64,000 nucleotides of DNA from Arcobacter nitrofigilis DSM 7299. Its GTDB lineage: Bacteria > Campylobacterota > Campylobacteria > Campylobacterales > Arcobacteraceae. The notes under the pieces are model-generated. The model was not told where the DNA came from and searched no databases. It saw only the letters and a program-made list of their open reading frames with translations. The first letter of the stretch is position 1. Every line of letters starts with the position of its first letter. The stretch lies in the NCBI RefSeq assembly GCF_000092245.1, contig NC_014166.1, forward strand, positions 3,038,001 through 3,102,000, given 5' to 3'. Of the stretch, positions 1 to 64,000 are shown piece after piece. The position numbers and the translations under genes were made by a program.

Positions 1-1635
1 AAAATCATAGCAACTAGAAAAGAGCTAGAAAAGAAAAAGCATCAACTTGAGCAATTCAAAAAAGCAGTTAATTTCTCAAATTTGATTATTAATATTTCGA
101 AAGAAGGTGATATATTAAATATCTCAACAGATAATCCACTAGAATTTGACTTATTTAATCCAGATAAGATAAAAATAGCAAATATAAAAGAGTGTTTAAG
201 TAGTGATAACTTTTTATCTATTATAAAAAGTGTTAATGATTTAGATATATTTCACAAAAACCTATATTTAAAAATAGGTGAAGAACAATACACTGTAAAT
301 ATAACTGCCTTTGCAAATGAATATGATGATGAAATAGAAACAATAAATCTTATTCTTAAAGACTTAACAAAAACTTTAAAGAAAAAAGATGAAATAATTG
401 AAAAACTCTATATTGACCAAATAACAAAACTAAAAAATAAATTTGCCTTGTACAAAAGAATAAATGAACTTGAACATTGCAATTTAATGCTTAATATAAT
501 CAATTTAGATGATCTCGGAAAAGTTACAAAGATGTATGGGTACAAAATGGGAGATGAGATATTAAAGATTGTCTCTAAAAAAATCATACAAATCATACAA
601 ATAGAACAAAATGATAAAATTTCATTTGAGTTATATCAACTTGAATCAGACAAATTTGCACTCATTGTTTTATCTCAAAATAATATAGAAACAGAAGAAC
701 TGAATCTTATAGCAAATAATTTAATTACAAAACTTGAAAGAGGTTCATTTGAAATTGAAGATAATTTATCTTTAGATATGTCTTTTACTTTAGGTATTGC
801 ATATAAAGAAGAAGAAGATATTTTAACAGAAGCCTTAATCGCGAAAGATGTAGCAATTGAATTAAAAAAAGATTTCGTATTTTATAATGAAATTACAGGT
901 ATAAAAGATATTTTTGCTAAAAATCTACAATTACAAAAGAAAATAAAAAAAGCCTTTGATGAAGATAGAATTATTCCATATTTTCAACCTATAGTAGACA
1001 AAGATAAAAATATAGTAAAATATGAAGCACTAGCAAGAATAATTGACACAGAAGAAAATAGAGTATTAACTCCTTTTTTCTTTTTAGATCAAGTAAAAGC
1101 TTCGAAAAACTACTCTAAATTTACAAAAACAATTATAGAAAAATCTTTGAAATGCACAAGTATTTTACAAAAAGAGATATCTATAAATCTCTCTTTTGAA
1201 GATATCTCAAATCCCGAAATCATACTTTTTTTAGAAGAGAAATTATTAAAATATAGTTCTGTCATAACCATAGAATTATTAGAAAGTGAAGGATTAAAAG
1301 ATATAGAAAAGACTATTAGTTTTTGTAACTTAATGAAAGATTATGGAGCAAAAATTGCTATTGATGATTTTGGGGCAGGATATTCAAATTTTGAATATTT
1401 CTTTTCTCTACCAATAGATAAAGTAAAAATAGATGGAAGCTTAATAAAAAAAGTGAATGAATACAAAGGATATGTTTTAGTAGAGGCAATAGTTAATTTT
1501 TGTAAAAAACTAGATATCAAAGTTGTTGCTGAATTCGTAGAAGATGAAAAAACCTTTGAGACACTTAAAAATCTTGGTATTGATTGGTTTCAAGGATACT
1601 ATTTTAGTGAACCAAAACCCATAGAGGAACTTTAA
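1..1635 (+). CDS. PAS-like/degenerate GGDEF/EAL signalling protein, 5' end outside window
   Basis: Probable cyclic-di-GMP phosphodiesterase. The frame is open to the first base, so the gene starts upstream. The first visible residues are a Lys/Glu-rich helix that looks like a linker, followed by a PAS-like stretch. The GGDEF domain (about residues 136-290) is degenerate: the signature is ESDKF, so it is unlikely to synthesise c-di-GMP. The EAL domain (about 310-540) keeps YEALARI, the DDFGAGYS block, VKIDG, AEFVE and QGYYF, which carry the metal and catalytic residues. It therefore looks like an active hydrolase. Two bases separate it from the downstream histidine kinase, implying an operon. 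A TTG at 82 is an internal codon, not the start. Confidence 0.9.
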   Translation, partial: KIIATRKELEKKKHQLEQFKKAVNFSNLIINISKEGDILNISTDNPLEFDLFNPDKIKIANIKECLSSDNFLSIIKSVNDLDIFHKNLYLKIGEEQYTVNITAFANEYDDEIETINLILKDLTKTLKKKDEIIEKLYIDQITKLKNKFALYKRINELEHCNLMLNIINLDDLGKVTKMYGYKMGDEILKIVSKKIIQIIQIEQNDKISFELYQLESDKFALIVLSQNNIETEELNLIANNLITKLERGSFEIEDNLSLDMSFTLGIAYKEEEDILTEALIAKDVAIELKKDFVFYNEITGIKDIFAKNLQLQKKIKKAFDEDRIIPYFQPIVDKDKNIVKYEALARIIDTEENRVLTPFFFLDQVKASKNYSKFTKTIIEKSLKCTSILQKEISINLSFEDISNPEIILFLEEKLLKYSSVITIELLESEGLKDIEKTISFCNLMKDYGAKIAIDDFGAGYSNFEYFFSLPIDKVKIDGSLIKKVNEYKGYVLVEAIVNFCKKLDIKVVAEFVEDEKTFETLKNLGIDWFQGYYFSEPKPIEEL

Positions 1636-1637
1636 AA

Positions 1638-3332
1638 GTGGAACGATTAAGAAGAGAGAATTATCTTAAAAGATTTAGTATATTATTTATCTTAGCATCT
1701 GTATCCTTTACTATTTTAATACTGTGTTTTGCACTATATGAAATCGTAAAATATAGAGATATTATTTATAAAGAAAAAGCACAACATGAATATTCTCAAA
1801 AAAAAGATACAATAAATAAATACTATAAAAACTATAAACAACTTTTAAAATCTATAAAAACAAATCCTTTATTTACTAACTACATAATAAATCCTTCGCA
1901 AGAGAATCTAAAAAATTCCATATCCCTTTTTGAGAGTTTTATCTCTTTTGACAAACACATAACTCAATTGAGATATATTGATATAAAGGGACAAGAACAA
2001 ATAAGGATTGATAGACCAAATATATCTAGTGATTACAAAATCATAGAAAATCTTAATTTACAAAATAAAGAACATAGAGATTATTTTGAAAAAAGTATCA
2101 ACCTACCAAAAAATGAAGTTTATACCTCGAAAATCGATTTAAATATAGAAAATAAAAAAATAGAGATTCCTTATAAACCAGTTATAAGATTTGCCGTACC
2201 CATTTTTGAAGAAACTAAAAGAGTTGGAGTTCTTATAATAAATATTTTTGCAGAAGAGTTATTAGATACTATAAAAGAATCAAAAGATTTTGATGTAACT
2301 GTTTACGATCAAGATAAAGAGGTTTTAGTATCTAATAATAACTTGCAAAATGAATGGACAAGATACTTAAAAAAGAAAAGAGTAATAAATACAAATTCTA
2401 TTATTTTTGAAGATTTATTAATAAAAAGTTCTGATTATGAAAGCCTATTTATATCTTTGTCCTCAAAAAATTGGCTCAATAGGTTTTTAACTTTTTTTGA
2501 CTATAAAATCTTTTTATTATTTGCCTTAATTATATTAATAGCTTTTCTTTCAGCTTATTATTTAGCTAGGATTCCAAAAAATCTTTTTGATAAAATTACT
2601 TCTCAGCAAAAACTATTAATCCAACAATCAAAAACATCTGCAATGGGAGAAATGATAGCAATACTTGCACACCAATGGAGACAGCCCTTAAATCAAATCT
2701 CTGTTTTAATACAAGAAATAGAATTTAAAAAACAACTAAATCTTTTAAGCGATGAGGAATTTAATACTATTTCTAGCAAAATAAAAAATAGTTTATCTTA
2801 TTTGTCTCATACAATAAATGACTTTAGAGATTTTTTAAAGCCTTCAAAAAATAAAAAACCATTTAATATTTTAGATACTATTAAAGATACTATTAAATTA
2901 ATTGAAAGTAATTTTATAAATAATAAAATAGAATATGAAATAATTACTGAGTCTAAAAACCCAAGTAAAGAGTATCATTTATTTTCATTTGAAAATGAAT
3001 TTAAACATGTAATAATAAATATTTTAAACAACTCAATAGATGCACTAAAGATGCAAAATGAAGAAAAAAATAAAAAAGTTATAATAAACTTATCTAGTAA
3101 CAAAAATAGTATCAGCATAGAAATTTCAGATAATGGAGGTGGAATAGAAGATTCTATAAAAGATAAAATCTTCGAACCTTATAAATCAACAAAAGAGGCA
3201 CAACAAGGAACAGGATTAGGACTGTATATGTCTAAATTGATTATAGAAAATAGTTTCCAAGGTAAAATATCTGCTAAAAATCTAGATAATAAAGCAGTCT
3301 TTACAATCACTCTTTATAAAGATTTAATATGA
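1638..3332 (+). CDS. membrane sensor histidine kinase
   Basis: Sensor kinase of 564 residues with a GTG start two bases after the previous stop. There is a membrane segment at about 14-36, a periplasmic sensor region of roughly 250 residues that looks Cache-like, and a second membrane segment at about 290-311. The H-box AHQWRQPLNQIS (about 345) carries the phosphorylated His and is the form common in Campylobacterota. The ATPase domain shows an N-box (NILNNSIDAL), DNGGG near 498 and GTGLGLYMS near 525. No receiver domain is attached, so its response regulator must be elsewhere, perhaps upstream of the window. Its last 9 bases overlap the convergent ribE. The signal sensed is unknown. Confidence 0.92.
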   Translation: MERLRRENYLKRFSILFILASVSFTILILCFALYEIVKYRDIIYKEKAQHEYSQKKDTINKYYKNYKQLLKSIKTNPLFTNYIINPSQENLKNSISLFESFISFDKHITQLRYIDIKGQEQIRIDRPNISSDYKIIENLNLQNKEHRDYFEKSINLPKNEVYTSKIDLNIENKKIEIPYKPVIRFAVPIFEETKRVGVLIINIFAEELLDTIKESKDFDVTVYDQDKEVLVSNNNLQNEWTRYLKKKRVINTNSIIFEDLLIKSSDYESLFISLSSKNWLNRFLTFFDYKIFLLFALIILIAFLSAYYLARIPKNLFDKITSQQKLLIQQSKTSAMGEMIAILAHQWRQPLNQISVLIQEIEFKKQLNLLSDEEFNTISSKIKNSLSYLSHTINDFRDFLKPSKNKKPFNILDTIKDTIKLIESNFINNKIEYEIITESKNPSKEYHLFSFENEFKHVIINILNNSIDALKMQNEEKNKKVIINLSSNKNSISIEISDNGGGIEDSIKDKIFEPYKSTKEAQQGTGLGLYMSKLIIENSFQGKISAKNLDNKAVFTITLYKDLI

Positions 3333-3941
3333 TGCCATCATCTTATCAACTTGTCCCCAGGTTAAATCATCACTTTTTTTATCAGTTTTAAACATATTGT
3401 AAATATATCTTGCAAACATATCTGTTTCTAAATTTACTTTTGAACCTATTTTATAAGTTTTAAACAGAGTATTTTCAACAGTATGGGGAATAATTGTAAG
3501 CCTAAAAGAGTCTTCCATCACTTCATTAACAGTCAAAGAAACCCCATCAATACTAACACTTCCCTTTGGAATAATATATTTTGAGTACTCTTTTGGCAAA
3601 GAGATTATAAAATCAGTAGAATTTCCATTTTTCTTTATTGATTTTACAGTTCCTAGACAATCAACATGTCCTTGTACAATATGTCCTTCAAATCTATCAC
3701 CCATCATCATAGCAGGCTCCATATGAACCTTACCTTTATAGTTTTCCATGGCTAATATTTTTTGTGACTCAGGAGAAAGTTCTACGCTAAATGTCCCACT
3801 TGCAACCCTAACAACTGTTAAACATGCTCCATTTATTGAGATAGAGTCTCCAATCTTTGGTTCATATTTTGCTTTTAGTGTAAGTACATTTGATTTGAAA
3901 CTTAGCACCTCAGCCATCTCTCTTATTAGTCCTGTGAACAT
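3324..3941 (-). CDS. ribE: riboflavin synthase alpha chain
   Basis: Converts two 6,7-dimethyl-8-ribityllumazine molecules to riboflavin, the last step of vitamin B2 synthesis, in the cytoplasm. The 205-residue protein begins MFTGLIREM, the typical N terminus, and has the two similar lumazine-binding barrels, with GACLTV in the first and GVSLTVNEV in the second. The length is normal. An AAAGGA ribosome site lies just upstream of the ATG. It is a single gene, divergent from mnmG and convergent with the histidine kinase, whose stop overlaps its 3' end by 9 bases. The other riboflavin genes are not in the window. Confidence 0.96.
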   Translation of the reverse strand: MFTGLIREMAEVLSFKSNVLTLKAKYEPKIGDSISINGACLTVVRVASGTFSVELSPESQKILAMENYKGKVHMEPAMMMGDRFEGHIVQGHVDCLGTVKSIKKNGNSTDFIISLPKEYSKYIIPKGSVSIDGVSLTVNEVMEDSFRLTIIPHTVENTLFKTYKIGSKVNLETDMFARYIYNMFKTDKKSDDLTWGQVDKMMASY

Positions 3942-3981
3942 ATTTTTCCTTTAAAATTGCTGTAAATCTTGAAATATTTGG

Positions 3982-3987
3982 TATAAT
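3982..3987 (+). promoter_or_regulatory. -10 box, probable mnmG promoter
   Basis: A TATAAT hexamer about 130 bases upstream of mnmG, with no -35 match at the right distance. That is usual for sigma-70 promoters in this phylum. It predicts a leader of roughly 120 bases. Inference from motif and position only. Confidence 0.5.
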
Positions 3988-4114
3988 ACCGAAAACTTAT
4001 TGAGAAGCTAATTTTAAACTATTCTAATTTTTTAACCTAACTTTCAAACACTTTTCAATATAAACAAAAAAAAGACAAAGATACATTAGACAATTGTATA
4101 CTTATGGAGATGAA

Positions 4115-6007
4115 ATGAAATATGATGTAATCGTAGTTGGTGGAGGACATGCTGGAATTGAAGCTTCATTGGCAAGTGCAAGAATGGGTAAAAAAACTCT
4201 TCTTGTGACTATGCTAGTAGAACAAATCGGAGCAGCAAGTTGTAACCCCGCTATTGGAGGATTGGCAAAAGGACATTTAGTAAGAGAACTAGATGCCCTT
4301 GGTGGAGAGATGGGACTTTGTACAGATAGTGCAGGTATTCAATTTAGAATATTAAATGCAAGTAAAGGTGCAGCAGTTCAAGGAAGTCGTGCACAAATTG
4401 ACATGGATAGATATAGAACTTATATGAGAAAAGTTTGTCACAATACAGAAAATCTAGAAATCTATCAAGATGAAGTAAGTTCTCTTTTGACAAAAGATGA
4501 AAATGGTCTTGAAGTTTGTGGTGTAAAAACAAAACTTGGTGAAGAATTTGAATCAAAAAAAGTAATTCTTACAACTGGAACATTTATGAAAGGTCTTATT
4601 CATATAGGAACTTCAACATATGATGCAGGAAGAGCTTGGGAATTACCCTCTTCTACTTTATCAACACAGTTAAAAGAGTTTGGACTAAATGTAGGAAGAC
4701 TAAAAACAGGAACACCTGCAAGAATTGATGCAAAATCAATAAACTTTTCAAAAATGGAAGAGCATGGAGGAGATGAAAAACCAACTCCTTTTTCATTTAG
4801 AACAGATAAGTCAACTTTTAACCCAAAACAACACCCGTGTTATATCACATACACAAACTTGGGAACCCATGGAAAAATATCTAGTAACTTTCATAGAGCA
4901 CCTTTATTTACAGGACAAATCAAAGGAAGTGGACCTAGATACTGTCCAAGTATTGAAGACAAAGTAAATAGATTTTCTGAGCGAGATAGACATCAACTGT
5001 TTTTAGAGCCTCAAACAGCAATGGCAACAGAATATTATATCAATGGACTTAGTACTTCTATGCCAATTGATGTTCAAAAAGAGATGATACACTCAATAGC
5101 TGGTTTAGAAAATGCTAAAATAGTAAGATATGGATATGCCATAGAGTATGATTATGTTGATCCAACAGAACTAAAACATACCCTTGAAACTAAAAAAGTA
5201 AAAAACCTATATCATGCTGGGCAAATTAATGCTACTACAGGATATGAAGAAGCAGCTTCTCAAGGTCTAATGGCTGGTATCAATGCTTCACTTGCAATTG
5301 ATAATAAAGAGCCTTTAATCCTAAGAAGAGATGAAGCATATATTGGTGTTTTGATTGATGATTTAGTTACAAAAGGAACAGCTGAACCATATAGAATGTT
5401 TACAAGTCGAGCAGAATATAGACTACTTCTAAGAGAAGAAGGAGCAGATATAAGACTTAGTGAGTATGGTCACAAAATTGGACTTATAAATGATGAAACT
5501 ATTCAAAAAGTACAATACAAAGAAAAATGTATAAAAGAAGCAATTGATTTTATGAAAGAAGAGTGGTTTACTTCAAAAAAAGAGAACTTAGAACTTCTAG
5601 AAAAACTTGGACAAGATAAAATCAAAGATAGAGTCTTATTACTTGATATAGTTGGAAGGAATGGTGTTACAACAGAAAACTTTGATGAACTTTGCCCTCA
5701 ATTTAAAGAGTTAGATAACTATATAAAAGAGCAAATAATCATCGAAGCAAAATATTATAGATATGTTGAAAAACAACAAAAACAAATAGAAAAAATGAAA
5801 AAAATGATTCAATTAAAAATACCAGAAAGTTTTGATTATAAAGAAATCCCAGGACTTTCAAATGAAGCAATCGAAAAGCTAGAGAAGTTCAGACCGCCAA
5901 CGCTTTTCAACGCAGGAGAAATTTCAGGAATAACACCAGCTGCGGTTGATGTTATACATTTGTATATAAATTTACAAAATAAAACAGCAAAAACTGCAAC
6001 TGCGTAA
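4115..6007 (+). CDS. mnmG: tRNA uridine-5-carboxymethylaminomethyl modification enzyme MnmG (GidA)
   Basis: FAD-dependent subunit of the MnmE-MnmG complex that installs the cmnm5 group on the wobble uridine of several tRNAs. The protein starts [14 protein letters not shown], whose GGGHAG is the FAD-binding turn. CNPAIGG near residue 47 and the C-terminal helical domain that contacts MnmE and tRNA are present. At 630 residues it has the family length. I chose the ATG at 4115 because it gives the canonical N terminus and has GGAG five bases ahead. The frame opens earlier at a TTG (4094), which would add seven non-conserved residues. A perfect hairpin terminator follows. Confidence 0.97.
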
Positions 6008-6033
6008 AAAACAAAATTCATTATCTTATTTCT

Positions 6034-6067
6034 AAAGGCTAAGTTCAAAAGAACTTAGCCTTTTTTT
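6034..6067. terminator. bidirectional hairpin terminator after mnmG
   Basis: GGCTAAGTTC and GAACTTAGCC form a perfect 10-bp stem with an AAAA loop, followed by seven T. On the other strand the A run (6034-6036) gives a short T tract for the minus-strand gene ending at 6055, whose 3' end lies inside the stem. Nearly the same stem recurs at 9986-10009. Confidence 0.9.
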
Positions 6068-6486
6068 CTATTTTTAAATAAGATAATAATTCCAAATATT
6101 CCTAAAAGAAATCCAAGAACACTCAATATTTTCATGTATCTATCATATGGTACTTTTTCATATGATTTTACCTTGAAATTTTTATCAATATTGATTTTGA
6201 AATCTTTAAGATGTGGTCCATGATTACTTGGCACATTTATTTTAACTCTCCATTCACCATAAGAATCAGGCATAAAAGCAAAATTCCCATTTACATCTGT
6301 TTTACCTTTTGTAAAAGGAAGAGATGCTTCTGGTGCATATATAGTAATAGTTGCATTGCTTATAGCTATATTATTTGGTGCAGTTACTCTTATCCCTATT
6401 GCACCATCAACTACTTCATAAAAAACTCCATGTGCAAAAAGTGAGACATTTAATAAAATTGCACCTAAAAATATTTTCAAATTCAT
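6055..6486 (-). CDS. NikL-like exported protein with C-terminal membrane anchor
   Basis: A 143-residue protein with a signal peptide ending near ...LFAHG, a beta-rich middle resembling a carboxypeptidase-regulatory or CbiL/NikL fold (APNNIAISNATITIYAPEAS, then DVNGNFAF), and one C-terminal membrane helix (about 119-138) followed by NRKKG. In known nickel ECF systems NikL and NikK are extra components of the NikMQO transporter. Here the transport subunits are absent, so the pair would have to act with a transporter encoded elsewhere. It starts one base after the stop of the DUF4198 gene, so the two are co-transcribed. Function is inferred from architecture and pairing only. Confidence 0.6.
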   Translation of the reverse strand: MNLKIFLGAILLNVSLFAHGVFYEVVDGAIGIRVTAPNNIAISNATITIYAPEASLPFTKGKTDVNGNFAFMPDSYGEWRVKINVPSNHGPHLKDFKINIDKNFKVKSYEKVPYDRYMKILSVLGFLLGIFGIIILFKNRKKG

Positions 6487-6487
6487 A

Positions 6488-7180
6488 TTATTTTACTTCA
6501 AATGAAATACTACTTTGTAAAGTAATACCATTTACATTAGCATCATTTATTTGTTCACCATAATAAACTGCTGCAATTATTTGTAAACCTTTATTTTTTA
6601 TAGGAACATTGGCTATTCCAAACTTATTTGTTTTGATATTTAGGTTTTCATAATCAGAAGTTTCAATACCTGCATTTGCAAAAGCTTTCCCATCTTTTAT
6701 TACAAGAATAGGTAGAGTTTGACCTGCTTTAACTTTAAGTGGATTAATCAATGGAATTACTTCTATTTTCAATCCAATTGGTTGTAAAAACTTTTCACTC
6801 CAATCAAAATATCTTTTTCCATATTTTATACTTTTTAAACTTCCGTAAACTATTCCTTTGTATTTAGAAGGGTCTTTGATATTCTTAAATCCATCTTCTC
6901 CTTCTACCCAATATCCAGCATCAAATGTAAGTGCAATCATTGATGGCTTTTTAGCTGTTAAAAGCGTACTATCTTTTGAATAATCAATACCAGTTTTGAT
7001 TTTATGATTATTTATATCATAAGCAGTTGCACCTTTAAGTTGTTTTGGTGCAAATTTTTGAAAATGACCATGAGCCCAAAATTCAGCTTTGTAAGTGTTG
7101 TTCGGTCCTTTTTTTGCAGTGATTTGATGTGCAAATATAGATGTTGCAACAAATAATAATGTAATTGTTAATTTTTTCAT
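6488..7180 (-). CDS. DUF4198 (NikK-like) periplasmic protein
   Basis: A 230-residue secreted protein with a clear signal peptide (MKKLTITLLFVATSIFAHQ) and no membrane anchor. The pattern of an N-terminal His after cleavage, HGHF near residue 37, and LTFDAGYWVEGEDG near 95 fits the DUF4198 family, which includes the NikK accessory proteins of nickel uptake. His residues at the mature N terminus could bind metal. It is the first gene of a two-gene operon with the NikL-like gene. A good ribosome site (AAAGGGAGATAA) precedes the ATG. The upstream region holds a near-palindrome over the -10 box, suggesting metal-responsive control. The metal specificity is not shown by sequence. Confidence 0.7.
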   Translation of the reverse strand: MKKLTITLLFVATSIFAHQITAKKGPNNTYKAEFWAHGHFQKFAPKQLKGATAYDINNHKIKTGIDYSKDSTLLTAKKPSMIALTFDAGYWVEGEDGFKNIKDPSKYKGIVYGSLKSIKYGKRYFDWSEKFLQPIGLKIEVIPLINPLKVKAGQTLPILVIKDGKAFANAGIETSDYENLNIKTNKFGIANVPIKNKGLQIIAAVYYGEQINDANVNGITLQSSISFEVK

Positions 7181-7216
7181 TTATCTCCCTTTATTTAAGT
7201 AAAGAGATTGTAAAGC

Positions 7217-7243
7217 AATTATAATAAACAACTTATAATAATT
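7217..7243 (-). promoter_or_regulatory. 27-bp near-palindrome over the nikK-like promoter
   Basis: Arms of 11 bases (AATTATNATAA, 5-base centre, TTATNATAATT) pair at 10 of 11 positions. Read another way, TTATAATAA is repeated at 7219 and 7233, a 14-base period. The minus-strand -10 TATAAT (7218-7223) lies inside one arm. Position and symmetry suggest a repressor operator. NikR or Fur are candidates because of the metal-linked genes behind it, but neither is proven. Confidence 0.6.
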
Positions 7244-7270
7244 TTATACGCTTGTGTATTTTTAGCACAA

Positions 7271-7316
7271 ACTAAAAAAGACTAAGTCAAGATAAATGAG
7301 CCTAGTCTTTTTAGTT
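7271..7316 (-). terminator. hairpin terminator after the chemotaxis receptor
   Basis: An imperfect inverted repeat, ACTAAAAAAGACTA against TAGTCTTTTTAGT, lies just past the stop of the minus-strand chemotaxis gene. The A/T-rich lower stem supplies the U tract. Confidence 0.65.
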
Positions 7317-7329
7317 TTAGATATTTATA

Positions 7330-9852
7330 TCAAATTTTATCTATTTTTATATTATCTTTTCCATGAAACTCTTTCTCATCTGCATGTGAAACTATTCTTT
7401 TCGATATGATATCAGTCTCTCTCGCAACTTCATTTGTATTTTGAGCAATTGAAGCATTTTCTTGGGTTTGTTTATCCAAAGTTGCAACTGTTTGTGCTAT
7501 TTGTGAGATTCCTGCTTGTTGTTCTTTTGAAGAGGTAGAAACCATTTGAATCAGCTCCATTGTATTATTAATATTAGAACTTAATTTCGTATAACCATCA
7601 ATCATAGTATCTGCAATATTTTTCCCCTCATTTGCTTTTAAATTTGCACTTTCAACTAAATTTTTAATCTCTTTTGCTGCTTCTGTTGATCTATTTGCTA
7701 AGTTTCTTACTTCTTGTGCAACAACTGCAAATCCTTTACCAGCTTCTCCTGCAGTTGCTGCTTCAACGGCTGCATTAAGAGATAGAATATTTGTTTGGAA
7801 AGCTATTTGGTCTATCACTGTTATCGCTTCATTTATAGCTGTTACTTGAGAATTTATTTCATCCATAGCTAAAGTTGTTTTTTTAGCTAATTCTTCTCCT
7901 TTTTCAACAGAATCATTTACTTCATGGGAATAATCAGCCATTTTTTGTACGTTTTCATTATTTGATAAAAGATTACTATTTATCTCCTCTAAAGCAGCAG
8001 ATGTCTCTTCAATAGATGCAGCAGCAGAGTTTGTATTTCTTGATAAAGTAGCAACACCTTCAATTAATACATTAGAACTTTGATCAAGTTTCATACCATT
8101 TGTTTTATTATCAATCAACATATTTGTTATAGAATCACCTAAGTTATTAACGCCATTCGCTAGTTGTAATAACTGCTCTTTAAGACCTGTTGTACTTACT
8201 TTTTCTAAGTAGTGGTAGTTTGTATATTTATCCAATACACTTAAAATATTATTGATATTCAATTCAAGATTATCTGCCATCTTATTTAGTACATTTTTCA
8301 ATTGACTTAATGATGGATTTAAAGAATCAGATTGAATTCTTTTATTTAAATCACCTTTTTCAAATCCAGATAAAACATTTACAATTTCATCTATCAATTC
8401 TCTATCTTTTTCAATTCCTACTTTTGTTCTATTGATATTTTCATTTACAACTTTTGACATTTTACCAAGTTCGTCTTCACTACTATCATCCAAATAATCA
8501 ATTTGTTTTGTCTCATTATTCAGATATTTGAAAAATGAAATTATCCCATTTTCAAAATTTTTAAGGGGTTTTAAAATAGTATTTCTTAAAAAAGTTATTG
8601 ATATACCTATTATTACGATTAGAACTATTACAGATATAATCATTAGGGTAATATTTAAATTAAAAATATCTTTTAAAGCTTCATCTTCTTGTATTTGAGA
8701 AATAATTGCCCATTGTTTATCAAATACTTTTATTCCTGTATAAGCAGTAAGTACATCATTACCTTTGTTATCAATTGTAATACCTGCTCCTGTTTTATTT
8801 TTTAATGCTTGTTTTATTAAATCATTTTTAATTTCATATAAGGAAATAGTTGTATTAGCACTTTTCACACTTTTATTATCTATATTTTTAATAAATCGGT
8901 GATTACTTCTCATTTTATAATCACTTCCTAAAAGATAACTAATACCAGTTTCCCCTAAACCTGACTCCTCATATTTTCCATCAAAATTCATAATTTTATC
9001 TATAGAAGCAGGTGATAACTCTATGATTAAATTTCCCACTCTTCTATTTTCACTATTAAAAACAGGTGATGCTAAAAAAGATGCAGGCATGTTATAACTT
9101 GGCTCAAAAGGTTTAAAATCAGAAAAAGCAACTTTCCCTTTTTCAAGTTTGTATGCTTCTTCATTTACTTTTGCTAATGCACTATTTAAATAAACTCCCT
9201 CTTTCAAGTTTGTACCAAAATCTTTTTCTTTAGCAGTTGTATAAACCACATTTCCCATCATATCAACTAAAACAATATCATACAGTGAAAATTTTTCTAA
9301 TAAGGTATTAAATGTAGGATGAAACCTAAAGTGAGCAAAAGTATAGTTATTAAGGAATAAGGTCGTTTGACTCATCTTATTTTTTTCGCCAATTTTTGCT
9401 TCATTTTTTATGATATATATGTATTGGGCCATAAGTCCATTTTTATTTTTAGGTAAATACTCTTCAAGAGCTCTTTTTTTAGGAACATTTGGTAAATCAA
9501 AATTAATCTTATTTACATATGAATTTTTATAATGTTCTAAAACCTCTTTTTTTACTTCATCTATATTTTCAACATCATTTCCAATAGTATAAAACCCTCT
9601 TATAAGATTTTTCATCGCTTCTTGGGTAGACGCTGAATTTGCAGTAGATACCAATAATCCTTCAATTGTTTTAAAGTAATCAGAGATATGTTGTTTTTTT
9701 GCAGAAACAATTGATTTTAACTGATTTAGTTTCTCATTTTCAGTATTTGTTGTACTTTTATACGCCGTAATTACTAAAATAATTGAAGAAAGTAAAACCA
9801 AGCTTATTATAATAAGACTTATAAGTTTAAAATTGATTGTCAGTTTTTTCAT
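7330..9852 (-). CDS. methyl-accepting chemotaxis protein
   Basis: Transmembrane chemoreceptor of 840 residues. The first membrane helix is at about 8-31. A large periplasmic Cache-type sensor region follows (about 35-400, with [17 protein letters not shown] as a recognisable core). The second helix is at about 404-424, then a HAMP and linker region to about 500, then the signalling coiled coil. The hairpin tip near residue 700 shows [20 protein letters not shown] followed by [12 protein letters not shown], the CheA/CheW contact region. The C terminus is charged and has no obvious CheR-docking pentapeptide. It is a single gene preceded by a GGATT-type ribosome site. The ligand is not predictable from sequence. 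Confidence 0.95.
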
Positions 9853-9985
9853 CTTTTGTAATCCTTTTCACCTGTAATTATTTGTTTTGGGCTAATTATT
9901 ACTAAAGACTGTATTCAAATAGTATCTTTATGATTTTTTTTGTTATTTATTATTTATAAAAAAGAGATTATAAGAGAATTTTTGA

Positions 9986-10009
9986 GGCCAAGTTCAAGTG
10001 AACTTAGCC
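9986..10009. repeat. second copy of the GGCTAAGTTC hairpin
   Basis: GGCCAAGTTC, loop AAGT, GAACTTAGCC: the same stem as at 6037-6060 with one C-A mismatch. It follows the stop of the unknown gene at 10015 on the minus strand, but there is no T run in that direction. It is either a weak terminator or a dispersed repeat. Confidence 0.6.
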
Positions 10010-10014
10010 GATTT

Positions 10015-11268
10015 TTAAAATAGCATATCACTACTCGAATTTTTATCTTTTGATTTTAATTTATCCATTTTAAATTTCAAGTATGAAGTATTTACATTAT
10101 GAAAGTCAACATTTTTTGAGAAGTCTTCTTTTTTTGTTATTTGATTTATAATCACTTCCATTGATTCGATATTTTTTATCTCTAATTCTTCTTCAAGTTC
10201 TCCATAAGTGCTCATAAGTGAATCAAAAGCATAGTGGTAATCATATGCTAATGAGCCCTTATCATTGAGAAGTTTTTTTATGAAAACCCATCTATCAAAG
10301 ATTATAGACCAAGCCTTTTTTTGCTCAGTTGTTGCACATAAGTTAGAAATAATCTCTTTCCATTTAAATAAGGCAAAATAGGCTTGATGACTAACCCATA
10401 ACTCTCTTATCCACCAATCTTGATATTTTGGAAATCCTGAAAAAGTTTTTAGTTTTACTTCTGGAATCTTTATCTCTTTTAATTTATTGAGTTCATTATT
10501 AAGGCTTTTTATAATAGATTCAAGTTCTTTTATCTCTTCTTTATCACTATTTTCTTCAGATTGTTTTTCTTTTAATAACTCTTCTTTTTCTTCTAAAGAG
10601 GTAGTGAACTTTTCTCTTTTTTCATTTATCTCATTTTCTAATGCTTCTTTTTTTTGTAAAGCTCTTTCATTATCAAATTCAATATTATCTATTATATTTG
10701 AACTTAATACATAAAAATGAAGAACAACAATTGGAAGAAAAAAATCAATAGTTGAGAGTTCTTGTATATTTTTTTCATCTATTTGGTCTTTTATTGCTTT
10801 AAACTCACTTTTTATATCTTCTAATTTATTACTTATATCATTTAAATCACCAAGACCCAACTCAAGTGATTTTGTTGCTATTTCAAAAAGTTCTTTATCT
10901 TCAAAATTCACATCTATAGGTAATTCTTCAATTATTCTTAAAACTTCTAGTTTTTTATCATTGCTTTGTTCAACATTTAACTTTATTCGAGAAGGCTGTG
11001 CATCAAAATATTTCTTTCTTTCAGCAAGGAAAACAAGTTTTTCTTTCTCTTCTAATTCTTTGCCTTCAATAGTTTGAAGTTTTTCTAACATTTTTTTATA
11101 TTTTTCCACAAGTTCTGTTGATATTTCTAAGGCGTTTTCCGATGAGGCAATAGCCATACGAGAGAGTTTATTAATGCCTGCTTCATGATTTTTGAGCTGT
11201 TGTTTTTGTAAAGCTATTTTTTTTTCATTTTCTTGAATAAGTGCTTCTAGTGCAACAATACTTTCCAT
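10015..11268 (-). CDS. uncharacterised coiled-coil protein, Trp-rich C-terminal part
   Basis: I do not recognise this 417-residue protein. It has no signal peptide. Residues about 1-110 and 195-270 are highly charged heptad-like helices typical of coiled coils. A hydrophobic stretch near 175-195 (FFLPIVVLHFYVLSS) is short and probably buried rather than membrane-spanning. About 283-345 is unusually aromatic (YQDWWIRELWVSHQAYFALF), perhaps a folded C-terminal domain. The ATG has a good AAAGGAAAACTAAG ribosome site, and TATAAT lies on the minus strand at 11330-11335. It stands alone, divergent from another unknown gene. A structural or envelope-spanning scaffold is possible but unsupported. Confidence 0.8.
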   Translation of the reverse strand: MESIVALEALIQENEKKIALQKQQLKNHEAGINKLSRMAIASSENALEISTELVEKYKKMLEKLQTIEGKELEEKEKLVFLAERKKYFDAQPSRIKLNVEQSNDKKLEVLRIIEELPIDVNFEDKELFEIATKSLELGLGDLNDISNKLEDIKSEFKAIKDQIDEKNIQELSTIDFFLPIVVLHFYVLSSNIIDNIEFDNERALQKKEALENEINEKREKFTTSLEEKEELLKEKQSEENSDKEEIKELESIIKSLNNELNKLKEIKIPEVKLKTFSGFPKYQDWWIRELWVSHQAYFALFKWKEIISNLCATTEQKKAWSIIFDRWVFIKKLLNDKGSLAYDYHYAFDSLMSTYGELEEELEIKNIESMEVIINQITKKEDFSKNVDFHNVNTSYLKFKMDKLKSKDKNSSSDMLF

Positions 11269-11555
11269 CTTAGTTTTCCTTTAGGAGCATTCTCTAAAAT
11301 TATTTTATCCAAGTATTTAATAATTCCATATTATAATAAAATTATTTTTAATACTTGCACTATTATTCATTTACCTCTATTATACATTTATTTTATAGTT
11401 ATACTTACTTTTTGTATTATAAATTTCAATTAATAGTTTATTAAAAAGTATAATTATTTTATTTAGTCATATTTACATTATACTAATATGTCTATTTAAT
11501 TTTTATTTAAAGGAAAAAACTATACAATTCTTAAATATAGTTGAAAGGATAAATC

Positions 11556-12275
11556 ATGCAAATAAAAGAATTACCTGAACCTACTCCCTTAGACGAAGAG
11601 ACCATAAAAGCAATAAGAGCAGCTAGGGAAAAAGTAGAGCAAGAAAGAAAAGAATATGTTCCCACAAGTGATCAATTAAAAGAAAATCCTTGGTTAAAAA
11701 ATGCAGCAACTGGTCTTCAAAAAGTCTCAGATATTATTAAAGATTATGAAAATGGTGTTGATGGCTCAGGAAAATTTACATTGTCAAAATTAACAAATAG
11801 CTCTTCAGATATATTAAATGATAAAAATGAGACCATAGGTACTTATGGCATTTTTACAAAAGTAGAGGAAACAACTACCCATCTAGCTTGGGATGATGAG
11901 AATTATACAAGAAGTGGTACAAAAGAGACTAACAGTATGAGTTTTAACTACACATATAATTCATACGAAAGTAATCGTTTTGAAAGTGCTAACATAAAAT
12001 TCGATGTTAAAAATGCAGATAAAGAAATTGATTTTAATAAGCTCTATGATAAATTAAAAAGCGACAAAGAGTTTGAAAAAGACTTTATATCTAGTTTGGA
12101 CGATTATATTAATAGTAATGATGGTAGAAAACTAATTAATTATTTAAAACAAGCTTTAGAAATTGAAAATGCAACTTTAAATATAAAAGAGCCTAGTGAT
12201 TTAGCAACTTATGGGAATAAAGGAAACTTAAATTCAATGGAAAATAATAGTTCACATTTAAGTCTTTTAGCATAA
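11556..12275 (+). CDS. uncharacterised hydrophilic protein
   Basis: Not recognised. It has 239 residues, no signal peptide and no membrane helix. It begins with a charged amphipathic helix (DEETIKAIRAAREKVEQERK), has a beta-like Thr/Tyr/Asn-rich middle (about 95-150, with NYTYNSYESNRF) and ends in a helical region and a polar tail NNSSHLSLLA. The ribosome site GAAAGGATAAATC precedes the ATG. A possible -10 TATACT lies at 11479-11484. The polar, signal-less composition resembles the unknown 459-residue protein encoded at 12752, but I see no clear alignment. Export by the flagellar apparatus or a cytoplasmic role are both open. Confidence 0.75.
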   Translation: MQIKELPEPTPLDEETIKAIRAAREKVEQERKEYVPTSDQLKENPWLKNAATGLQKVSDIIKDYENGVDGSGKFTLSKLTNSSSDILNDKNETIGTYGIFTKVEETTTHLAWDDENYTRSGTKETNSMSFNYTYNSYESNRFESANIKFDVKNADKEIDFNKLYDKLKSDKEFEKDFISSLDDYINSNDGRKLINYLKQALEIENATLNIKEPSDLATYGNKGNLNSMENNSSHLSLLA

Positions 12276-12307
12276 TTACAAGAGGAATAGATTTTATTTT
12301 ACTACTA

Positions 12308-12331
12308 TCTAAGAGGTCACTTCCTCTTAGA
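12308..12331. terminator. hairpin between convergent unknown genes
   Basis: TCTAAGAGG, six-base loop, CCTCTTAGA: a perfect 9-bp stem between the genes ending at 12275 (+) and 12345 (-). The T run after it is interrupted (AATAAATATTTTT), so termination on the plus strand may be moderate. Confidence 0.6.
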
Positions 12332-12344
12332 ATAAATATTTTTA

Positions 12345-12617
12345 TTAACTCATTGCTAAATGAGTATATATTGCTCTAAAAGATTCATCAATAGATTCTT
12401 TATGTTCTGCAAATTCCTCTTTACTAGCCTTACCTAGTGCTTCTAATTTTGCTTTCCCCTCTTTTATCTTCATCTCTACTGTTTGAATTTGTTTATCTAT
12501 TTCAGCATTAGCTTTTGTATCCGATGGAGATAATTTAGATTTTAACTCTTTTAGTTTCCCCTCACACTCATCTAATTGAAGTTGCTTTGCTTCTAAATAT
12601 TCTTTAATATCTTTCAT
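12345..12617 (-). CDS. small charged coiled-coil protein
   Basis: A 90-residue protein made almost entirely of Lys/Glu-rich helix (KQLQLDECEGKLKELKSKLS, then two further heptad blocks), without signal or membrane segment. The layout, three helical blocks with a KLEALGKASKEEF joint before a last helix, resembles the small sll1863-type stress coiled-coil proteins. I have not verified this by alignment. Ribosome site AAAGGAATTAGG lies ahead of the ATG. It is convergent with the unknown gene at 11556 and runs in the same direction as the unknown gene at 12752, 134 bases away. It may be expressed separately. Confidence 0.7.
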   Translation of the reverse strand: MKDIKEYLEAKQLQLDECEGKLKELKSKLSPSDTKANAEIDKQIQTVEMKIKEGKAKLEALGKASKEEFAEHKESIDESFRAIYTHLAMS

Positions 12618-12751
12618 CCTAATTCCTTTTGCTTAAATTTGTTTCTATCATTATTATAATACTTTATCTACCTATTATCAATAATTAATAATAAAACTAC
12701 ATTAGAAAATTTATTATTAGCATTAAGATTTTGTTAAAATTTGTAACAATA

Positions 12752-14131
12752 TCACTTAAAACTCTTTAATATAACCATATCATCAAGAGAGTTTGATTTT
12801 CTTTTTCTAAATCTTTCTAAAAAAAGACGAAAATCATCTATCTCTGATTCTTTCCATACATTAAGCAAGTATTTTCTAATTAGCTCTTCTTTATTAAAAG
12901 TATCACTTTCTTCTTCATCATTTATTTTATGTTTTTTATCATCTTTTAAAATACCAGAAAGTGCCTCATCTATGATTTCATTTATATCATTACTTTTTGT
13001 ATCCATTTTCTCTGTTTCTTGTACTTTTGAAGCTTCTAACTTATCAATCCAATCTGTTTTTCCAGTTCCATAGTTCTTACTTTGCCCTACATCATAAAAA
13101 GAGCCATTTTCATAATCTATTGATAAAACTAAATCAGGGATAGAATCAATTCCAGCTTTTGCTAGATTTTTCAAATCTTCACCATAAGAATAAATTGCTA
13201 TATTTTTATATTCTTCAGGAACACTTGTACCATTTCTAATACTTTCTTTATAAAGATCAAAAACATCTGTTCCATCTTCTGTTACAAACTTCCCATCTAC
13301 AACACTTAAATCATTTAAGTCATATCCTATCTCATCTTTCATTTCCCTAATTAAATCATATTTATCATGTTTTTCTCTTGTAAATTGTGTCGAATCATCT
13401 AATGAACTTGAAATGATATGAATAAATAACTGTTTTGAATTTTTTTCATCCAACATCTTTTCTAATAAACTAGTAAGATTTGTATCATCTGTTCCAGTGA
13501 CACTTACTTTATAATCATTTGGGTCAATTGTAAATCTTAATTTTGTATCTTTAGGAATTATTAGACTATTAGTATCTAATAATTGTTGAACTTGTTTATT
13601 TACTTCTTCTCTATTAAATGCCTTTTCTTTTGCTATCTCAACATCACCATACATACCTTCCATCCCTCTATCTCGAAAAATGGGATCGTAATAATAAGTA
13701 GATCCATTTTCTCCCCACTTAAAATAATTGTACTCATTCTTTTCAGCAGCATCTCTTTCTTCATCTGTTAATCCATTTATATAATAAGGAGAAGTTTTAT
13801 CATAGTATTTATCCCAAATATGTTGAGCAGGATTATCAAATTGTTTATCTTCTTCCACTACTTTTGCATAATAATCATTTTTTATTTTAGTTCGCTTTTC
13901 ATGTTCACTTATATATTTATTTCTTGATTGAATAATTGCTTCTTGTGATTGTGTTTGATTTGTTTTATTCAAGTTATTTTTTGCAGCTGAACTTAGACTA
14001 AGATGAATGGGATCATTTATGTCATCATTCTCATTTTGAGTAGGTGAACTATTATCTATATTAGTATTATTTTGGAATACTTTAATACCCTGACTTACTG
14101 TTGTAAACGAATTAGTTGAGTTAATTGTCAT
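12752..14131 (-). CDS. uncharacterised 459-residue acidic protein
   Basis: Not recognised. I start it at the ATG of MTINSTNSF, which has AAGGATGC just ahead. An earlier TTG at 14152 overlaps that ribosome site and is less likely. The first 80 residues are Asn/Ser/Thr-rich and unstructured, with IHLSLSSAAKNN, a pattern often seen near the N terminus of flagellar-exported or cell-surface proteins. A block IWDKYYDKTSPYYINGLTDE followed by ERDAAEKNEY (about 105-135) looks like the most conserved part. The rest alternates beta and helix and ends in a basic helix. There is no Sec signal and no membrane segment. The promoter at 14173-14201 is close to consensus, so it may be well expressed. Confidence 0.75.
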   Translation of the reverse strand: MTINSTNSFTTVSQGIKVFQNNTNIDNSSPTQNENDDINDPIHLSLSSAAKNNLNKTNQTQSQEAIIQSRNKYISEHEKRTKIKNDYYAKVVEEDKQFDNPAQHIWDKYYDKTSPYYINGLTDEERDAAEKNEYNYFKWGENGSTYYYDPIFRDRGMEGMYGDVEIAKEKAFNREEVNKQVQQLLDTNSLIIPKDTKLRFTIDPNDYKVSVTGTDDTNLTSLLEKMLDEKNSKQLFIHIISSSLDDSTQFTREKHDKYDLIREMKDEIGYDLNDLSVVDGKFVTEDGTDVFDLYKESIRNGTSVPEEYKNIAIYSYGEDLKNLAKAGIDSIPDLVLSIDYENGSFYDVGQSKNYGTGKTDWIDKLEASKVQETEKMDTKSNDINEIIDEALSGILKDDKKHKINDEEESDTFNKEELIRKYLLNVWKESEIDDFRLFLERFRKRKSNSLDDMVILKSFK

Positions 14132-14172
14132 AAAAGCATCCTTTTTTTCCAATTCTTATAAATAGTTTAAGT

Positions 14173-14201
14173 ATTGTATTACAATAATATAATTTTGTCA
14201 A
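14173..14201 (-). promoter_or_regulatory. near-consensus sigma-70 promoter of the 459-residue unknown gene
   Basis: On the minus strand TTGACA (14196-14201), 17 bases, TACAAT (14173-14178). Only one base differs from the ideal promoter. Nearly all other promoters in this window show only a -10 box, so this one stands out. The leader would be about 35 bases. Confidence 0.65.
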
Positions 14202-14345
14202 TTATTTTTTATACGATAATAATTATCTAAAAATATTCTATTTTAAATGATAAAATTTATTATTTAATAAGTTTTATTTAATATAAAAGCTAATAAAATA
14301 CTTTAAGGACAATTTAATTTGTTCTAAAATTTTTAAGGAGACATT

Positions 14346-15380
14346 ATGAAAAAGTTTGTATTGACAAGTACCCTAGTGCTTTTTTCAGCCGTAAGTTTGT
14401 TTGGAATGACAGATTCTTCTTTGTTAGAAAAAGCAAAGAATTCAGGTTTAAAAGCAATTCCAAAAAGTGAGTTAGAGATTCTAAAATTGGTAGATGACCC
14501 TAATAATCCTATTACAGCTAAAAAAGTTGAATTAGGTAAAAAACTTTATTTTGAGCCAAGATTATCAAAAAGTGGTCTTATCTCATGTAATACCTGCCAT
14601 AATTTAGCAATGGGTGGAGTAGATGGAGTTTCAGCTGCTATTGGACATAAATGGACAGCAAATCCTCATCACTTAAACTCCCCAACTGTTTATAACTCTG
14701 TTTTAAATAAAGTACAGTTTTGGAATGGTAGATCTCCACACTTAGAAGATCAAGCTCAAGGTCCTATTCAAGCAGGTCCAGAAATGGCAGCACCTTCAAA
14801 ACTTGTTGTAAATAGAGTTACATCTATGAAAGGTTATGTTGATGAGTTCAAAGATACTTATGGAGATAATGTAAAAATTGATTTTAAACTTATCGCAGAT
14901 ACTATTGCTGTATTTGAAAGAACACTTATTACACCTTCAAGATATGATGATTTTATGAATGGAAATCTATCATCACTATCAAAAGAAGAAAAAAAAGGTC
15001 TAAATTTATTTATTGACAAAGGATGTATTGGATGTCACAATGATATTGGATTGGGTGGAACTATGCAACCATTTGCAACAGCCGCTAAATACAAATTTGC
15101 TAATTTAGGTGATTTTAAAGGAGATAAAAATAGAATGGTTAAAACTCCAACTTTGAGAAACATTGAAGAGACAGCCCCTTATTTTCATAATGGTGGAGTT
15201 TGGTCTTTAAAAGAAGCAGTAAAAGTAATGGGTTCTACTCAACTAGGTTTAAAAATTTCTGATAATGATGCAAAAGAAATAGTAACTTTTCTTAAATCAC
15301 TTACAGGTGAAAAACCCAAAATTACATATCCAATTCTCCCTATTGCTACAAAAACAACACCAAAACCAGATATGAATTAA
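14346..15380 (+). CDS. di-heme cytochrome c peroxidase
   Basis: Periplasmic peroxidase that reduces H2O2 to water with electrons from cytochrome c. A signal peptide (MKKFVLTSTLVLFSAVSLFG) is followed by two c-type heme sites, CNTCH near residue 79 and CIGCH near 227. These are the high- and low-potential hemes of the CcpA/MauG family. Other family blocks are visible: FWNGRSPHLEDQA, QAGPEM, and TPTLRNIEETAPYFHNGG near the C terminus. The length of 344 is normal. It is monocistronic, with ribosome site AAGGAG, and ends at a 13-bp stem. It is convergent with the MarR gene. It probably protects the cell against peroxide at low oxygen. Confidence 0.95.
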   Translation: MKKFVLTSTLVLFSAVSLFGMTDSSLLEKAKNSGLKAIPKSELEILKLVDDPNNPITAKKVELGKKLYFEPRLSKSGLISCNTCHNLAMGGVDGVSAAIGHKWTANPHHLNSPTVYNSVLNKVQFWNGRSPHLEDQAQGPIQAGPEMAAPSKLVVNRVTSMKGYVDEFKDTYGDNVKIDFKLIADTIAVFERTLITPSRYDDFMNGNLSSLSKEEKKGLNLFIDKGCIGCHNDIGLGGTMQPFATAAKYKFANLGDFKGDKNRMVKTPTLRNIEETAPYFHNGGVWSLKEAVKVMGSTQLGLKISDNDAKEIVTFLKSLTGEKPKITYPILPIATKTTPKPDMN

Positions 15381-15390
15381 TTATTATATA

Positions 15391-15420
15391 AAAGACATAG
15401 ATTTTACAATCTATGTCTTT
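15391..15420. terminator. hairpin between cytochrome c peroxidase and MarR genes
   Basis: AAAGACATAGATT, loop TTAC, AATCTATGTCTTT: a perfect 13-bp stem between convergent genes. T tracts on both strands are short, but the position fits a shared terminator. Confidence 0.7.
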
Positions 15421-15426
15421 AAAAAA

Positions 15427-15903
15427 TTATTCAACTGCAGTTAATAATTTTTTTAAAAGTGTTTTCAAAATTCTTTTTTCTTCTTCACTTAGTATTCCAT
15501 ATACTTTATTATTCTCAGTTGCAAAAACATCTAATAGCTCAACAGCCAATTTTGCACCTTTTTCTTCAAGCTGTACAAGCATACTTCTTTTATCTTTTTT
15601 ATCAGCTATTCTACTTATGTACTTATTTTCTTCCAATTTTTTTAAAACTTTTGTCATACCACCAGAAGAGAAGATTGTACTTTCATATAACTCAGTTGGA
15701 GATTGAATATACCCATTAAAATAAAGGCTAACAAGCACATCTATTTCTGAATGAGTTATACCATAATTGACTTTCATTATATTTTCATGCTTATTAAACA
15801 TACTTTTATAAATCAAGGTTAAAGGTAAACTAATACCAAAAGTTTTATACTTTGGATTTGTTTCTATATTTTCATAACAATTTTTTATATAATTTTTATT
15901 CAT
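15427..15903 (-). CDS. MarR-family transcriptional regulator
   Basis: A 158-residue winged-helix repressor. The recognition region is at about 60-110: GITHSEIDVLVSLYFNG, then SPTELYESTIFSSGGMTKVL as the DNA-reading helix, then the wing DKKDKRSMLVQLEEKG with the family D-x-R-S signature. Helices at both ends form the dimer interface. It is divergent from the TolC/adaptor/RND operon, with a perfect inverted repeat in the 96-base gap. That makes it the likely local repressor of both itself and the pump, released by a small ligand. The ribosome site before its ATG is weak. No Cys pair suggesting redox sensing is seen. Confidence 0.9.
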   Translation of the reverse strand: MNKNYIKNCYENIETNPKYKTFGISLPLTLIYKSMFNKHENIMKVNYGITHSEIDVLVSLYFNGYIQSPTELYESTIFSSGGMTKVLKKLEENKYISRIADKKDKRSMLVQLEEKGAKLAVELLDVFATENNKVYGILSEEEKRILKTLLKKLLTAVE

Positions 15904-15927
15904 AATGCAAGAATAACATAAAAAAGA

Positions 15928-15959
15928 TTAAATATATCTTTCTCGCAAGATATATTTAA
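15928..15959. promoter_or_regulatory. palindromic operator between marR-type gene and RND pump operon
   Basis: TTAAATATATCTT, six bases TCTCGC, AAGATATATTTAA: perfect 13-base arms. A further small palindrome, AAGAT-GCT-ATCTT, lies at 15965-15977, beside a -10-like TATAAG for the pump operon. The half-site ATCTT/AAGAT is therefore present twice. It is an excellent candidate binding site for the MarR protein. Confidence 0.8.
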
Positions 15960-15999
15960 GCTATAAGATGCTATCTTTTCACAAAAATAAAGGAGTAAA

Positions 16000-17232
16000 A
16001 TGAAAAAAATACATTTATTATTTTTCTTACCTATTTTTTTATGGAGTCAAGATTTAAGTGAATTGATAAATATTTCTCAAAAAAATAAACTAATTCAATC
16101 TTCACAAGAAACAGTAGAATCTATAAAAGATGAATACAGTAGTGTAAAAAGATCATATTTACCAAATGTAAGTATTGGAACTTCTTATCAAAATACTAAT
16201 AGAGAGAGTCAAAACATACCTGCGAATGGTTATACCTCTTATGCAAAAGTTGGACTAACACTATATGATGGAAACAAAAGATATAACTTATTTAAAAGTT
16301 ACAAATCATATATAAAAAGTTCTAAAGAGAATTTATCTGCTCTTAAAAATGAAGTTGCACTTGATGTAGTAAATTATTATTACCAATATTTAACTTTAGA
16401 AGCTCAAAAAGATGCTAAACAAAAAGAGATAGAACAATTAAAATCAGAAGGAAATAGAGTCAAAAATTTTGTGGATGTTGGTTCTGCTACCACTGATGAA
16501 TATGATAAAATCGAATCAAGAATTCAAAGTTCAATTTTCGATCTTAATCAAATTGAATTGAATATTATAACAGTATTACATACTCTTGAATATGTTACGG
16601 GTCAAGAAGTTAGTATAACTGCTGGTTCTGCTATAAAAGATATTAATGCAAATAGTGATTTAAAAGCACAAAGACCTGATCTTAAATCTTTGGAATACAA
16701 TATAGAAAAACTAAAATATGATGCAAGACAAGAGAAAAGTGGTTATTTACCAAAAATCACCTTGGATAATACATACTCATATTATGATAGAAACTATAAA
16801 GACAACTCTATTCCAGAAGAATACAAAGATCAAAATGTATTTACTGTAAATCTTTCATGGGATATTTTCAACTTTAATTCTACAGGTAAAAAATATAGTG
16901 CAAAATATAAAGAATACTTAAGTAAAAGATCAAACTATGAATACCAAAAGAAAAAAGCTGATACAGAATTAAAAACAGCACTCAAAACTTATGAGATAGG
17001 GAAAATCAAAGTAAAAGCAGCAAAGGCATCTTTGAAAGCAGCAACGAGCGTATATGATTCAATAAAATCAAAATACCAAAATGGACTTGTGGATAATGTT
17101 ACTTTTCTAGAAGCACTAACTGAAAAATATGATGCTTTAAGTCAATTAAAAAGTTCACAATATGATTTAGAAATTAACAAAGCCACAATAATTTATTATA
17201 GTGGGAAAAATGTAGGAGATTATATAGAATGA
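16000..17232 (+). CDS. TolC-family outer-membrane efflux protein
   Basis: Outer-membrane channel of a tripartite pump, 410 residues after an AAAGGAG ribosome site. The signal peptide is MKKIHLLFFLPIFLWSQ. The mature protein shows the two homologous halves of the TolC fold: long helices with LPNVSIGTSYQ in the first and LPKITLDNTYSYYDR in the second, and the closing pattern KYQNGLVDNVTFLEALTEKY. It is the first gene of a three-gene operon, which is less usual than having it last. The stop overlaps the next start by four bases (ATGA), implying coupled translation. It probably serves this RND pump specifically. Confidence 0.93.
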   Translation: MKKIHLLFFLPIFLWSQDLSELINISQKNKLIQSSQETVESIKDEYSSVKRSYLPNVSIGTSYQNTNRESQNIPANGYTSYAKVGLTLYDGNKRYNLFKSYKSYIKSSKENLSALKNEVALDVVNYYYQYLTLEAQKDAKQKEIEQLKSEGNRVKNFVDVGSATTDEYDKIESRIQSSIFDLNQIELNIITVLHTLEYVTGQEVSITAGSAIKDINANSDLKAQRPDLKSLEYNIEKLKYDARQEKSGYLPKITLDNTYSYYDRNYKDNSIPEEYKDQNVFTVNLSWDIFNFNSTGKKYSAKYKEYLSKRSNYEYQKKKADTELKTALKTYEIGKIKVKAAKASLKAATSVYDSIKSKYQNGLVDNVTFLEALTEKYDALSQLKSSQYDLEINKATIIYYSGKNVGDYIE

Positions 17233-18302
17233 AGAAAATATTAGTAGGTTTATTTATTTTAGGATTAAATTTTTTATTTGCAGCTGGACAACAAATGCCT
17301 CCGCTTCCTGTAAAAGCCTATACTGTAAACACAAGTGAGACAATAGTAGAGAAGGATTATCCTGCTTTAATAAAATCAAAAAGTGAGGTAAATATTATTG
17401 CTAGAGTTCCTGGAAAACTAGTAAAAAAATATTTTAATGATGGTGATTTTGTAAAAAAAGGTACTTTATTGTACAAAATAGAGCAAGATACTTATCAAGC
17501 AAATTTAAATGCAGCACAAGCACAATTAGATAAAGCAGAAGCTTTACTTACAAAAGCTACAAAAGATTGGAAAAGAGCAGAAAAGCTATTTGCTTCAAAA
17601 TCTATAAGTGAACAATCAAAAGATGATTACTTATACACATATCAAGATGCTTTAGCTGATGTAAAAAATTACAAAGCAAAAGTACAAGATGCGAAAATTA
17701 ATTATCAATATACATTAATAAGATCACCTATAAATGGTCTAACTGGTAAAAGTGCTTTTGATGAAGGGAATTATGTAGGTTCAAATGAGAATAACTCAAA
17801 ATTATTAACTATAACAAATACAAATCCTGTATATATAGAATTTTCTTTACCTCAAAAAGATATTGCTAAGTATTTAGATCAAATAAAAAAAGGTAGTGTT
17901 AGTTTTAGTATTTCTGCAAATGGGAAAACTTATTCTGATGGTAAATTAAATTTTGTCTCATCAAAAATTGATATAGCTACAGATAGTTTATTATTAAGAA
18001 CAACTTTTGGAAATAAAAATAATGAACTTATTATTGGTGGTTATTCAACAATAGAAATAAAAAATATAAAAATAAAAAATGTTTTTACTATCCCAGAAAT
18101 TGCCATTTTACAATCAGCTAATGGAGCAGCAGTTTATGTAATTGAAAATGGTGTTGCTACAATTAGACCTATTAAAATTGGTAATTTAACTTCAAGTGGA
18201 GTGCTTGTTAAATCTGGGTTAAAAGCTGGAGATAAAATTATTATTAGTAATATTGCAAAAGTAAGACCAAATGCTCCTGTTCAAATAATAGGTGACAAAT
18301 AA
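17229..18302 (+). CDS. RND efflux periplasmic adaptor (HlyD/AcrA family)
   Basis: Membrane-fusion protein that links pump and channel, 357 residues. It has a signal peptide (KKILVGLFILGLNFLFA) and no lipobox Cys, so it is probably anchored by contacts rather than lipid. The order is lipoyl half (SEVNIIARVPGKLVKKYFND), a coiled-coil hairpin at about 95-160 (AAQAQLDKAEALLTKATKDW and onward), the second lipoyl half (IRSPINGLTGKSAFDEGNYV), then beta-barrel and membrane-proximal domains. It overlaps the TolC stop by four bases and ends one base before the pump gene. All three genes are one operon. Confidence 0.94.
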   Translation: MKKILVGLFILGLNFLFAAGQQMPPLPVKAYTVNTSETIVEKDYPALIKSKSEVNIIARVPGKLVKKYFNDGDFVKKGTLLYKIEQDTYQANLNAAQAQLDKAEALLTKATKDWKRAEKLFASKSISEQSKDDYLYTYQDALADVKNYKAKVQDAKINYQYTLIRSPINGLTGKSAFDEGNYVGSNENNSKLLTITNTNPVYIEFSLPQKDIAKYLDQIKKGSVSFSISANGKTYSDGKLNFVSSKIDIATDSLLLRTTFGNKNNELIIGGYSTIEIKNIKIKNVFTIPEIAILQSANGAAVYVIENGVATIRPIKIGNLTSSGVLVKSGLKAGDKIIISNIAKVRPNAPVQIIGDK

Positions 18303-18303
18303 T

Positions 18304-21300
18304 ATGTTTTCAGCATTTTTCATAAATAGACCGGTTTTTTCAGCCGTTGTATCTATCCTTATTTTCCTAGCTGGATTACTTTCAATGATAAATTTACCTA
18401 TTGAACAGTATCCAAAGGTTGTTCCACCTCAAATTATTGTAACAACTTCATATCCAGGTGCTAGTGCAGAAACAATTTCAAAAACTGTTGCTGCACCACT
18501 AGAAGAGAAAATTAATGGTGCCAAAGATATGATTTATATGAATTCATTGGCAGCAGATAGTGGAGTTGTTAGTATCAATGTATATTTTGAAGTAGGAACT
18601 AATGCTGATGATGCCAAAATCGATGTAAATAACCGTGTACAATCAGCCTTAGCAAAACTTCCAGCAGAAGTACAGAAACAAGGGGTGACAGTAACAGAGA
18701 GATCTCCTAGTTTACTTCAAGTAATAAGTTTCTATTCACCAGATAATTCTAAAAATACTACTTATCTTTCTAATTATGCATTAATGAATATTGCTGATAA
18801 CTTAAAAAGAATCAAAGGTGTTGGTGATGCTACAATTTTCGGTGCAAAAGATTATGCTATAAGAGTTTGGGTAGACCCTGAGAAGTTATCAAACTTTGGA
18901 CTTACTACAACAGATCTTATAAATGCGATTAAAGAACAAAATCATCAATATGCAGCAGGTAAGTTTGCAGCAGAACCAATCGCAAATAAACAAATGTTTA
19001 CATATACCTTGCGAACTCCTCCAAGACTTAGTACTCCAACAGAGTTTGGTAACATAGTAATTAGAGCAAATAAAGACGGTAGTGCTTTATTATTAAAAGA
19101 TGTAGCAACTGTGGAATTAGGAGCTAGTAGTTATAATTTAAATTCCAAATTAAATGGTCTTCCTTCAATTCCTATTGGTATATTTTTACAAAGTGGTGCA
19201 AATGCTATTGATACAGCAAAAGCTGTAAAAGAAACACTATTAAAGGCTAGTGAAAAATTTCCAGCTGGGGTATCTTATAGAATACCTTATAGTAGTACTG
19301 ACTTTATCCAAGTATCAATAAAAGAAGTTGCAAAAACTTTTGTTGAAGCAATTATTCTTGTTGTTGCAATTATTTTCTTATTTTTACAAAATTGGAGAGC
19401 AACACTTATTCCTGTTTTAGCAGTTCCAGTTTCTATTGTCGGGGCATTTGCAGGAATGTATCTGCTTGGATTTAGTATAAACTTATTAACCCTATTTGGT
19501 TTAGTATTGGCAATTGGTATTGTTGTTGATGATGCTATTATTGTAATCGAAAATGTCGAGAGGCATTTAAGTGAAGGAATGGCTCCAAAAGAGGCTGCAT
19601 TTAAAGCAATGAAAGAAGTTTCTGGAGCATTAGTAGCTATTATATTAGTACTTTCTGCTGTATTTATTCCTGTTGCATTTATTAGTGGTTTATCAGGTGT
19701 AATGTATAAGCAGTTTGCCATTACAATTGTTGTCTCTATCGTTATTTCAGGATTTGTTGCATTGACATTGACTCCTTCACTTTGTGCAGTTTTATTAAAA
19801 GATGGACATGTAAAACCACAAGGTTTTTTCAAATGGTTTAACAACATGTTTGATAAGTTTACAAGTGGTTATTCTTATATGGTAAAAAAAACAATTAGAT
19901 ATTCTATATTAAGTTTTCTCCTATTTGGAGGCTTAATATTTATTACATATAATATGTACACAAATATGAGAACAACACTTGTTCCTCAAGAAGACCAAGG
20001 GGCACTATTTATTTTCTCTTATAACCCTCCTGGTTCATCTTTGAGTAGAACTACTAAATTGACAGATGAAGTTTATGATACGGTTAAACAAGATAAAAGT
20101 GTGGCAAATACATTAACACTTAGTGGACTAGACTTTATGACTTTTGCATTAAGAACTAACTCTGCTGCAACAATTGTTAAGCTTAAAGACTGGGACGAAA
20201 GAAAAAAACCAGAAGAGCAAGCAAGTGCAATTGCAAATAGATTTACAGGACAACTAATGGGTAGAACTACAGATGGCTTCTCATTTGCAGTACTTCCTCC
20301 TCCAATTATGGGTATGGGTGTTTCTGGTGGTTTTGAAATGTATGTACAAAATAAATCAGGAAGTGGTGTTGAAGATTTAAATAAATATGTTCAAGAGATA
20401 ATTCAAAAAGCAAATGCAAGACCAGAATTAACAGCAGTTAGAACAACTCTTGCAACAAATGTGCCACAATATTCACTTAAAGTTGATAATATAAAAGCCA
20501 AATCAAAAGGTGTAAATATTGCAGATATATTTTCAACTCTTAGTTCAACTTTTGGAAGTTATTATATAAATGACTTCAACTTATATGGAAGAACATATAC
20601 TGTAAATATTCAGGCAAAAGGTGAATTTAGAAAAGGGATTGAAGATTTAAATAAAGTATTTGTAAAAGCTTCAAACAATGAACTTCTTCCTGTAAGTTCT
20701 TTTGTATCAATTACAAAAACAACTGGTGCTGATTTAGTTGAGAGATTCAACCTTTTTACATCTGCAAAAATTTCAGGACAACCAGCTCCTGGATATAGTT
20801 CAGGTGATGCATTAAAAGCCATTGAAGAAGTTTCAAAAGAGGTTTTACCAAATAACTATGCAATTTCTTGGGTGGGAACTGCTTATCAAGAGAAAAGAAT
20901 CTCTAGTAAAAGTTATTTAGCCTTTATTTTTGGTATATTATTTTTATACTTAATCCTAGCAGCACAATATGAAAGATGGATGATGCCAATTTCTGTTGTT
21001 ATGGCTATTCCTTTTGGGGTATTTGGTGCAGTTGTAGCAACTATGATGAGAGGATTAGAAAATGATATTTACTTCCAGGTGGGTATTTTAGTTTTAATTG
21101 GACTATCCGCTAAAAATGCAATTTTAATTGTAGAGTTTGCTATGCAACAAAGAAAAGAGGGTAAAAGTATTTATGATGCAGCAATTAATGCAGCAAAATT
21201 AAGAATTAGACCAATTATTATGACTTCTCTTGCATTTATGTTAGGAGTTGTTCCTTTAGCTATTAGTACAGGTGCAGGTGCTGCAAGTAGACATGCTATT

Positions 21301-21432
21301 GGAACTGGTGTAATTGGAGGAATGCTTACAGCTACAATCATTGCTATTGTCTTTATTCCTTTATTTTATATTTTCGTTTCAAAACTAAGTGAAAAAAAGC
21401 ATAAAGAAACAAATCTCAAAGAAACTGAATAA
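18304..21432 (+). CDS. RND multidrug efflux transporter (AcrB/HAE1 type)
   Basis: Inner-membrane proton-driven pump of 1042 residues. I start it at the ATG giving MFSAFFINRPVF, the canonical N terminus. The frame opens 12 bases earlier at a GTG inside the adaptor gene. The proton-relay pair DD is in GIVVDDAIIVIENVERH near residue 408, and the partner Lys is in LIGLSAKNAILIVEFA near 936. Two large periplasmic loops give the porter and docking domains. The length and the HAE1 layout point to drugs, bile salts or solvents rather than metal export. The substrate cannot be named. Control is probably through the MarR protein upstream. Confidence 0.95.
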   Translation: MFSAFFINRPVFSAVVSILIFLAGLLSMINLPIEQYPKVVPPQIIVTTSYPGASAETISKTVAAPLEEKINGAKDMIYMNSLAADSGVVSINVYFEVGTNADDAKIDVNNRVQSALAKLPAEVQKQGVTVTERSPSLLQVISFYSPDNSKNTTYLSNYALMNIADNLKRIKGVGDATIFGAKDYAIRVWVDPEKLSNFGLTTTDLINAIKEQNHQYAAGKFAAEPIANKQMFTYTLRTPPRLSTPTEFGNIVIRANKDGSALLLKDVATVELGASSYNLNSKLNGLPSIPIGIFLQSGANAIDTAKAVKETLLKASEKFPAGVSYRIPYSSTDFIQVSIKEVAKTFVEAIILVVAIIFLFLQNWRATLIPVLAVPVSIVGAFAGMYLLGFSINLLTLFGLVLAIGIVVDDAIIVIENVERHLSEGMAPKEAAFKAMKEVSGALVAIILVLSAVFIPVAFISGLSGVMYKQFAITIVVSIVISGFVALTLTPSLCAVLLKDGHVKPQGFFKWFNNMFDKFTSGYSYMVKKTIRYSILSFLLFGGLIFITYNMYTNMRTTLVPQEDQGALFIFSYNPPGSSLSRTTKLTDEVYDTVKQDKSVANTLTLSGLDFMTFALRTNSAATIVKLKDWDERKKPEEQASAIANRFTGQLMGRTTDGFSFAVLPPPIMGMGVSGGFEMYVQNKSGSGVEDLNKYVQEIIQKANARPELTAVRTTLATNVPQYSLKVDNIKAKSKGVNIADIFSTLSSTFGSYYINDFNLYGRTYTVNIQAKGEFRKGIEDLNKVFVKASNNELLPVSSFVSITKTTGADLVERFNLFTSAKISGQPAPGYSSGDALKAIEEVSKEVLPNNYAISWVGTAYQEKRISSKSYLAFIFGILFLYLILAAQYERWMMPISVVMAIPFGVFGAVVATMMRGLENDIYFQVGILVLIGLSAKNAILIVEFAMQQRKEGKSIYDAAINAAKLRIRPIIMTSLAFMLGVVPLAISTGAGAASRHAIGTGVIGGMLTATIIAIVFIPLFYIFVSKLSEKKHKETNLKETE

Positions 21433-21446
21433 ATATTCATAAAAAC

Positions 21447-21476
21447 CAAAGAGTTAAAATATATTTTAACTCTTTG
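21447..21476 (+). terminator. hairpin terminator of the efflux operon
   Basis: CAAAGAGTTAAAAT and ATTTTAACTCTTTG form a 14-base perfect inverted repeat just past the pump stop. The T run afterwards is short (TTTG), but the stem is strong and no gene spans it. Confidence 0.75.
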
Positions 21477-21533
21477 TTCGCTACTATAATAAATCTATTT
21501 AACTCACACCTAATTATACAAAAGGTAAACATA

Positions 21534-22379
21534 GTGAAAATATATATTTATGCCAAAAGCGGTCATGCAATAGGATTAGAAGCAACTAGAACATGTTCTG
21601 CAATTGCTTCAAAACTTAAAGAATATGATCCTATATTGTGTACTTGTGATTTTAGAGCAGGAGCTTATGCAAAAGAAGAATTAGGTATCAAAAAATATGT
21701 AAGTGTTGATCTCCTAACAAATCTTCCTAACATAATGCAAAGGGGTGATATATTAATCTTTGATTCTGATGAGACAACAGATGTCATGGAAAAACATATG
21801 AAAGATTTTTGTTCACTTTTATATAAAGTGGGAGAAGACACACCTCATTATGTAGTTGATAATAACTTATTTAAAAAAAATCTTAATCCAAAATTTGGAA
21901 AAACTCTTTTTTTCGGAGATGATGATTATAATAATTTATTGTTAGAACTTACAAAAAATAGTTCAAAAAAGCAAATCAATTTATTATTAGGGCACTACTT
22001 TTTCTTAGGTAATGAAACAAAGTTAGCACCTTATTTTGAAACATTATTTACAGATGAGGATTATGTAAATACTATTTCTAATTCAGAATTTTTATTAACA
22101 ACTTCTATTCAAAGTTGTATGGAATCTATAGCTTGTGGAAATAAACCAGTTTTACTTTTTAGAAAAGACAAAAGCTATAATTTGAAATTTATTGAGAATT
22201 TAAACCTTCCTACAATAAACTATAACGAAAACTTAGATAAAATAGTAATAGAATTTGAAGATATTATTTCTTCTTACCCAAACCTAAATGATATTAAAAT
22301 TTTTGATTTTAAACCTTTAGTGTCGCAAATAAGGAAAAAAACCAGCTCCTATAATAATCTTAATAGCTCAAATATATAA
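21534..22379 (+). CDS. uncharacterised GT-B-like protein
   Basis: I do not recognise a named family. I start it at the GTG of VKIYIYAKSGHAIGL (281 residues) because AAAGGTAAACATA precedes it and the fold begins there. The frame opens 60 bases earlier inside the terminator region. The first half starts with a beta strand and a Gly-His loop. The second half has SEFLLTTSIQSCMESIACGN, then KPVLLFRK, a pattern like the donor-sugar site of MurG-type glycosyltransferases, where a bad or disputed residue is followed by G-K-P. There is no membrane helix. It sits alone between the pump operon and ccoG. A nucleotide-sugar transferase is plausible, not shown. Confidence 0.65.
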   Translation: MKIYIYAKSGHAIGLEATRTCSAIASKLKEYDPILCTCDFRAGAYAKEELGIKKYVSVDLLTNLPNIMQRGDILIFDSDETTDVMEKHMKDFCSLLYKVGEDTPHYVVDNNLFKKNLNPKFGKTLFFGDDDYNNLLLELTKNSSKKQINLLLGHYFFLGNETKLAPYFETLFTDEDYVNTISNSEFLLTTSIQSCMESIACGNKPVLLFRKDKSYNLKFIENLNLPTINYNENLDKIVIEFEDIISSYPNLNDIKIFDFKPLVSQIRKKTSSYNNLNSSNI

Positions 22380-22440
22380 GTTCAGCTTATAATTTTATTA
22401 TGCTTCTTATAAGTTCTTATCTTCTATAATTCAAAAAACA

Positions 22441-22465
22441 AAGGTGTATATTATAATTTCACCTT
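22441..22465 (+). promoter_or_regulatory. ccoG promoter with flanking inverted repeat
   Basis: The -10 TATAAT is at 22452-22457. It sits within AAGGTG (22441-22446), 13 bases, CACCTT (22460-22465), a symmetric pair that could be an operator or leader hairpin. A GAAAGG ribosome site follows directly. The -10 is fairly convincing; the role of the repeat is a guess. Confidence 0.45.
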
Positions 22466-22480
22466 ATGAAAGGTTAAAAC

Positions 22481-23890
22481 ATGGCTTCAGAAAGTGTTCA
22501 AATTGCTAAGAAAACACCTTATCGATTTAAAAGATATTATGTATATCTAGCAGTTACAATTATGGCCCTAGCTATTCCATTTATCAGAATAAATGGAAAT
22601 CACATATTTTTATTATCATTTGATAAAAAACAATTACATCTTATGGGTATTGCATTTGATATGCAAGAACTTTATATGATGCCTTTTTTATTAATGTTAT
22701 TATTTTTAGGTATTTTTGCTGCAACTGCAATTGGTGGTAGAGCATGGTGTGGTTGGGCCTGTCCTCAAACAATCTTTAGGGTTGTATATAGAGATTTAAT
22801 TGAATCTACTCTTTTAAAATTAAAAAGAATCAAAAACAAACAAAAAGAGCCTGATTATTCAAAAGCTGAAAATGCAAGTAAGAAGATAGTTGGTGTTATC
22901 TTATGGGCTATTTTAGCTCTTTTTGCTGCTGCTGATTTTATGTGGTATTTTGTTCCACCAGAAGACTTCTTCTCATATATACAAAATCCATCAGAACATA
23001 TGTTTTTAATAGGTATTGTTTTATCTATTGCTGCATTTTTAGTATATGATGTTGTAAAACTTAAAGAAGATTTTTGTGTTTATGTGTGCCCTTATTCAAG
23101 AGTTCAATCTGTTTTATATGATGATAATACTTTACAAGCAATTTATTCTACAAATAGAGGTGGGAATATCTATAATGAAAGTAAAGAAAAAATTATTTTC
23201 AAAGAAAAAGATTTACCAGATCCTGCAAATGAGTGTACTACATGTGAATCATGTGTAACAGTGTGTCCAACTCATATTGATATTAGAAAAGGTTTACAAT
23301 TAGAGTGTATCAACTGTTTAGAGTGTGTTGATGCTTGTACTTCTGTAATGGGTAAACTTGGTAAAGAATCATTAGTTCAATGGACAAGTACAAATAGTAT
23401 CAAAAATAATATCCCTACAAAAGTTGTAAGAAAATCAACTGTTATGTATAGTATTGCTTTACTAATCGTAATTGGACTTTTATTTGTAATGGGTGGAGAA
23501 AAAGAGTATATGCTTTTAAATATCAATAAAACTACTCAATTATATCAAGTAAAAAAAGATCACCTTGTTACTAATAACTTCATATTCTTATTCCAAAATA
23601 CTGATTCAAAAAGACATAAATATGCACTAGAGATAGTAGATAATAAAAATATATTTATAGAAAGATTTCATCCTTTTTCATTAGGTGCTGGAAAGTTAGC
23701 TAAAAAAGTTGTAATTTTAGGTACGAAAGCTGACTTGGTAGATGATAATACAAAAGATACACCAATAACAGTTACTATTAGAGCTTATGCTCAAGATGAA
23801 CCAGATAGAGTTCAAGTATTTAGAAAAGCTGTATTTATCTACCCACGAGAAGATGTGCTTAGAAAAAAAGAAGCTATACTTAATAAATAA
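22481..23890 (+). CDS. ccoG: cytochrome c oxidase accessory protein CcoG (FixG/RdxA)
   Basis: Membrane iron-sulfur protein needed for cbb3 oxidase assembly; family members have been linked to Cu(II) reduction for copper delivery. Of 469 residues, there is a first membrane helix at about 22-40, then GRAWCGWACPQTIF near 88, then CVYVCPYSRVQSVLYDD near 200. Two [4Fe-4S] motifs follow, CTTCESCVTVCP near 252 and CINCLECVDAC near 277. After a further helix near 320-340 comes the C-terminal periplasmic Ig-like domain. It is monocistronic and 19 kb from ccoNOQ in this window, so its expression must be set separately. Confidence 0.96.
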   Translation: MASESVQIAKKTPYRFKRYYVYLAVTIMALAIPFIRINGNHIFLLSFDKKQLHLMGIAFDMQELYMMPFLLMLLFLGIFAATAIGGRAWCGWACPQTIFRVVYRDLIESTLLKLKRIKNKQKEPDYSKAENASKKIVGVILWAILALFAAADFMWYFVPPEDFFSYIQNPSEHMFLIGIVLSIAAFLVYDVVKLKEDFCVYVCPYSRVQSVLYDDNTLQAIYSTNRGGNIYNESKEKIIFKEKDLPDPANECTTCESCVTVCPTHIDIRKGLQLECINCLECVDACTSVMGKLGKESLVQWTSTNSIKNNIPTKVVRKSTVMYSIALLIVIGLLFVMGGEKEYMLLNINKTTQLYQVKKDHLVTNNFIFLFQNTDSKRHKYALEIVDNKNIFIERFHPFSLGAGKLAKKVVILGTKADLVDDNTKDTPITVTIRAYAQDEPDRVQVFRKAVFIYPREDVLRKKEAILNK

Positions 23891-23896
23891 AACTCT

Positions 23897-23930
23897 TTGT
23901 AAGTGTAGATTTAAATATTTACACTTACAA
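23897..23930 (+). terminator. hairpin after ccoG
   Basis: TTGTAAGTGTA and TACACTTACAA pair perfectly over 11 bases with a 12-base loop, seven bases past the ccoG stop. There is no long T run, so it is a weak terminator or RNA-stabilising hairpin. Confidence 0.55.
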
Positions 23931-23972
23931 GAATCTTGCAAAAAATTAAACCCTACTTAACAATACTTTAGC

Positions 23973-23990
23973 TATAATCGCGGCTATAAT
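23973..23990 (+). promoter_or_regulatory. tandem -10 boxes before pyrG
   Basis: TATAAT occurs at 23973-23978 and again at 23985-23990, 12 bases apart. The first lies in the string AGCTATAATCGC, which is also found before dnaE (34663-34674). Either or both may start the pyrG-recJ transcript. Confidence 0.55.
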
Positions 23991-24019
23991 TAACTACTAT
24001 TTTTTACGGAGTATCACCA

Positions 24020-25636
24020 ATGACTAAATTTATATTTGTTACAGGTGGAGTATTAAGTTCCTTAGGAAAAGGAATAACTTCTGCCTCTATCGCTACTATT
24101 TTAAAACAATCAGGTTACAGAGTAACTATGCTAAAAATTGATCCATATTTAAATGTTGATCCAGGAACAATGAGTCCATTAGAGCATGGAGAAGTATTTG
24201 TTACAGCTGATGGAGCAGAAACAGATTTAGATTTGGGAAATTATGAAAGATTTATTGATGTAACTCTTGGTGCAAAAAATAGTTTTACTACAGGACAAGT
24301 TTATCTATCTGTAATAAGAAGAGAAAGACAAGGTGGATATTTAGGAAAAACTATTCAAGTAATCCCTCATGTAGTTGATGAAATCAAAGCAAGAATTTTT
24401 GACGCAGCTGAAGGTTATGACTTTTTAATTGTTGAACTTGGTGGAACAGTAGGAGATATCGAAGGTTTACCCTTTATGGAATCTATTAGAGAAATTAGAC
24501 ATGAATTAGATAAAGATAGAACTATGAATATTCATGTAACACTTGTCCCTTATATTGCAGCTGCTGGTGAACTTAAAACAAAACCAACACAACATAGTGT
24601 TCAAGAATTAAGAAGAATTGGTATTACGCCTCATATGCTTGTATGTAGAAGTGAAAAACCACTACCAAAAGAGTTAAAGAAAAAACTTGCAATGTCTTGT
24701 GATATCAACAATAATGCTGTAGTTGAAGCAGGTGATGCCCAATCAATTTATCAAGTTCCAATGAACTTCTTAAAAGAAGGTATTTTAACTCCTTTATCAG
24801 AACATTTTAACATCAAAATAAAACCAAATATGGACAGATGGGAAACTCTTGTTAAACATATTATTCTTCCGCAAGGTGAAGTAACAATAGCTTTTGTTGG
24901 TAAATATATAGAACTTAAAGAATCTTATAAATCTTTAACTGAAGCCTTAATTCACGCCGGAGCACATTTAAATACAAAAGTTAATATTAACTGGTGTGAT
25001 AGTGAAAGAATAGAAGATGTTGGAGCTTACGATATTATAGGAAATTCTGATGCAATCTTAGTTGCAGGAGGATTTGGTAATAGAGGAGTTGAAGGAAAAT
25101 TAAAAGCAATTGAATATGCAAGGGTAAATAATATTCCATTTTTAGGAATTTGTTTAGGTATGCAACTTTCTATTGTAGAATATTGTAGAAATGTTCTAGG
25201 AATAGAAGATGCCAATTCAATTGAATTTGATGAAAACACAACTAATCCAACTATTTATTTAATTGATGAATTTATGGACCAATCAGGGAATAAACAACTA
25301 AGAACTCACAAATCACCAATGGGTGGAACAATGAGATTAGGTGAATATCCATTTAATCCAAAAGTAGGTACAAAACTAAAAGCTGCTTATGGAAACAATG
25401 AAACTTATTATGAAAGACATAGACATAGATATGAAGCAAACCCAGCTTATAAACAAAGATTAGAAGAAGCAGGAATGATTGTTTCTGGTGAATCAGATGG
25501 ACTTATTGAAGCTGTGGAGCTTAAAGATCACCCTTGGTTTGTTGGTGTTCAATTTCACCCTGAGTTTACATCTCATTTAGAAACACCAAATCCAATAATA
25601 ACAGAATTTGTAAGACAAGCTACTAAAACAAAGTAA
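24020..25636 (+). CDS. pyrG: CTP synthase
   Basis: Makes CTP from UTP, ATP and glutamine. Of 538 residues, the N-terminal synthetase domain begins [16 protein letters not shown] with the ATP loop, and [14 protein letters not shown] and [19 protein letters not shown] are family blocks. The C-terminal glutaminase has the nucleophile Cys in GICLGMQLS near residue 379 and the His-Glu pair in VQFHPEFTS. Ribosome site GGAG. The stop shares one base with the recJ start (TAATG), so the two are translationally coupled. Confidence 0.98.
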
Positions 25637-27198
25637 TGTCAAAAGTCACAAAACAAAAACTTTTTGACATATTATCTGCAAGGCACCTAAAGAGTACATA
25701 CTCTAAGCTTGCAGATATTCCTCCACCTACAGGCTTTAAAGATATAAAAAAAGCCACAAAAAGAGTAAAACAAGCAATATTAGATAATGAAAGAATCACT
25801 ATAGTTGGTGATTATGATGTGGATGGTGTTGTTTCAACTTCAATTATGGTTGATTTTTTTAGACAAGTTGGTTATGAAGTTGATTATATCATTCCAAATA
25901 GATTTGAGCATGGATATGGTTTATCTACAAAGATATCTGAACTAATTGATAGTGGACTAGTAATCACAGTTGATAATGGAATTTCAGCCTGTGCCGCAAC
26001 TCAAATTTTAAATGATAAAAATATTGATGTTATCATTACTGACCACCATACGGTTGGAGATAAAATACCAAATGCCTATTCAATCATAAATCCCAAACAA
26101 GAAGATTGCAACTTCCCTTTTAAAGATATTTGTGGAGCTCAAGTTGCGTGGTATTTTTGCGCATCAATAAAAAAAGAGTTAAACCTAGATATAAATATGA
26201 CTAACTTTTTAGATTTATTATGTATAGCCATTATTGCCGATATGATGCCAATGACAAGCCTTAATTATACAATGGTTAAAAATGGACTAAAGAAAATAGA
26301 AACTTCAAATAGAGTAGCTATTTCTTACTTGCGAAGCACTATGAGAAAAAGTTCTTTTATTTCTGATGACATAGGTTTTATTATTGCTCCTAAGATAAAT
26401 AGTGCAGGAAGAATGGATGATGCATCTATTGCCTTATCTTTTTTACTTTCTAGTAATTTTGAAGAGGCAAGTGAAGCTTTAGACTTGTTAGAAGAGTTAA
26501 ATAATAAAAGAAAAATTTTACAAGAGAGTATCTGCTTAAAAGCAAAATATGAAATAGATATGAAAGACAAAGCAATAGTTGTTTGGGGTGATAATTGGCA
26601 TGAAGGTGTTATTGGGATAGTTGCTTCAAAATTGTCACATGCTTTTAAAAGACCTGCTTTTATTTTTTCTATAAGCGATGGAATAGCAAAGGGAAGTGCA
26701 AGGGCAAATGCAGATATTAATTTACACACAATTATCTCAGAAGCACAGCATCTTTTATTGGGTTTTGGTGGACATAAAAATGCAGCTGGTATTTCTATAA
26801 AAATAGAGCACTTAGATGAGTTTAAAGCTATTATAAACTCTACTTTGAGTAAAGCCTCAAAAGAATTATACATAGAACCAACAACACTAGGTGAGCTTGA
26901 TATTTCAAGTGTAGATTTAGAATTTATGGATATTATAGAGATGTTTGAACCTTATGGCTTAGAAAACCATAAACCAATATTTAAAATATCAAATGCAAAA
27001 GTGATAAAATCAGAACTTTTTGGTAAAGAAAAAAATCATTTAAAACTTTATCTAAATGTAGATGGTTATGATTTTGAGGCTATAAAATTTTATAGTGAAA
27101 AAATAGATAAAAATAGTGTAGATATGATTATATCAATAAATAAAAATGAATTTAGAGGAGATATAACTCCTCAATTTTTGATTCAAGACTTCTTATAG
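25636..27198 (+). CDS. recJ: single-stranded-DNA-specific exonuclease RecJ
   Basis: A 5'-3' exonuclease of DNA repair and recombination, 520 residues, somewhat shorter than the roughly 570 of E. coli. The DHH-family metal motifs are visible: DYDVDGVVS near 59, VDNGISA near 115, and TDHHTVGD near 136. The DHHA1 part shows GGHKNAAGISI near 379. The missing length is at the ends, not in the catalytic core. It follows pyrG with a one-base overlap. Its last six bases overlap the convergent FlgO-like gene. Confidence 0.95.
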   Translation: MSKVTKQKLFDILSARHLKSTYSKLADIPPPTGFKDIKKATKRVKQAILDNERITIVGDYDVDGVVSTSIMVDFFRQVGYEVDYIIPNRFEHGYGLSTKISELIDSGLVITVDNGISACAATQILNDKNIDVIITDHHTVGDKIPNAYSIINPKQEDCNFPFKDICGAQVAWYFCASIKKELNLDINMTNFLDLLCIAIIADMMPMTSLNYTMVKNGLKKIETSNRVAISYLRSTMRKSSFISDDIGFIIAPKINSAGRMDDASIALSFLLSSNFEEASEALDLLEELNNKRKILQESICLKAKYEIDMKDKAIVVWGDNWHEGVIGIVASKLSHAFKRPAFIFSISDGIAKGSARANADINLHTIISEAQHLLLGFGGHKNAAGISIKIEHLDEFKAIINSTLSKASKELYIEPTTLGELDISSVDLEFMDIIEMFEPYGLENHKPIFKISNAKVIKSELFGKEKNHLKLYLNVDGYDFEAIKFYSEKIDKNSVDMIISINKNEFRGDITPQFLIQDFL

Positions 27199-27777
27199 TA
27201 CTAGTGGTGCATAAACACTACTAGAAGAATCTGGAGTTCTTTCTAAATCCATAATTTCGTCATCCATTAAAGTAGAGGCACTTGATGAACTTAAAATTGT
27301 TCCACTTCTTACATCAATAAGTTTTATAAAAACTATTAGTCTTTTTGTTGTAACACTATATGTTCCTACAACTGCAAAGTTTTCGTCAATTACTTGATTA
27401 TTAATTTTATTAGAATTTCTACTTAATACATTAAATCCACTTTGTCCAATTTGGAAATTATTTCCTAATTCAACTTCTCGTACTAGAATATCTTTACTTA
27501 ACAAAGAGTTTTTCAATGAATCTGATAATAAAAATCCTAATTTGGAGTGATTTCGTAGATTATCTAAGTTTACAAAGTCTGAAACTAGAACTGTCTCATC
27601 TTTAGCAATATTTTTATCAAGTTTTGCATATGAGTTCTCTACTAAAGCTCTTAACATAGCTTGAAAGTTGTTAGCACCATCTATATCTTTATATACACAA
27701 GATGTGAAAAACAGGGGAAGTAAAAGAGATGTTAAAAAAAGTTTTATCATCCCTTTACTAAAGAATTTTAATTTCAT
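27193..27777 (-). CDS. FlgO-family lipoprotein (second of two)
   Basis: A 194-residue outer-membrane-type lipoprotein. The signal peptide ends in the lipobox FFTSC. The ATG at residue 10 is an alternative start that would give a more compact signal peptide. The body follows the FlgO domain: VLVSDFVNLDNLRNHSKLGF, then FAVVGTYSVTTKRLIVFIKL and a Ser-rich end. FlgO proteins in Vibrio support flagellar function at the outer membrane. It lies six bases after a second protein of the same kind, so this is a tandem pair in one operon. A motility role is inferred from the family only. Confidence 0.75.
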   Translation of the reverse strand: MKLKFFSKGMIKLFLTSLLLPLFFTSCVYKDIDGANNFQAMLRALVENSYAKLDKNIAKDETVLVSDFVNLDNLRNHSKLGFLLSDSLKNSLLSKDILVREVELGNNFQIGQSGFNVLSRNSNKINNQVIDENFAVVGTYSVTTKRLIVFIKLIDVRSGTILSSSSASTLMDDEIMDLERTPDSSSSVYAPLVL

Positions 27778-27783
27778 AAATTA

Positions 27784-28455
27784 TTATTCTTCTCGCATAA
27801 TTTTAATAGTTCTAGGAGGCTTACAATCTTTAAAAATAACACAATCATTTCTTAAGCCATGTTCATATGTAGCTCTAGCACTTGTAATTATTTGCCCAGT
27901 TGAATTATCTAAAACTCTAGCATTTAACATAATTCTTCCATATTGTCTTGAATATGTTCCAACTACTATAAAACTATTTTGAACATTCTCTTTCATCTTA
28001 CTTGTATTTCTAGTAATAAAATATTCACCTTTTTCATTAACAGAAACACCCATTTGACCTCTAAACTCAATAATATTGAAACCTCTGTTAGAAAGTTCAT
28101 TTATTAAACTTTCACTAATAACTCTTCCAAACTCAGTAGTTTTTTTGAAGTTGTCTAATCTAACAAAAGATGTAATCAATACTGATTTGTTTGTATGCAT
28201 TTTATTGTTTTGCATCATTTGAGTTGCAAGAGAAGAAATTGTAGCTTCTAAAGAATTCTGCGTAGTGACATTTTGTTGCATATCTTCTGCGATTTTCATA
28301 TGTTCTTTAGTAACTTGAACTTTTTCATTAGCTTTATCAATTCCTGCTTTTTCACTTGGATTCATAGTTACTTTCATATCTGAATCTGATGAAGCACACG
28401 AAATTGTTAATATCGATAAAAGAACCAAACAAGAGTTTCTCAATAGCTTAAGCAT
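27784..28455 (-). CDS. FlgO-family lipoprotein (first of two)
   Basis: A 223-residue lipoprotein with a signal peptide and lipobox LTISC (Cys near residue 20). A charged helical spacer of about 70 residues follows, then the FlgO domain: VLITSFVRLDNFKKTTEFGR, GFNIIEFRGQ, and FIVVGTYSRQYGRIMLNARV. The block I/VVGTYS...VR/LD..G is shared with the downstream gene, showing that they are paralogues. A ThiJ/DJ-1 gene is divergent upstream with a 185-base gap. No clear promoter element could be picked in that AT-rich gap. Confidence 0.78.
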   Translation of the reverse strand: MLKLLRNSCLVLLSILTISCASSDSDMKVTMNPSEKAGIDKANEKVQVTKEHMKIAEDMQQNVTTQNSLEATISSLATQMMQNNKMHTNKSVLITSFVRLDNFKKTTEFGRVISESLINELSNRGFNIIEFRGQMGVSVNEKGEYFITRNTSKMKENVQNSFIVVGTYSRQYGRIMLNARVLDNSTGQIITSARATYEHGLRNDCVIFKDCKPPRTIKIMREE

Positions 28456-28640
28456 GTAATACCCCTTTTTATAATTGATAAATTTTATTTAAACTTTACT
28501 TATATATACTTGAATAGTTACCTTTTTATCTCCTTTAAAGTATTGCTTAATCTAATATTAATAAATGTAAATTTATAGGTATTTAATTATTCGCTTTCAC
28601 ATAAAAAGTATGCTAAAATAATAATAAAAAGGATTTCAAA

Positions 28641-29192
28641 ATGGCAAAATTATTAGTACCTATTTCAAATGGCTTTGAAGAAATTGAAGCAATAAGCATA
28701 ATTGACATTTGTAGAAGAGGAAATATTGAGGTAACGATTGCTTCTATTGAAGAAATAAATGTCCTTGGTGCTCATCAAATATCAATAAAAGCAGATAAAT
28801 TATTGTCACAAATCCAAGAAAAAGATTTTGATATGATTGCCTTACCTGGTGGATTACCAAATGCTTTTAATCTAGCAGAAAATGAGCTTTTGCAAAAAAT
28901 GCTTAAACAATTTAAAGAAAATGGTAAAAACATTGCTGCAATATGTGCAGCTCCTTTTGCTTTGCATAAAGCTGGAGTATTAAACAAAAATTATACTTGT
29001 TACCCAGGGTTTGAAAGTAAAATCAAAGAAGATGGATATATTCAAAATGAAAACATAGTAATTGATGGTAAAGTATTAACCTCAAGAGGACCAGCTACTG
29101 CTGCACTTTTTGCTTTGGAAATTGTAAAGATTTTAAAAGGGAAAGAAGAGTATGAAATAGTAAAAGAAGGGCTATTAGCAAATAATTGCTAA
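28641..29192 (+). CDS. DJ-1/PfpI-family protein
   Basis: A 183-residue cytoplasmic protein of the ThiJ/YajL type. The Glu of FEEIEA near residue 14 and the nucleophile Cys in IAAICAAPFALH near 101 are the typical reactive pair. PGGLPNAFNL and SRGPATAALFALEI are further family blocks. Reported activities of relatives include glyoxalase/deglycase and chaperone functions. The exact activity here cannot be read from sequence. It is a single gene with an AAAGGA ribosome site, convergent with the FecR gene with seven bases between the stops. Confidence 0.88.
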   Translation: MAKLLVPISNGFEEIEAISIIDICRRGNIEVTIASIEEINVLGAHQISIKADKLLSQIQEKDFDMIALPGGLPNAFNLAENELLQKMLKQFKENGKNIAAICAAPFALHKAGVLNKNYTCYPGFESKIKEDGYIQNENIVIDGKVLTSRGPATAALFALEIVKILKGKEEYEIVKEGLLANNC

Positions 29193-29199
29193 TAGCTTT

Positions 29200-29775
29200 T
29201 TATTTTTTATCAAAGGGAGGAATTCTTCCAACCATTGCTTCAAGTTCCCTAAGTTCATCATCATCATGACCTCTTAGTTTTTTTGCATGTTTTATACTCC
29301 CATCTGCTAAAACCCACTCCATTTTATGGTGAGATGCTTTATAAAACTTATGTGCTTTTGCTGTTTTTAATTCTGTTTCCCCATAACAAGTACAAAAATA
29401 TGATTTTCCATCTATATGTTCTACATAAACACCAGTACCACGAATACCTGCTGTCATATTCTCTGTTTTGACCTCGTGTTTTTCGCCACCTTTACCAAAA
29501 ACGGCTAGAACTCCACCTGTTACTACATTAAGTGTTTTTAATCCACCCTTCTCTTCTATTGAAAATTTTGTGTCAGCATTTGCTAAAAAAGCATCTTTAC
29601 CTATATTAAATTTCACTTTTGAGTTTTTACCAGTTTTTATAAAATCACCAAGTTTTACCACACTATTTTTTGTAACTTTTTTTCCATTTATATATACATC
29701 TCCACTACTTATTACACTATCTGCAAATACATTTAGAGCAAAAAGAAAACAAAGTCCTATTATAATTTTTTTCAT
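29200..29775 (-). CDS. exported FecR-domain protein
   Basis: A 191-residue protein with a signal peptide (MKKIIIGLCFLFALNVFA) and a FecR-like beta domain: SGDVYINGK, a hydrophobic middle with GGVLAVFGKGGEKHEVKTEN, and the signature AGIRGTGVYVE near 112. FCTCYG near 130 has a Cys pair that could bind or form a disulfide. The C terminus is charged (KKLRGHDDDELRELEAM). It is not the sigma-factor regulator itself but the exported sensor-like version. It is divergent from a CHASE2 adenylate cyclase with a 47-base gap. FecR plus CHASE2 cyclase is a recurrent pairing, so a shared envelope signal is likely. Confidence 0.85.
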   Translation of the reverse strand: MKKIIIGLCFLFALNVFADSVISSGDVYINGKKVTKNSVVKLGDFIKTGKNSKVKFNIGKDAFLANADTKFSIEEKGGLKTLNVVTGGVLAVFGKGGEKHEVKTENMTAGIRGTGVYVEHIDGKSYFCTCYGETELKTAKAHKFYKASHHKMEWVLADGSIKHAKKLRGHDDDELRELEAMVGRIPPFDKK

Positions 29776-29822
29776 GTTTGCCTCTCAAACAATAATTTAG
29801 TACATTTATTATATCATAAGCA

Positions 29823-31940
29823 ATGAAAATTTTTATTAAGCATAAGATATTATTCTTTTTCATATCTTTTATATTATTAACCTTTTGCTATTTAAATTTT
29901 AATAAAATAACTAGTAATTTTGATGAAAGAATTAGAGAAATATTTTTTGAAATAAGAGGAGAAATTCCCACTACAAATAAAGTAGTAATAATCGATATTG
30001 ATGAAAAATCTATAAATGCACTTGGACAATGGCCTTTTAGTAGAGATTATATGGCACAAGTTTTAGCAAACCTTACAAATGCAGGTGCTGGAATTATAGG
30101 TATAGATATTATATTTTCAGAATCAGATAGAAGTTCTCCTTCATATATGGCAAAAAAATTAAATCTTAAAGGTGAATTTAGAGACAATGACCAACTCTTA
30201 GCTGCTGTTATTTCCCAAACACCTACAGTTTTAGGATATTATTTTACAAAAGATTTATCAAAAAATACTAAGCCAATTCCTGTTACAAAATTTACGCCTA
30301 CAGCATCACCTCATCTTTTAAACTTTGAAAATGTAGTTACAAATATTTCTCCTATACAAGAAAGTGCTTATTCCTCTGGGTTTTTTAATGCTTTTAATGA
30401 CCAACAAGGCAAGATTATAAAAATGCCCCTATTACTACAATATAAAAATAGAATCTATCCCTCTTTAGTTTTTGAAATGATTAATATTGCAAGTAATACA
30501 CAAAATGTAAAAATAATCCAAGATGATTATTCTATTTCTGGTGTAAAACTTTCAAATATTGATATACCAACAGATAAAAATGGTTTTATGAGAATAAATT
30601 TTAGAGGAGCAAAAAAGAGTTTTAAATATATCTCATTTTTAGATATCTTAAATGGCAATTTTGATTCAAAAGATATAAATGGAAAATTTATTTTAATAGG
30701 AAGTTCTATTACTACTTTAGCAGATTTGCGTTCAACAGTATATGATTTAGCCCTGCCAGGAGTTGAGATACATGCAAATATGATTGATAATATCTTAAAA
30801 GGTGACTTTATTTATGAGCCAACTTTTGGAAAAGCCATTGATATTTTTGTCATATTTCTTTTAACTGTAGTTTTAGGAACACTTTTACTTTTTTTATCAT
30901 CTTTAAATATTCTTATTGTTATAGGAATTTTATCTATTATTCTTTGTACATCTTATTATTATTTACTTTTTTCCCAAGGTATTGTTTTAAATCTTTTTTA
31001 TCCAATAGTCTCAATAATTCTAACAAGCCTAAGTGCTTTTTATATCAATTATCAAAAAGAGCAAAAACAAAAAGAGTTCATAAAAGATAAATTTGCAAAA
31101 AAAGTTTCATTGGAAGTTGCCAATGATTTGTTATCAAATGATAATAATGATTTTAAAGCTAAAGAAAAAGAGTTAACAATATTCTTTAGTGATATAAGAG
31201 GCTTTACAAATATTTCTGAAGAGTTTGATTCTCCACAAAAATTAATTGAAGTACTTAATAAATATTTTGAACCAATGAGTGAAATAATTATACAAAACCA
31301 TGGAACAATTGATAAGTTTATAGGTGATGCCATTATGGCATATTGGAATGCTCCATGTGATGTAGAAAATCATGCTGATAAAGCAGTACAAAGTGCTTTG
31401 GGTCAACTTGAAAAATTAGAAGGACTCAATACAGAGCTTAAAAAAGATTTTAATTTATCGATTCAAATAGGTATAGGAATTCATACAGGAATTGCTGTTG
31501 TTGGAGAAATGGGTTCATTGGGAAGAAGTGATTATACAATTATTGGTGATAATGTAAATTTAACATCAAGAATTGAAAGTCTTAGCAAATATTTTGCAGT
31601 TGAATTACTAATTTCTGAATCTACAAAAATATCATTGAAAGATAATTACCATTTAAAATATTTAGCAAGTGTTATTGTAAAAGGGAAAAGTAAATCAATA
31701 AAACTATATCAAGTCTTATTAGCTAAAGAGTTTGAAGAATTTGAAAGTGTACAAATTGATTATGAGAAAGCTATTAAATGCTATCAAAATAAAAACTTTA
31801 TTGATAGTAAAACTATTTTTGAAGAGATTGAAGATACTCATCCTTCAAAAATAAATAGGCTTTATATAAAAAAATGTAAAGAATATATTAGTTCAAAAGA
31901 TAACAACATTGTTTTAGATTTTGTTATGGATGAAAAATAA
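29823..31940 (+). CDS. CHASE2-domain adenylate/guanylate cyclase
   Basis: Membrane class III nucleotide cyclase of 705 residues. An N-terminal helix (about 8-25) leads to a periplasmic CHASE2 domain (about 30-330; IDEKSINALGQWPFSRDYMA at the start). Three closely spaced helices follow (about 338-410). The cyclase domain begins near 438: the metal Asp residues are in FFSDIRGFT and FIGDAIMAYW, the Lys in TIDKFIGD, and DYTIIGDNVNLTSRIE carries the transition-state Asn/Arg. The Lys and Asp positions favour ATP, hence cAMP, as product. Cyclic-AMP signalling is not universal in this phylum. The 3' end overlaps the convergent glycosyltransferase by 79 bases. Confidence 0.92.
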   Translation: MKIFIKHKILFFFISFILLTFCYLNFNKITSNFDERIREIFFEIRGEIPTTNKVVIIDIDEKSINALGQWPFSRDYMAQVLANLTNAGAGIIGIDIIFSESDRSSPSYMAKKLNLKGEFRDNDQLLAAVISQTPTVLGYYFTKDLSKNTKPIPVTKFTPTASPHLLNFENVVTNISPIQESAYSSGFFNAFNDQQGKIIKMPLLLQYKNRIYPSLVFEMINIASNTQNVKIIQDDYSISGVKLSNIDIPTDKNGFMRINFRGAKKSFKYISFLDILNGNFDSKDINGKFILIGSSITTLADLRSTVYDLALPGVEIHANMIDNILKGDFIYEPTFGKAIDIFVIFLLTVVLGTLLLFLSSLNILIVIGILSIILCTSYYYLLFSQGIVLNLFYPIVSIILTSLSAFYINYQKEQKQKEFIKDKFAKKVSLEVANDLLSNDNNDFKAKEKELTIFFSDIRGFTNISEEFDSPQKLIEVLNKYFEPMSEIIIQNHGTIDKFIGDAIMAYWNAPCDVENHADKAVQSALGQLEKLEGLNTELKKDFNLSIQIGIGIHTGIAVVGEMGSLGRSDYTIIGDNVNLTSRIESLSKYFAVELLISESTKISLKDNYHLKYLASVIVKGKSKSIKLYQVLLAKEFEEFESVQIDYEKAIKCYQNKNFIDSKTIFEEIEDTHPSKINRLYIKKCKEYISSKDNNIVLDFVMDEK

Positions 31941-33079
31941 GAGTTTTCACAGATTAATTTATTCTTATCACAAAAGTCTTCAAAACTATTTTTTATATCT
32001 TTATCTTCCATAAATCTAATAGAATTTTGAGAATAGTTTTTATATAAATTTTTATTTTCATAAAGTATTTTTACACTATTAATCCACTCGTTATCATTCT
32101 TTATATCTAAAATAAAACCACTATTGGAAGCTTTTACAAGCTCTTTTGGTCCCCCTTTATTTGTAACAATCACAGGAAGAGCAGAACTCATCCCTTCCAT
32201 AACAACTTGCCCTAAAGTATCTGTAGTAGAAGGGAAAATAAAAACATCAGAACTAGCATATATATTTGATAACTCTTTTTCAAGTTTCATTCCTAAAAAA
32301 TGAATATTATATTTCTTCAACTGTTCTTTATATTTTAAAAAATGTCCATTTCCCACGATGATTAAATCTATGTTTAATTTTAAAGAATATACCTTTTTAA
32401 AAAGTTCAATTAAAAACTCTATATTTTTCTCTTTTGTTGCTCTTCCCACATATAAGAACTTCATACTATTCATTCTTATTTTATAATCATTCCAAATATT
32501 TACATCTCTAAAAGAAAAAGAAAAGCTTTCTGTATTAATTCCTGATTTTAAAATAAATATTTTTGATTCATCTATTTTCAAATCATTCATTACAATACTT
32601 TTATACTCTTGGGTTCTAACAAAAATTGCCTCAAAATTACTATAAAAAAATCTCAAATAATACTTTGAAATATATCTAAAAATTTTTGAATTTGTATTTT
32701 TATATATGTAAGCGGGAAAGTCCGTATGATATATTCCAGCTTTTGGTATTTTGTAAAGTCTGGCTAATATTGAGCCTATTATTCCAACTGGTCCAGGAGT
32801 GGAAATATGCACAAGATGAGGAGAGAGTTTTTTTAATAATTTTGCCATTTTAAATGGATTTGGAAATACTAAATCTAACTCTTTATAAAAAGGCATAGAT
32901 ATTCTAAAAAAAGGTTTTATATTGTAAATAGATTTTTTTTGTGAGAAAGCACTTTTTTTAGTAGATGTTATTATTTTAAATTCATCTTTTGAGATATCTG
33001 CAAAATCATTTAAAAATCTAGATACTCCATTTAAATCATAAACCGTATCGCTAAATAAAACTATATTTACATTATTCAT
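31862..33079 (-). CDS. GT4-family glycosyltransferase
   Basis: A 405-residue group 1 glycosyltransferase with a GT-B fold. The N-terminal Rossmann part begins VNIVLFSDTVYDLNGVSRFL. The C-terminal nucleotide-sugar domain shows FLYVGRATKEKNIEFLIELF, FIFPSTTDTLGQVVMEGMSS and LPVIVTNKGGP, with the usual Glu near 300. No signal or membrane helix. The last 26 codons lie on the antisense of the convergent cyclase gene, an unusually long overlap. The divergent partner is a metallophosphoesterase, a known neighbour of such transferases. It probably adds a sugar to a lipid or surface polysaccharide. Confidence 0.88.
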   Translation of the reverse strand: MNNVNIVLFSDTVYDLNGVSRFLNDFADISKDEFKIITSTKKSAFSQKKSIYNIKPFFRISMPFYKELDLVFPNPFKMAKLLKKLSPHLVHISTPGPVGIIGSILARLYKIPKAGIYHTDFPAYIYKNTNSKIFRYISKYYLRFFYSNFEAIFVRTQEYKSIVMNDLKIDESKIFILKSGINTESFSFSFRDVNIWNDYKIRMNSMKFLYVGRATKEKNIEFLIELFKKVYSLKLNIDLIIVGNGHFLKYKEQLKKYNIHFLGMKLEKELSNIYASSDVFIFPSTTDTLGQVVMEGMSSALPVIVTNKGGPKELVKASNSGFILDIKNDNEWINSVKILYENKNLYKNYSQNSIRFMEDKDIKNSFEDFCDKNKLICENSYFSSITKSKTMLLSFELIYSLHFFI

Positions 33080-33161
33080 TTAAAAATACTATCAAGTAAT
33101 GGTTACAAAAATATTACTAAATTGATGCCATAATGTAACCATATATAATTAAAATCTATTT

Positions 33162-33890
33162 ATGAAATACAAAACAATATTTATATCAGATATACATTTA
33201 GGTACAAGATTTTCTCAAGCAGAAAAACTAATTGACTTCTTAAAAGATAATGAAAGTGAAAATCTTTTTTTAGTGGGTGATATTATTGATGGTTGGTCAA
33301 TAAGAAGAAAATTTATTTGGCCCCAAGCCCATTCTGATGTTATACAAAAAGTTCTAAGAAAAGCTAGAAAAGGTACAAATGTATACCTTATAACTGGCAA
33401 TCATGATGAGTTTTTAAGACCTTTCGTTCCACTTGTTTTAGGAGATAATCTAGAAGTTTCCAATGAGTTTGAGTATATTTCTATTACAGGAAAAAGTTAT
33501 TATGTTACACATGGTGATTTTTTTGATTCTATTACTATGACAAAAAAATGGTTAGCTATTTTAGGAGATTACGGATATGATTTTTTACTTTATATAAACT
33601 TTATATTAAATAGAATAAGAAAAACATTTAAAATCAATTCAAAGTGGTCACTATCAAAATATATAAAAGACAATGTGAAAAGTTCTGTTAATTTTATAAA
33701 TGATTTTGAAAAAGTTTTAACTAACCATGCAAAACACAAAGGTTATGATGGTATCATTTGTGGACATATTCATAAAGCAGAACAAAGAAAGATAGAAGGA
33801 ATTGAATATAAAAACTGTGGTGACTGGGTAGAATCATGCACTGCACTGGTGGAGACGTATGAAGGTAAATTTGAAATTATTACTTGGTAA
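33162..33890 (+). CDS. calcineurin-type metallophosphoesterase (LpxH-like)
   Basis: A 242-residue metal hydrolase. All the binuclear-metal motifs are present: DIHLG near 8, GDIIDGW near 39, GNHDE near 75, THGDFFD near 114, and CGHIHKAE near 202. It resembles UDP-2,3-diacylglucosamine hydrolase-type enzymes of lipid A synthesis but also their uncharacterised relatives, so I do not assign LpxH. It is divergent from the GT4 gene with an 82-base gap and is followed five bases later by the patatin gene. Together these three suggest work on envelope glycolipids. Confidence 0.85.
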   Translation: MKYKTIFISDIHLGTRFSQAEKLIDFLKDNESENLFLVGDIIDGWSIRRKFIWPQAHSDVIQKVLRKARKGTNVYLITGNHDEFLRPFVPLVLGDNLEVSNEFEYISITGKSYYVTHGDFFDSITMTKKWLAILGDYGYDFLLYINFILNRIRKTFKINSKWSLSKYIKDNVKSSVNFINDFEKVLTNHAKHKGYDGIICGHIHKAEQRKIEGIEYKNCGDWVESCTALVETYEGKFEIITW

Positions 33891-33895
33891 TATAA

Positions 33896-34651
33896 ATGAT
33901 TAACTTTGCACTTTGCCTAAGTGGTGGAGCAGCAAGAGGCGCTTTTCATTTAGGCGCATTAGCTTTTTTTGATGAACAAAATATTAAATTTGAAGCTTTT
34001 AGTGGAAGTTCAATTGGTTCAATAATTGCAGCTTCTTATGCAAGTGGAGTCTCTCCTTTAGAACAATTAAAAATATTCAAATCAAAAGAACTAAGAAAAT
34101 GTATAAAATTCAACCCTTATTTAAATGGTTTACTTAAAATCGATACAACAAACCCCTTGATAAAAGAGTTATTACCAATACACAAAATCGAAGATATTCC
34201 AAAACCTTTATATATTTGTGTTTATGATTACAAAAATAAAGAGCTAATCTATTATGATAAAGGCGATGTGGTCAACTTATGTATAGCCTCTTCTGCTTTG
34301 ATTCCATTATTTAAACCTTTAAAATTTGAAAACAGGAAACTCTTGGATGGGGGATTGTTAAATAATATACCAGTTGAACCCCTACTTAATAAAAATTATA
34401 AAATATGTGCCCTTGATCTTCTACCAAGAAAAGAAAGAACTCTGCAAAAAAATTACAATCCAATAAATTTAGTAAAAAAAAGAATATTTAAAACTTGGCA
34501 CCAAAATATTGATTATGCCATAAAACATACAGATATTTATATCACAACTAATAAATTAAGAGAGACAAAAATGTTTACTTTTGATGGTTTAGATGAACTT
34601 TTTAAGCTAGGATATAAAGAAGCAAGTAATCATATAAATTCATTTAGATAA
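33896..34651 (+). CDS. patatin-like phospholipase (RssA type)
   Basis: A 251-residue lipid acyl hydrolase. The oxyanion loop is SGGAARG near 8-14, the nucleophile Ser is in the GSSIG motif near 42, and the catalytic Asp is in DGGLLNNIPVEPL near 154. It has no signal peptide, so it is cytoplasmic or peripheral. It starts five bases after the phosphoesterase stop and is co-transcribed with it. Substrate and physiological role are not shown by sequence. Confidence 0.9.
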   Translation: MINFALCLSGGAARGAFHLGALAFFDEQNIKFEAFSGSSIGSIIAASYASGVSPLEQLKIFKSKELRKCIKFNPYLNGLLKIDTTNPLIKELLPIHKIEDIPKPLYICVYDYKNKELIYYDKGDVVNLCIASSALIPLFKPLKFENRKLLDGGLLNNIPVEPLLNKNYKICALDLLPRKERTLQKNYNPINLVKKRIFKTWHQNIDYAIKHTDIYITTNKLRETKMFTFDGLDELFKLGYKEASNHINSFR

Positions 34652-34665
34652 TAGATTCTTTAAGC

Positions 34666-34671
34666 TATAAT
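34666..34671 (+). promoter_or_regulatory. -10 box before dnaE
   Basis: TATAAT within AAGCTATAATCGCC, 32 bases before the dnaE ATG. The core GCTATAATCGC is identical to the one before pyrG. No -35 is visible. Confidence 0.55.
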
Positions 34672-34702
34672 CGCCTAATAAATATCCAAGAAAAGAATCA
34701 TT

Positions 34703-37700
34703 ATGTCACAAATACCTGAATTCACGCACTTACACCTACATACAGAATATTCGCTCTTAGATGGCGCTAATAAAATAAAAGATCTAGCAAAAAAAATCAA
34801 AGCCTTAGGAATGAAAAGTGTTGCCATGACAGACCATGGTAATATGTTTGGAGCCATTGATTTTTATAAAGCTATGAAAGCAGAAGGAATCAAACCAATT
34901 ATTGGGATGGAAGCTTATATTCATAACTCTGAAGAGTTAGATGATAAATCCCATAGAAAAAGATTTCACTTATGTTTATATGCAAAAAATCAAGTTGGTT
35001 ATAAAAACTTGATGTTTTTGACCAGTCAAGCTTATATGCATGGATTTTATTATTACCCAAGAATTAACAAAAAAATACTAAGAGAAAATAGTGAAGGACT
35101 TGTATGTAGTGCAGCTTGTTTACAAGGTGAAGTAAACTGGCATCTTAATACTCAAAGTGAAAGAAATGTAAAAAATGGTGCAAAAGGTTATGAAGAAGCA
35201 AAAAGAATCGCCTTGGAGTATAAAGAGATATTTGGAGATGATTTTTACTTAGAAATTATGAGACATGGTATTTCTGACCAACATTTTATTGATGACCAAA
35301 TTTTAAGAATATCAAAAGAGACAGGTATAAAAGTTGTTGCTACAAATGATACTCACTATTTAAAACAAAAAGATGCCCAAGCTCATGAAGCTTTTATGTG
35401 TATTGCCATGAATAAACTTTATGATGATCCAAATAGACTAAGACATAGTGTTCATGAGTTTTATTTAAAATCATCAGAACAAATCTCAAAACTATATGCA
35501 GATATTCCAGAGACAATAGCTGCAACACAAGAAATTGTTGAAAAATGTAACTTAGAGATAAAACTAGGAGACCCAACTCCTCCTAACTTTAAATTTACAA
35601 GGGAAAAGTCACAAGAAGAAGGCTTAACTCTACCAGAGCCAGAATTAGAATACTCATTAGAAAATGACAAAATTTTATTTGTACATGAGTGTTGGAAAGG
35701 TTTAGAAAAAAGACTTGAGATAGTACCCCAAGAGAGACATCAAGAGTATAAAGATAGATTACAAGTAGAAATAGACATCATAAATAGTATGAAATTCCCA
35801 GGATATATGCTTATTGTTTGGGATTTCGTAATTGCCGCAAAACAGATGAAAATACCAGTTGGGCCTGGAAGGGGTTCTGCTGCTGGAAGTTTAGTTGCCT
35901 TTTCTCTTGCTATTACGGATATTGACCCTTTACCTTATGGTTTACTTTTTGAGAGATTCCTAAATCCAGAAAGGGTATCGATGCCAGATATTGATATGGA
36001 TTTCTGTCAAGCTAGACGTCAAGAAATTCTTGATTATGTAATTGAAAAATATGGAAGAGCCAATGTTGCACAAATCATTACCTTTGGTAAACTTCTTGCA
36101 AAAGGGGTTATTAGAGATGTTGCTAGAGTTCTGGATATGCCCTATTCTCAAGCTGATGCGATGGCAAAACTTATTCCAGATGAACTGGGAATCAACTTAA
36201 CATCTTCTTATGAAAAAGAACCAAAGATAAAAGAACTTTGTGATTCAAATCCCCAAGCAAAAAGAGTTTGGGATTTTGCAATAGCCCTTGAAGGACTAAA
36301 TAGAAATGCAGGAACTCACGCAGCGGGAGTTGTTATTTCAAATGAACCACTTTGGAATAAAACACCCCTATTTAAACCATCAGGGATGGAAACTCTTGCG
36401 ACCCAATACAACGGTAAATACGTAGAAGATGTTGATTTAATCAAATTTGACTTCTTGGGTCTAAAGACCCTAACCGTTATTGAAGAAGCAAATAAACTAA
36501 TAGAACAAAGACATGGAAAAAGAGTAAATTTTTTAACTGTTGATGTAAATGATAAAGGTGTTTATGATTTAATTCAAACGGGAAATACAATTGGATTATT
36601 CCAAATAGAGTCAGATGGTATGCAAGATTTATGTAAAAGACTAAAACCATCAAATTTTGAGGATATTATCGCCGTTCTTGCTCTTTATAGACCAGGTCCA
36701 ATGGAGTCAGGGATGCTTGATGACTTTATCGATAGAAAACATGGTCGAGAAGAAATCAACTACTTCTATGATGAATTTGATGCACCTTTAAGACCAATAC
36801 TTGAAACAACTTATGGAGTTATCGTTTACCAAGAGCAAGTTATGCAAATCGTACAAACAATTGGTGGATTTAGCCTTGGTGGTGCCGATTTAGTTAGACG
36901 AGCCATGGGTAAAAAAATTAAAGAAGAGATGGATAGACTAAAGGGTGAATTTGCAATTGGTGGAGTAAAAAAAGGCTTTGTAAAAGAACATTGTGAAGAG
37001 TTATTCGACCTGATTGTAAAGTTTGCTGGATATGGATTTAATAAATCTCACTCAGCAGCTTATGCACTTGTAACATTTTATACTTCATACTTAAAAAAAT
37101 ATTACCCATCAGAATTTATGGCTGCACTTTTAACATTGGAAAAAGACAACACTGATAAAGTTGTAAAATATGTGGATGAAGTAAAAAGATTAAAACTAGA
37201 CCTATTCCCACCAGATATTAATAAATCAGACCTTGTATTTGCTCCTAAAAAAATTGATGGACAAGAAGTAGTAATGTTTGGAATGGGTGCTATTAAAGGT
37301 GCTGGAGACGTTGCTATTAAATCAATTTTAAAAGAGAGAAATGAGAATGGGAACTTTGAAGATTTTGCAGATTTTATTTCAAGAGTTGATGGAAGTAAAG
37401 TAAATAAAAGAGTATTTGAATCTTTAGCAAAAGCTGGTGGTTTTGATACTTTTGGATACTCAAGACGATCAATTTTAGAACAAATTGAAACCATAAATGA
37501 AACTGTTGGAAAAGCAATGGCTGCTAAAAAAATGGCAACAGGTTCACTTTTTGGAGATTCTAAAGAACTTACAAAAGTTGAAGTTCAATTAGAAAAGTTT
37601 GAAGAATATGAGTTAAAAGAGCTTTTAGAATTAGAAAAACAATCTTTAGGATTTTATGTATCAGGACATCCACTTGATGAATATAGGGAACAATTAGATG

Positions 37701-38245
37701 GAATAAATTACACTCTCTCTTCTGAACTAGAAGACTTAGGTGATGGTAGTGAAGCCCTTTTTATAGGAAAAGTTGAAACAATTAATGAAAGAATCTCTAA
37801 AAAAGGTAATAAATTTGCAATTTTAAACCTTATGGATTTACATGGAAATATAGAGCTAATGTTATTTGAAGATAGATTAAAAGAGTTAAAAGAAGATTTT
37901 GATTTAACGGAACCTATTGCTTTTAAAGTGCGAATTTCTAAGGATGATCAATTTACTAGAATAAGTTTAAGAAAAATAGAGACCTTAAAAGAAGCAAAAA
38001 AAGAGAAAATCAAAACCAAACAAAAAGCAATAGAAGAACCACCTATAACTGTTGCAGTAAATTTTACAGATGATGATAAAATCATGTATGACCTTTTTGA
38101 AATTATTGCACATAATCAAGGGAAAAGGGAGTTGAAATTATTGGTTAAATCAAAATTAGCTGATATTGAACTTGATACTGGCTTTAAAGTAACTTCAAAC
38201 ATAGAAGGTCTAATAAAATCACTAGATGGAGTTTTTATAGCATAA
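34703..38245 (+). CDS. dnaE: DNA polymerase III alpha subunit
   Basis: Replicative polymerase catalytic subunit, 1180 residues. The PHP domain is at the start (FTHLHLHTEYSLLDGANKI). The polymerase catalytic region shows GPGRGSAAGSLVAF near 390 and MPDIDMDFC near 430, which supply the catalytic Asp residues. NRNAGTHAAGVV and FNKSHSAAYA are further family blocks. An OB-fold follows near the C terminus (about 1010-1090). It ends in TAATG, sharing a base with surE. Full length and apparently intact. Confidence 0.98.
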   Translation: MSQIPEFTHLHLHTEYSLLDGANKIKDLAKKIKALGMKSVAMTDHGNMFGAIDFYKAMKAEGIKPIIGMEAYIHNSEELDDKSHRKRFHLCLYAKNQVGYKNLMFLTSQAYMHGFYYYPRINKKILRENSEGLVCSAACLQGEVNWHLNTQSERNVKNGAKGYEEAKRIALEYKEIFGDDFYLEIMRHGISDQHFIDDQILRISKETGIKVVATNDTHYLKQKDAQAHEAFMCIAMNKLYDDPNRLRHSVHEFYLKSSEQISKLYADIPETIAATQEIVEKCNLEIKLGDPTPPNFKFTREKSQEEGLTLPEPELEYSLENDKILFVHECWKGLEKRLEIVPQERHQEYKDRLQVEIDIINSMKFPGYMLIVWDFVIAAKQMKIPVGPGRGSAAGSLVAFSLAITDIDPLPYGLLFERFLNPERVSMPDIDMDFCQARRQEILDYVIEKYGRANVAQIITFGKLLAKGVIRDVARVLDMPYSQADAMAKLIPDELGINLTSSYEKEPKIKELCDSNPQAKRVWDFAIALEGLNRNAGTHAAGVVISNEPLWNKTPLFKPSGMETLATQYNGKYVEDVDLIKFDFLGLKTLTVIEEANKLIEQRHGKRVNFLTVDVNDKGVYDLIQTGNTIGLFQIESDGMQDLCKRLKPSNFEDIIAVLALYRPGPMESGMLDDFIDRKHGREEINYFYDEFDAPLRPILETTYGVIVYQEQVMQIVQTIGGFSLGGADLVRRAMGKKIKEEMDRLKGEFAIGGVKKGFVKEHCEELFDLIVKFAGYGFNKSHSAAYALVTFYTSYLKKYYPSEFMAALLTLEKDNTDKVVKYVDEVKRLKLDLFPPDINKSDLVFAPKKIDGQEVVMFGMGAIKGAGDVAIKSILKERNENGNFEDFADFISRVDGSKVNKRVFESLAKAGGFDTFGYSRRSILEQIETINETVGKAMAAKKMATGSLFGDSKELTKVEVQLEKFEEYELKELLELEKQSLGFYVSGHPLDEYREQLDGINYTLSSELEDLGDGSEALFIGKVETINERISKKGNKFAILNLMDLHGNIELMLFEDRLKELKEDFDLTEPIAFKVRISKDDQFTRISLRKIETLKEAKKEKIKTKQKAIEEPPITVAVNFTDDDKIMYDLFEIIAHNQGKRELKLLVKSKLADIELDTGFKVTSNIEGLIKSLDGVFIA

Positions 38246-39033
38246 TGAAACAAATACTTTTGACAAATGATGATGGTTTTGATGCAGTGGGATTAAAAGC
38301 ATTAATTAAAGCACTAAGTCCCTTAGCAAAACTAACTGTTGTAGCACCTGCAAAAAACAAGTCTGCTTGTGGACATTCACTTACCCTTGATAGACCACTT
38401 AGAATGATAAATGTGGACGATGATTATTATAAAATTGATGATGGAACACCCACTGATTGCGTTTTTATTTCTTTGAATAATTTATTTAAAGAGGGGTATA
38501 AACCTGATTTAGTAATAAGTGGTATTAATATTGGTTCTAATATGGGAGAAGATATCACATATAGTGGAACGGCTGCTGCTGCTATGGAAGCTACTTTACA
38601 AGGAATTCCTGCAATAGCCATATCTCAAGTATTTAATGACTTACCAGGTGGAATTGATCCAAAAGAAGATTTTAACTTGGCAAAAAAAGCAATCGCTACA
38701 ATTGTTAAAAAAATATTTAAAAAAGAGTTCCCTTTAGAAGATAGAAAATTTCTAAATATCAATATCCCTCCAATACACGAAGATGATTGTAAAGGCTTTA
38801 AAATAACAAAAGCTGGATATAGAATATATGGCAATGACACCCATAGACACCTAAGTCCTAGAGGTGAAGAATTTTATTGGATAGGGCTTCATCCTTTGGT
38901 TTGGGAAGAGAGTGAAAAATTAAATTGTGATTTTGAAGCCATAAAAGCAAATTTTATCTCTATTTCTCCTATAATGTTAGATATGACTTCATACGATGAC
39001 ATAACAAATTTAAATGATTGGATAAAGGAATAA
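38245..39033 (+). CDS. surE: 5'/3'-nucleotidase SurE
   Basis: A metal-dependent nucleoside monophosphate phosphatase, 262 residues. ILLTNDDGFDAVGLKAL at the start carries the metal-binding Asp pair. SGINIGSNMGEDITYSGTAA near 92 completes the active site. Its start codon overlaps the dnaE stop by one base, and a small unknown gene follows five bases later, so the three genes form one transcript. Confidence 0.96.
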   Translation: MKQILLTNDDGFDAVGLKALIKALSPLAKLTVVAPAKNKSACGHSLTLDRPLRMINVDDDYYKIDDGTPTDCVFISLNNLFKEGYKPDLVISGINIGSNMGEDITYSGTAAAAMEATLQGIPAIAISQVFNDLPGGIDPKEDFNLAKKAIATIVKKIFKKEFPLEDRKFLNINIPPIHEDDCKGFKITKAGYRIYGNDTHRHLSPRGEEFYWIGLHPLVWEESEKLNCDFEAIKANFISISPIMLDMTSYDDITNLNDWIKE

Positions 39034-39038
39034 CGTAA

Positions 39039-39299
39039 ATGAATTTTAAGAAGGCTCTAATCTGCAATATAGAGAAACTTGTTGGAGAATTAAAAGATGA
39101 GACAGAGTTAAAAGAAATTTTAAAAAGAAAATTTACAAAAAAAGAGTATAAAGTTTTTGTTGCTTCTGAAGAGGGACAAGATTTTGAACAAATTTGCGAA
39201 TTAATTGATGAGAAGATAGACAGAGTTGAAGAACTTTACAAATCTGCCATCAAAAAAATAAATCAAGAAAAAATAAAAAAAGAGCTAGTTGATTTATAA
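39039..39299 (+). CDS. small helical protein of unknown function
   Basis: Not recognised. It has 86 residues, entirely charged and helical (KEILKRKFTKKEYKVFVASE in the middle), without signal peptide, Cys motif or membrane segment. It follows surE by five bases and has a weak ribosome site, so it is read as part of the dnaE-surE operon. Its stop is four bases from the end of the convergent Csd4-like gene. It may be a conserved small cytoplasmic protein of this group. Confidence 0.7.
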   Translation: MNFKKALICNIEKLVGELKDETELKEILKRKFTKKEYKVFVASEEGQDFEQICELIDEKIDRVEELYKSAIKKINQEKIKKELVDL

Positions 39300-39303
39300 T
39301 ATT

Positions 39304-40680
39304 TTATAATGAAGCTGGTTTTTTTCCAGCCTCATTTAAAACTACCTCTTTATAAAGCTTTTTTGAAAACTTCACCAATACCATTCCTGCAAACTTATTA
39401 TCATCTTTATTGTAAAACTCTACTCTATATATTTGACCTTTTACATCTAATGAAAATCTTTGAAGAATTTCATCCTTTTCTATTTCAAGTCCAGATTCAT
39501 TTTTGTGAGCTTTATTAACATATCCAATAACATTTACCCTATAATCATTTGGATAAACTAAAAAACTATCTGATACATCAACCAATGAACCGATTTTCAC
39601 ATCTTCTTCTTTTCCATCAATTTTGAATTTTACTTCTTCTTTTTTTTCACTTACATCTAAATAATCTGGTTCTAAAATAGATAATCTTCTATTTCCATAA
39701 TGTATTGAATAAGTAGAATTACTATTTTTTATTACAGTCATAACGGGACTACTTGGTTTAAAGTCTATTGTTCCGTCTTTTTTTGTAGGGAAATAACTTA
39801 TATAATTTCTAACATCTGATAAAGGGATTTTTATTTTATCATTATAAAAAGAGATATAAATATCATTATCTATAACATCTCTTAGTGCCAGTGGTTGTAA
39901 ATCGAATTTTCTTTTAAACTCTATTCCCATAATATTCATATACTTTTCAAGAGCCAAAAGATGATAATAAGTTCTTTCATGAACTGGCAACTCTTTGCTT
40001 GCTTCATTCCCAAAAGCAGCTTTACCCTTGTTTATTGCATAATAAGTTAATGTTTTTTCCATCTCCTTATCACCAAGTTTTGTTTTAGTGTTATGAGTAT
40101 GATAAATATCTTCTTTTCTTATCAAATTAGCATTTACTTTTTCACAAACTTCTTTACTGATTTCAGCAAGATTCCCATATACTGGGACATTTACACTAGC
40201 TTGATCAATAATTGAACTTTGTCCCCATCTATAAGGTGAATGATAATTATCTATAAATTTTTTTCTAAAATATCCACTTCCATCATGTAAATTTACTATT
40301 AACTTTACGGCAGGCTTTGTAATTAACTCTTTTATTCTTTTTACGTCAACATAATCTGGATCATCTTTTGAAATATATGCGAACTTTCTATTCATATCTC
40401 CAAAAGGGCCTCTTGATCTTTCAATAATAGATGTAAAATTTAAATTAGGAACAATCCAAACAGAACCTTTTGTTATATCATAATGTGTTGCTATTAAAGA
40501 TGCCGCCATAAAACCACCTGGCTCATCACCTTGAATACCACCTACTATTAAAAGGGTATTATCATCTTGTACACCTTTTTTAATAATCTTGAAGTTTAAA
40601 TCACTACTATGCGCATATAAATTCTGCAAAAATAAAAAAACTAATAAAACTCTAAATAACTTTAACATGCCAAGGTTCAT
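39304..40680 (-). CDS. Csd4/Pgp1-like peptidoglycan DL-carboxypeptidase (M14/M99 family)
   Basis: Exported zinc carboxypeptidase of 458 residues that should trim peptidoglycan tripeptides to dipeptides. In Helicobacter and Campylobacter this enzyme sets helical cell shape. There is a signal peptide (about 5-23). The unusual Gln-type zinc site is visible: Q50 and E53 in GGIQGDEPGG, H132 in NLHDGSG. These are spaced as in H. pylori Csd4, where I recall Gln46, Glu49 and His128. After the peptidase domain come beta domains. Ribosome site GGAGTAAGG. The gene overlaps the 3' end of the broken M15 gene by 29 bases. An internal Met at residue 5 is a less likely start. Confidence 0.88.
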   Translation of the reverse strand: MNLGMLKLFRVLLVFLFLQNLYAHSSDLNFKIIKKGVQDDNTLLIVGGIQGDEPGGFMAASLIATHYDITKGSVWIVPNLNFTSIIERSRGPFGDMNRKFAYISKDDPDYVDVKRIKELITKPAVKLIVNLHDGSGYFRKKFIDNYHSPYRWGQSSIIDQASVNVPVYGNLAEISKEVCEKVNANLIRKEDIYHTHNTKTKLGDKEMEKTLTYYAINKGKAAFGNEASKELPVHERTYYHLLALEKYMNIMGIEFKRKFDLQPLALRDVIDNDIYISFYNDKIKIPLSDVRNYISYFPTKKDGTIDFKPSSPVMTVIKNSNSTYSIHYGNRRLSILEPDYLDVSEKKEEVKFKIDGKEEDVKIGSLVDVSDSFLVYPNDYRVNVIGYVNKAHKNESGLEIEKDEILQRFSLDVKGQIYRVEFYNKDDNKFAGMVLVKFSKKLYKEVVLNEAGKKPASL

Positions 40681-41479
40681 ACCTTACTCCATCCTTATTT
40701 CCAATTGTGTATCTCATATCAATATATTTTAATGTTTTCATTTCCGAAAACTCATTTGTATGGGCAAATCTCTCCGTGAAATTATCTGCACCTAAACCTT
40801 TTTTACCAATATCAAAATCTCCAACAGAATGATATGTAAATGCTGGTGGCGCAATTGATCTTGAAGCCATAGATAAATTAAGATCTACAGAATCTAATTT
40901 ATCCAAAAATAGTTACATTTGTTTAACAACAGATCTTACTCCTGATGTTAAATAAATAGTTGGACCAATATCTTTTTTCATTTTTAAGTATGCTTCTTTA
41001 GGTTTCCCTTTGAAAATATAATGTCCTGTATATGGCACTTTCTCGATTTCTTTTTTATTAATTGATGCTGTTAAATCATTAGTTGTTCTATCACCAAAAA
41101 AACCATGATATGTTGGTTCATAATAAAAAATATGCTCAATAAAAGCTAACTCATCTTTTGTAAACATTGTATAATCTTTAGAATATCTTAAGATATTTAT
41201 AGCTTCATCAAAAGATAAAATATTAAAATTTCCATATCCTATATAATGTTGAATATAATTAATCTTTTTTTGAACATTTCTAAAAGGTATATGATATTTT
41301 TCTTCTAAAAAAACATCTTTTGATATATTTGCAATACTATTTTTATTTACAATCATATCTTTTGGAGAAAAGTTTTTTTCTTCAAAAATGTCAGTAGAAC
41401 TTGCACTACCAATTATTGGATACATTGTTGAACAAATTGCTAAATTTCTTGCCTTATCTAAAAATTCTCTTCTATTCAT
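40652..41479 (-). pseudogene. Tat-exported M15 (VanY-type) D,D-carboxypeptidase split by an in-frame stop
   Basis: The reading frame is one M15 peptidase interrupted by a single TAA (40913-40915). The first 188 codons give a twin-arginine signal (MNRREFLDKARNLAICS) and an N-terminal domain ending SGVRSVVKQM. Directly after the stop, in the same frame, the homology resumes: SRSIAPPAFTYHSVGDFDIG and YEPWHV. These match SxHxxGxAxD and the ExWH signature and carry all the zinc ligands. The upstream product alone would therefore be inactive. A TTG at 40906 opens the second part but has no ribosome site. It is a recent pseudogene, a sequencing error or a readthrough case. It lies ten bases after the DUF493 gene. 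Confidence 0.85.
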
Positions 41480-41489
41480 TCTTTCTTCT

Positions 41490-41753
41490 TTATAAAACCA
41501 TTTTTATGTCACTATGATTACCTAAAAGCTCATAAATCATCTTTCTATCATCTTCATTATGAACAAGTAAGTCCAAAGTATAACTTTTAAATTTACCCTT
41601 TGAACTAACTTTTGATTCAGTTAATTTATGCTCTCTTTCAACTATAACTTCTTTTACAACTTTTTTTATATTAACAGTTTCAACAACAACAACTTTATAA
41701 ACCCAATTACATGGATAATCAAGTTCTAACTTATGTTTATTTAAATCAATCAT
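41490..41753 (-). CDS. DUF493 (YbeD-like) family protein
   Basis: An 87-residue small cytoplasmic protein of the YbeD/DUF493 fold: the start [16 protein letters not shown] and the end [20 protein letters not shown] match the alternating alpha-beta pattern of the family. The biochemical role is not established. The ATG overlaps the moaC stop (ATGA), so translation is coupled to moaC. Confidence 0.8.
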
Positions 41754-42220
41754 CGCTTAAAATCCCCACTTTTCCCACCAGATTTACTCTCTAATTGAAT
41801 ATTAGAGATAACCATTGATTTATCAATAGCTTTTACCATATCATAAATAGTAAGTAATCCAATACTAGTACCTGTTAAAGCTTCCATTTCAACGCCAGTT
41901 TGTCCATTTAATTTAGCAGTAACTATCAATTTAAAACCAGGTAAGCTAGGTAACTCTTCAATATCACAGTTTATTCCACTTAATAATAAAGGATGGCACA
42001 TAGGTATTAATTCACTTGTCTTTTTAACACCCATAATTGAAGCAATAACAGCCGTTTGAAGTACTGGTCCTTTTTTTGTACTATTACTGATAATTGCATC
42101 ATAGGCTTCTTGAGACATAGATATCTGCCCAGAAGCTATTGCTACTCTTGTACTATCTTTTTTATCAGATACATCTACCATTTTAGGTCTATTATTTTCG
42201 TCTAGATGTGTTAAATTCAA
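41750..42220 (-). CDS. moaC: cyclic pyranopterin monophosphate synthase MoaC
   Basis: Works with MoaA in the first stage of molybdenum-cofactor synthesis, making cyclic pyranopterin monophosphate. It has 156 residues with the active-site blocks [13 protein letters not shown] near 71, [15 protein letters not shown] near 109 and [10 protein letters not shown] near 128, and the family start [10 protein letters not shown] use the TTG at 42220 because AGGAA precedes it and the N terminus is then the usual length. It begins a minus-strand group with DUF493 and the broken M15 gene. Other moa genes are not in the window. Confidence 0.95.
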
Positions 42221-42335
42221 TGTTTTTCCTAATATTCTTTAATTAAGTGATTATATCAAAATATGGTTAAATTGAAATTAAGTATTATTTAAATATAATG
42301 CAACCCTAAATTTTAAAAGAAAGAGGGTGATTATA

Positions 42336-42548
42336 GTGCCAGGTATTAAAGTTAAAGATAGCGAATCATTCGACGAAGCTTATAGAAGATTTAAAAAGCA
42401 ATGTGACAGAAACCTAATCGTTACTGAAACAAGAGCAAGAAGATTTTTTGAACCTATGACTGAAAAAAGAAAGAAACAAAAAATTAACGCTAAGAAAAAA
42501 ATGCTTAAAAGATTGTATATGCTTAGAAGATACGAATCTAGACTGTAA
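42336..42548 (+). CDS. rpsU: 30S ribosomal protein S21
   Basis: Small-subunit protein of 70 residues. I start at the GTG giving a P-G-I-K-V N terminus, with AGAGGG ten bases ahead. An earlier GTG (42327) would add three residues and overlap that ribosome site. [16 protein letters not shown] and the basic C terminus are typical. It is a single gene, divergent from moaC, ended by a strong intrinsic terminator. Confidence 0.95.
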
Positions 42549-42568
42549 TAGTTCACTATTACCTAAAA

Positions 42569-42597
42569 GGGTCTCTAGAAATAGAGGCCCTTTTTTT
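42569..42597 (+). terminator. intrinsic terminator of rpsU
   Basis: GGGTCTCTA, loop GAAA, TAGAGGCCC with one G-T pair, followed by seven T. This is a classical rho-independent terminator. Confidence 0.92.
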
Positions 42598-42695
42598 ATG
42601 CCCAAAATGTCCATATTAAAGTTAAATTATCAAAAAAAATAACTATGCCACCAAATTGACACTAAATATATGTATAAGACATTAAATACTTGGTG

Positions 42696-42727
42696 AATTC
42701 TATATCTTAATAATTATTTATAGAATT
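42696..42727 (+). promoter_or_regulatory. inverted repeat in the ccoN leader
   Basis: AATTCTATA and TATAGAATT are perfect 9-base arms separated by 14 bases, 48 bases before ccoN. It could be an operator or an RNA hairpin. I could not fix the ccoN promoter: TTGACA at 42656 and TATAAG at 42673 are only 11 bases apart. Confidence 0.4.
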
Positions 42728-42774
42728 AGAGTTCACAAATCATAACTTGTATATTTAATAAAAGGAGTAACTTG

Positions 42775-44241
42775 ATGCAAAATAATGCACGAGTCGAGTA
42801 CGATTACTCAGTTGCAAAAGCCTTTACATTCACAGCAATTCTATTTGGTATTGTTGGAATGATGGTTGGTGTTACCTTAGCCTTCCAACTAGCTTTCCCT
42901 CATTTAAGCAATTTAGCTGGAGAATATGGTACTTTTAGTAGATTAAGACCTATTCATACAAATACTGTTATATTTGGTTTTACATTAAGTGGTATTTTTG
43001 CTGGATGGTATTATATGGCACAAAGAATTTTAAAAGTTTCTTTGAAAGAATCACCATTTTTAATATTTATTGGTAAATTACATTTTTTACTATATTTCAT
43101 TACTATTTTTTTAGGAATATTTACACTATTAGCAGGGTATACAACATCAAAAGAGTATGCTGAATTAGAGTGGCCACTAGATATTCTTATAGTAATTTGG
43201 TGGGTTTTATGGGGTATTAGTATTTTTGGATTAATTGGTATCAGACGAGAAAGAACATTGTATGTTTCAATCTGGTATTTCATAGCTACTTTTATAGGTG
43301 TTTCAATGCTATATTTATTTAATAATATGGAAGTACCAACAGCACTAGTTTCTGGTTACGGTTCATGGATGCACTCAGTATCAATGTATTCAGGTACAAA
43401 TGATGCTTTAGTACAATGGTGGTATGGACATAATGCTGTTGCATTTGTATTTACAGTTCCAATTATTGCTTTAATTTACTACTTCTTACCAAAAGAGTCA
43501 GGACAAAATGTTTATTCATATAAACTTTCTATCTTAGCTTTCTGGGGATTGATGTTTGTTTATTTATGGGCTGGTGGTCACCACCTTATTTATTCAACTG
43601 TTCCAGATTGGCTGCAAACTATGGGTTCTGTTATGTCTATTGTTTTAATTTTACCATCATGGGGATCAGCTATTAATATGCTTTTAACAATGAAGGGTGA
43701 ATGGCAACAATTACAAACTAATACCTTAATTAAATTTATGGTTTTAGCATCAACTTTTTATATGTTATCAACAATTGAAGGTCCAATCATGGCAATTAAA
43801 TCAGTAAATGCAATTGCTCACTTTACAGATTGGGTTCCAGGACATGTACATGATGGTACTTTAGGTTGGGTTACATTTATGATTATGGCTGCTTTATATC
43901 ATATGGCTCCAAGAATGTACGGTAGAGAGATTTATTCTAAATCGTTAATGGATACACAATTTTGGTTACAAAGTACAGGTATCGTATTGTACTTTACATC
44001 TATGTGGATAGCAGGTATTACACAAGGTATGATGTGGAGAGCATATGATGAATATGGTTCATTACTTTACTCTTTCATTGATACAGTTACTGTATTAAAA
44101 CCATACTATACAATTAGAGCTGTTGGTGGATTATTGTACTTAATTGGTTTCTTTATGTTTGCATATAATATGTATAAAACGGCAACAGCAGGAAGAGTTC
44201 TTGATAAAGAACCAATCAATGCTACGCCAGTAGCCGCATAA
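42775..44241 (+). CDS. ccoN: cbb3-type cytochrome c oxidase subunit I
   Basis: Catalytic heme-copper subunit of the high-affinity terminal oxidase in the inner membrane. It has 488 residues with about 12 membrane helices. The His ligands are visible in RPIHTNTVIFGF, WWYGHNAVAFVF, GGHHLIYSTVPDW and PGHVHDGTLGW. I start at the ATG at 42775 behind AAAGGAGTAACTTG; the TTG just before it belongs to the ribosome-site spacer. It leads ccoO and ccoQ in one operon. Confidence 0.98.
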   Translation: MQNNARVEYDYSVAKAFTFTAILFGIVGMMVGVTLAFQLAFPHLSNLAGEYGTFSRLRPIHTNTVIFGFTLSGIFAGWYYMAQRILKVSLKESPFLIFIGKLHFLLYFITIFLGIFTLLAGYTTSKEYAELEWPLDILIVIWWVLWGISIFGLIGIRRERTLYVSIWYFIATFIGVSMLYLFNNMEVPTALVSGYGSWMHSVSMYSGTNDALVQWWYGHNAVAFVFTVPIIALIYYFLPKESGQNVYSYKLSILAFWGLMFVYLWAGGHHLIYSTVPDWLQTMGSVMSIVLILPSWGSAINMLLTMKGEWQQLQTNTLIKFMVLASTFYMLSTIEGPIMAIKSVNAIAHFTDWVPGHVHDGTLGWVTFMIMAALYHMAPRMYGREIYSKSLMDTQFWLQSTGIVLYFTSMWIAGITQGMMWRAYDEYGSLLYSFIDTVTVLKPYYTIRAVGGLLYLIGFFMFAYNMYKTATAGRVLDKEPINATPVAA

Positions 44242-44256
44242 GAAGGAGGAATTATT

Positions 44257-44940
44257 ATGTTTCATTGGTTCGAACAAAGACCGTTTTTCTTTGCGGTATT
44301 AGTATTTATATTTGTTGCATTTGCAGGTATAGTAGAAGTTATACCAGATTTTGCAAAACAAAGTAGACCAACAGTAGGTACAAAACCATATACTGTTTTA
44401 GAGTTAGCAGGTAGAAATGTTTATATAAAAGATTCATGTAATGCTTGTCACTCACAATTAATTAGACCATTTAAATCAGAGACTGATAGATATGGTATGT
44501 ATTCATTGTCAGGTGAATATGTTTATGATAGACCATTTTTATGGGGATCAAAAAGAACTGGTCCAGATTTACATAGAGTTGGGAATTATAGAACAACAGA
44601 TTGGCATGAGAATCATATGATGGATCCAGCATCAGTAGTACCAGGATCAATTATGCCATCTTATGCACATCAGTTTAAAAATATAGCAGATATTGATACT
44701 GCATATGGAGAAGCTGTTACAGTAAAAAAAGTGTTTAATACTCCATATGATGTAGATTTAAATGGAGATGGGAAAATTGATGTTCCATTAGGGACTTATG
44801 AAGAGGCAAAAGCAGAGACTTTAAAAGAAGCGAAAGCGATTGCTGCTGATATGAAAAATCAAGCTGTAAAAGATGCCGTAGCAAACGGTCAGATTCCTGA
44901 GATTGTAGCGCTTATTGCGTATTTGAATTCTTTAAAATAA
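44257..44940 (+). CDS. ccoO: cbb3-type cytochrome c oxidase subunit II (mono-heme)
   Basis: Membrane-anchored c-type cytochrome that passes electrons to CcoN. It has 227 residues with one N-terminal helix (about 10-27), a heme site CNACHSQ near residue 61, GSKRTGPDLHRVG near 98, and the axial Met region SIMPSYAHQF near 130. A good GGAGG ribosome site lies 15 bases after ccoN. The C-terminal part is helical and Ala/Lys-rich. Confidence 0.97.
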   Translation: MFHWFEQRPFFFAVLVFIFVAFAGIVEVIPDFAKQSRPTVGTKPYTVLELAGRNVYIKDSCNACHSQLIRPFKSETDRYGMYSLSGEYVYDRPFLWGSKRTGPDLHRVGNYRTTDWHENHMMDPASVVPGSIMPSYAHQFKNIADIDTAYGEAVTVKKVFNTPYDVDLNGDGKIDVPLGTYEEAKAETLKEAKAIAADMKNQAVKDAVANGQIPEIVALIAYLNSLK

Positions 44941-44949
44941 GAGGTTATT

Positions 44950-45174
44950 ATGAGTTATCAAGAAATAGTTGATTTACAAGGTTATACAAAAATAATATTG
45001 ATGTTTATTGCTGTTGTAGTATTTTACTTTTGTGCTTACTCTATATATAAAAGAGATAAAAAAGGTGAAAGAAAGTACGAAGAATATTCAAACTTAGTAC
45101 ATGATGATTCAATTGACTCTAAACCTCTTGAGGAAAGAAACAATAACTCTGATAAAAAAGAAAAGAATATTTAA
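44950..45174 (+). CDS. ccoQ: cbb3-type oxidase subunit CcoQ/FixQ
   Basis: Small 74-residue membrane protein that stabilises the oxidase. It has one helix (about 14-33: KIILMFIAVVVFYFCAYSIY), then a charged tail (SIYKRDKKGERKYEEYSNLV) and a polar, Asn/Lys-rich end. It follows ccoO by nine bases. ccoP would be expected next but a perfect terminator comes 17 bases after the stop, and no ccoP is in the window. Confidence 0.9.
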   Translation: MSYQEIVDLQGYTKIILMFIAVVVFYFCAYSIYKRDKKGERKYEEYSNLVHDDSIDSKPLEERNNNSDKKEKNI

Positions 45175-45191
45175 ATACATGATATAGTAAG

Positions 45192-45223
45192 AAAGGGAAA
45201 AGTTAATTCTTTTCCCTTTTTTT
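45192..45223. terminator. strong intrinsic terminator after ccoQ
   Basis: AAAGGGAAAAG, loop TTAATT, CTTTTCCCTTT: a perfect 11-bp stem followed by a T run. It also faces the minus-strand tRNA-Thr, so it may serve both. Confidence 0.92.
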
Positions 45224-45317
45224 ATATCTTAATTTCCATAGTAGATATAACTTTTAATATAAAGGTTTTATTTTAGAAAAGATACATAATAAATTGAATT
45301 GTTTTATAAAAAATAAG

Positions 45318-45393
45318 TGGTGCTCACAGTGGGAATCGAACCTACAACCTCTCCCTTACCATGGGATTGCTCTACCGTTGGAGCTATGCGAGC
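45318..45393 (-). tRNA. tRNA-Thr (anticodon GGT)
   Basis: A 76-base tRNA on the minus strand with encoded CCA. The acceptor stem is GCTCGCA/TGTGAGC with one G-T pair. The D arm is GCTC/GAGC. The anticodon loop ATGGTAA reads GGT. The T loop is TTCGAAT. Two pairs are non-canonical: the first pair of the anticodon stem (A-G) and the third pair of the T stem (A-C). It lies beyond the rRNA operon terminator, so it may have its own promoter; an AT-rich TATAAT-containing region lies upstream near 45475-45485. Confidence 0.92.
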
Positions 45394-45508
45394 TATAATA
45401 ATGAATAATTAATAGTGAATATTGAATAATATTGACACCTAAAAGTAAAAAATAAATTCTAGTTCATGGAATAATATTATAATATTCAGTAAAAACAGGC
45501 TAAAAAAA

Positions 45509-45553
45509 AGCCTCTATCAAATAACTAGAAAAACTAGTAATTAGATAAAGGCT
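45509..45553 (-). terminator. rRNA operon terminator
   Basis: On the minus strand a 20-base stem with a few mismatches, AGCCTTTATCTAATTACTAG, TTTTT loop, and CTAGTTATTTGATAGAGGCT, then a run of seven or more T. It lies 16 bases past the 5S gene. Confidence 0.9.
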
Positions 45554-45568
45554 AAAAAAACTCAAGAG

Positions 45569-45682
45569 TTGGCGACGACTTACGTTTCCACAAGGGGACC
45601 CTGCAGTATTATCAGCGATGAAGTGCTTGACTTCCGGGTTCGGAATGGAGCCGGGTATTTCCACTTCTCTATAATCACCAAC
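45569..45682 (-). rRNA. rrf: 5S ribosomal RNA
   Basis: On the minus strand the sequence runs from GTTGGTGATTATAGAG to CGTCGCCAAC with a matched terminal stem, and has the CCCGGCTCCATTCCGAACCC central region typical of 5S. Ends are set from the terminal helix and are accurate to a few bases. Confidence 0.95.
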
Positions 45683-45685
45683 AAA

Positions 45686-45750
45686 GTTGAGTAGTAAAAG
45701 CGAAGCTTTTAAATGAAAAATCAAATTTCAATTCGCTCTTAATACTCAAC
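45686..45750 (-). repeat. inverted repeat in the 23S-5S spacer
   Basis: GTTGAGTAGTAAAAGCGAA (45686-45704) and TTCGCTCTTAATACTCAAC (45732-45750) pair at 17 of 19 positions. A hairpin just upstream of 5S would help processing of the transcript. Confidence 0.65.
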
Positions 45751-45769
45751 TCTATCTTGAGATAGAATG

Positions 45770-45877
45770 TTTAATGTTAAAGTCTTTACACACAGAAAAA
45801 ATAAAAGAAAAATTTTTCATTTTTAACTTTTCATTTTTCACTCATTAAGTATGTACTTAATAAGATAGTAAACCAAG
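45770..45877 (-). repeat. downstream arms of the 23S processing stem
   Basis: TTTAATGTTAAAGTCTTTA (45770-45788) is the exact complement of 48958-48976 on the other side of 23S. The string at 45853-45877 pairs imperfectly with 48847-48870. Together they close a long helix around 23S, the usual RNase III substrate. The rest of the 23S-5S spacer shows only AT-rich sequence and a small hairpin near 45751. Confidence 0.75.
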
Positions 45878-45888
45878 AAATATATAAA

Positions 45889-48803
<2,915 letters not shown>

Positions 48804-48846
48804 TGTATAACTATATCTCTATAGTTACCTTTTTTGATAATTATTC

Positions 48847-48976
48847 CTTGGCTACTATCTTATTAAATACAATATTTAATAAAACAGTAATTGTGTGTTT
48901 AAATTGTTTTCTATTTTGTATTAAAATAAATCTCTTTATTCTAATTCGAAAAAATTTTAAAGACTTTAACATTAAA
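48847..48976 (-). repeat. upstream arms of the 23S processing stem
   Basis: TAAAGACTTTAACATTAAA at 48958-48976 is a perfect 19-base complement of 45770-45788. The string at 48847-48870 (CTTGGCTACTATC and onward) pairs with 45853-45877 with two mismatches. The remaining tRNA-Ala to 23S spacer (48977-49074) has no gene that I can see. Confidence 0.75.
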
Positions 48977-49074
48977 TTTTTAAATAACATTTAGGATAAA
49001 TCCTAATATTAATACTTCTCTTAAGTACTAATATTAAAATTTGCTAATTTCTACTTTGGTTTAGGTGCTAATGT

Positions 49075-49150
49075 TGGTGGAGAATAGCGGGATCGAACCG
49101 CTGACCTCCTGCGTGCAAGGCAGGCGCTCTCCCAGCTGAGCTAATTCCCC
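49075..49150 (-). tRNA. tRNA-Ala (anticodon TGC)
   Basis: A 76-base tRNA with encoded CCA, starting GGGGAATTAGCTCAG. The anticodon loop is CTTGCAC. It lies in the 16S-23S spacer after tRNA-Ile, 19 bases apart, as is usual. Confidence 0.97.
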
Positions 49151-49169
49151 AACAAAGATTATCTTCTCA

Positions 49170-49247
49170 TGGTGGGCCTACCAGGACTTGAACCTGGGAC
49201 CTCACGATTATCAGTCGAGCGCTCTAGCCAGCTGAGCTATAGGCCCA
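49170..49247 (-). tRNA. tRNA-Ile (anticodon GAT)
   Basis: A 78-base tRNA with encoded CCA, acceptor TGGGCCT/AGGCCCA and anticodon GAT in CTGATAA. It lies in the 16S-23S spacer, first after 16S. Confidence 0.97.
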
Positions 49248-49278
49248 TTCTTCACCTATTATTTTCAATAACCTTTAC

Positions 49279-49294
49279 AAACCGAATATGATAT
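49279..49294 (-). repeat. downstream arm of the 16S processing stem
   Basis: The 16-base string AAACCGAATATGATAT is exactly complementary to 51002-51017 upstream of 16S. The two would form the RNase III stem around 16S. Confidence 0.85.
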
Positions 49295-49355
49295 TGGATA
49301 TTTACCCATTGTTTTTTATTTCTTGAAGTTAGAACCGAATCTAACTTCATTACTC

Positions 49356-50877
<1,522 letters not shown>

Positions 50878-51001
50878 TTAGTTTAATCATGACTAGTGTC
50901 TAACTCTTTTATTCAACTTCCGTAAAAGTTAATTGCAATTGTTTACTGACATTACTCATTGTTTTTTTAATAGACGAGAATTGTATAAATTCTCTTGTTT
51001 T

Positions 51002-51017
51002 ATATCATATTCGGTTT
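51002..51017 (-). repeat. upstream arm of the 16S processing stem
   Basis: ATATCATATTCGGTTT is the perfect complement of 49279-49294 across 16S. Confidence 0.85.
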
Positions 51018-51049
51018 ATAAAAGTTACTTACTTCTTTAAACCGTAGTT

Positions 51050-51061
51050 TGTTAAAGAACA
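51050..51061 (-). promoter_or_regulatory. boxA antitermination element of the rRNA leader
   Basis: On the minus strand TGTTCTTTAACA differs by one base from the classical boxA TGCTCTTTAACA. It sits about 40 bases after the expected transcription start, where Nus factors load on rRNA transcripts. Confidence 0.8.
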
Positions 51062-51100
51062 TCAACCCTTCGCGACGTTTGTCACTCAAATTGGACGGGA

Positions 51101-51129
51101 ATTATAATAGGTTTTTTCTTCTTTGTCAA
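51101..51129 (-). promoter_or_regulatory. rRNA operon promoter
   Basis: On the minus strand TTGACA (51124-51129), exactly 17 bases, TATAAT (51101-51106): a perfect sigma-70 consensus. Transcription should start near 51094, giving a leader of about 217 bases to 16S. The remaining part of the 16S to 51337 gap shows only AT-rich sequence for the opposite gene. Confidence 0.9.
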
Positions 51130-51336
51130 GTGCTACAGATTAATCCTGGCTTAAATTTTGAAAATCTTTTGATTTCCTCTTTTTTAGTACTTTTTATATA
51201 CTTATATATGTAAATATAGATATATAAAACCATTATCTTTATAAAGTGCATTTAATTATGATATTTAAAGATATTATTAAGCTTTACATATTAAAATATC
51301 AACTGTATAGATAAAAATACAAAAAAGGAAGACATA

Positions 51337-52032
51337 ATGTACAATAGAGATTATTTATCTCATAAAGATACAACGCAACAATATACACATGAATCATCTA
51401 AAGTTGAATTAATGAGCTTTTTAAAAGCTACATATCAATTATTTGCAGGTTCATTGCTTGCTGCAACTGCGGGAGCTTATATCGGTTTAGGTATGGTTTC
51501 AACAATTGCTAGCTGGTATTGGGGATTAGTTATTTTAGAATTTATCTTATTATTTGGACTATTTGCAGTTAAAAATAAACCAGGAATTAACCTAGCGGTT
51601 CTATTTGGGTTTACTTTTGTAAGTGGTTTAACAATTACTCCTTTACTAGCTTCAGTATTTGCAATGCCAGCAGGTGCTTCAATAGTAGCACAAGCATTTT
51701 TAATGACTTCAGTAGCTTTTGGTGGAATTTCAATGTTTGCCCTTACAACTAAAAGAGACTTCTCTGGTATGGGAAAAATGTTGTTTATTGCTCTTATTAT
51801 ATTAGTAGTAGGTTCTATTTCTAATATTTTTATTCAAGCACCATTATTACAACTTGGAATAGCTATGGTGGGAGCAGTGTTATTTTCTGCGTTTATACTT
51901 TATGATACACAACAAATTATTAAAGGTGGATTTTCAACTCCAATTGAAGCAGCAATTGCTTTATACTTAGATTTCTTTAATCTATTTATTTCATTATTAC
52001 AAATACTTGGTATTTTTAATAGTGATGATTAA
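51337..52032 (+). CDS. BAX inhibitor-1/YccA-family membrane protein
   Basis: Integral membrane protein of 231 residues with about seven helices from residue 31 on. The polar N terminus (about 1-25) is cytosolic. The family end is present: FSAFILYDTQQIIKGG, then AIALYLDFFNLFISLLQIL, with the conserved Asp pair. Relatives (YccA, YbhL) modulate the FtsH protease or leak calcium; no function is certain here. Ribosome site AAAAAGGAAGACATA. Confidence 0.9.
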   Translation: MYNRDYLSHKDTTQQYTHESSKVELMSFLKATYQLFAGSLLAATAGAYIGLGMVSTIASWYWGLVILEFILLFGLFAVKNKPGINLAVLFGFTFVSGLTITPLLASVFAMPAGASIVAQAFLMTSVAFGGISMFALTTKRDFSGMGKMLFIALIILVVGSISNIFIQAPLLQLGIAMVGAVLFSAFILYDTQQIIKGGFSTPIEAAIALYLDFFNLFISLLQILGIFNSDD

Positions 52033-52034
52033 TT

Positions 52035-52056
52035 CATAACTCCTTTTGGAGTTATG
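52035..52056 (+). promoter_or_regulatory. hairpin covering the ribosome site and start of the ThiD2-like gene
   Basis: CATAACTCC, loop TTTT, GGAGTTATG: perfect 9-bp stem. Its right arm contains GGAG and the ATG at 52054. There is no T run, so it is a poor terminator. It may hide the start codon or simply end the upstream transcript. Confidence 0.5.
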
Positions 52057-52476
52057 ATCACTTCTTATAATATGAATATTACAGAACTTAGACTTATTGA
52101 TGCAAATTTAAATCGCCTAAGAGAGGGGATTAGAGTTGTAGAGGACATATTTAGATATGTTTACAATGATAAAAATATTGCTTCAAAACTAAAAGAGTTA
52201 AGACACAAATCAAGAATAGCTATATATGATGAACTTTTAGATTCAAGAGACATAAAAAATGATGTCCTAAAAGAGACAACAAAATCAGAAAAAAGTAGAG
52301 ATGACTTAAACTCTATATTAATAGCTAATTTTAAAAGAGCTCAAGAAAGTTCTAGGGTACTAGAAGAAGTTTGTAAACTAGAAGAAAATAATAGTAGTGA
52401 AGTTTTTAAATATATAAGATATGAACTTTATGATTTAGAAAAAGCTTTGACAAAGATAACTTCAAACTCTAAATAA
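52054..52476 (+). CDS. ThiD2-like thiamine-pathway protein
   Basis: A 140-residue protein matching the small ThiD2-type domain sometimes found with ThiE: LRLIDANLNRLREGIRVVED near the start, then LRHKSRIAIYDELL and NFKRAQESSRVLEE. The all-helical pattern and the R-L-R-E-G-x-R-V-x-E-D core are the basis. Its function is tied to thiamine phosphate synthesis by family only. Start at 52054 (GGAG close by) or at the ATG at 52072 is undecided. Its last 49 bases overlap the convergent methyltransferase gene. Confidence 0.75.
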   Translation: MITSYNMNITELRLIDANLNRLREGIRVVEDIFRYVYNDKNIASKLKELRHKSRIAIYDELLDSRDIKNDVLKETTKSEKSRDDLNSILIANFKRAQESSRVLEEVCKLEENNSSEVFKYIRYELYDLEKALTKITSNSK

Positions 52477-53120
52477 TTTAAATTATACTCTTTATATAAC
52501 TTTTTAGCATCTTTAAATTCAAGAGTATTTCCACCACTTACACCTGATTTCTTAATATAATCAAATAATTTCTTTTTATTATCAAACTCTAAATTATAAG
52601 TTATAGTTTCAAATTCACACTCACAATATTGTAAAAAAGCTTTTTTTATTGATTGTTCATCTAATATTGGTGATTTTTTATTTGTTATTGCTTGTATTGT
52701 TTTAAAAGTATTTGAAGTAAATAAAGCAGCATAAATTTTAGGGGAAATAGAACTAATAGCTTTAACTATCTTAGCTAAATCCTTTGACCACTGCAAGGCA
52801 GAAGAAGATATAACAACATCATATTTATCGTTTTTAATATTTTCAAAAAAAGCATCACTATCAAAATCAAAACATTCCACTTGAATATTATTTGCTTTAG
52901 GATGAATATTACACATATTTTGTGAAAAATCCATGGCCTTGTAAAAATCATACTCCCATGAAACATTTTTAATAACTTGTCCAGAGCCACAACCTAACTC
53001 TAATATTCTTTTAGGTTGATAATTTATATCTCTAATAATAGATTTTGCTGCAATTTGTTGTACAATATTGTATGAGTTATATTGATTTGCGTATTTTGAA
53101 AATTCGTTTTTTACGGACAT
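52428..53120 (-). CDS. bioC: BioC-like SAM-dependent methyltransferase
   Basis: A 230-residue methyltransferase. The SAM motif is ILELGCGSGQVIKNV near 40 and the acidic loop KAMDFSQNMC near 62. VVISSSALQWSKDLAKIV near 100 is the block characteristic of BioC, which methylates malonyl-ACP at the start of biotin synthesis. The length is slightly below E. coli BioC. No other biotin gene is nearby, so BioC is likely but not certain. The 3' end overlaps the ThiD2-like gene by 49 bases. It is divergent from secG by 70 bases. Confidence 0.72.
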   Translation of the reverse strand: MSVKNEFSKYANQYNSYNIVQQIAAKSIIRDINYQPKRILELGCGSGQVIKNVSWEYDFYKAMDFSQNMCNIHPKANNIQVECFDFDSDAFFENIKNDKYDVVISSSALQWSKDLAKIVKAISSISPKIYAALFTSNTFKTIQAITNKKSPILDEQSIKKAFLQYCECEFETITYNLEFDNKKKLFDYIKKSGVSGGNTLEFKDAKKLYKEYNLNYLEFEVIFVKAFSKS

Positions 53121-53190
53121 AATCGAATCTTAACTTTTTTTTAATAAATTTTGGATAAAATACCTACCATTTTTTCAAAGGAATAAAATT

Positions 53191-53577
53191 ATGACATCAA
53201 CACTTTTAGTAGTTCAATTTATTTTAGCAGTACTATTAACAATTTGCATCTTACTTCAAAAAAGTTCAAGTATGGGATTAGGCGCTTACAGTGGAAGCAA
53301 CGAATCTTTATTTGGAGCAAAAGGTCCTGGAAACTTTTTAACAAAAGCAACTATGGTATTAGGGTTAATTTTTGTTTTAAATACTCTAGTTTTAGGATAT
53401 TTTTATAATGAAAATAGACAAAGAAGTGCAGTAGACAATGTACAAACAGAAAGTTTAATTCCAAAAACTCCTGAAAAAGCTCAAGCACCAGCTGCTCCTG
53501 CAGCGCCAGTAGCACCAGCAGAAAAAACTGCACCTACTGTTCCAGCCGTACCGACAGTTCCAACTACTGAAAAATAG
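53191..53577 (+). CDS. secG: protein translocase subunit SecG
   Basis: Inner-membrane subunit of the SecYEG channel, 128 residues. There are two helices (about 4-24 and 54-72) with KSSSMGLGAYSGSNESLFG between them, the conserved loop of the family. An extended tail of about 45 residues is rich in Ala, Pro and Val (KAQAPAAPAAPVAPAEKTAP), longer than in E. coli. Ribosome site AAAGGAAT. It is a single gene followed by a hairpin. Confidence 0.93.
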   Translation: MTSTLLVVQFILAVLLTICILLQKSSSMGLGAYSGSNESLFGAKGPGNFLTKATMVLGLIFVLNTLVLGYFYNENRQRSAVDNVQTESLIPKTPEKAQAPAAPAAPVAPAEKTAPTVPAVPTVPTTEK

Positions 53578-53641
53578 TTGATTCTGAAGAGGTAGTTCAA
53601 ATGAAATATTTTTTCAAAGAACTACTTCACCTTTTAATAAA

Positions 53642-53663
53642 AAAAGAAAATATGTTTTCTTTT
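53642..53663 (+). terminator. hairpin in the secG-frr gap
   Basis: AAAAGAAAA, loop TATG, TTTTCTTTT: perfect but A/T-rich 9-bp stem ending in T. It may end the secG transcript. A second imperfect repeat (GTAGTTC/GAACTAC) lies between it and secG. Confidence 0.5.
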
Positions 53664-53726
53664 AACTTTCAAAGAGAATATATTATCAAAAATTTATTTC
53701 CGTTTAGTATGCCAATTAATAAATGG

Positions 53727-53732
53727 TATAAT
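53727..53732 (+). promoter_or_regulatory. -10 box of the frr operon
   Basis: TATAAT in ATGGTATAATGTAC, 34 bases before the frr ATG. No -35. Confidence 0.5.
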
Positions 53733-53765
53733 GTACAAATTTAATAATAAATCAAAGGAGAGAGA

Positions 53766-54323
53766 ATGTTAAATGAGATTTATTCAGAAACAAAAGAGAA
53801 AATGGATAATGCAATAGAAGCATTAAAAAGAGACTATAAAACACTAAGAACAGGTAAAGTAAGTACTACAATTTTAGATGGTATAAAAATTGATTATTAT
53901 GGAACACCAACTGAACTAACTCAAGTAGGTTCAGTTCTTGCACCTGATGCTACAACAATTGTAATAAACCCATGGGAAAAACATCTTGTAGGTGATATTG
54001 AAAAAGCAATTCAAAATGCTAATATTGGTGTTAATCCAAATAATGATGGTGAAGTGATTAAACTATTTTTCCCTCCTATGACTGTTGACCAAAGAAAAGA
54101 GAGTGCAAAACAAGCAAAAGGTATGACTGATGATGCAAAAGTAGCTATTAGAAATATCAGAAAGCACGCAAATGATAGAGTAAAAGTTCTTCATAAAGAT
54201 AAAGAAATAACTGATGATGAAAACAAAAAAGCTCAAGATGAAATACAAAAAATTACAGATTCTTATGTAACAAAAGCTGATGATACTTTCAAAGCAAAAG
54301 AAGCTGAAATCTTAAAAGTATAA
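53766..54323 (+). CDS. frr: ribosome recycling factor
   Basis: Splits the post-termination ribosome with EF-G. It has 185 residues, full length. [35 protein letters not shown] and [16 protein letters not shown] match the family. Ribosome site AAAGGAGAGAGA. It leads an operon with pyrE (two-base gap), an RDD protein and a transporter. Confidence 0.98.
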
Positions 54324-54325
54324 TT

Positions 54326-54934
54326 ATGGTAGTAGAACAAATATATAAAGATGCAAATGCCCTATTAGAAGGTCATTTTAAATTAAGTTCAGGAAATCAT
54401 TCTAAATACTATTTACAATCTGCAAAAGTATTAGAAGACCCTAAAACTGCAAAACTATTAGCTGAAGAATTAGCAAAACAGATAAAAGAGTCTGGGCTAA
54501 AAGTTGATGCTGTTTGTTCACCTGCTCTTGGTGGATTGATTGCAGGATTTGCACTAGCAACTGCCCTTGATGTAAGATTTATCTTTGCGGAAAGAGTTGA
54601 TGGTGAGATGACTATAAGAAGAGGTTTTGAAGTTACCAAAGGTGAAAAATATATTATCTGTGAAGATATTATTACTACTGGTGGTAGTGCTTTAGAAGCA
54701 GCAAAACAAATAGAAAATGATGGTGGTGAAATACTTGCCTATGCAGCCTTAGCCAATAGAGGTTTTTGCTCAAGAGTTGGAAGTGAAATAGAACCAAAAG
54801 ATAATTGTAAATTACCACTTGATAAACCACTTTTTGCTTTAGATGACTTTACATTTGAAATGTATGCTCCTGATGATTGTCCTATGTGTAAAGAAGGATC
54901 AGTTGCATATAAACCTGGAAGTAGAGGAAACTAA
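54326..54934 (+). CDS. pyrE: orotate phosphoribosyltransferase
   Basis: Pyrimidine synthesis: orotate plus PRPP to OMP. It has 202 residues. [15 protein letters not shown] near the start, [15 protein letters not shown] near 62, and the PRPP loop [19 protein letters not shown] near 110 are clear. The C-terminal part has Cys residues in DDCPMC, typical of the longer PyrE form in this phylum. It follows frr by two bases. Confidence 0.97.
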
Positions 54935-54940
54935 CCCCTA

Positions 54941-55426
54941 ATGAATAGATGGAGAGATATAAAAGCTGGTAAAAAAGAACCACTTAATGAAGAGTCTAAA
55001 AACAATAATTTAAACTCTAATATCTGTACTTCTATTCCCGCTAGAATCAAGGCCTTTATTGTGGATATGTTTATGATAATGATGCCTTTAGCTTATGCTA
55101 CTACTTATGTTTTTATGAATGGGAAAGATGACTTTCAAGGAAGCCAAGAAGCAAGATGGGGTCTATCTATTATTTATGGTTTGATTATTATTGTTTTTTG
55201 GATAGCAAAAGGTCAAACTCCAGGATTAAAAGCCTATAGTCTAAAACTTATAGATGAAAAAACAAGAGAAAAGATATCATTCCCAAAAGCTATTTTAAGA
55301 TATTTATCTTTTATATTTGCAGCTACTACTATTGTTCTTACATTTTTACCATTTTTTAGAAAAGATAAAAAAACTTTTCAGGATCTAGTTACTAATACCC
55401 TTGTAATTAAAATTCAAAAAAAATAG
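54941..55426 (+). CDS. RDD-family membrane protein
   Basis: A 161-residue membrane protein. After a charged start, the RDD core begins SIPARIKAFIVDMFMIMM with the conserved R and D. The second helix is at about 77-90, and the GQTPGLKAYSLKLID block follows. A third helix lies near 122-139. The function of single RDD proteins is not settled; some are linked to ion exchange. It lies six bases after pyrE, and its stop touches the next ATG, so it is operon-coupled. Confidence 0.88.
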   Translation: MNRWRDIKAGKKEPLNEESKNNNLNSNICTSIPARIKAFIVDMFMIMMPLAYATTYVFMNGKDDFQGSQEARWGLSIIYGLIIIVFWIAKGQTPGLKAYSLKLIDEKTREKISFPKAILRYLSFIFAATTIVLTFLPFFRKDKKTFQDLVTNTLVIKIQKK

Positions 55427-56515
55427 ATGCTTTTTTTTAACTTATCTGCATTTTATTTCTTCTATTTTGCAGCGGTTGCAGTATATGTTATCTTTATGCC
55501 AAAAGTACTCCATGATATAGGGTACACTCCTTCAGAAATTGGAGTAATTTTTGCTCTAGCTCCATTGATGAGATTTGCCACACCTTTTTTATTTTTAAAG
55601 CATATAAAACTTGATAGAAATATTTTTAGATTAGCATTATTTACTTCAATACTTTGTTCAATTGGATTTTATTTTACACTACATAATTTTTATGCTTTTA
55701 TGTTAAACAATGCCCTTTTAGGAGTTTGTCTAAGCCTTATATTACCTTATATTGAAGTTATTGCCCTAAAAGAGTTAGGCAAAGATAAATATGGAAGATC
55801 TAGACTTTATGGCTCAATCGGATTTACAGTAATTGCTTTAATTTTAGCAAAATTCTTAAGTGAACCACAAATTGCATTGCACTATTATTTAACTATAAAT
55901 ATCTTTATTGTGATTTTTTCACTTTTACTTTTGAAACATGATGTTGAACATAAAGATACAATTAGTTCAAAACCATTTTCTGTTTTTGAGTATTGGCCTT
56001 TTTGGTTAAGTCTATTTTTTATGCAAATAAGTTTTGGTGGTTTTTATAATTTCTTTACTATTTATGAAACAGAGCATGGAATATCACTTGAGATGACCTC
56101 TTATCTTTGGTCTTTTGGAGTTATTTGTGAAATACTTATGTTTTATTTCCAAGCACCATTATTAAAAAACAATCTTTTAAATATAATTAAATTCTCTATT
56201 TTATTGACTGCAATTAGATGGTTATTGCTTTATTTATATCCAGATAACTTATATGTGACATTTTTTACCCAATCAATACATGCTTTTTCTTTTGGACTAT
56301 ATCATAGTTCTGTAATTATTTATTTATTTTCAATTTACGAAAATAAAAAACTTGCTCAACAATTTATGTATGGAGTAGCCTATGGACTTGGTGGTTTTAT
56401 TGGAGCTTTAGTTGCGGGATGGTTATATGGGGAAAACTTATTTTTATATTCGAGTATTTTTGCAACAATTTCATTACTTTTTGTTAGTACTTTAAAAACT
56501 GAAAGAAAAATTTAA
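55427..56515 (+). CDS. MFS transporter (MFS_1-like)
   Basis: A 362-residue transporter with about 11-12 helices. The start FNLSAFYFFYFAAVAVYVIF and PSEIGVIFALAPLMRFATPF resemble the PPP/LacY-like MFS_1 type. YGRSRLYGSIGF is the typical motif after helix 4. The ATG follows the RDD stop directly (TAGATG). The substrate is not predictable. Confidence 0.85.
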   Translation: MLFFNLSAFYFFYFAAVAVYVIFMPKVLHDIGYTPSEIGVIFALAPLMRFATPFLFLKHIKLDRNIFRLALFTSILCSIGFYFTLHNFYAFMLNNALLGVCLSLILPYIEVIALKELGKDKYGRSRLYGSIGFTVIALILAKFLSEPQIALHYYLTINIFIVIFSLLLLKHDVEHKDTISSKPFSVFEYWPFWLSLFFMQISFGGFYNFFTIYETEHGISLEMTSYLWSFGVICEILMFYFQAPLLKNNLLNIIKFSILLTAIRWLLLYLYPDNLYVTFFTQSIHAFSFGLYHSSVIIYLFSIYENKKLAQQFMYGVAYGLGGFIGALVAGWLYGENLFLYSSIFATISLLFVSTLKTERKI

Positions 56516-56575
56516 TTGTATTTATAATAGTATTATTTTATTCTTATTTTATTTGCACTGAAAGAGACCTACATT

Positions 56576-59116
56576 ATGATTAAAACATTAAAAAATTATT
56601 TCCGAATTTCAATACTTGCAATTAGTTTACTACTTTTTCTTATCTTTTATTTCTTTTCTTCAACAATTCATACAAATTTAACAATTCAAGAAAATGAAAA
56701 AATATCACAATCTTTATCTAAACAAATCTTTAACTCTATGTATCAAGTTATGAGAAAAGGCTGGACAAGAGAAGAGATAAGCGAATTTATGAGTAATATT
56801 AAAAGCTCATTTAAAGAGTCTTCTTATGATATTGCTGTTTATCGTTCAAAAAAAGTTGAAGACCTTTTTGGAAAAATAAACCAAGGAGAAATTACAAAAA
56901 ACCTACAATATGTTTTTGATACAAAAAAAGAGTTTAATCTCTCAAAAGATAATAAAATTAGAAATATAACTCCAATATTAGCAAAAAAAGAGTGTTTAGC
57001 TTGTCACACCAATTCAAACGTTGGTGATGTTTTAGGTGCTGTTGATATACAATATGATTTTAATTATTTAATAGACCAAACCAAACATCAATACTTTTTA
57101 TTGTCATTAATAATCTTACCATTTATGATACTTTGTGCATTTTTAATCTCAGGAAATTTACTAAAAAAAATAAATCTTTCAATTAGAGGATTTAAAGACA
57201 AAATAGAAAATATCAACAGCGTAAAAGATTTTAAAACTTTAGACTTATCAGCTCCTAAAAAGAGTTTCGTAGAATTTAACCATATAATGAATGGATTAAC
57301 TGATTTAAGTAATAAATTAAGAAATATAGCAGTTGATAAAGATATATTAGAATTTGAAGTAAAATTACTAGATAAGATGATAATCACTTCTGATGTAATT
57401 AGAGATTGGAAAGAGTATATAAAAGATTTATTACATGAGATAAATATTGTATTGCCTGTTCATTGTCTTATTACTATCTTTAAAGCAAATGACGAATTTT
57501 ATGAGATAGAAGTTTTTTGGTTAGGAAAACCAAATGAAAAAGTAATCAAACATATTGAAAACGTAGCACGACAAATGATTAAATCTCACCATAAATTAGA
57601 TATTCTTGATTGTAGTATTAACCATAACTTTACAAATGAGAATTATTCTTTAGTGACTCTAGATATAAAAGATATAGAACATGAAGCAAAATCTATACTT
57701 TTAGATGCTCCGAAAATTGGTGGAATTGTAGGGCTTGGTATTCAATCAAACTTAGAAAAAGACTCGATTCATTCAATAGTTATAGACTCAATCTTAACAA
57801 CCCTATTAAACCTTGTAGGTTCAATTAAAGCTATAAACAAATACACAGAAAACTTAGAATTTTATGCGACGAGAGATCCACTAACTTCATTATTTACCCA
57901 AAGAGTATTTAGAGATTTAATGGAATATGAGATTAAAAGAGCTGCTAGACATAACTATACCTTTGGATTATTAGTTATAGATTGTGATAACTTTAAACCA
58001 ATAAATGATGCACATGGTCATACTTTTGGGGATGAATTTTTAAAAGCACTTGGAAATATACTTGCTGATTCAAAAAGATCTGAAGATATACTTTCAAGAT
58101 ATGGAGGAGATGAATTCACACTAATCTTACCAGAATGTAATAAAGAAGAGGCCTTTTCCGTTGCGCAAAGAATTTTAAATAACGTAAGTGATTTAGAACT
58201 AATAAGCCCTGATGGAACTAAATGTAGTATGACTGTTTCTATTGGTATGGCTATGTACCCTGAACACTCAACTATACAAATTGAGTTATTCAATATTGCA
58301 GATGCTATGATGTATGAAGCAAAAACTATGGGTAAAAACTCAATTAAATATCCAACTGAATATGACCTAGAAGAGATTCATAAAGAAGCTGAAGACAAGT
58401 CTATGCTTGTTCTAAATGCTATTAAAAATGAAAATATTATTCCTCATTTTCAACCAATAGTAAATCTAAAAACAAATAAATGTGAAATAAATGAACTTCT
58501 AATGAGAATAGAAATAGATGGAGAATACTTACCAGCTGCTAAGTTTATAGAAACAGCAGAAGCTTTAGGGATAGTTCACAAAATGGATTATATGGTAATA
58601 GAAAAAGCCTTTGCAAAAATCAATGAAACAAATTATCAAGGTCTTTTATTTATAAATCTTTCTCCAAAAGCTTTAATTATAAGTGAATTTATAAACAAAA
58701 TAGTCGTGCTTGCTCACAATTATAATATAAACAGAGATAATATTGTATTTGAAATTACAGAAAGAGAGACTGTAAAAAGTTTCTCATTATTGGAAAGATT
58801 TGTTCAAAATCTTAAACTACAAGGATTTAGTTTTGCAATAGATGATTTTGGTTCAGGATTCTCTTCTTTTCATTATATTAAAAAATTTCCAATTGATTAT
58901 ATTAAGATTGATGGAGATTTTATTATAAATATTACTAAAGATAAAAAAGATGTAGCTTTTGTGAAATCAATCGTTGCTTTAGCAAAAGAGTTAAAAGTCA
59001 AAACAATCGCAGAATTTGTAGAAAATGAAGAGATTTTAGAATTCTTAAAAAATATTGATATTGACTATGTTCAAGGTTATCACATAGGAAAACCAAACAA
59101 AGAGATAAGAATGTAA
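56576..59116 (+). CDS. heme-c sensor GGDEF/EAL protein
   Basis: Membrane c-di-GMP enzyme of 846 residues. Helix 1 (about 12-32), then a periplasmic sensor of about 130 residues with one c-heme motif CLACH near 141 (Tll0287/DUF3365-like), then helix 2 (about 168-190). A middle region follows, then GGDEF near 511 with the full signature YGGDEF and an RSED inhibition site five residues ahead. EAL near 640 has NELLMRI, DDFGSGFSSF and AEFVE, QGYHIGKP. Both enzyme activities may be intact. It could tie periplasmic redox state to c-di-GMP. Monocistronic. Confidence 0.92.
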   Translation: MIKTLKNYFRISILAISLLLFLIFYFFSSTIHTNLTIQENEKISQSLSKQIFNSMYQVMRKGWTREEISEFMSNIKSSFKESSYDIAVYRSKKVEDLFGKINQGEITKNLQYVFDTKKEFNLSKDNKIRNITPILAKKECLACHTNSNVGDVLGAVDIQYDFNYLIDQTKHQYFLLSLIILPFMILCAFLISGNLLKKINLSIRGFKDKIENINSVKDFKTLDLSAPKKSFVEFNHIMNGLTDLSNKLRNIAVDKDILEFEVKLLDKMIITSDVIRDWKEYIKDLLHEINIVLPVHCLITIFKANDEFYEIEVFWLGKPNEKVIKHIENVARQMIKSHHKLDILDCSINHNFTNENYSLVTLDIKDIEHEAKSILLDAPKIGGIVGLGIQSNLEKDSIHSIVIDSILTTLLNLVGSIKAINKYTENLEFYATRDPLTSLFTQRVFRDLMEYEIKRAARHNYTFGLLVIDCDNFKPINDAHGHTFGDEFLKALGNILADSKRSEDILSRYGGDEFTLILPECNKEEAFSVAQRILNNVSDLELISPDGTKCSMTVSIGMAMYPEHSTIQIELFNIADAMMYEAKTMGKNSIKYPTEYDLEEIHKEAEDKSMLVLNAIKNENIIPHFQPIVNLKTNKCEINELLMRIEIDGEYLPAAKFIETAEALGIVHKMDYMVIEKAFAKINETNYQGLLFINLSPKALIISEFINKIVVLAHNYNINRDNIVFEITERETVKSFSLLERFVQNLKLQGFSFAIDDFGSGFSSFHYIKKFPIDYIKIDGDFIINITKDKKDVAFVKSIVALAKELKVKTIAEFVENEEILEFLKNIDIDYVQGYHIGKPNKEIRM

Positions 59117-59122
59117 AAATTG

Positions 59123-59147
59123 CTAATTATTTTATATTCATAATTAG
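59123..59147. terminator. hairpin between GGDEF/EAL gene and yaaA
   Basis: CTAATTAT (59123-59130) and ATAATTAG (59140-59147), extended with AATT/AATT after one mismatch, between convergent genes. It includes the last codons of yaaA. Weak, A/T-rich. Confidence 0.5.
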
Positions 59148-59864
59148 TAATTTTATATTCTTTTTTTCTTGTATTTCGACTAACTCTAATCCTGGGATTT
59201 GGGTATTCATAAACTCAGCTATTGATTGAACATTTTTTTTAGCAAGAGTATTTAAAACCATACCTCTATAATGCTTTGCCCAATGGGATACTACTTTACC
59301 ATCTTTTAAAAACTTTATTGTTATAACTGTAGCATCTTTAGGTGTGTAAAATTTTTCGTAAAAACCTGCTCTTAAATCAATAATTTCATCACCAATATAC
59401 TCATCTAAATCTTGTGAAAAGTTATCTTTATAAAACTTCTCAATACTCATGCTTGATAGCTTTGCACCTTGTTTAAATTTATAATCAGGTATTTTATCGC
59501 TAGCTTTTATAGGTCCAAATAAATTAGAAAATAAAATTACATTCTCATCAATATAATTTTGTTCTTCCTTTGTCAAGCTATTGTACTCTAAAGCATCAAA
59601 AGCTACGCCGTTATATCTTTGTATTGCTTTCATAGAAGGTTTGTTTCTCAAGCTCTCTTGATACTTCTTTACATCATCTAATTTTTTTATTCCAAACCAA
59701 GAAGATAGTTCTTCTAAACTTAAACTTTGTACATGCTTTTCATAAGCTTCAAAAGCCTCTTGTCTTAAAGAAAAGTTCTTTTCTAAAAAAAAGTTCTTTT
59801 TTGAAAAGGGCTTTTCTTCTCCTCCACTATTTTTTGTCTCTGCAGGAGCCAATAATACCTTCAT
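59127..59864 (-). CDS. yaaA: YaaA-family peroxide-stress protein
   Basis: A 245-residue protein of the DUF328/YaaA family, linked in E. coli to lowering intracellular iron under H2O2. MKVLLAPAETK, AIQRYNGVAFDALEY near 78, ILFSNLFGPIKASDKIPDY near 110, and SHWAKHYRG near 195 match. Seven bases after ychJ on the minus strand, so same operon. A cytochrome c peroxidase elsewhere in the window covers the periplasmic side of peroxide defence. Confidence 0.9.
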   Translation of the reverse strand: MKVLLAPAETKNSGGEEKPFSKKNFFLEKNFSLRQEAFEAYEKHVQSLSLEELSSWFGIKKLDDVKKYQESLRNKPSMKAIQRYNGVAFDALEYNSLTKEEQNYIDENVILFSNLFGPIKASDKIPDYKFKQGAKLSSMSIEKFYKDNFSQDLDEYIGDEIIDLRAGFYEKFYTPKDATVITIKFLKDGKVVSHWAKHYRGMVLNTLAKKNVQSIAEFMNTQIPGLELVEIQEKKNIKLLIMNIK

Positions 59865-59871
59865 CTATTTC

Positions 59872-60288
59872 CTAATCATCTAAGAATTCGCCACTTCTAT
59901 AGAGCCATTTCCCATCTATTTTTAAAAATTTACTTTTTTCAGTAAATGAAACATCCAAGCCTCTTTGTTTTATTCCTACTTTAAATGTAACATAAGATTC
60001 TTCTTTCCCATCTATGAAATCAAGTATTTCAAGACTATAAAAATCATTTGAACTTATAACATTTTGAAGATCTTCTCTCCACTTACTTTTATTTTCTGAG
60101 TATTCAATATTATCTTCATGAGTTGTACTAATTATGTAATCTATATTTCCCACTACAAAAGCCGAAAATCTAGATTTCATAAGTTCTACTGCAGTTTGTG
60201 GATATTTACCTTCATGGAAGATTTTACAACAATTTTTATAACTCTTTTTACTACCACATGGGCAAGCTGCATGTTCATTATAAGCCAC
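59872..60288 (-). CDS. YchJ-family protein with SEC-C metal-binding motif
   Basis: A 138-residue protein. The N terminus PCGSKKSYKNCCKIFHEG carries the C-x-C-x8-C-C zinc motif of SEC-C domains. The rest, LMKSRFSAFVVGNIDYIIST and onward, is the YchJ NTF2-like fold. Function unknown. It is 18 bases after the zinc-ribbon gene and seven before yaaA. Confidence 0.88.
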   Translation of the reverse strand: MAYNEHAACPCGSKKSYKNCCKIFHEGKYPQTAVELMKSRFSAFVVGNIDYIISTTHEDNIEYSENKSKWREDLQNVISSNDFYSLEILDFIDGKEESYVTFKVGIKQRGLDVSFTEKSKFLKIDGKWLYRSGEFLDD

Positions 60289-60306
60289 ATTGACTCCTAT
60301 TTTTAT

Positions 60307-60672
60307 TTAAGATATTAAATCTTTATACTCTTTTGTTCTAATTTTTCTATTTATTTCTCTTTTTATTATACCAAAGGCATATTTACTATCTCCTCCACCT
60401 ATTACTGCTTTTTGAGATTCGCAAGAAGGACATAAAAAATAGGTCTTATGCAATAAATAATCATTTTCATAAACCAATGTTTCACCACATTCTAAGCAAT
60501 GACATTTTAAATTTACAATTTCTTTTTTCTTCCATTCCCATCGCCAAGGAACTTCATATAAATTATCTTGTGTATATTTATAGAAATCTTCTTTTGTCAT
60601 AAAAAAGGCATAATATAAAATAAGGCAAATTACAAATAAACCCATACCCAACGCTATATATGTATAATTCAA
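60307..60672 (-). CDS. membrane-anchored zinc-ribbon protein, unknown function
   Basis: Not recognised as a named family. It has 121 residues: one N-terminal helix (about 4-24: IALGMGLFVICLILYYAFFM), then a cytosolic part with a zinc ribbon. The ribbon is CHCLECGETL (about 58-67) and CPSC (about 80-83). A basic C-terminal tail follows (REINRKIRTKEY). It leads the ychJ-yaaA group, which share metal-binding motifs. A regulatory or metal-linked role is only a guess. Confidence 0.75.
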   Translation of the reverse strand: MNYTYIALGMGLFVICLILYYAFFMTKEDFYKYTQDNLYEVPWRWEWKKKEIVNLKCHCLECGETLVYENDYLLHKTYFLCPSCESQKAVIGGGDSKYAFGIIKREINRKIRTKEYKDLIS

Positions 60673-60783
60673 ATAAATCCTTTATAAAAAGTTATTATAC
60701 AAAAAATTATATTTAATACAACACTATTTTTTTACTTATATTTATAATGTTTAATGTATTATTATATAAAACAAAGGAAATAG

Positions 60784-61176
60784 ATGCTTCAAAACTTCCC
60801 GATTGAAATTATATCTAACATTATATCTTTATTAATTATAGTGCTTATTATTATAAAATTTGTTAACTACAAAAAGAAAGTTTCAGTAATAGATGGCTTG
60901 TATAAATTAGAAGAAGAAAAGAAACTATCTTCAAATGATAAAGAGTTTATAAAAAGGAATCTACTTGAATATGAAATCTTACATGAGAAACAAATAGGTT
61001 TTAATAAATTTATGTACCCGATTTTTATTTTAATAGCTGGTATATTTTTCACATATTTTGACTTTGCAGAAGCAATGATTCATATTAATATACTTGTTGT
61101 TGCTTTTATATATTTTTATATCAAAAAGATTCATTACAAAAATTATATTGAACTTTTAAAGGGAATTAAGATTTGA
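60784..61176 (+). CDS. small membrane protein of unknown function
   Basis: Not recognised. 130 residues with about three helices: about 9-27, then a charged loop (KKVSVIDGLYKLEEEKKLSS), then 79-92 and 97-115. Overlaps the next transporter start by four bases (TTGA), so it is co-transcribed and probably co-translated with it. It may be a partner of that transporter. ATG with AAAGGAAAT ahead. Confidence 0.72.
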   Translation: MLQNFPIEIISNIISLLIIVLIIIKFVNYKKKVSVIDGLYKLEEEKKLSSNDKEFIKRNLLEYEILHEKQIGFNKFMYPIFILIAGIFFTYFDFAEAMIHINILVVAFIYFYIKKIHYKNYIELLKGIKI

Positions 61177-62345
61177 TAAAATCTTTTTCAAAACTTTTTT
61201 TAGCTTCATTTTTAATTATCTTATCATGTATGGGTTTAGCTAGATTTGCTTTTGGTATGATTTTACCAAATATGCAAAGTGACTTAAATATATCAACTAC
61301 AGTTGCTGGATTAATAGGAAGTGCAAATTTTGCGGGATATTTTATAGGGATAATCTTTGCTAGTAAAATATATTCACACTTTAAAACAGCACCTTTAATT
61401 TCATTTTCCCTTTTTCTTCAAGGTCTTAGTATGATATTAATGGCCTCATTTGATAATTATTTAATTATATGTATTTTGTATTTTTTAATTGGTTTTCTAG
61501 CAGCTATTTTAAATATAGCAATCATTGTTTATTTATCACACGCAGTACCCGAAAAGATACGAGGAAAAGCTCTAGGAATAGCAGTGAGTGGAAATGGTGT
61601 AGCAATCATCTTCTCAGGATTTTTAGTTCCATATTTAGAACAGTTTTTTCAAGCTAACTCTTGGAGAATATCTTGGGTTATTTTTTCCTTGATTATTATT
61701 GCTATTTCATTTTCTATAAGATATTTATTAACTTATGAGGTAGATCATAGTGTAAAGTCAGATGTGAAATTTTATTCTTATATTAAAAACAAAAACTTTT
61801 GGAAGATAGGTTCTTTATACTTCTTTTTTGGTATTTCTTATGTTATTTATGTGACTTTTTTTGTAAGTGCAGCTATTGATAAATGGAGTTTGAGTTCACA
61901 AGTATCTGGTATATTTTGGTCAACTTTTGGATTTATTTGTATCTTTGGAGGTTTTTTATTTGGAATAATTGCTGATAAATATGGAACTTTTAAGACTCTG
62001 ATTTTAGTTTTTGGGATTCAAGCTTTTTCTATCTTTATACTTATTTTTGATACACCAAGTTTTGCACTATTTATTTCTGTATTCTTTTTCGCAATATCTG
62101 TATGGAGTGTGCCTACAATGATTACGATGCTTTGTACTGAGTTCTTTGGGCTTAAAAAGACTGCACAAGTATTTTCTTTAGTAACTCTTCTTTTTGCTCT
62201 AGGACAGATTATAGGTCCTATTGCAGCTGGATATATCCACGATACTTTTAAAACTTATGATTATGTATTTCTTATGACATTTGTATTAAGTTTTTTAGGA
62301 TTTATTTCTTCTATTATTTTTTCATATAAGAAAATCACAATCTAA
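61173..62345 (+). CDS. YbfB/YjiJ-type MFS transporter
   Basis: A 390-residue transporter with 12 helices. GLARFAFGMILPNMQSDLNI at the start is the hallmark of the YbfB/MFS_4 branch. IRGKALGIAVSGNGVAIIFS near 130 is the MFS helix-5 motif. The TTG start overlaps the previous stop, with AAAGGGAATTAAGA ahead; no in-frame ATG lies close enough to keep helix 1. Substrate unknown. Confidence 0.85.
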   Translation: MIKSFSKLFLASFLIILSCMGLARFAFGMILPNMQSDLNISTTVAGLIGSANFAGYFIGIIFASKIYSHFKTAPLISFSLFLQGLSMILMASFDNYLIICILYFLIGFLAAILNIAIIVYLSHAVPEKIRGKALGIAVSGNGVAIIFSGFLVPYLEQFFQANSWRISWVIFSLIIIAISFSIRYLLTYEVDHSVKSDVKFYSYIKNKNFWKIGSLYFFFGISYVIYVTFFVSAAIDKWSLSSQVSGIFWSTFGFICIFGGFLFGIIADKYGTFKTLILVFGIQAFSIFILIFDTPSFALFISVFFFAISVWSVPTMITMLCTEFFGLKKTAQVFSLVTLLFALGQIIGPIAAGYIHDTFKTYDYVFLMTFVLSFLGFISSIIFSYKKITI

Positions 62346-62360
62346 AAGAAGCCATAAAAA

Positions 62361-62390
62361 AAGGGGAGAAACAATAAAGCCTCTCCCCTT
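62361..62390. terminator. bidirectional terminator between transporter and aldehyde dehydrogenase
   Basis: AAGGGGAGA, 12-base loop, TCTCCCCTT between convergent genes, with an A run before it that gives a T tract on the minus strand. Confidence 0.85.
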
Positions 62391-62412
62391 CTTATTTAGA
62401 TTATAGCTCTTC

Positions 62413-63807
62413 TTATAATACTGGTGATTTGATTACCATCATTTTTTGGTTTGTCATCTCTTCCATACTATAATGTATTCCACCTAATCCTAATCCTGAA
62501 GCTTTAGCTCCTCCAAACGGCATCCAATCTACTCTAAATGCTGTATGATCATTTACCATTATTGCTGTTCCATTTATTCTTTTTACTGCTTTTAATGCTG
62601 TATCTATATTTTTTGTAAACACTGCTGCTTGGAAAGACACATCTAAAGAGTTCGCTCTATCGAATGCTTCTTCTATATCTGAGTAAGAATAAATTACTAC
62701 TACTGGTCCGAATATCTCTTTTTGAGAAATAATTGCATCATCACTTGGGTTTAGAATTACTGTTGCTTCAAAGCAAGAATCTGAAATTCTTTTACCACCA
62801 GTTAATATTTTTCCACCTTTTGCAACTGCATCATTTACCCATTCTTCTACTCTATTTACTTCATTATGGTTAATTAGTGGTCCTACTTCTGTTTTAGGGT
62901 CTAATTGATCACCTACTACTAATTTAGATGCATAATCAGAAAGTTTAGAAGATACTTCATCACAAATTGATTCATGTACATATACTCTTTGCACAGAAAC
63001 ACAAACTTGTCCTGCGTGATAGAATCCACCTTTTCCTAAGTCTGGAATCATTGCATCGATATCTGCATCTGGTTCAACAATTACAGGGGCAACTCCACCA
63101 TGTTCTAAAGCAACTCTTGTTCCATTTGCCACTTTAGATTTTAGGTACCAACCAACAGCACCAGAACCAATAAATGTTAGGAAATCTACTTTAGGAGAAG
63201 TTGCAAGCAGTTCTCCTCCATGTCTATCACAAACTACAGCTTGTGCCCATCCTTTTGGAAGTCCTGCTTCTTCTAGAATTTCTACTAATCTTATTGCACT
63301 CATTGGAGTTTGAGTTGCTGGTTTGATTACTACTGGGCATCCTACTGCGATTGCTGGGATTACTTGGTGAACCGCTAGGTTAAATGGGTGATTAAATGCT
63401 GATATTGCTGCTACCACTCCTATTGGTTCTCTGAATGTATATGCCATTCTATTTGCACTTGAAGCTGTATGACCCATTGCCACTTCTTTACCTTCTAGTG
63501 CTCCTAGGGCTTCAATAGATAGTTTTATACCGTTGATTGCTCTATTTATTTCAACTTTAGAATCTACATATGGCTTCCCACCTTCACTTGCACATAGAAT
63601 TGTTAATTCTTCTATTTGCGAAGACATGATTTCTGCCACTTTCTCTAAAATCTCTATTCTTTTATATTTTGGTAAGGCATTCTTATGATCTAAAAAAGTC
63701 GCACTTGCCAAATCTATTGCTGCTTGTACTTCTTCTTCACTATTAAATGGTACATTCCCTACTACTCTTCCATCAAACGGCGATGTTACTTCTATTGTTT
63801 TACTCAT
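62413..63807 (-). CDS. NAD(P)-dependent aldehyde dehydrogenase
   Basis: Oxidises an aldehyde to the acid, 464 residues. FNHPFNLAVHQVIPAIA near 140 is part of the cofactor fold. The general base Glu is in ALEHGGVAPVIV near 240, where LEHGG replaces the more common LELGG. The catalytic Cys is in GQVCVSVQRV near 274. EIFGPVVVIY and PFGGAKASGLG are present. It follows the end of a TPP-dependent enzyme gene by one base (TAG-A-ATG), so the pair probably acts on the same route. The substrate is unknown. Confidence 0.93.
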   Translation of the reverse strand: MSKTIEVTSPFDGRVVGNVPFNSEEEVQAAIDLASATFLDHKNALPKYKRIEILEKVAEIMSSQIEELTILCASEGGKPYVDSKVEINRAINGIKLSIEALGALEGKEVAMGHTASSANRMAYTFREPIGVVAAISAFNHPFNLAVHQVIPAIAVGCPVVIKPATQTPMSAIRLVEILEEAGLPKGWAQAVVCDRHGGELLATSPKVDFLTFIGSGAVGWYLKSKVANGTRVALEHGGVAPVIVEPDADIDAMIPDLGKGGFYHAGQVCVSVQRVYVHESICDEVSSKLSDYASKLVVGDQLDPKTEVGPLINHNEVNRVEEWVNDAVAKGGKILTGGKRISDSCFEATVILNPSDDAIISQKEIFGPVVVIYSYSDIEEAFDRANSLDVSFQAAVFTKNIDTALKAVKRINGTAIMVNDHTAFRVDWMPFGGAKASGLGLGGIHYSMEEMTNQKMMVIKSPVL

Positions 63808-63808
63808 T

Positions 63809-64000
63809 CTATTCTCCTTCTAATAATGTTTCTGCATTTTTCACAAGATCATTTAATATAGCATGATTTAATGAATAGTCAACAGCTAAATCTATTAAAT
63901 GAACACCTTTAGAATTTACACATTTTTCTAATGTTTCAGTAAACTCTTCACAAGATGTTGGTCTGTGTCCAATTGCACCATAACTCTCTGCATATTTTAC
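63809..64000 (-). CDS. 3' end of a thiamine-diphosphate enzyme (acetolactate synthase-like)
   Basis: The last 63 codons and stop of a minus-strand gene that continues beyond the window. The read YAESYGAIGHRPTSCEEFTE, then GVHLIDLAVDYSLNH, matches the C-terminal end of acetolactate synthase and related TPP enzymes (the ...VDYS.N block). GGAG at its end also serves as the ribosome site for the aldehyde dehydrogenase. The exact enzyme cannot be fixed from the tail. Confidence 0.75.
   Translation of the reverse strand, partial: VKYAESYGAIGHRPTSCEEFTETLEKCVNSKGVHLIDLAVDYSLNHAILNDLVKNAETLLEGE

Follow-up and report, generated by a model that had tools for sequence, protein, structure and literature searches.

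In Arcobacter nitrofigilis DSM 7299, a gene for a zinc carboxypeptidase of family M15B (VanY/LdcB-like), predicted to be exported by the Tat pathway, is interrupted by a single in-frame stop codon. The best explanation, to which we assign a probability of about three in four, is a recent nonsense mutation that was fixed in the sequenced strain or laboratory stock and inactivated the enzyme. The gene lies in a stretch of 64,000 nucleotides (contig NC_014166.1, positions 3,038,001 to 3,102,000), referred to here as the window, and coordinates below are those of the window. We regard the stop as an ordinary nonsense lesion in a conserved accessory cell-wall peptidase, and a consensus error as less likely. 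Loss of the gene had been among the readings offered by the initial annotation, and it is now the leading one.

The interrupted gene occupies 40652..41479 on the minus strand. Translation from 41479 to 40652 gave one frame of 275 codons closed by its natural stop (40654-40652), with a lone TAA at codon 189 (40913..40915, minus strand) and no frameshift, in agreement with the initial annotation. The 5′ open piece (40913..41479, minus strand; 188 codons) contains the Tat signal, with the twin-arginine motif RR-x-F at codons 3-6 (41462..41473, minus strand), the N-terminal region, and the start of the VanY domain including SGVRSVVKQ at codons 179-187 (40919..40945, minus strand). The 3′ open piece (40652..40912, minus strand) contains the predicted catalytic Glu and the predicted zinc ligands, the latter already placed downstream of the stop by the initial annotation, and has no signal peptide of its own. 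When each piece was searched alone, the 5′ piece returned no Pfam match and the 3′ piece matched VanY (E 2.5e-6); a possible TTG restart for the latter is present at 40906. The 3′ frame is not a chance open frame, since it is 90% identical to that of a same-genus relative with a dN/dS of 0.05-0.09. The stop had been described as falling exactly between the signal/N-domain and the catalytic domain. The VanY domain of the read-through protein, however, covers residues 167-273 (40661..40981, minus strand), and codon 189 lies inside it, two codons 3′ of the conserved Gln that ends SGxRSxxxQ, so that the active site is split between the two pieces. Neither product is expected to be active, since the substrate-binding residues are separated from the zinc-binding ones and the 3′ piece lacks a signal peptide.

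The read-through protein was assigned to Pfam VanY (PF02557) with an E value of 9e-10 and 38.8 bits, above the cut-off of 25, and the intact protein of the closest relative (G001) scored 39.0 bits. It has the LAS-type zinc motif H-x(3-6)-D with E-x2-H: H217-x5-D223 (40811..40831, minus strand) provides two predicted zinc ligands, and E268-P-W-H271 (40667..40678, minus strand) the predicted catalytic Glu and third ligand, by homologue alignment and comparison with LdcB. H217, D223, E268, and H271 are invariant among 26 homologues, and SGxRSxxxQ and a Ser/Thr ahead of the first zinc His are also conserved. When a profile of the 26 relatives was searched against solved structures, the top matches were 4mph and 4jid (E 4e-5), labelled as "D-alanyl-D-alanine carboxypeptidase family" and which we take to be Bacillus anthracis LdcB, and VanXY entries came next (4mur, E 0.0014). 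The conserved residues correspond to the zinc and catalytic residues described for LdcB (PMC4087270). The likeness to LdcB/DacB (MEROPS M15B, PF02557) extends to the Gln of SGxRSxxxQ, which corresponds to the D-Ala-specificity Gln of LdcB, and to the Ser/Thr two residues ahead of the first His. The Arcobacter protein differs from LdcB/DacB in its predicted Tat export and Gram-negative host, in an N-terminal region of about 160 residues (signal included) that has no Pfam match, and in having H-x5-D rather than H-x6-D. VanY and VanXY DD-carboxypeptidases belong to the same Pfam family, but the match to them is weaker than that to LdcB, and we saw no sign of glycopeptide resistance genes adjoining the Arcobacter gene. 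The D,D specificity initially proposed is therefore not established, as LdcB precedes VanXY among the nearest structures. Whether the activity is that of an LD- or a DD-carboxypeptidase is not settled by the sequence; the conserved Gln and Ser/Thr would agree with LD specificity on tetrapeptides, although DD enzymes share the fold.

The proposed identity of a Tat-type M15 peptidase was borne out by the VanY match and by an N-terminal RR-x-F/Y motif in 40 of 43 M15 loci, which makes Tat export likely; the N terminus fits the pattern of Tat substrates, RR-x-F with a hydrophobic stretch after it. The three exceptions were the window's own gene (L001), for which the survey covered the part after the stop while the motif sits on the 5′ piece; the G002 gene (L003), in which a stop lies inside the motif; and L027, an open frame without it. 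An AlphaFold2 model built on only three sequences gave a mean pLDDT of 34.8 for the M15 protein, too low for the model to bear on a VanY-like fold. A second VanY-like match in the genome was considered as a paralogue and rejected, being a VanX-type dipeptidase (PF01427) without an obvious signal peptide.

Directly downstream is an intact Peptidase_M99 gene (39304..40680, minus strand; E 8e-84), encoding a D,L-carboxypeptidase of the Csd4/Pgp1 type, a known kind of cell-shape enzyme, as had been noted. Its product also matched the Helicobacter pylori structures 4q6m and 4wck, which we take to be Csd4 (E 4e-101 for 4q6m). These entries are described as Csd4 in PMC4220969. Upstream of the M15 gene are a HP0495-family (DUF493) gene (41490..41753, minus strand) and moaC (41750..42220, minus strand), and the order moaC, HP0495-family gene, M15, M99 is identical in the relative L051. 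The M99 ATG lies inside the M15 gene at a fixed place, with an overlap of 29 nt, in all 37 loci at which an M99 frame follows. An apparent ATG-to-ATA change in relatives had raised the possibility of a non-AUG M99 start, which was dismissed when the conserved ATG was found 12 nt further upstream. In all 37 loci, the M99 start also overlaps the codon for the M15 catalytic Glu (40667-40680 in the window).

Arcobacteraceae have two M99 types. The linked type accompanies M15 and is 52-95% identical to the M99 of the window; the other (36-43%) is located elsewhere in the genome. Defining the linked type by at least 52% identity, we found M15 together with linked-type M99 in 54 of 104 Arcobacteraceae genomes, M99 without M15 in 1, M15 without M99 in 5, and neither in 44 (Fisher P about 2e-22, uncorrected for relatedness of the genomes). 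The one genome with the linked M99 type and no M15 match (G006:C11:13476-14864) has its M99 match in two pieces. A few genomes have both M99 types; group g11 has the second type alone, with no convincing M15, and in group g2 (L060 3555-4316, G003) M15 stands beside moaC and the HP0495 gene with M99 not adjacent. Most likely, both proteins serve a single pathway, with M99 translation probably coupled to that of M15. Relative to the Campylobacter and Helicobacter trimming pathways, the M15 gene is an extra, present in Arcobacteraceae and in several further families of the order. No account of an M15 gene in Arcobacter was found in the literature searched, and the overlapping M15-M99 pair seems to be undescribed.

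We identified about 59 M15 homologues in the 104 Arcobacteraceae genomes, and internal stops occurred only within this genus. The intact homologues are single open reading frames of about 235-335 codons that span the stop position, and a comparison of the codon across relatives, as had been proposed, showed a sense codon in every aligned homologue at what is a variable position. The window's genome (G000) and G001 are 91% identical, with dN/dS of 0.12 for M15 and 0.08 for M99. In M15, 14 synonymous and 5 nonsynonymous changes fall on the G000 branch, a pattern much like that of the adjacent M99 gene, whereas about 51 nonsynonymous changes would be expected of an unconstrained gene; there was no nonsynonymous excess of the kind left by relaxation after a lesion. 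The M15 gene has been unconstrained for at most about 10-14% of this branch. As the read-through gene shows no such decay, the lesion is very recent, unless it is a sequence error. In a comparison of 133 genes from 224 kb of G000, the M15 stop was the only clear mid-gene stop; other flagged stops lay near gene ends, before the likely start, or in a short open reading frame full of stops. This rate of 1 in 133 agrees with the published count for DSM 7299, 28 pseudogenes in a total of about 3,150 genes (PMC3035288). The text of that paper gives 28 and its table gives 70, the same as the RNA count, probably by a slip in the table.

Two of the three same-genus genomes have a stop in M15, at different codons (189 in G000 and 5 in G002), and G001 is intact. 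As a control, the G000 genes of the 224 kb were set against 240 kb of the G002 draft, which revealed 12 clean single stops in conserved context among 123 genes (G002:C4; L066-L069, L089-L096). All 12 were at Glu, Gly, or Ser codons of G000, that is, one transversion class; Lys, Gln, Tyr, Trp, and Arg codons were untouched, although they and Leu codons provide the majority of single-step routes to a stop (P about 1e-7 if all such routes were used equally). The count excludes two further flagged stops, at Asn and Leu codons close to gene starts, since both lay within runs of stops that precede the probable true start. Two of the 12 lie in one MnmG-like gene. The excess would fit oxidation or damage of the sample DNA, a mutator, or assembly error. 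The G002 M15 stop belongs to the same class, and the chance of at least one such stop in the M15 gene is about 7%. Given this excess, the G002 stop is not independent evidence, and parallel loss of M15 in the genus was set aside as an argument.

The case against a recent mutation is that only one A. nitrofigilis genome was compared, which leaves room for a consensus error or for a stop confined to a single stock. If it were an error, the gene would be intact in the living strain, and the preservation of sequence on both sides of the stop looks equally like this. Errors in 454 data are mostly insertions and deletions, which counts against this reading, as does the absence of a long homopolymer at the stop site. 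The claimed error rate of the finished genome, below 1 in 100,000, would by our estimate permit up to about 30 wrong bases genome-wide, one or two of them appearing as stops, and the 28 reported pseudogenes far exceed that number; the assembly moreover drew on both 454 and Illumina reads, was polished, and included 480 Sanger reactions (PMC3035288). We therefore consider an error unlikely. The continued constraint on both pieces, together with the TTG at 40906, might instead suggest that the stop is read through, as the initial annotation had allowed, or that each piece is produced on its own and the two join to form an active enzyme. This constraint is explained by the recency of the lesion, so it lends readthrough no support, and a separately made 3′ piece would be without an export signal. 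TAA is a strong stop, it falls here at a variable residue where no homologue has a stop, and the RNA around it shows no unusual structure (z -1.8). With neither a conserved stop position nor a distinctive RNA structure, functional recoding was rejected, and we hold readthrough or reassembly to be very improbable. A normal state of two separate genes divided at this position, which had been named as an alternative to a pseudogene, is refuted in the family by the undivided frame of every intact homologue, and with no supporting case among the M15 homologues its probability is close to nil.

A different possibility is that the loss was selected, with passage or niche favouring inactivation of a trimming enzyme and altering shape or motility. 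In Campylobacter, Pgp1 trims the tripeptides produced by Pgp2 (PMC3961634), and all rod-shaped C. jejuni and C. coli isolates examined had changes in pgp1 or pgp2, some of which arose on passage (PMC5133587). These variants resemble the present case as spontaneous small lesions in a peptidoglycan-trimming gene, and the M15 gene sits with an M99 enzyme; they are a precedent, rather than evidence, for laboratory loss in DSM 7299. They differ in that another gene is affected, often by changes in tract length rather than nonsense mutation, and in that a phenotype was shown there. The Pgp2-Pgp1 pair and its Helicobacter counterpart Csd6-Csd4 have equivalents in this genome, a clear M99 homologue and a Csd6/Pgp2 homologue, but the LD step in those systems is performed by a YkuD enzyme and not by M15 (PMC3961634). 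A second M15 stop within the genus (G002) would favour selection had it not been discounted as above, and the M15 gene of G001 is intact. A. nitrofigilis is a free-living, nitrogen-fixing species from Spartina roots, and the published description of DSM 7299 is of bow-shaped or curved rods that move in corkscrew fashion (PMC3035288). There is thus no gross loss of shape on record, and if the sequenced stock matches the description, the shape of DSM 7299 was not grossly lost. One broken gene per approximately 100 requires no selection, and selected loss appears decidedly improbable.

Under the favoured reading of a recent nonsense mutation, the lesion would remove a periplasmic LD- or DD-carboxypeptidase. 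The working enzyme would trim the terminal D-Ala of stem peptides in the periplasm, from tetra- to tripeptides if LD or from penta- to tetrapeptides if DD, a step that would precede the tri- to dipeptide step of M99. With ribosomes falling off about 230 nt too soon, translation of the overlapping M99 gene may be reduced as well. The genome retains, all intact, a YkuD enzyme of the Csd6/Pgp2 type that has the C-terminal domain of Csd6, an S11 DD-carboxypeptidase, and five M23 domains above the cut-off, and with these kept, loss of M15 is plausibly tolerated; the Csd6/Pgp2-type enzyme could continue to provide LD-carboxypeptidase activity and the S11 (PBP5-type) enzyme DD-carboxypeptidase activity. 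The Csd6/Pgp2 homologue lies about 1 kb from an M23 peptidase gene on the opposite strand (G000:C1:2404582-2406205; L057, L075), likely a cell-shape cluster.

A more far-reaching proposal, possible though doubtful, is that M15-M99 forms an undescribed trimming module of Arcobacteraceae in which M15 prepares the substrate of M99, with the type strain a natural mutant whose curvature is affected. DSM 7299 is of use chiefly as a candidate natural mutant. Should the allele be real, one enzyme of a conserved cell-wall pair is missing from the strain that serves as reference for the genus, and caution would be needed in taking that strain's shape, wall, or responses to wall-directed drugs as typical of Arcobacter. 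Of more value than the stop itself is the conserved M15-M99 pair, whose overlap offers a testable lead on wall trimming in the curved Arcobacteraceae.
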